Origin: a virus
Reading direction: 5' to 3' (one strand)
Length of the DNA stretch: 20,093 nt
Virus record (IMG/VR): IMGVR_UViG_3300029915_001234
Coordinates: 1-20,093 of that record
The position numbers and the translations under genes were made by a program. Shown here piece after piece: positions 1 to 20,093 of this stretch. Each line of letters begins with the position of its first letter. Position 1 is the stretch's first letter. The notes beneath the pieces are model-generated. The model did not search any database. It was not told the origin of the DNA and worked only from the letters and a program-made list of their open reading frames with translations.

Positions 1-202
1 TTTTCAGGAATTCCCGGAGCTTGTCCGCGTAGGGATAGTTGCGGCCTTTCTCGGAGTCGCCCAGCAGGTTTACCAGCTGGCTCTCGATCTTGCCCTGCCA
101 CTTCACGATGGCCGTGCCAGAGAATGATTCCGTCAGCACGGGCCGGTGGAGGGCGAAGTTCAGCATCCCCATGCTCTCGTAGTCGTTGTAGTAGGTATTC
201 AT
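1..202 (-). CDS. Hypothetical protein, 3' end cut off by window edge
   Basis: Open frame on the minus strand starting with ATG at 202 and still open at base 1, so only the first 67 residues are visible. The start overlaps the TGA of the preceding gene in an ATGA junction, which suggests translational coupling as the last visible member of the helicase-led minus-strand cluster. The visible protein begins MNTYYNDYESMGMLNFALHR and is mixed charged/aromatic without a signal peptide or membrane segment. I do not recognise a family. The overlapping start and codon use like its neighbours are the reasons to accept it. Confidence 0.72.
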   Translation of the reverse strand, partial: MNTYYNDYESMGMLNFALHRPVLTESFSGTAIVKWQGKIESQLVNLLGDSEKGRNYPYADKLREFLK

Positions 203-537
203 ATTCTTGGCGGTACGCTTGACCACTCGCTTGCATTCTGGTCGGTGATGTCGACGTATTCGTACATCCCATACTTGCACGGAATCCGAAACTTGCCCGG
301 CTGGCGCTTCCACGTTTGGGTCTTGCCGTTGCGCCGCACTTCGATCGGCCTTTTGCCATCCTTGTATTTCAAGGTGCGGTGATAAAAGTGGCTGGCGGTA
401 GACGACGCGGTCACCTTGCCGTCCGTCACGTCCTGCTTCAGTTGATCAACGTAATAGCCGACATCCGTGTCCCGTTGGTCAACCCCGGCGGGGTCAGCCT
501 CCAGCAGGGCGTCAACGATTTGGCTTGCGCGGTGCAT
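199..537 (-). CDS. Hypothetical 112-aa protein with N-terminal LLEAD motif
   Basis: A small soluble protein of unknown function. It overlaps the 3' end of the upstream zinc-ribbon gene by 26 bp and its own TGA overlaps the next ATG, so the three genes are probably co-translated. The N-terminus (MHRASQIVDALLEADPAG) resembles that of the 101-aa protein at 6759-7064 (MNPSTIVKQLLETDDD), and both are followed by a Tyr-Val-Asp-x-Leu stretch. The rest is basic and rich in Lys, Arg and Tyr (residues 50-85), compatible with nucleic-acid or virion contact, but this is inference. The LLE could be a T4-type prohead protease site (consensus L/I-x-E), which would make this a packaged internal protein; unproven. 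Confidence 0.75.
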   Translation of the reverse strand: MHRASQIVDALLEADPAGVDQRDTDVGYYVDQLKQDVTDGKVTASSTASHFYHRTLKYKDGKRPIEVRRNGKTQTWKRQPGKFRIPCKYGMYEYVDITDQNASEWSSVPPRI

Positions 538-1420
538 CGAGCTTTTTCTTCTTGGGCCGAAAACGATCCGCCGGGCGGCCTACCATGCCAATCGGCGGCC
601 CGTCTACCGGCGGGATGGCGGCGCAGGCGGTCATCTCGTCAAGCAGGCTGTCGGCCACCTGCTTGGCGGTTGAACCTTTGTGCCGGTTCCGGTGCGCCTG
701 CAAGTCAGCGTTTTCGCGCACGCCGTGACGGTATTCAGTTGAGCCGCATTCACAGGGCACCATTTTGCCGTCGCGGGCGTTAACACGCGTGCCGGACGGA
801 TACTTCTCGCCGCACTCTTTGCAGATGGAGTAGGTTGACCGGCTCTCTGCCGTCGACCCTTTCGGCTTGCCTTCCGGCTTTTTGCCGTCCGCCGGTTTGC
901 CGACGCCCTTCTGCTTGTCGTCGCTGCCCTTGACGTCGTTCTCGATCGGGCTTTCACTGTCATCGTCGCGGTCAACCGCCGTGGCGGAAAATTTCTGGGC
1001 GTCCTTGAGCACCTTTTCAAGTTCAGGGGCCTTGTCGCTGTCGCCGGTTTCCACGGTTGTCAGCTCGACAAAACCGATCTTGTAGTCCGGGGCCTCGTTG
1101 CTCATGCCCGCGTCGCCACCGGCAGCCACCACCCAGCCGAGTTCGGCCAGCTTGTGCATGTTGTCCGGGTCGGTCAGCTTGGCCATGTATTCCTTGTACT
1201 CGCCGCCATCGTCGAGCACGATCTCGCAGCAGTCATTGACCTTGGCGCTGATGCCGACGGCCTTCAGGGCGGTGGCCAGCGGCTTCTTGTTGGCAGCCAG
1301 CTGGTCAGTCTCCTCCTCGGCAGCCTCCTCAAAAAGTTTGACCACGTCGGCACCGAGGGTTCTGCTGGATTCGCTTACGGCGTTCGCGCCGAACAGGAAT
1401 TGCATCAAGTTGTTTCGCAT
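512..1420 (-). CDS. Hypothetical protein with C-terminal zinc-ribbon-like cluster
   Basis: 302-aa protein of unknown function. The start chosen is ATG at 1420, ten bases after the helicase stop codon; the open frame continues upstream inside the helicase gene, but that part reads as an Arg/Ser-rich shadow. Residues about 1-130 are acidic and helical-looking. Residues about 140-195 are a charged, low-complexity linker rich in Lys, Asp, Gly and Pro. Around residues 198-225 comes a CxxC then CxC arrangement (CKECGEKYPSG, then VPCECGSTEYRHG), typical of a zinc ribbon. The C-terminus is basic. The layout (acidic domain, flexible linker, zinc ribbon) suits a DNA- or protein-binding accessory factor of the helicase encoded just upstream, but no specific family is recognised. 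Confidence 0.8.
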   Translation of the reverse strand: MRNNLMQFLFGANAVSESSRTLGADVVKLFEEAAEEETDQLAANKKPLATALKAVGISAKVNDCCEIVLDDGGEYKEYMAKLTDPDNMHKLAELGWVVAAGGDAGMSNEAPDYKIGFVELTTVETGDSDKAPELEKVLKDAQKFSATAVDRDDDSESPIENDVKGSDDKQKGVGKPADGKKPEGKPKGSTAESRSTYSICKECGEKYPSGTRVNARDGKMVPCECGSTEYRHGVRENADLQAHRNRHKGSTAKQVADSLLDEMTACAAIPPVDGPPIGMVGRPADRFRPKKKKLDAPRKPNR

Positions 1421-1430
1421 ACTGAGATAA

Positions 1431-4121
1431 CTACGCGGGTTCGTAAAATTTGAACGCGGCCTTGAACCACGCCGGGAAAAACTTCTGGTTTTCCTCGTAA
1501 ACACGGATGAAATCGCTGTCGAGGATGTAGGTGTCCCCGTGGTCGGTCTCACTGCGCACGATGCGGCCACACGCTTGGATGATTGTCATGACCGTTTGGA
1601 GCATGTACCATTCTCCGTCCAGCTTCATTTTGGCCGCCACCTGCCGGTCACCGAGATAGCCAAAGGGCACCTTGGCGATAATTTGAAACCGGGCTAGGTC
1701 ATCGTCGAAGCTGTAGCCCTCGGTCATGCTGGGACTGATGAGCACCGTGGCCTGCTTGCTCTCCCGGTGCCGGTTGAAAATCAGCGTGCGCTCCGCCGCC
1801 TTGGTGGCAAACAGCACCCGGCCACGGCAGCTGTCGAGCCGAGACAGGTAGGCGTGAATTTTCTGGCCGAGCGCGTAGCTGTGGGTGTGGATGATCCCCT
1901 TGTCGTTGGCGTGTGACTCCAAGATGGTCTCGCACATCCGCAGCAGGCGGGGAGTGGTGGCGTCCACGCAGGCCCGGCCCATGGAACCCACTGTGGTCAT
2001 GTGTACCATCCGGTTTTCCGCCGGGAAGGCGCTGTCCAGCTCCAGCCACGCCATCCGCTTGGGGTTGATGCCGAGGCTGCGGCAGAAAACGTCCTTTGGC
2101 CCCGGATAGGCGCTCATGTATACACGCGTGGCACCCAGCTGGTTGATCAGCTCCGGCACGAACGGGGCGGCGCTGAGCGGTTTGGCGATGCAGGCCAGCT
2201 CACCCTCCTCCAGCTCCTGCCAGAAGACCCAGCCGTCCGGGTCGGTCTGCATGTTGCTGACCGCGTGCTCGATGCGACCGAGGTGGCTCTTGAGGCCGCT
2301 GTATTCGCTCTGCATTTTCCGGTTGGTTGGGTTGAGCAGCATGTTCTCCTGTAGCATGTCCAAGCGTTCCTTGCCCATGCCAATATACTTGGCGGTCAGC
2401 CAGCTGGCGAACTCATCGATGTAGCGCATCTTTGGCACTGGACGGCAGGCGGGTGCCCAGTTATCCAGCGTTTTCTTGTTGATCAGCACTTCGACAAAAC
2501 CGGTGATCTGCTTCTCAAGTGTGTGACAATTATGAACAATCACACCTGTTTTAGACCACGCGCTAAGGGCCTTGTTGAATCGTGTTCGCACAACGTACGT
2601 GTGGTTATCAGCAACCTCTAAGTCGAAACAGGGTTGCTCTGCACGCACCGGTGAAACATTTTTAACTTTTACCTGCTGAGGTCTGAATTCAGAGTCCCAC
2701 ACCGCAGGCATCGAAGGTGGTGTTAGCTTAAGCTTATACGCTAGTTCTGGATGTATAAAAGGCGCGACGATATCTGCTAAACGTGTGGCATTCTTCTTGT
2801 TAAAAACGATGATCCAGTAACGATGTTTTGCCTTTTGTACGGTTGCTCTAAGGCTAAAGCGTTTGCGCAGTGCGCCCACCAGCTTGTGACAAGCTGATTT
2901 AGAGAATGATTCGGTGTGCAAAATGACATGAGCTAGACCGTTAGAGGTGTGCTGCGCACTGCCGTCGTCCATGAACCAAATGGCCAAGGCTTTAACGTCA
3001 AGTGCGTTTAACATCCAATCCGGTACGTGTCGTTTAGGGGGAGCGAAAACAGGCGCGTCTAAACGAAAGGCACGGCTGGCAGCACGTACCGCAGGCGTTC
3101 CCGCGTAACCGTTTTCTTCTATCCCTGTGACTTTACCGTCCAGCAGGCACGCTTTCCACGCGCAGTAATTTTTTTGCTTGATTCCGTGTGTCCAGCATAA
3201 GCGCAAACCGCCCGGCACGGCGGTGAGTGAACCGTCGCCAAGGAACGACCCAATGACGAGTTGGAGCTGGTCGTCGTTAAGAAATGCCGTGTGTTTGCCG
3301 AATGCGCAACCAAGCAGAATGTCGCCCGGAATAAGGGCACCGGCGGCTTGCCAGCCCGTGGTTGTAAGCAAACGGTGTTCATGTGTACAGCGTATGTCGC
3401 CCTTTTCCGTTGTCACGCGCACCAGCTTTTTGTGCCCCGTGCTGTGTGTTTTTACAACATTTTTGTGCTCGAAGCCGTGAGGGCCGTAGCACAGGACACG
3501 TGTACCGGTCTGTATACAGTCAATACGAACCGGCCCCGTCTCGGTTTCAACTAGCGTATCTCCCGGAAAGCATTCATCCGCCACGAGGATGTTGCGCGGG
3601 CCGTGCTTGCCAACGTACAGGTGCTCAGTGAACAGGTAAGGATAGTTCGTGATCGCCATGTGGGCCATGCTGAAACTGCTGTAAGCCGAGACGTAGGGGC
3701 AGGTTTTCACCTGCCGCTGCGGGCAGCGCTGGGCCTTGTCTTTCTGCCCGGCCAGCCCGCCCACCATGCAGGTGCCGTTTTTGGCGCAGAAGTATTCGCT
3801 GGAACTTTTCAGCGAGGCCGCCCGGCCCCGGAAGCGCGGCAGGTAGCGCGGGAAATCATGCTCCAGCTGGTCTTGCAGCATTTTCTGGGTGACGAGGTAA
3901 TAGCCGCCGGTCAGGTAGCCGGGAATATCGTAGGAGTCAGCCCAAAGGGCGGTGGTCGCACCTACGGCTGATTTGCCGACGCCTGTCGGGGCGCTGATGG
4001 TGATATCGTTGAAGCCGTCCTCGACGGCCCGCTGGATGAACTCCAAGGCCTCGATCTGCGCCGGGCGTGGTCGTTCCATTGGAAAATAATCCATGATCGG
4101 TTCCAGCGCGGTAGCTTGCAT
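1431..4121 (-). CDS. DinG/XPD-like superfamily 2 Fe-S DNA helicase precursor with intein
   Basis: ATP-dependent DNA helicase of the Rad3/XPD/DinG group, precursor 896 aa, 548 aa after splicing. Walker A is APTGVGKS at residues 44-51. Four cysteines at 112, 118, 133 and 141 lie between Walker A and Walker B, where this family holds its [4Fe-4S] cluster. The DEAH-type box is DECH, split by an intein: Asp182-Glu183, then intein residues 184-531, then Cys532-His533. Motif VI is a Gln-x-x-Gly-Arg-x-x-Arg at about 849-856. The open frame extends upstream to 4349, but that part overlaps the opposite-strand gene at 4162 and is Arg/Ser-rich junk. ATG 4121 follows GTTCTT with a 9-base gap; ATG at 4094 is an alternative start. 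It leads the minus-strand cluster down to base 1 and is divergent from the tail genes. Likely roles are replication fork, recombination or repair support. Confidence 0.9.
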   Translation of the reverse strand: MQATALEPIMDYFPMERPRPAQIEALEFIQRAVEDGFNDITISAPTGVGKSAVGATTALWADSYDIPGYLTGGYYLVTQKMLQDQLEHDFPRYLPRFRGRAASLKSSSEYFCAKNGTCMVGGLAGQKDKAQRCPQRQVKTCPYVSAYSSFSMAHMAITNYPYLFTEHLYVGKHGPRNILVADECFPGDTLVETETGPVRIDCIQTGTRVLCYGPHGFEHKNVVKTHSTGHKKLVRVTTEKGDIRCTHEHRLLTTTGWQAAGALIPGDILLGCAFGKHTAFLNDDQLQLVIGSFLGDGSLTAVPGGLRLCWTHGIKQKNYCAWKACLLDGKVTGIEENGYAGTPAVRAASRAFRLDAPVFAPPKRHVPDWMLNALDVKALAIWFMDDGSAQHTSNGLAHVILHTESFSKSACHKLVGALRKRFSLRATVQKAKHRYWIIVFNKKNATRLADIVAPFIHPELAYKLKLTPPSMPAVWDSEFRPQQVKVKNVSPVRAEQPCFDLEVADNHTYVVRTRFNKALSAWSKTGVIVHNCHTLEKQITGFVEVLINKKTLDNWAPACRPVPKMRYIDEFASWLTAKYIGMGKERLDMLQENMLLNPTNRKMQSEYSGLKSHLGRIEHAVSNMQTDPDGWVFWQELEEGELACIAKPLSAAPFVPELINQLGATRVYMSAYPGPKDVFCRSLGINPKRMAWLELDSAFPAENRMVHMTTVGSMGRACVDATTPRLLRMCETILESHANDKGIIHTHSYALGQKIHAYLSRLDSCRGRVLFATKAAERTLIFNRHRESKQATVLISPSMTEGYSFDDDLARFQIIAKVPFGYLGDRQVAAKMKLDGEWYMLQTVMTIIQACGRIVRSETDHGDTYILDSDFIRVYEENQKFFPAWFKAAFKFYEPA
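2529..3572 (-). mobile_element. Intein in the DECH box of the helicase, LAGLIDADG type
   Basis: A 348-aa in-frame intein with Cys1 (CFPGDTLVET, block A), a Thr-x-x-His block B (CTHEHRLLTT), two LAGLIDADG-like helices (VIGSFLGDGSL and LAIWFMDDGSA), block F (CFDLEVADNHTYVV) and C-terminal His-Asn followed by extein Cys (VIVHN, then CHTLEK). All nucleophiles for class 1 splicing are present. The insertion lies between Glu and Cys of DECH, so the unspliced helicase cannot form its Walker B site. The DNA is visibly more AT-rich, with rarer codons, than the flanking extein, in keeping with acquisition by homing. The LAGLIDADG helices keep acidic residues, so the endonuclease may be active. Confidence 0.93.
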
Positions 4122-4161
4122 ACAGACCTGAAGAACGCTATTTCTGGTTCTTGGTGGTGAT
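4122..4161. promoter_or_regulatory. 40-bp divergent intergenic region with inverted GTTCTT motifs
   Basis: The only non-coding DNA between the divergent helicase (minus) and the tail-side genes (plus). It holds a perfect inverted repeat AAGAAC-N10-GTTCTT (4131-4152). Each GTTCTT copy points toward one gene and lies exactly 9 bases from that gene's ATG. No clear sigma-70 -35/-10 pair fits. It is a candidate bidirectional promoter or start-associated element; function inferred from position and symmetry. Confidence 0.45.
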
Positions 4162-4398
4162 ATGGTAATAAATTTTATACGGCTTGAAAACAGCTTAATC
4201 GGTCTGGCTGAGCTGCCGCCGGTCGCACACCGGTTGAGCGATGCTGAGCGCGCTGAACTGCGTCTCGCGGCGCAGGTCATGAAGCGGCTGACCGGGCTGC
4301 GCGCCCTGATCATAAAGTCAGCGGCGGATGACTCGGATGCACAGGACACAATGGCGCTGGAGCTTATCTCGCTGCTAGGGGTTGAGCGCCGTAGTTAA
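4162..4398 (+). CDS. Hypothetical 78-aa protein
   Basis: A small open frame leading the plus-strand tail segment. It has ATG at 4162 after GTTCTT-N9 containing GGTGGT, and a TAA three bases before the baseplate J-like gene. After a hydrophobic N-terminal stretch, residues 25-75 look like two amphipathic helices (LSDAERAELRLAAQVMKRL and a following acidic stretch). No known family is recognised. Its position suggests a small tail or baseplate accessory protein, but this is only context. The opposite strand also has an open frame here; this one is preferred because of its protein-like composition and its tight junction with the next gene. Confidence 0.6.
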   Translation: MVINFIRLENSLIGLAELPPVAHRLSDAERAELRLAAQVMKRLTGLRALIIKSAADDSDAQDTMALELISLLGVERRS

Positions 4399-4401
4399 GG
4401 C

Positions 4402-6762
4402 ATGGCGAGCCAGACCCTCCAGTATCTAAAGTACGACTACCAGAGCCAGAAAGACGCCCTGCTGCAACGCGTCAACGCGCGCTGGCCGGGGCGCTGGAAT
4501 GACTTTCTGGCCAACAGCCTCGGCATCGTTTTAATCGACATTGTGGCGTGGGGCTTGGCCACGCTGGCCTTCTTGGTCAACCGGGTGGCGGGCGAACAGT
4601 ATGTGCCCACCATGACCCTCCGCGAATCCGCCGTGCGCATCGGCGGTCTAACCGGGTACCAGCTTGCCAGTCCACTGCCAGCGGTGGTCAGCTGTGAGGC
4701 GACGCTGACCACCCCGCAGACGTCGGATGTGACCATTGTCAAAGGCACGCTTATCCGCACCAGCGACAGCAGCAATCAGGTGTTCGAGGTTTCCAAGGAT
4801 TACGTGATCTACGCCGGGTCGTTGACGCCCAGCCAGCTGATCGCCACCTTCAGCCCGGCCCAGAGCGGCCAGAACATCATCAACACGTTCCTGCTGGTAA
4901 CGCAGGGTTCGACGGCGGTGGACGCGGTAGACACAACCATCGACCTCTCCCAGTACGTGGAGTCGGGACAAACACTTTACCTGCTGGGCGACACCACCAC
5001 ACCCTACAGCATCGACAGCCTTGCGACCGCGCCGGGCGGTGTGAACGCCAATTCCGAGATTGTCCTTGCCAGCCCGTGGACAGGCGCAACCGGGGTCATT
5101 GAGGCGCAGATATTTGACAATCGCATTCAGCTGGTGCAGGGCCAGACGGTAACCGACCAGTTTGTCGCGCCCAGCCTGACCTCAAATTACGCCGTGATGC
5201 TCAGCCAGACGCCGGTGATTGACAATTCCGTGGTGGTGACCGTCAACGGTGCGCTGTGGACGCAGGCGTCCAGCGTCGGCATCAACAGCCCGCTGGCCGC
5301 CGTGTTCCAAGTCAAGGCCTTCATCTCCGGCGGCACGGCGGTGGTGTTTGGCGACGGCACTTTCGGGCAGCTGGTGCCAGCGGACGCCTCGGTGGTCATC
5401 ACCTATCGGATTGGCGGCGGCCTTGCAGGCAACATCGCACTGAACTCGATCAACACGAACGTCACCGGCCTGTTGCAGTCGATTGCCAGCCCGGTGCCGG
5501 TGCAGATCACCAACACCACCAGCACCGGTATTGGCGGACAGGATGCGGAAACGCTGGAGCGGGCGCGGGTGAACATCCCTTACTACACCCGGACGAACGA
5601 CCGGGCGGTCACCTTGACCGATTACCAGACGATGGCTCAGCAGTACAATGACCCGCAGTTTGGCTCGGTGGCCTACGCGCGAGCTGTGGTGCGCACGGAA
5701 AACGCACTGCTGGAAGGCAACATCGTGAGCGTCTACGCTTGGACGACCGGGCCGGGCGGCGGTCTGGTGCCACTGAACGCGGCCCTCGCCTCCGAGGTGC
5801 AGGCCTACCTGCTGACCAAGTCCGTGGGCACCGACTTTGTGCAGATTCTCAGCGGCACCAGCCGCCCGGTTCCCGTCAGCATGCGCTTCAAAACCGTGCA
5901 GGGGGCCAGTATCAGCGACACGGCGGCGCTGGTCGTCGGCACCATCAACAGCTACATCACGGCCCTGCGCCCCGGCGACCCGGTTGTCTACAGCGATCTG
6001 GTCACCACCATGGACAGCGTCTACGGCGTGGCCAGCCTGACCATGGCCACACCCATCACCGACCTTTACCCGTCCAACAGCACCGAGCTGTTCACGGTGC
6101 CGCAGGATACGTTCGTCTATCCGCTGGCCAAGGCCTCCGTCGGCGTTCCCGCCGTGGACAGCACCGGCGTTCAGGTCAGCGCCTACAATGTCCAGCTGCC
6201 GATTTTTCCGCTCCAGTCGTGGTCGTTCGCCTTATTCCTCGGCACCGGCCAGATCAGCATCCTGCCTTACGTGTATACGGGGGCCGACAACCGGGTGCTC
6301 GTCCAGCAGACCCGGCTCATTGGTTCCAACCTGAGCAGCGATGACAATTACATCAGCACCATCAACCTGCTCACCGGACAGGGCACGCTCTGGATACAGG
6401 GCGCGCCGGGTGATCTCTCCATGGAGCTGGTGACCGTGCAGGGCTACAGCTCGGAGCGGGTGGTGAACCTGTATATTGGTTACACCGGCGACACCAGTCA
6501 GACCGTGCAGCAGTCGATCCGGGCCGCCTTGCAGGCATGGAGCCAAGGCCTGTACATCGGCGGCGCGATCTACGCCAACCGGGCGGCGGGCATTTCGGCC
6601 TCAGTGGTCAGCGTAACGGACATTGTGTCCGCCATTCCGGGGGTTACGACCGTCAACCGGGTGGCGTTGGACACACCGTCCAATACCTTGAATGTAGTTA
6701 CGGCGTCTGATCTGGAGCTGCTCCGGGTCGGCAACATCATCATCAACAATTCCGTGTCATGA
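4402..6762 (+). CDS. Baseplate J-like (T4 gp6-like) wedge protein
   Basis: 786-aa structural protein of the baseplate J/gp6 family, which builds the wedge ring around the tail hub of contractile and some other tails. The N-terminal ~110 residues (RWPGRWNDFLANSLGIVLID and onward) resemble the start of J-like proteins. The diagnostic core is at about 315-350, FGDGTFGQLVPADASVVITY followed by a Gly-rich RIGGGLAGNI, then GGQDAETLERAR and a TRTNDRAVTLTDYQTMA stretch (about 375-415), all typical of this family. The C-terminal half is long, Thr/Ser/Val-rich and beta-like, probably extra tail-surface domains. The start follows TAAGG, with unusually little room for a ribosome site. Its TGA overlaps the next gene's ATG. 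Confidence 0.93.
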   Translation: MASQTLQYLKYDYQSQKDALLQRVNARWPGRWNDFLANSLGIVLIDIVAWGLATLAFLVNRVAGEQYVPTMTLRESAVRIGGLTGYQLASPLPAVVSCEATLTTPQTSDVTIVKGTLIRTSDSSNQVFEVSKDYVIYAGSLTPSQLIATFSPAQSGQNIINTFLLVTQGSTAVDAVDTTIDLSQYVESGQTLYLLGDTTTPYSIDSLATAPGGVNANSEIVLASPWTGATGVIEAQIFDNRIQLVQGQTVTDQFVAPSLTSNYAVMLSQTPVIDNSVVVTVNGALWTQASSVGINSPLAAVFQVKAFISGGTAVVFGDGTFGQLVPADASVVITYRIGGGLAGNIALNSINTNVTGLLQSIASPVPVQITNTTSTGIGGQDAETLERARVNIPYYTRTNDRAVTLTDYQTMAQQYNDPQFGSVAYARAVVRTENALLEGNIVSVYAWTTGPGGGLVPLNAALASEVQAYLLTKSVGTDFVQILSGTSRPVPVSMRFKTVQGASISDTAALVVGTINSYITALRPGDPVVYSDLVTTMDSVYGVASLTMATPITDLYPSNSTELFTVPQDTFVYPLAKASVGVPAVDSTGVQVSAYNVQLPIFPLQSWSFALFLGTGQISILPYVYTGADNRVLVQQTRLIGSNLSSDDNYISTINLLTGQGTLWIQGAPGDLSMELVTVQGYSSERVVNLYIGYTGDTSQTVQQSIRAALQAWSQGLYIGGAIYANRAAGISASVVSVTDIVSAIPGVTTVNRVALDTPSNTLNVVTASDLELLRVGNIIINNSVS

Positions 6763-7064
6763 ACCCGTCCACCATTGTAAAACAGCTGCTGGAAACAGAT
6801 GATGATGTTGTCGACGTGCAGTCTTACGTGGATGACCTGCCGGATCGCCGCGAAGTTGTGCTGGAGGTGAAGCTGACTTTCGATGAGTCGATTCACGACG
6901 TCGGCCAAGTTAGTGAGAATGTTTACCGGGCGCTCAAAGACGAGGCGTCTAGGGGCCGAGGGCTTGCGCCGTACGAAGAAGAAGCCGCTACCCAGCGCAT
7001 CACGATTTCCATTCTTAAGCCGGAACTGTGGAAGAGCCACATCGACGAACCGGTCGTTGATTAG
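6759..7064 (+). CDS. Hypothetical 101-aa protein following baseplate J-like gene
   Basis: Acidic small protein whose ATG overlaps the TGA of the baseplate gene (ATGA), implying translational coupling. It starts MNPSTIVKQLLETDDD and then has a Tyr-Val-Asp-Asp-Leu stretch. This pattern is shared with the 112-aa protein at 199-537, which suggests a common N-terminal tag. The remainder (residues 30-90) looks like a small alpha/beta fold with alternating hydrophobic residues (VVLEVKLTF, ITISIL). I recognise no family. A minor virion protein is a reasonable guess from context, and the LLE could be a prohead-protease type cleavage site. Confidence 0.8.
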   Translation: MNPSTIVKQLLETDDDVVDVQSYVDDLPDRREVVLEVKLTFDESIHDVGQVSENVYRALKDEASRGRGLAPYEEEAATQRITISILKPELWKSHIDEPVVD

Positions 7065-7067
7065 GCT

Positions 7068-7079
7068 GTTCTTACGGGT
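7068..7079 (+). promoter_or_regulatory. GTTCTT start-associated motif upstream of glycosyltransferase
   Basis: Between the stop of the 101-aa gene and ATG 7080 lies GTTCTTACGGGT. GTTCTT is 6 bases from the start codon, with a weak GGG ribosome-site element downstream of it. It closely resembles the sequence before the methyltransferase start (GTTCTTACTGGACAT). Role inferred from recurrence. Confidence 0.35.
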
Positions 7080-7676
7080 ATGCTTGAACCTTCAAACGTC
7101 CCCTTGTTTTCGGTTTTAATCCCGGCCATCTTCGAGCGTCTTGAAGACTTGCGCGCCCTGAGCGCCGAGCTGGAGCGTCAGTGTGCTGAGGGCGGGTTCA
7201 CGGACATCGAAGTCCTCAGCGTAGTGGACAACCGGCAGCGCAGCATCGGCCTGAAGCGGGAGGCCGTGCTTCAGGCCAGCCGGGGCGAGTATGTGGCTTT
7301 TTGTGACGACGACGACTGGGTGTTGCCGGAGTATCTGTCAGCCATAAGGGGGGCAATTTTAGCCCACCGGGGCGTGGACGTGATCACGCTCAAGCAGCAC
7401 TCCTACATCGATTGCGACGCCCCGGCCACGGTCATTCAGCAGCTGGGTAATCCCAACGAGGAGCACAACCCGAAGGAATATCGTCGGGCGGCATGGCACG
7501 TCTGTGCGTGGCGGGCGGCGCTGGTGAAGCCGTTTCATTTCCCGGACAGCTCCTACAGCGAGGACTGGGCTTGGGCGGCGCAGTGCAATGCGGCAGCCAA
7601 GACTTCGCACCACCTCGACAAGGCCTTGCACGTCTACCGCTATTCTAGCCAGAAGTCGCGGGCACCGGCTCCGTGA
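7080..7676 (+). CDS. Family 2 (GT-A) glycosyltransferase
   Basis: 198-aa cytosolic enzyme predicted to transfer a sugar from a nucleotide-sugar donor. The N-terminal FSVLIPAIFERLEDL (10-24) is the usual GT2 opening beta strand and loop. The metal-binding DxD-type motif is FCDDDDWVLPEYL with Asp76-79. A Ser-Glu-Asp-Trp (about 165-168) fits the acceptor-activating acidic pair. There are no membrane segments, so it is a soluble phage-type enzyme. It follows the baseplate cluster and converges with, and overlaps by 32 bp, the FkbM methyltransferase gene. The acceptor could be a tail protein, modified DNA or host surface glycan; the sequence does not decide. Confidence 0.88.
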   Translation: MLEPSNVPLFSVLIPAIFERLEDLRALSAELERQCAEGGFTDIEVLSVVDNRQRSIGLKREAVLQASRGEYVAFCDDDDWVLPEYLSAIRGAILAHRGVDVITLKQHSYIDCDAPATVIQQLGNPNEEHNPKEYRRAAWHVCAWRAALVKPFHFPDSSYSEDWAWAAQCNAAAKTSHHLDKALHVYRYSSQKSRAPAP

Positions 7677-8316
7677 ACTTGGTGTTCACCAGCAGCGCAT
7701 CCCACTCGTAGATTTTAACAACCTGCCAGTCCGGGAGCATCTCCATGAGCCGCTCAAGGCTGCTGGAGTGCTCGTAGCACGTGCCTTCGTTATCCTTCCG
7801 GGTGCCCTCGAATTCAGTGAAGATGTAGTGGGTGTGCTTCAGGATTTCCTGTGCGCCCTCAAACACCAGCCGCTCCGCGCCTTGCACGTCCATCCAGATG
7901 AAATCGATGTGCTCGACGCGCAGCGCCAGACTACGGCAGAAATCATCCAGCCGCCACGACTCGACGGTGATCTGCCCGTCCACCGTACACCAAGGGAAGG
8001 CCTTGGTCTGATCCTTGAATGGGCTGATGGAGGAGGAGCCAATAGCGTTGCCCGGATCAGGGTGGGCCAGATAAAACGGCACCCCACCCGTGACGTTGCC
8101 GACAGCAGCTCTGATAAAAGTGATCCGGCTGTTTTGCGCCGCCACCGTCGCCACCTGCGGGTGGTTGCGGTGGTCAGGCTCGAACGTGAACAGGCGGTAA
8201 TTGCCGGAACAGTGGCTGGCGAGCAGCGCGGTGTGGTAGCCGTTGCAGGCCCCTAGCTCAAAGACGGTCTGGTCAGGCTTGGCGTTCAGGATGGCAGCAA
8301 CTTCGGTTGGTAGCAT
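7645..8316 (-). CDS. FkbM-family SAM-dependent methyltransferase
   Basis: 223-aa methyltransferase of the FkbM type, which usually O-methylates sugars or other hydroxyl groups. The SAM-binding motif I is FELGACNGYHTALL (19-32), the acidic end of beta-2 is FEPDHRN (45-51), and the family hallmark is WMDVQGAERLVFEGA (141-155). The open frame continues upstream antisense to the peptidase gene; ATG 8316 is chosen because it follows GTTCTT by 9 bases and gives a normal Rossmann N-terminus. The gene stands alone on the minus strand and converges with the glycosyltransferase, with which it may act by capping a sugar. The overlap leaves no room for a terminator between the two. Confidence 0.9.
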   Translation of the reverse strand: MLPTEVAAILNAKPDQTVFELGACNGYHTALLASHCSGNYRLFTFEPDHRNHPQVATVAAQNSRITFIRAAVGNVTGGVPFYLAHPDPGNAIGSSSISPFKDQTKAFPWCTVDGQITVESWRLDDFCRSLALRVEHIDFIWMDVQGAERLVFEGAQEILKHTHYIFTEFEGTRKDNEGTCYEHSSSLERLMEMLPDWQVVKIYEWDALLVNTKFTEPVPATSG

Positions 8317-8388
8317 ATGTCCAGTAAGAACTGCATGTTTAATGAAAATAAATGTTGACAGCACGGCGCTAAACGGGGAAGCTGGAGC
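8317..8388. promoter_or_regulatory. 72-bp divergent intergenic region, methyltransferase/peptidase
   Basis: AT-rich relative to its surroundings. On the minus strand GTTCTT (8331-8326) lies 9 bases before the methyltransferase ATG. On the plus strand there is a perfect TTGACA (8355-8360), but no good -10 hexamer 16-18 bases downstream. GGGGAA and GGAG near 8375-8387 could serve as the ribosome site for the peptidase. Promoter role inferred from the divergent layout. Confidence 0.4.
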
Positions 8389-9231
8389 ATGGATAAAAAC
8401 AAATTTATTGAAATGCTGGCGGTGCCTACACTGAGTCGGCACGAGGAGCAGATGGTGTTCTGGCTGCTGGACTATCTCCGGGCGCACGTGCCCACCGCCA
8501 AGGTCACGGTCGATGAGTTCCTGAACATTTACGTGGTCAAGGGCGACGCCCCGCGCACGGCCTGCGTGGCCGCCCACATTGATTCGGTGCAGCCGATTCG
8601 TCCGGTGACCATTGTGGAGGCTGGCGACCGGCTGTCCGGGGTTAATCCCGCCACCGGCAGGCCCTGCGGTTTTGGCGCGGATGATAAGGCCGGTGTCTAT
8701 GTTTGCCTCAACCTGTTGGAGCGCTTTGATAACCTGCGGGCGGTGTTTTTCGCCTGCGAGGAGATTGGCTGCCTCGGTGCCCGTGCCGCTGACCCGGCCT
8801 TCTTTGAGGGCGTCAGCTGTGTGATCGAGTACGACTGTCCCAGCCGGAACATGCTGTCGCACACGGTCAGCGGCGTGCGCCTGTTTGAGAACGACGGGGA
8901 CTTCATTAACGCGGCCCTGCCGGTGCTGGAGGCCCACGGTACGACCCTCTGGCAGGATCACCCATATACCGATGTCATGGCCATCCGGCTGCGGTTCCCG
9001 ATCCCCTGCTTGAACCTGTCCTGTGGCTATTACAACTGGCACGCGACCAATGAGTTTATCAGCTTGAGCGATACGAAGCTGGCTTTCGACCAAGGTGTTG
9101 AGCTGCTGTGTAATCTGACCAATCTTGACCTTAACTGGTGCCCGGTTGACCTGAGCGAGGACAAGGCTCCTTCCTTGATGCCGGTGGGCCGTTTATTTGT
9201 ACCGGAGGCTATATGTCAAAAGCCAAATTAA
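8389..9231 (+). CDS. M28/M20-like zinc metallopeptidase
   Basis: 280-aa soluble peptidase with the di-zinc layout of the M28/M20/M42 clan (MH): His63 in AAHIDSV, Asp98 in GFGADDKAG, Glu124-Glu125 in FACEEIGCLGA, Asp149 in EYDC, and His218 in CGYYNWHATNEF. All five expected ligand or catalytic positions are present, so the enzyme looks active. The length is close to the catalytic domain alone, without a large dimerisation insert. There is no signal peptide, so it acts in the infected cell unless released at lysis or packaged. It is an uncommon phage gene; the substrate (small peptides, a cell-wall stem peptide or a modified amino acid) cannot be read from sequence. It overlaps the following 45-aa gene by 19 bp. 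Confidence 0.87.
   Translation: MDKNKFIEMLAVPTLSRHEEQMVFWLLDYLRAHVPTAKVTVDEFLNIYVVKGDAPRTACVAAHIDSVQPIRPVTIVEAGDRLSGVNPATGRPCGFGADDKAGVYVCLNLLERFDNLRAVFFACEEIGCLGARAADPAFFEGVSCVIEYDCPSRNMLSHTVSGVRLFENDGDFINAALPVLEAHGTTLWQDHPYTDVMAIRLRFPIPCLNLSCGYYNWHATNEFISLSDTKLAFDQGVELLCNLTNLDLNWCPVDLSEDKAPSLMPVGRLFVPEAICQKPN
9204..9208 (+). promoter_or_regulatory. Strong Shine-Dalgarno GGAGG before the 45-aa gene
   Basis: GGAGG lies inside the 3' end of the peptidase gene, four bases upstream of ATG 9213. It is the best ribosome-binding site I see in the window and decides in favour of the very short downstream gene. Most other starts here have weak or no such element. Confidence 0.6.
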
Positions 9232-9350
9232 AATGCAGGACACCTGCGAAGGCGCAGGTCAACTTTCGCAAGGCTCAGCGGGTGCTGATGAACCGCAAGG
9301 AGCGCCGTCGCGGGCAGGCGGAATTAGGTAGGGCCGTCGGCTTGGGTTAG
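9213..9350 (+). CDS. Small basic 45-aa protein
   Basis: A short open frame with a strong GGAGG ribosome site, starting 19 bp before the peptidase stop. The product is strongly basic (about a third Lys and Arg) with one Cys and no hydrophobic segment, and it ends in a Gly-rich tail. A basic peptide of this size could bind nucleic acid or a virion protein, but I do not recognise it. Its 3' end overlaps the convergent DnaB-like gene by 27 bp. Being translationally coupled to the peptidase, it is likely made in similar amounts. Main doubt: very short, and the end is shared with the opposite-strand gene. Confidence 0.55.
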   Translation: MSKAKLKCRTPAKAQVNFRKAQRVLMNRKERRRGQAELGRAVGLG

Positions 9351-11777
9351 TCTGGCCCCGGCGGTCGGCTTGCGATTTTTCTTCCGTGGCTTCGCGTCCG
9401 AGTCCGATTCTTCGTCGTCAGCGTTGTATTCAATCTCACCGCCGACTGTCATCGTCATGGTGGTCGGGTCGACCGTACCGTCGTAATGCTTGAGCGCATC
9501 GCCGTGGCGGTTAAGAAAGATGAAGTAGCGGACGCGGTCGTGCTTGTACTCGTCATCGGAAGCGCAAATGCCGATGGCGGCGTCGACGATGCCCGCCTTC
9601 TCGAACGCGCCCTGAAATGAAGACATGTTTGGCACGGTTTTGCCCACGGTCTCACGGTTGCAGCGATCGGGAAGGATAACGCAGCAGCCCAGCTCCGCGC
9701 CCATCGCACGGGCCTGCGTGTAGATGTCCGCCTGCTGCCGCCAGTCCGGTGATTTCTTGTCTACGCTGTCCGGCCTCACCGTTTCCGCGTAATCGATCAC
9801 AATGGCTTTGGGCTTCAGACCGTAGGTGGCAATGACGTGCCGGGCGTGGGCCTTGATCTCGCTGATGGACGTGCTCTTGGACGGGTAGCCCTTGAACCAG
9901 ATGTTGCCCCACATTTTTTCCTTCAGTTTCTTTCCCGCCACCAAGATGCCCTTCTCAATGTTGTCGCCGAACTGATCCTGCGTCCAGCCGGTGACGTTGG
10001 TGAGCGCGCGGTAGGCGGCCAGCTCCTGTGTCAATTCGCACGCGTAGTAGAGCACGTCCGCGTCCTGCGTCTGGGCGATGCCGAGCGCGAGGTTGATCGC
10101 AAAGCCGGTGTTGTGCGTGACGGTGAAATCACTGTGCAGATAGCGACGGTTACCATCGATCTCTATACCGAACCATTGTCCATCTCCAACCGGTTTAACT
10201 TTAATGGTTGTGCGATCAGAGGCTTTAGCGGAGTTTTTGCCGCGCTTGCGCGCTACTTTTACCGGGATTTCACTGATCTGCCCTTGAACGTAGGTTCGGT
10301 AAGCGGTTGAGTAAATTGTTTTGCCTCTCACCTCGCACGCTGTTTTTACTTTGCGCACGAACGATTTGAAACCAAGGCTGCGCGCCAGCCAGCAGGTGTC
10401 TTTGCAAAGCTGTTCGTTGGTATTTACGAATATAAAGCCACGGTTTTTAGCGTGGCTTCCGTCACTGTCAATAAGACCCGCGAGCAGTTGCAGCCTAACC
10501 GTTCTGCTGTTTATCCTGTATACGTCAGGTATATGCTTAGAACCAAGTACGCCAATAGCTCTAAGTTTGACTGTAATAGGATTAGGCTGCCTTGCTGATT
10601 TTCTAGGAAAATTAAACTGAACGCACCGCGTTTTACCGCGATAGATGTTTACTCTCGTATTTTCACCGGCGGCTATTTCAAACAAGTAATTAGTTATCTC
10701 AGGATCACCGTCACCGACAGAGATGGTCGGTGAGTTAGTGTTACCGTCGCCAAGCCACAGGCCAACAAAGTAAGGATCAAGAGGTACGCTTGCGGACTTA
10801 AATTCTACGCCTACTTTATACCCTTTCCATGTCCGTTTGAACCATTTCGGCTTCTTAGCGTAATCTTCGGCTGTTATCTCCAACAGCGAGCCTTCATGGT
10901 ATCGATCTTGCCAGCGCCCACCTAACGGTTCCGTGCCGGGCAGCCTTTTGAGACACAGCACGTGGTCAGAGTTCACAGTGTAGGCGTCTCCGTTAGCCTG
11001 CGATACCTTGAACATCGGCCCGTATCCAGTGCCGCAGCTGAGCACGTTGCGTGCAGTCGAATCGTCTCCCATGACCTTGTCACCGACCTTGATACTGGAG
11101 ATACGCTTGGTCGTTCCATCAAACATAAGTATCTCTGTGTCAGGATGCTGGCATTTGAAGCGCTTAGGGGGCGCAAGCAGCACGATCAGCCAGCCCGGTG
11201 CCCAGCCGTTTTTCCAAAGCTTGTCAAACTCCGGGTAGCCGGTGCGGACGCCGTAGTCGCGGTCGTTGACAGTGCGAATAATTTTACCGTAGTCGTCGTA
11301 GAGCGACACCCCGTCCTCCTTCAGGTTCAGGCCCACGGCCTGCGCGTCCTTGATGAGCTGCTCCGCATTGATCTCGTCGCCCTTGCCCTCCACCTGCGCC
11401 GCGTGTATCTGCCGGATGGCGTCGTAGAGCGCCCGTTCCCTTGCGAACTGGACGGCCATCGCCAGCAGGCCCTTCTTGTTGCTGGTGTCAGTGTTGGCCA
11501 GCTTCTCGATGTATTCCAGCGTCTCTTTGGCGTGGTCGGCGTTGATTCGCTGGGTCGCGTGGAAGGCGAAGTTGCCGAGCGTGGTAAAGTTTGGGCACTC
11601 GTTGAACTTTTCCCGATAGGCCTTCAGGTGGTGGACGACCTCCGTGGCTGCCGGGCCGGTGAAGTAGGTGGACTTGATGATCTCGCCGAAGGCGTAGAAC
11701 TCGTCCGGGTACCGGATCAGGCAGGCCAGCAGCGCATCCTGAAAATCTTGAGAGAAATTGTAGGTTTCAGTTGACAT
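9324..11777 (-). CDS. dnaB: DnaB-like replicative helicase precursor with intein
   Basis: Hexameric replicative helicase of the DnaB/gp4 RecA-fold group; precursor 817 aa, 469 aa after splicing. Residues 1-110 form a helical N-terminal domain like the DnaB primase-interaction domain. The RecA domain has a Walker A position APPKRFK-(intein)-TGF. The usual Gly-Lys-Thr is Phe-Lys-Thr, with no conserved glycine, which is unusual. After the intein come the catalytic Glu motif YYACELTQELAAYRA, Walker B (AIVIDYAE), and an Asn-Arg-His-Gly segment at the arginine-finger position (FIFLNRHGDAL). The C-terminal tail is charged and disordered. ATG 11777 is the start that leaves the divergent HNH gene free; the ribosome site is weak. 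It should unwind DNA ahead of the polymerase encoded nearby. Confidence 0.88.
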   Translation of the reverse strand: MSTETYNFSQDFQDALLACLIRYPDEFYAFGEIIKSTYFTGPAATEVVHHLKAYREKFNECPNFTTLGNFAFHATQRINADHAKETLEYIEKLANTDTSNKKGLLAMAVQFARERALYDAIRQIHAAQVEGKGDEINAEQLIKDAQAVGLNLKEDGVSLYDDYGKIIRTVNDRDYGVRTGYPEFDKLWKNGWAPGWLIVLLAPPKRFKCQHPDTEILMFDGTTKRISSIKVGDKVMGDDSTARNVLSCGTGYGPMFKVSQANGDAYTVNSDHVLCLKRLPGTEPLGGRWQDRYHEGSLLEITAEDYAKKPKWFKRTWKGYKVGVEFKSASVPLDPYFVGLWLGDGNTNSPTISVGDGDPEITNYLFEIAAGENTRVNIYRGKTRCVQFNFPRKSARQPNPITVKLRAIGVLGSKHIPDVYRINSRTVRLQLLAGLIDSDGSHAKNRGFIFVNTNEQLCKDTCWLARSLGFKSFVRKVKTACEVRGKTIYSTAYRTYVQGQISEIPVKVARKRGKNSAKASDRTTIKVKPVGDGQWFGIEIDGNRRYLHSDFTVTHNTGFAINLALGIAQTQDADVLYYACELTQELAAYRALTNVTGWTQDQFGDNIEKGILVAGKKLKEKMWGNIWFKGYPSKSTSISEIKAHARHVIATYGLKPKAIVIDYAETVRPDSVDKKSPDWRQQADIYTQARAMGAELGCCVILPDRCNRETVGKTVPNMSSFQGAFEKAGIVDAAIGICASDDEYKHDRVRYFIFLNRHGDALKHYDGTVDPTTMTMTVGGEIEYNADDEESDSDAKPRKKNRKPTAGARLTQADGPT
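10110..11153 (-). mobile_element. Intein in Walker A of the DnaB-like helicase, LAGLIDADG type
   Basis: In-frame 348-aa intein starting at Cys1 (CQHPDTEILMFDG), with block B (YTVNSDHVLCLK), two LAGLIDADG helices (FVGLWLGDGNT and LLAGLIDSDGSH), block F (FGIEIDGNRRYLHSD) and C-terminal FTVTHN followed by extein Thr. All splicing residues are present. It occupies residues 209-556 and interrupts the P-loop between Lys and Thr, a classic DnaB insertion point. Its DNA is more AT-rich than the exteins. Both LAGLIDADG motifs retain their acidic residue, so the homing endonuclease is probably intact. Confidence 0.94.
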
Positions 11778-11805
11778 GACTTTCAACACACGATAAACTG
11801 CAACG
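11778..11805. promoter_or_regulatory. 28-bp divergent gap between dnaB-like and HNH genes
   Basis: The whole non-coding space between two divergent starts. It lacks the GTTCTT hexamer seen at other divergent gaps and has no recognisable promoter hexamers or strong ribosome site on either strand. Promoters for one or both genes may therefore lie inside the opposite coding sequence, or the HNH gene may have been inserted beside the dnaB promoter. Confidence 0.25.
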
Positions 11806-12444
11806 ATGAAACCAAAAGACCGCGCCAACGCGATGAAACAACGTCGTGATGAAGCTGTTAGACGCTTCGGTACCAGAGTTAAAAATAAGTATCCGGTCGG
11901 CGCTGTATACGGTCGCCTTACGGTGGTCGGTCACGATAGGTTGTCCACCGGATGCTGGGCTGCATTGTGCCGCTGTTCGTGCGGTAAGCCGAAAACAGTG
12001 CGCTACCCTAATCAAATGCAGCGTGGGTTGGTTAATAGCTGCGGTTGTTTCAACGCTGAAAAGGCTTCTGCGCACTGCCGCTCGATGAATCCGGCTAAAA
12101 GCCGCCCGCCTGCGCAGGTAGCCTTTGACGCTGTGTATCGCACGTACAAGCAAAGCGCTAAACTCAGGAACCTTGCGTTTGAGATTACAACAGAAGCAGC
12201 TAAAACTCTGTTTAATGACGTCTGCTATTACTGTGCCGAGCCGCCTTCGGCTGTTCAGCGCGCTAAACAGGCTGGGGTGCGAGTGTCCGGCTACGTTTAC
12301 AACGGCATCGACCGCATTAACTCCGCTAAAGGCTACACAGCGAACAACGTGGTCACATGTTGTAAGCAGTGTAACCGGGCTAAGCGTGATTTGTCGCATA
12401 ATGAATTTATTCGGTGGGCTAGACGTGTGGCACGTTGCTGGTAG
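11806..12444 (+). CDS. Free-standing HNH homing endonuclease
   Basis: 212-aa endonuclease of the common phage HNH group. The N-terminal half has a Cys cluster (CRCSCGKPKTV, then NSCGC) resembling the DNA-binding zinc module found in such enzymes. The C-terminal nuclease has CYYC (zinc pair), NGIDRINSAKGYTANNV and CCKQCNRAKRDLSHNEF, matching the usual DR-x-N/GY.../CCxxCNxxK pattern. It is not inside an intron or intein. It sits alone on the plus strand, between two minus-strand genes, with 28 bp before and 3 bp after. Its codons are more AT-rich than the flanking replication genes, a sign of recent transfer. It would nick or cut an allelic phage locus nearby. Confidence 0.92.
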   Translation: MKPKDRANAMKQRRDEAVRRFGTRVKNKYPVGAVYGRLTVVGHDRLSTGCWAALCRCSCGKPKTVRYPNQMQRGLVNSCGCFNAEKASAHCRSMNPAKSRPPAQVAFDAVYRTYKQSAKLRNLAFEITTEAAKTLFNDVCYYCAEPPSAVQRAKQAGVRVSGYVYNGIDRINSAKGYTANNVVTCCKQCNRAKRDLSHNEFIRWARRVARCW

Positions 12445-12447
12445 CGA

Positions 12448-13530
12448 CTAAGAACGTGCTTTCAGCAGTGTGCGCCGGGGCGTGAAATACGACTGTTCAC
12501 CATTGACGTAAAGCCAGCAGTGGTAGTGCCGGATAGCTAAGCCAAGTGTCCGCCAGAAATCCAGCGGGCTGCGCACCGGTTGCACGTTCGGGTCTACAAC
12601 GAACGTGCGTTCATGCAGAAAATCTCCGGGCTTGTGGTTGAAATTGGCGCAGACCCGGCGCACCGCTTCCGGGAAAATCTGCTGGCGGGTGATCCACGCC
12701 AGCTTCTGGGCGGTGACATGCTTCTTGTAGTATTTGTGCGTTTGCAGGGCATTGTGCCGGTGGCGCTCAACAGCTTCGGTGCCCTTCAAAGTTCTACCGC
12801 AGTAGGGCCGGAGCACGTGGCGAAGGTAGGTCTCCTCGGTGGCCAGCCATTCCGGGGCCAGCTGTAACTCCTTGTCCTCGTACATGAGCGGCTCGCTTTC
12901 GCCGCTGTGAAATATCCGGTGGCGCACCAGCCAGCACGCCGCCACCACCTCACTGTTCAGCATGATGTCGGCGAGCGTGTTTTTCTGGTCGGTGTCCGCC
13001 AGCACGGATAAGCTGGTCAGGTTAAAGGTGCCGAACCGGTCATGGCACAGCTGCTGATAGGTCTGCGCCCGCTTGACCCCAAAATCGGCGGCCAGCAGCT
13101 TGGCGGTGAAGGTGGCTGCCCGCGCCTTTTCGGTGTGGCCGACGACGGTGCGCTCGTGGACGACGTGCGCCACCATGTTGGCCAGCAGATACATGCGCAC
13201 TGAGCAGCTGGCCTTGTTGGCGTTGTCAATGATCTGTTTGCGGTACAGTGATACGTTGTCTACCGGGTTGCGCTGAAAGACGGAGGCGTAGCAGTCACAG
13301 TACAGGCGCTGAAGATGTGGCAGTTCCGGGTCTTCCGCCCGCAGCACCTCCATGTCGAAGCAGGCGGGCGCGATCTTGAACTTGACCTTGTCGAGGGGAA
13401 CTTTTCCGTCCCGGACGCCCATGTGTAGACGACAGCCTTCGGTGTGCGGGCAGGTCTGGCATTGGGGATCAGCCATGCTGCGTTCCAGCCCGTAGCAGGG
13501 CAGCGGTGCGGTTTGAGGTATTCTTTCCAT
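12448..13530 (-). CDS. Hypothetical protein with N-terminal four-cysteine cluster
   Basis: 360-aa soluble protein of unknown function. Near the start are Cys12, Cys24, Cys27 and Cys33 (C-x11-C-x2-C-x5-C; the latter part reads CQTCPHTEGC), suited to a zinc or iron-sulphur site. More cysteines appear at about residues 57, 78 and 80. The middle is helical with several basic stretches, and the C-terminus is basic. It is divergent from the polymerase with a 39-bp shared gap, and ends 3 bp from the convergent HNH gene. ATG 13530 starts after GTTCTT-N17. Location between helicase and polymerase suggests a replication or DNA-metabolism role, inferred from context only. Confidence 0.85.
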   Translation of the reverse strand: MERIPQTAPLPCYGLERSMADPQCQTCPHTEGCRLHMGVRDGKVPLDKVKFKIAPACFDMEVLRAEDPELPHLQRLYCDCYASVFQRNPVDNVSLYRKQIIDNANKASCSVRMYLLANMVAHVVHERTVVGHTEKARAATFTAKLLAADFGVKRAQTYQQLCHDRFGTFNLTSLSVLADTDQKNTLADIMLNSEVVAACWLVRHRIFHSGESEPLMYEDKELQLAPEWLATEETYLRHVLRPYCGRTLKGTEAVERHRHNALQTHKYYKKHVTAQKLAWITRQQIFPEAVRRVCANFNHKPGDFLHERTFVVDPNVQPVRSPLDFWRTLGLAIRHYHCWLYVNGEQSYFTPRRTLLKARS

Positions 13531-13569
13531 AGTTTCAGTGCTTCTTCAAGAACGCCGTTCTACTGGACT
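13531..13569. promoter_or_regulatory. Divergent gap upstream of polymerase with overlapping palindromes
   Basis: This short gap holds two overlapping perfect palindromes: TTCTTCAAGAA (13542-13552) and AGAACGCCGTTCT (13549-13561). GTTCTT faces the minus-strand gene (17 bases from its ATG), and GTTCTA faces the polymerase, 7 bases before GTG 13570. The arrangement mirrors the inverted GTTCTT pair at 4131-4152. It may be a bidirectional promoter or operator; no standard -35/-10 is evident. Confidence 0.4.
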
Positions 13570-16500
13570 GTGTCTGAACCGCTAGAAGCACAGAATCCAG
13601 AACTAGACGTCGCGACGCGAAGTCCCGCGAAGAAGCGCGTCATGCGTTTACCGGACGGTGAGATCGTGCCGGTCGGCGAATTCAAATCGATGAGCAAACT
13701 CGACCGCGACACGCTTATCTACTATCTCGGCGAGGAAAAACGGGTGATCCCGGCCAGCGCCAAAAAGAAGGCGCGGGTGGAATGGGTGACCGATTACAAT
13801 CCCGGCAACGCGCTGCTGAACCAGCCGCTCCAGCCCGGCCCGGAGTCTCCCATCTGCAAGCAATGTGATCTATACAACAATGGCTGCCGGACTCCGTTCA
13901 TGCCTTATGCCGGATCAACCACCCCGCTGGTGACGGTCATTTTTGAGGGGGTTAACCGGGCTGAGGACATGGAAGGCGAACTGGGCCACGGCGGCAGCAG
14001 CCAGCGCCTGCGCCGCATTATCAAAGATGCCGTGGCCGCGACCGGCGTGACCGAGGCCGACATCCGTTGGGTGCCAATGACCCGTTGTCACAGCTGGGCA
14101 AAAAAGGTCATCGACCTTAAGCCGCGCGGCAACTGGTGCCGCTACCATGTCATTGACGATCTCCTACGCCACCCGCCCGCCGTGATCATGCCGGTAGGGA
14201 CAAAGGCGCTGGGCCTGCTGTCACACAAATCCAACGCCGGGGAGTGGTCGGGGCGCACGTTGACTTTTCGCGGCTGGCCGGATGACTGGCTGATGGATGC
14301 AAAGTACGCGCTGCCGCGTGTGCTGCACCAGCCGAACGTGCCCAAGGGCGCACCCGTGCCACCACCGCTGCCGCCGGACATACTGGGGCACCCTCTGTTC
14401 GGGCCGCCGTCAGACGTCCGCGTACCGGTCTGTCCGATTCAAGCCCCAAGGTTGATCGACCTTGCCCAGAGCGACAAGGTCACCAAGGAGTGGGAGAGCC
14501 ACATCGTCCGGGCGCTCAAGCTGGCCAAGGACGGGGTCAAGGCTTTGACGTATACGCGGCCTTGGTACCGTTTTACGGAGGACGTTGAGGCGATCGAGCA
14601 GACGCTTCGGGAACTGTTGACAAATCCCGGCCTGCGCCTGTGCTACGACACGGAAACCACGGGCCTGCGCCCGTGGGCGGCTTCGGCGGCCATTGTCAGC
14701 ATGATGTTCCGCTGGACAGACCCGGCAGACGGTCAACCGCGTTCACTCGGTTTTCCGTGGGACTGTGAAAACAGCGCGGTGCGCCCCCACATCAAGCGGC
14801 TGAAGCTGCTCGTCTGGGCGGTGCTTATTCAGTCGTCGCTGGTCGGCCACAACCTGACCTTCGACATGTTGTATACGTTTGCCGTGTTCTGGCGCAAACA
14901 TCTGACCGGCTGGACTGACCCGGCCTTCAACCGGCGGCGGGACAAGCTGGTCACCGAGCTGGCCAACGCCTGCCATTGCGACACGTGGCACATGGCGTTT
15001 GCGTGGCAGCAGCGCCGGGGCAGTCTCGGCTTGGATGCGCTCGCATACGACTGGGTGCCTGATCTGGCCGGGTACGAGGAGGAGATGACGCTGCTGATCG
15101 GGCTGCACCACGAGGCCATGAACCCGGCGGCAGGCAAGGGCGGCCACTACCTGAACTGCCCAAAGGAAAAGTGGCCCACGCATCTCCAGCCCTACGTCAT
15201 GGGTGACGTGGAGGTCTGCTATCAGGCGCATGACAAAATACAGGCGAAGCTGGAAGGCAGCACGGTCTACACGTTCCCGCTGGCCAACCCAAACGCGCCC
15301 GGAAAGTTTCGCTATTTTACGCCGCAAAACCGGGACTTTGTCTACCACCAGATCATGGCCCCGGCGGCTGCCGTGCTGATGAAGATGATGGCGCGGGGCA
15401 TGTACATCGACCAGACGGCACTGGTGAACATGGAAGACCAGATGCCGAAGGATATTCGGAAGCTGCGGGAAGACCTGAAAACGGTCGACCCGCGCATCGA
15501 AGCGTGGGTGGCCACACAAGAGGCGACCCAGAAGGGCAAGAAAATAAAAGGTGACTACGACGACGACGGCGAGGAGCGCTACGCCAAGTGGGAGTTTGAT
15601 CTGGAAGACAAGGCCCAGCTGAAAGACCTGCTGTTCAACTGCCTTGACTTGCCCGTGCTGCGCTTCACCAAAGGTGGTCGCAAGCTGCTGGGCGACGATG
15701 TGCAGAAGGCGCACGACGCCATGGCGCGGGCGGTCAGGCAGGAAATGACGGAAATTGCTGACAATCCGGTAATGGTAGAAAAAGCCGTGCAGGCCCAGCT
15801 CCGCGAGGTGGCGGCGGTAGACAAGTTCACCTTGAACAAAATTTGCTGCCAGTTTGAAAATCTGCGCCCGCTTCAAAAATACCGCAAGGCGCTGAAGCTT
15901 TACTCCACATACGTGCGACCGCTGCGCAATCTTTTCAGCGTCGGGCTGGACAAGAAGGAGCGTACGGCGGATGCGCACTTGTGTTTTGACCAGTGCATCC
16001 ACGCCCGCTTCATGCTAACGGGTACACGCGGTGGCCGCCTGTGTGTTTCAGGTGAAACTATCTTGGACGTGCGTGTTAACGGAGTGAAGAAACTTGTTGC
16101 AATTAAAGACATATGGAAGTATAATAAACAGCATGTTACAGTCAAAACCCATAAAGGCCGCTGGTGTCGTATCAGCAAGCTTTACTACAAAGGAACAGAG
16201 CAAATGTATGAAGCCGTATCTGCGAGCGGTTTCACGATTAAAGCTACGGCACAACATCGAATTTACACCTCAAGCGGATGGAAGCATCTCGGCGACATTA
16301 CCAGACAAGACACCGTTCTCGTTGATACTGACAGCCGACCGGAAGCTGGTTCTAACGGCGGACAGTTTTCGTCTGCTGGCCTTGGAAAAGAAGTGGAGCT
16401 TTCAGACCGTAAGCGAGCGCATCTCGCGGCGGGTCGCACTCCGCAGCTGGCGCGAGTACCCTCAATTTCGGGAACAGCTAAAGCAACTGTATTCAGCTCG

Positions 16501-19356
16501 GCTGGTCGAAGCCCAAATCGGAAACCGGAACGGCGAACGGAAACCATCGCTGTCAATACCAGAGGAGAAACTTACCTTGCTGATTCAGCGTGGAATTCCG
16601 GTGGAGCGGATTGCGAAGATGTTCAAAACTACCCCGTTTTTAGTGCAACGGAATATGCAGGTATATGGGTTACAGAAATTGGGCAGCGCCCCGCTGAAAG
16701 CACGGGCACTGACCGAGGCCCAGATTTTGGAAATCAACCGGATGTGCCCCGGATTGATGGTGGCCTTCGCGAACTACTCCGTGGACAAACCTGCTTTTTA
16801 CCGGGCAGCTTACGACGCGTATACAAACCTACTGACAGCGGCGTGGTTTTTGAAGGACATGTGTCACATGCCGTTTACGCGACACAAAGAGACGTATGGC
16901 GGCTTGGAGGAGATATCGTGGTCAATGAACCGGCGCGAGCTTTACATTTCAAAAGAGCTGATCGCAGCGGGCATACCGCACTACAGGGAATACGTATACA
17001 GCGGGAGCTTGCGAGCCGACTTCGCTCTGATTGGTACAAGCATACTGGTGGAGATAGACGGGGAGTACCATACCGAATCCGGCGACAAGCGCAATACGGA
17101 TGTAGCGACGAAACTGGGCTACCAAGTGCTTCGCTTCACGACGAAGGAAGCACAGTTCAGCGCTGGAATGGTGGTGGCATCAATCAAGGCTGCTTTGAGC
17201 ACCTGCTCGAAATTAAATCCGTTGGTGTCGAAGCGGTCTGGGACATCGAAGTCGAAGAAGACCACAGCTATCTAGCCCACGGCCTGTTTCACCACAATTC
17301 TTGCCAAGACCCCAACCTGCAACAGCTGCCCCGCGACGGCGTTGTCAAATCGATGTTCACATCCCGCTTCAAGGAGCGGGGCTGTATCTACCAAGCTGAC
17401 TTGTCCCAGATCGAGCTGCGCCTGCTGGCCGCCGCCTGCGGTGACTCGATGATGGTCAAGGCCTACTTCGATGACATCGATCTGCACTCGCAGACCACCA
17501 GCCTGATTTTCGGCGTCAAGTACGAGGAGTTCTCGAAGGACAACATGAAGCGGCTTCAGAAGCTGGGCAAGGACAAGGAGGCCAAGGCGCTCGACGAAAA
17601 ACGGTCAATCGGCAAGTGTGTTGATCCGTTAACTCTAGTGTCGGTTAACGGGAGCATAGCGCGGATTGGCGACGTGCATTCAGGCAGGCAGGACGATACT
17701 TTTTACCCTGTGACGGGCATGTCCATACAAACACCTACCGGTGTTGCAGAAATCCGTAGTTTTTACAGTAACGGTGTAAAAGAACGCCTTCTTGTTTGCA
17801 GTTTGCACGGCATCTTAAGTTGCAGCCTTAACCACCGGTTTCAACTCGCAGACGGCTCACTGGTGATGGCTTCTGACTTGAAAGAAGGGATGGTGCTTAA
17901 AGACGGTCAAGCTCTGGTTAGCGGCAGCTCTGACAGCAAGGTGTTTTTTAACCCGTTCGGAACTGAACCTAAAAGCGATGTTTTTCAGGTTAATGTTACA
18001 CGGGAGCTGGCCTATGTGCTGGGTCTATTTTACGGTGACGGTTGTTCAGTCCGCAATCGAATCGAAATAACTACTGGCGGCAAACCAGAGGCTTTTGCTT
18101 GGCAGGATACCGTGGCTGAAGCTCTAAAAACTTGTGGCTTTGAGCCGTGTATACAGCGGACTACTTTTAGCGGCACACATAAATCTGCAAAACTAGGTAA
18201 GATCACGGGCGCTTCAGGCTCTGTGCGGTTTGGCTGCAAACGTGTTTCTGACCTATTTGTGCAGCTAGGTGCCGTGGACGCGACTGATTACAGGCGGCGC
18301 ACCTTACTGATACCTAACTGGTTATTCAACGCCAGTCGCGACGTGAAGCTTGAATTCTTGGCCGGACTTTTGGATACGGATGGCTACGTTAAAAAAGACG
18401 GCAGTGCTTACGTAACCTCTAAATCATGGCGTTTCGCTCAAGACCTGCAAGTGTTGTTAGGCACTCTAAACATCGCAAGCACGGTCAGCCCTAGCTGGAA
18501 CAAGTTGTACAGCAAACATTATTTTAACGTCAGAATTGCACGTCGTGACTCAGGTGAATTTGTGTGTAGACTGCGCCACACAGCTAAGCGCGAGCGCTTA
18601 AATCCGAAAGTAGCTTTTCGCTACGGTGCCCGCGTAAAAAACACGGTTAAGTTGGTTTTGCCACTAGAACGCGCAGCACTTGTTGAGATTTCAGTAGACG
18701 CGCCGCATCTGTACCTGCCCGAAGGCCTTACGACTCACCAGACTGTGAACTTCCTCACCGGGTATGGCGGCGGGGCCATGGGCCTGCAAAACGTGCTGGC
18801 CGGAAAAGACATTTACAAGTCGCCGGAGGAATGTCAGCTGATCATTGACAAGTTCTTCGACGCCTACCCCGCGCTGCGCACACTGCTTCAGAAGTATAAG
18901 CGGTTCATTCTCGAAGAACAGGTGGCCGTCTCCATTTTCGGGCGTGTGCGCGTATTCGAGGAAGTGCTCGGCAACGACGAGGAGGCCAAGGCCAAGGCAC
19001 TGCGCGCGGGCTGCAACCATCTGATCCAGTCCACCGCGTCGGACATGATGCTCGTAGCCTTGTTCTGCATCGAGAACCTGATGCGCCGGGCGGGTCTGGA
19101 ATCACTCCTTGTGTCCACCGTCCACGACTCGCTGCTGATCGACTGCATCCGGGAGGAGCTGCCGCAGGTGCACGAGATCGTGATGCTGGTGCTTAATGAT
19201 TTTCCGGGCGTCTTCAAGGCCGTGTTCGGCGACGGCTACGATACATCGTGGATGACGGTTGGTTTCACGGGCGACGCGGAGGTCGGTGAGAATTATTTGG
19301 CCATGCGCAAGATTCCAAAAATGGATATTGACTGGACGGAACTTTTGGCGCTGTAG
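13570..19356 (+). CDS. polA: DNA polymerase I-like replicative polymerase with UDG-like domain; two inteins
   Basis: Family A polymerase precursor of 1928 aa, 1134 aa after two inteins are removed. Residues about 94-260 form a uracil-DNA-glycosylase-like domain with the family-4 Fe-S pattern Cys96-x2-Cys99 ... Cys173-x16-Cys190, although the usual GEAPG loop reads EGVNRA, so glycosylase activity is uncertain. The 3'-5' proofreading exonuclease has Asp360-Thr-Glu362, HNLTFD with Asp432, and YVMGD with Asp546. The polymerase domain has a split GRL/SCQDPNLQ motif, motif A ADLSQIELR (Asp1277), a split motif B RSIGK/TVNFLTGYG, and motif C VHDS (Asp1853). There is no 5'-3' exonuclease. GTG 13570 is preferred for its GTTCTA-N7 context and 39-bp divergent gap; ATG 13642 is an alternative supported by the rarer codons between the two. 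Confidence 0.93.
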   Translation: MSEPLEAQNPELDVATRSPAKKRVMRLPDGEIVPVGEFKSMSKLDRDTLIYYLGEEKRVIPASAKKKARVEWVTDYNPGNALLNQPLQPGPESPICKQCDLYNNGCRTPFMPYAGSTTPLVTVIFEGVNRAEDMEGELGHGGSSQRLRRIIKDAVAATGVTEADIRWVPMTRCHSWAKKVIDLKPRGNWCRYHVIDDLLRHPPAVIMPVGTKALGLLSHKSNAGEWSGRTLTFRGWPDDWLMDAKYALPRVLHQPNVPKGAPVPPPLPPDILGHPLFGPPSDVRVPVCPIQAPRLIDLAQSDKVTKEWESHIVRALKLAKDGVKALTYTRPWYRFTEDVEAIEQTLRELLTNPGLRLCYDTETTGLRPWAASAAIVSMMFRWTDPADGQPRSLGFPWDCENSAVRPHIKRLKLLVWAVLIQSSLVGHNLTFDMLYTFAVFWRKHLTGWTDPAFNRRRDKLVTELANACHCDTWHMAFAWQQRRGSLGLDALAYDWVPDLAGYEEEMTLLIGLHHEAMNPAAGKGGHYLNCPKEKWPTHLQPYVMGDVEVCYQAHDKIQAKLEGSTVYTFPLANPNAPGKFRYFTPQNRDFVYHQIMAPAAAVLMKMMARGMYIDQTALVNMEDQMPKDIRKLREDLKTVDPRIEAWVATQEATQKGKKIKGDYDDDGEERYAKWEFDLEDKAQLKDLLFNCLDLPVLRFTKGGRKLLGDDVQKAHDAMARAVRQEMTEIADNPVMVEKAVQAQLREVAAVDKFTLNKICCQFENLRPLQKYRKALKLYSTYVRPLRNLFSVGLDKKERTADAHLCFDQCIHARFMLTGTRGGRLCVSGETILDVRVNGVKKLVAIKDIWKYNKQHVTVKTHKGRWCRISKLYYKGTEQMYEAVSASGFTIKATAQHRIYTSSGWKHLGDITRQDTVLVDTDSRPEAGSNGGQFSSAGLGKEVELSDRKRAHLAAGRTPQLARVPSISGTAKATVFSSAGRSPNRKPERRTETIAVNTRGETYLADSAWNSGGADCEDVQNYPVFSATEYAGIWVTEIGQRPAESTGTDRGPDFGNQPDVPRIDGGLRELLRGQTCFLPGSLRRVYKPTDSGVVFEGHVSHAVYATQRDVWRLGGDIVVNEPARALHFKRADRSGHTALQGIRIQRELASRLRSDWYKHTGGDRRGVPYRIRRQAQYGCSDETGLPSASLHDEGSTVQRWNGGGINQGCFEHLLEIKSVGVEAVWDIEVEEDHSYLAHGLFHHNSCQDPNLQQLPRDGVVKSMFTSRFKERGCIYQADLSQIELRLLAAACGDSMMVKAYFDDIDLHSQTTSLIFGVKYEEFSKDNMKRLQKLGKDKEAKALDEKRSIGKCVDPLTLVSVNGSIARIGDVHSGRQDDTFYPVTGMSIQTPTGVAEIRSFYSNGVKERLLVCSLHGILSCSLNHRFQLADGSLVMASDLKEGMVLKDGQALVSGSSDSKVFFNPFGTEPKSDVFQVNVTRELAYVLGLFYGDGCSVRNRIEITTGGKPEAFAWQDTVAEALKTCGFEPCIQRTTFSGTHKSAKLGKITGASGSVRFGCKRVSDLFVQLGAVDATDYRRRTLLIPNWLFNASRDVKLEFLAGLLDTDGYVKKDGSAYVTSKSWRFAQDLQVLLGTLNIASTVSPSWNKLYSKHYFNVRIARRDSGEFVCRLRHTAKRERLNPKVAFRYGARVKNTVKLVLPLERAALVEISVDAPHLYLPEGLTTHQTVNFLTGYGGGAMGLQNVLAGKDIYKSPEECQLIIDKFFDAYPALRTLLQKYKRFILEEQVAVSIFGRVRVFEEVLGNDEEAKAKALRAGCNHLIQSTASDMMLVALFCIENLMRRAGLESLLVSTVHDSLLIDCIREELPQVHEIVMLVLNDFPGVFKAVFGDGYDTSWMTVGFTGDAEVGENYLAMRKIPKMDIDWTELLAL
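16042..17298 (+). mobile_element. Polymerase intein 1, splicing domain with out-of-frame endonuclease
   Basis: 419-aa intein between Leu and Ser of the polymerase GRLS motif. Splicing blocks are in the polymerase frame: Cys1 (CVSGETILDV), block B with Thr69-x-x-His72 (IKATAQHRIYTSSGW), block F (VWDIEVEEDHSYLAHG) and C-terminal LFHHN followed by Ser. Intein residues about 98-390 carry no LAGLIDADG or HNH motif; they are Ser/Gly/Arg-rich and look like a disordered spacer. The same DNA read in the +1 frame encodes an HTH plus Vsr/DUF559-like endonuclease. Splicing residues are all present, so self-excision is expected. Confidence 0.9.
16208..17275 (+). CDS. Vsr/DUF559-like (EDxHD) endonuclease overlapping the intein in the +1 frame
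   Basis: A 355-codon open frame wholly inside polymerase intein 1 but shifted +1 relative to the polymerase. Numbering from ATG 16208, residues 119-155 look like a helix-turn-helix (PVERIAKMFKTTPFLVQRNM). Residues 241-315 match the Vsr/DUF559 nuclease fold: Glu244, Asp271 in RADFAL, Glu282-Ile-Asp284 in ILVEIDGEYH, His288, Asp298, then LGYQVLRFTT. This fits the EDxHD homing endonuclease group (Vsr-like), previously linked to phage introns and inteins. The start is unsure: ATG 16208 follows GGAACAGAG; TTG 16322 or TTG 16094 are possible, as is frameshifting from the polymerase frame. The domain ends where the intein's C-terminal splicing blocks resume in the polymerase frame. Confidence 0.72.
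   Translation: MKPYLRAVSRLKLRHNIEFTPQADGSISATLPDKTPFSLILTADRKLVLTADSFRLLALEKKWSFQTVSERISRRVALRSWREYPQFREQLKQLYSARLVEAQIGNRNGERKPSLSIPEEKLTLLIQRGIPVERIAKMFKTTPFLVQRNMQVYGLQKLGSAPLKARALTEAQILEINRMCPGLMVAFANYSVDKPAFYRAAYDAYTNLLTAAWFLKDMCHMPFTRHKETYGGLEEISWSMNRRELYISKELIAAGIPHYREYVYSGSLRADFALIGTSILVEIDGEYHTESGDKRNTDVATKLGYQVLRFTTKEAQFSAGMVVASIKAALSTCSKLNPLVSKRSGTSKSKKTTAI
17617..18741 (+). mobile_element. Polymerase intein 2 in the O-helix, LAGLIDADG type, C-terminal Gln
   Basis: 375-aa in-frame intein starting CVDPLTLVSV, block B (LSCSLNHRFQLADGS), two LAGLIDADG helices (YVLGLFYGDGCS and FLAGLLDTDGYV), block F (ALVEISVDAPHLYLPEG) and C-terminal LTTHQ followed by extein Thr. The last residue is Gln in place of the usual Asn; natural Gln-ending inteins are known but rare. 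It splits motif B (RSIGK/TVNFLTGYG) right after the catalytic Lys, so the unspliced polymerase cannot bind dNTP. The DNA is more AT-rich than the exteins. Confidence 0.93.
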
Positions 19357-19366
19357 TTAGCACAGC

Positions 19367-19765
19367 ATGAACGCACGCTCGCTCTTTGAACGCGCCGCAG
19401 GCCCTGCGCCCGTGGAAGCTCCGCCCAAACCCGGTGTAAAGCCCGGCGCGCCCCCGACCCGTCCGGCTCCCAAGCATCCCAACCCGTTTCGCCGCCGCCT
19501 GCCGGGCCGCGATCCCGGCCCAATGCCCAAGCCAAAAGCTTGTGTGGAAGATATCGGCGACGCGGCCAAAAAGGCGCGCAGCCTTTTCAAGCGCCCGGAA
19601 AAGAAAGGAGACCCTGCACGGGCTTTATTCAAGCAATTTCAGAACGATCCTAATTTGAGCAAAAGCCTTAAATCTGGAGCGATCAAGTGGTGTGGCAGTG
19701 ATCCTGAACCGAAGGCACCTCCACAGCAGGAGTCCGCTAAGTCCGTCATCCGCAGCCTGCGATGA
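19367..19765 (+). CDS. Proline-rich protein with three ARSLF-like repeats
   Basis: 132-aa basic, Pro/Lys-rich, mostly disordered protein. A five-residue motif occurs three times: ARSLF at 3-7, ARSLF at 70-74 and ARALF at 84-88, each followed by a charged residue. A poly-Pro-like linker spans residues 14-58. There are no catalytic motifs and no family recognised. Repeated short linear motifs in a disordered chain suggest a multivalent adaptor, perhaps for a replication or virion partner. It starts 10 bases after the polymerase stop, and its TGA overlaps the next gene's ATG, so it is probably co-expressed with both. Confidence 0.78.
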   Translation: MNARSLFERAAGPAPVEAPPKPGVKPGAPPTRPAPKHPNPFRRRLPGRDPGPMPKPKACVEDIGDAAKKARSLFKRPEKKGDPARALFKQFQNDPNLSKSLKSGAIKWCGSDPEPKAPPQQESAKSVIRSLR

Positions 19766-20093
19766 GTTCACTAGCCAAAAGAATTTTGACCGAGATGGCG
19801 CTCGACTTGGGCGACGCTCCCGACTGGATCGACCCGCAGAAGAAGGCGAAGATCAGCGGCGGCACGCACCCCTACGCCAACAACCCGGCCTTCCCGCAGC
19901 AGAAGCCCGCGCGCCGTCCGGGTGCGCCGTTCAAGGCCGATGCCGCCCGGCGCGACCCGACGAACAATTACAGCGAGCTGGTGGCGTCCCACGTCTACCC
20001 GGAGATCATCAACAAGGTGCGCCAGTATACCGGCCAAGACCCGCGCCGGATTCAGCCGCAGCATCTGATGATGATGGCCGGACAGGCCATGCA
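19762..20093 (+). CDS. Hypothetical protein, 3' end cut off by window edge
   Basis: Open frame starting ATG 19762 in an ATGA overlap with the preceding gene and still open at the window end (110 residues visible). It begins MSSLAKRILTEMALDLGD and continues with a polar, Pro/Lys/Arg-rich segment (GGTHPYANNPAFP, then KPARRPGAPF) and a more ordered part from about residue 75. No family is recognised. The N-terminal hydrophobic/Leu-x-Glu pattern is loosely similar to that of the 112-aa and 101-aa proteins elsewhere in the window. Confidence 0.75.
   Translation, partial: MSSLAKRILTEMALDLGDAPDWIDPQKKAKISGGTHPYANNPAFPQQKPARRPGAPFKADAARRDPTNNYSELVASHVYPEIINKVRQYTGQDPRRIQPQHLMMMAGQAM

Follow-up and report, generated by a model that had tools for sequence, protein, structure and literature searches.

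Homing endonucleases inside inteins are usually taken as domains of the intein protein. Fractured genes, in which split inteins are accompanied by free-standing Vsr-like endonucleases, were reportedly described by Dassa et al. in 2009, and I-Bth0305I is a phage endonuclease associated with a group I intron. In 2025 the ShiLan domain was described as an out-of-frame HNH nuclease in a phage methylase, in which the host frame is open and there is no splicing domain (PMC11855218). Its HNH frame, the third, begins 18 bp in, and the authors detected no ribosome-binding site for it and proposed internal (leaderless-type) initiation; the domain spreads between phages, and the insert is thought to be retained in the protein (PMC11855218). 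On overlapping reading frames in actinobacteriophages, PMC11855218 cites Gosselin et al. 2025 (preprint, 10.1101/2025.01.02.630785, 'non-canonical architecture') and Gorbalenya 1998 ('Non-canonical inteins'), and either may overlap with the present finding. Within the full-text literature searched, most subscription papers lying outside its scope, we found no description of an intein that has splicing blocks and houses its endonuclease out of frame.

In this study we analyzed a window of 20,093 nucleotides, the whole of a stretch from IMG/VR virus record IMGVR_UViG_3300029915_001234. The results lead us to conclude that its polymerase gene very probably carries a mini-intein whose loop contains, in the +1 register, a homing endonuclease gene that is complete and separate.

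The host gene encodes a family A DNA polymerase (13444-19356; Pfam DNA_pol_A, E 2e-46) and is interrupted by two inteins; the gene and all features described within it lie on the plus strand. Intein 1 occupies exactly 16042-17298, with C1 first, HHN last and then Ser +1. It is inserted at GTRGGRL|S, so that the polymerase reads GTRGGRL upstream and SCQDPNLQQLPRDG downstream. Intein-free orthologues are present at three loci (L003/L008 and L007) from two related phages, where the polymerase is uninterrupted across the site and the empty site reads GTRGGRL|SCKDPNLQQLPRDG. Intein 1 is a clean in-frame insertion with a known empty site, as an intein should be. Its N-terminal splicing domain, with blocks A, N2 and B, covers intein codons 1-98 (16042-16335), and its C-terminal splicing domain, with blocks F and G, covers 17185-17298 and ends ...VWDIEVEEDHSYLAHGLFHHN. 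Both domains are conserved across 20 inteins, as are the splicing residues C1, T69, H72, H418, N419 and Ser+1. Pfam Intein_splicing matches the polymerase frame from both ends (E 1.4e-9); with the empty-site orthologues, this bears out the limits and the polymerase-frame splicing blocks proposed in an earlier, sequence-only reading of this DNA.

The polymerase frame is open through all 419 codons of intein 1, including a linker of residues about 103-379 (16348-17180) whose DNA is shared with the endonuclease gene. The sequence-only reading saw no endonuclease motif between the blocks in this frame, and Pfam agrees, giving no endonuclease match there. The nuclease lies in the +1 frame only, which places intein 1 outside the canonical definition of an intein with a nested endonuclease. 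Nor is this a fractured gene with a split intein, since the polymerase is one open frame from 13444 to 19356. A self-splicing RNA intron at this site was rejected because no group I or group II intron was matched in Rfam at E <= 0.5 within 15800-19000.

Intein 2 of the polymerase (17617-18741) has the ordinary architecture with an in-frame LAGLIDADG nuclease and served as an internal control; its two remaining frames contain 22 and 33 stops. Further inteins at 2529-3572 (helicase) and 10110-11153 (DnaB-like helicase) also contain in-frame LAGLIDADG-type nucleases, and four inteins make this 20 kb phage fragment unusually dense. Additionally, a small ORF at 11806-12444 contains Cys/His pairs that by eye resemble an HNH nuclease, with no Pfam match at E 1e-3. 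The two genes flanking this ORF are direct neighbors in the relative L003, and the ORF is possibly a free-standing mobile nuclease gene.

The +1 frame of intein 1 stays open over 16088-17275, and 27 stops interrupt the third frame. The endonuclease gene, supported by Pfam, a family alignment and a structure search, would run from TTG 16322, its likeliest though unproven start, to 17275. It encodes a helical N-terminal part followed by a C-terminal Vsr/DUF559-type catalytic domain. Pfam DUF559 matches this frame (E 6.5e-8), and the best solved structural match is the catalytic domain of I-Bth0305I (3r3p; probability 1.00, TM 0.76 on target length, E 1.7e-3), with 22% identity in the fold alignment. 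The catalytic columns E206, D233, E244, D246, H250 and D255 (numbered from TTG16322) are kept across ten distant homologues except L090. The profile match, the catalytic residue pattern and the fold match identify an EDxHD/Vsr-like (DUF559) enzyme, the type recognized by the sequence-only reading, which had called for such profile and structure searches. Of the residues it listed, E244, D271, E282, D284 and H288 are the conserved E206, D233, E244, D246 and H250; the final Asp, however, is D255 rather than its Asp298. In L090 (3385-4314) the +1 endonuclease has Arg in place of the conserved catalytic His and also lacks D255, which suggests decay of cutting with both frames still open.

Predicted structures of the two readings differ along intein 1. 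In the intein frame, AlphaFold was confident at both ends, where residues 1-100 and the final 35-40 residues (about 382-419) have a pLDDT of about 88-97 (94-97 in the N-terminal splicing domain), vs about 33 for the linker (103-379, about 277 residues), which has almost no secondary structure. The intein-frame model is a HINT fold that matches solved mini-inteins, best 1mi8 (TM 0.61 on target length). The +1 protein was predicted with a pLDDT of 73.5. Its structural matches among viral proteins include DUF559 and mismatch-endonuclease phage proteins, and the structure search of its N-terminal part gave no confident solved relative. As a query alone, the +1 protein retrieved one viral match together with generic DUF559 matches in GTDB genomes, which was uninformative, and among phage isolates neither the window intein nor its +1 protein found more than weak matches. 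A DUF559 domain was also observed in frame in a Chitinophagaceae MAG (L037, 1-2931), inside an apparent aminoacyl-tRNA synthetase (the host enzyme being judged by eye), with similar repeats (LTPNPSPxGEGS) on its flanks.

At its 3' end, in its last codons and stop, the endonuclease gene overlaps the C-terminal splicing domain (blocks F and G). The block-F codons (VWDIEVEEDHSY), for example at window 17240-17275, read in the +1 frame as a basic tail, GTSKSKKTTA, which forms the end of the endonuclease in several relatives. This overlap may fix the sequence of the endonuclease tail.

Relatives among uncultivated phages were sought with the splicing blocks alone, with a wider search keyed on the block-F motif, and with the nuclease alignment, and the loci were entered in a census by six-frame profile search; the first two of these searches are blind to the nuclease. 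The block-F search yielded 37 loci, 26 of which have both splicing blocks and a nuclease in the +1 frame. Four are nuclease-free mini-inteins (L070-L073), two are incomplete (L089, with an apparent one-base slip, and L094, a C-terminal half only), and L104 and L105 are left unclassified. The other three (L099, L101 and L102) are distant inteins with the nuclease in frame, so the +1 position is not universal. Among PolA-type homologues in the six-frame census, every homologous intein with a DUF559 or HNH nuclease carries it in the +1 register. No homologue with a single open frame, which the sequence-only reading had named as an observation that would count against it, was found; all complete homologues keep both frames open, with the nuclease in +1. 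All searches together gave 30 intact contigs with a +1 nuclease, 27 of them distinct in the endonuclease core.

These contigs represent three host-protein contexts and two nuclease families (DUF559-type and HNH, HNH_3). Most have a polymerase A host and the GRL|S site. L098 and L103 have a helicase-like host and a DE|C site, with relatives annotated as DNA helicase, and L068 has a minor-capsid-type host, its Gordonia phage matches being annotated as MuF-like minor capsid protein. In a tree of the splicing domains, the HNH type falls to one side (58/76) and the DUF559 type has no resolved position. The distribution of intein 1 is patchy, in that it is absent from the closest polymerases and present in the more distant L069 and L090. 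In L089 (2461-3319), a near relative of L087, the apparent one-base slip near 2949-2974 breaks both frames and would be either a sequencing error or a dead copy.

The same arrangement was found in cultured phages. With the L098 intein as a lead, we identified Corynebacterium phage phi673, Pseudomonas phage MR14 and the Vibrio phages 159E43-1b and 104E43.1, which all contain a helicase intein whose +1 frame encodes a DUF559-type nuclease. When GenBank was searched with the +1 protein of MR14, 40 records matched; 37 were from Vibrio phages, and phi673 and MR14 were also among them. In CP-T1 and 1.194.O the nuclease is likewise in +1 and the helicase frame is unbroken. The frame was checked in six of the 40 records, and in all six the nuclease is in the +1 frame of a helicase intein and has no gene annotation. 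The names under the GenBank matches are helicase, coil-containing protein, hypothetical protein or NTPase.

How the endonuclease is translated is best judged from the relatives. In many of them a +1 start codon lies just past block B, preceded by a Shine-Dalgarno sequence built from block-B codons. In L067, for instance, ATG at codon 89 follows GGTGAGGAGGT (which codes Gly-Glu-Glu-Val; -12.9 kcal/mol), L076 has a GTG start with a Shine-Dalgarno of -13.4, and L063 and L108 each have an ATG start with -9.3. Across 26 loci the mean was -5.9 vs -3.9 +/- 0.5 in synonymous shuffles of these inteins, with 0/300 null sets as low, and 14 of the 26 reached <= -6 vs 6.8 expected (null maximum 13), few loci being individually significant. 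In the window itself there is no ATG or GTG with a Shine-Dalgarno sequence at intein codons 72-96, and its translation route is therefore drawn from the relatives. The best-placed start is TTG 16322, which has no Shine-Dalgarno. The +1 ATG at 16208-16210, with a weak, distant AAAGGA, is an unlikely start, and both upstream candidates (ATG16133 and ATG16208) are disfavored because the +1 frame there has no constraint of its own.

Programmed +1 ribosomal frameshifting would produce a fusion of the N-terminal splicing block to the endonuclease from the same architecture, and we consider it improbable. In its favor, the window and L069 lack a strong internal ribosome-binding site before a boundary ATG or GTG, and the +1 frame is already open close to where the intein begins. 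The relatives, however, have boundary start codons with Shine-Dalgarno sequences, the register is common to two unrelated nuclease families, and no shift-prone site was noticed in an inspection that was not systematic. That the +1 frame is unconstrained before about codon 79 is neutral on this point. Thus the sequence-only suggestion that the endonuclease is uncoupled from polymerase translation stands for the family through internal initiation, backed by the Shine-Dalgarno signal and a frame switch at codons 79-92, although the window lacks the ATG or GTG with a Shine-Dalgarno. Based on these sequence features, the endonuclease is most likely a separate overlapping gene translated by internal initiation.

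Substitution patterns distinguish the roles of the two frames. Near-identical pairs carried no information on selection, and diverged pairs were used. In these, changes silent in the endonuclease and altering the intein occurred at 0.58-0.91 per opportunity vs 0.06-0.30 for the reverse. Between the window and L069, 149/194 endonuclease-silent, linker-changing opportunities were used vs 48/212 for the reverse, and amino-acid identity is 62% in the endonuclease (+1) frame and 33% in the linker (intein) frame. The pattern is reversed in the N block and in block F/G, where the intein frame is under purifying selection. Constraint passes from the intein frame to the +1 frame around intein codons 79-92, with none on the +1 frame upstream of about codon 79, and the cultured pair L132-L139 agrees for the N block and the core. 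Because the substitution classes reverse along intein 1, the middle behaves as an endonuclease gene and the ends as an intein, with the linker merely kept open. This is the outcome of the per-frame comparison that the sequence-only reading had recommended.

The same data bear on two further alternatives. That the +1 endonuclease is a dead relic, retained only through its overlap with the polymerase frame, is very unlikely; the linker frame must stay open regardless and L090 has lost the conserved His, but the +1 amino acids are under strong purifying selection and the catalytic residues are kept in distant homologues, the window included. Still less credible is a functional polymerase-frame linker with the +1 frame as its by-product. 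It would account for more than 270 codons without stops; however, every diverged pair tested shows a conserved +1 frame and free divergence of the linker frame, and the linker has no family match in Pfam. The substitution classes and the predicted disorder refute a functional linker domain.

The absence of stops in the polymerase frame is itself informative. The host frame sits at endonuclease codon positions 3-1-2, and for this reason a host-frame stop requires a T-ending endonuclease codon before AA, AG or GA. Synonymous permutation of the endonuclease codons gave a mean of 8.1 polymerase-frame stops vs 0 observed, and none of 20,000 permutations reached zero. T-ending codons were used at 0/56 stop-creating places vs 40/177 neutral places (Fisher 5e-6), and the third frame of intein 1 was as expected under permutation. 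Similarly, each of the 30 uncultivated-phage contigs has 0 host-frame stops vs 3.1-18.8 expected, with a normal third frame, and cultured phages have 0 vs 3.7-10.2 expected. As controls, the three other window inteins, with the nuclease in frame, have 13-22 stops in the +1 frame. The sequence-only reading had noted that both frames are stop-free and attributed the open polymerase frame to selection, and both points hold. A sequencing or assembly artefact, in which two compensating indels mask an ordinary in-frame endonuclease in an IMG/VR virus record that is probably a fragment, has next to no probability and is ruled out by stop avoidance at the window locus and in 30 independent contigs, since an in-frame endonuclease would not purge the other frame of stops and the same register recurs in these contigs and in cultured isolates. 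On this statistical evidence, the window architecture is real and not a sequencing slip.

Together, these results suggest how such an intein would work. The polymerase-frame reading would yield a HINT domain split by about 277 disordered linker residues, and the conserved blocks indicate that the precursor could splice to leave a functional polymerase. The +1 reading would produce the EDxHD/Vsr-like (DUF559) endonuclease as its own polypeptide, in the relatives by internal initiation from a start after block B, often with the block-B Shine-Dalgarno. The endonuclease may then cut intein-less polymerase genes and so spread the intein, a homing role suggested by the patchy distribution alone. Selection for an unbroken polymerase would purge all stops from the linker frame. 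In the +1 register these stops can always be removed silently (T-to-C), since NNT and NNC codons are always synonymous. In the +2 register, Met followed by a codon starting with A forces TGA, and there would be 36 unavoidable stops over the 30 loci, with none in five loci. Silent stop removability is a plausible reason for the +1 register of the family, and common descent within each nuclease group also contributes to the bias.

We conclude that the out-of-frame endonuclease arrangement is a real, largely overlooked way to build a mobile intein. On balance, we lean towards regarding these loci as a widespread, undescribed class of entangled inteins, in which splicing domain and homing endonuclease are separate proteins in overlapping frames, in the +1 register and with block B as the ribosome-binding site. 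Such a class would have emerged among inteins of polymerases, helicases and minor capsid proteins, and with two or more families of nuclease. With splicing and cutting as separate genes on one DNA, the two can evolve and be expressed independently, while neither is spared by a frameshift or stop in their shared DNA. The arrangement also provides a path by which mini-inteins could gain or lose a nuclease. Annotation misses the +1 nucleases, the cultured-phage records naming a helicase or other single product, and the linker seems nonsense until the other frame is read. The cultured carriers make the question of translation directly testable.

An entangled intein is a possible intermediate towards fractured genes. 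In Pectobacterium phage Ymer (L125, 2075-5185), a helicase gene is split around the halves of an intein, and a LAGLIDADG nuclease gene overlaps there in the +2 frame; the locus looks like a fractured gene and is a possible neighbor of the entangled architecture.

Compared with known systems, intein 1 shares features with each. Canonical inteins with a nested LAGLIDADG or HNH endonuclease, such as the PolA inteins of phages DP SC_2 and DP SC_6 (L126, L131), likewise have splicing blocks A/B and F/G around a nuclease, but theirs is fused in frame in one polypeptide, whereas that of intein 1 is a separate overlapping gene. Fractured genes (Dassa et al. 2009) resemble it in having the endonuclease as its own gene between intein halves and in the Vsr-like superfamily; in contrast, their host gene is divided between separate reading frames, with splicing in trans, while the host of intein 1 is one frame and splicing would be in cis. 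I-Bth0305I (EDxHD/Vsr-like, 3r3p) has the same catalytic-domain fold and order of conserved acidic and His residues, yet it is group I intron-associated and identity to the +1 endonuclease is low (22%). The sequence-only reading could name no precedent, and the ShiLan domain (PMC11855218) is a partial one, the closest published precedent we found for this architecture. Both have a nuclease gene in another frame of the insertion, an open host frame, phage-to-phage spread and proposed internal initiation. The ShiLan domain, however, has no detectable intein or intron splicing domains, whereas intein 1 is a genuine intein (Intein_splicing E 1.4e-9), and the ShiLan HNH lies in the third frame, whereas the intein family uses the +1 frame, with two nuclease families in polymerase, helicase and minor capsid hosts.
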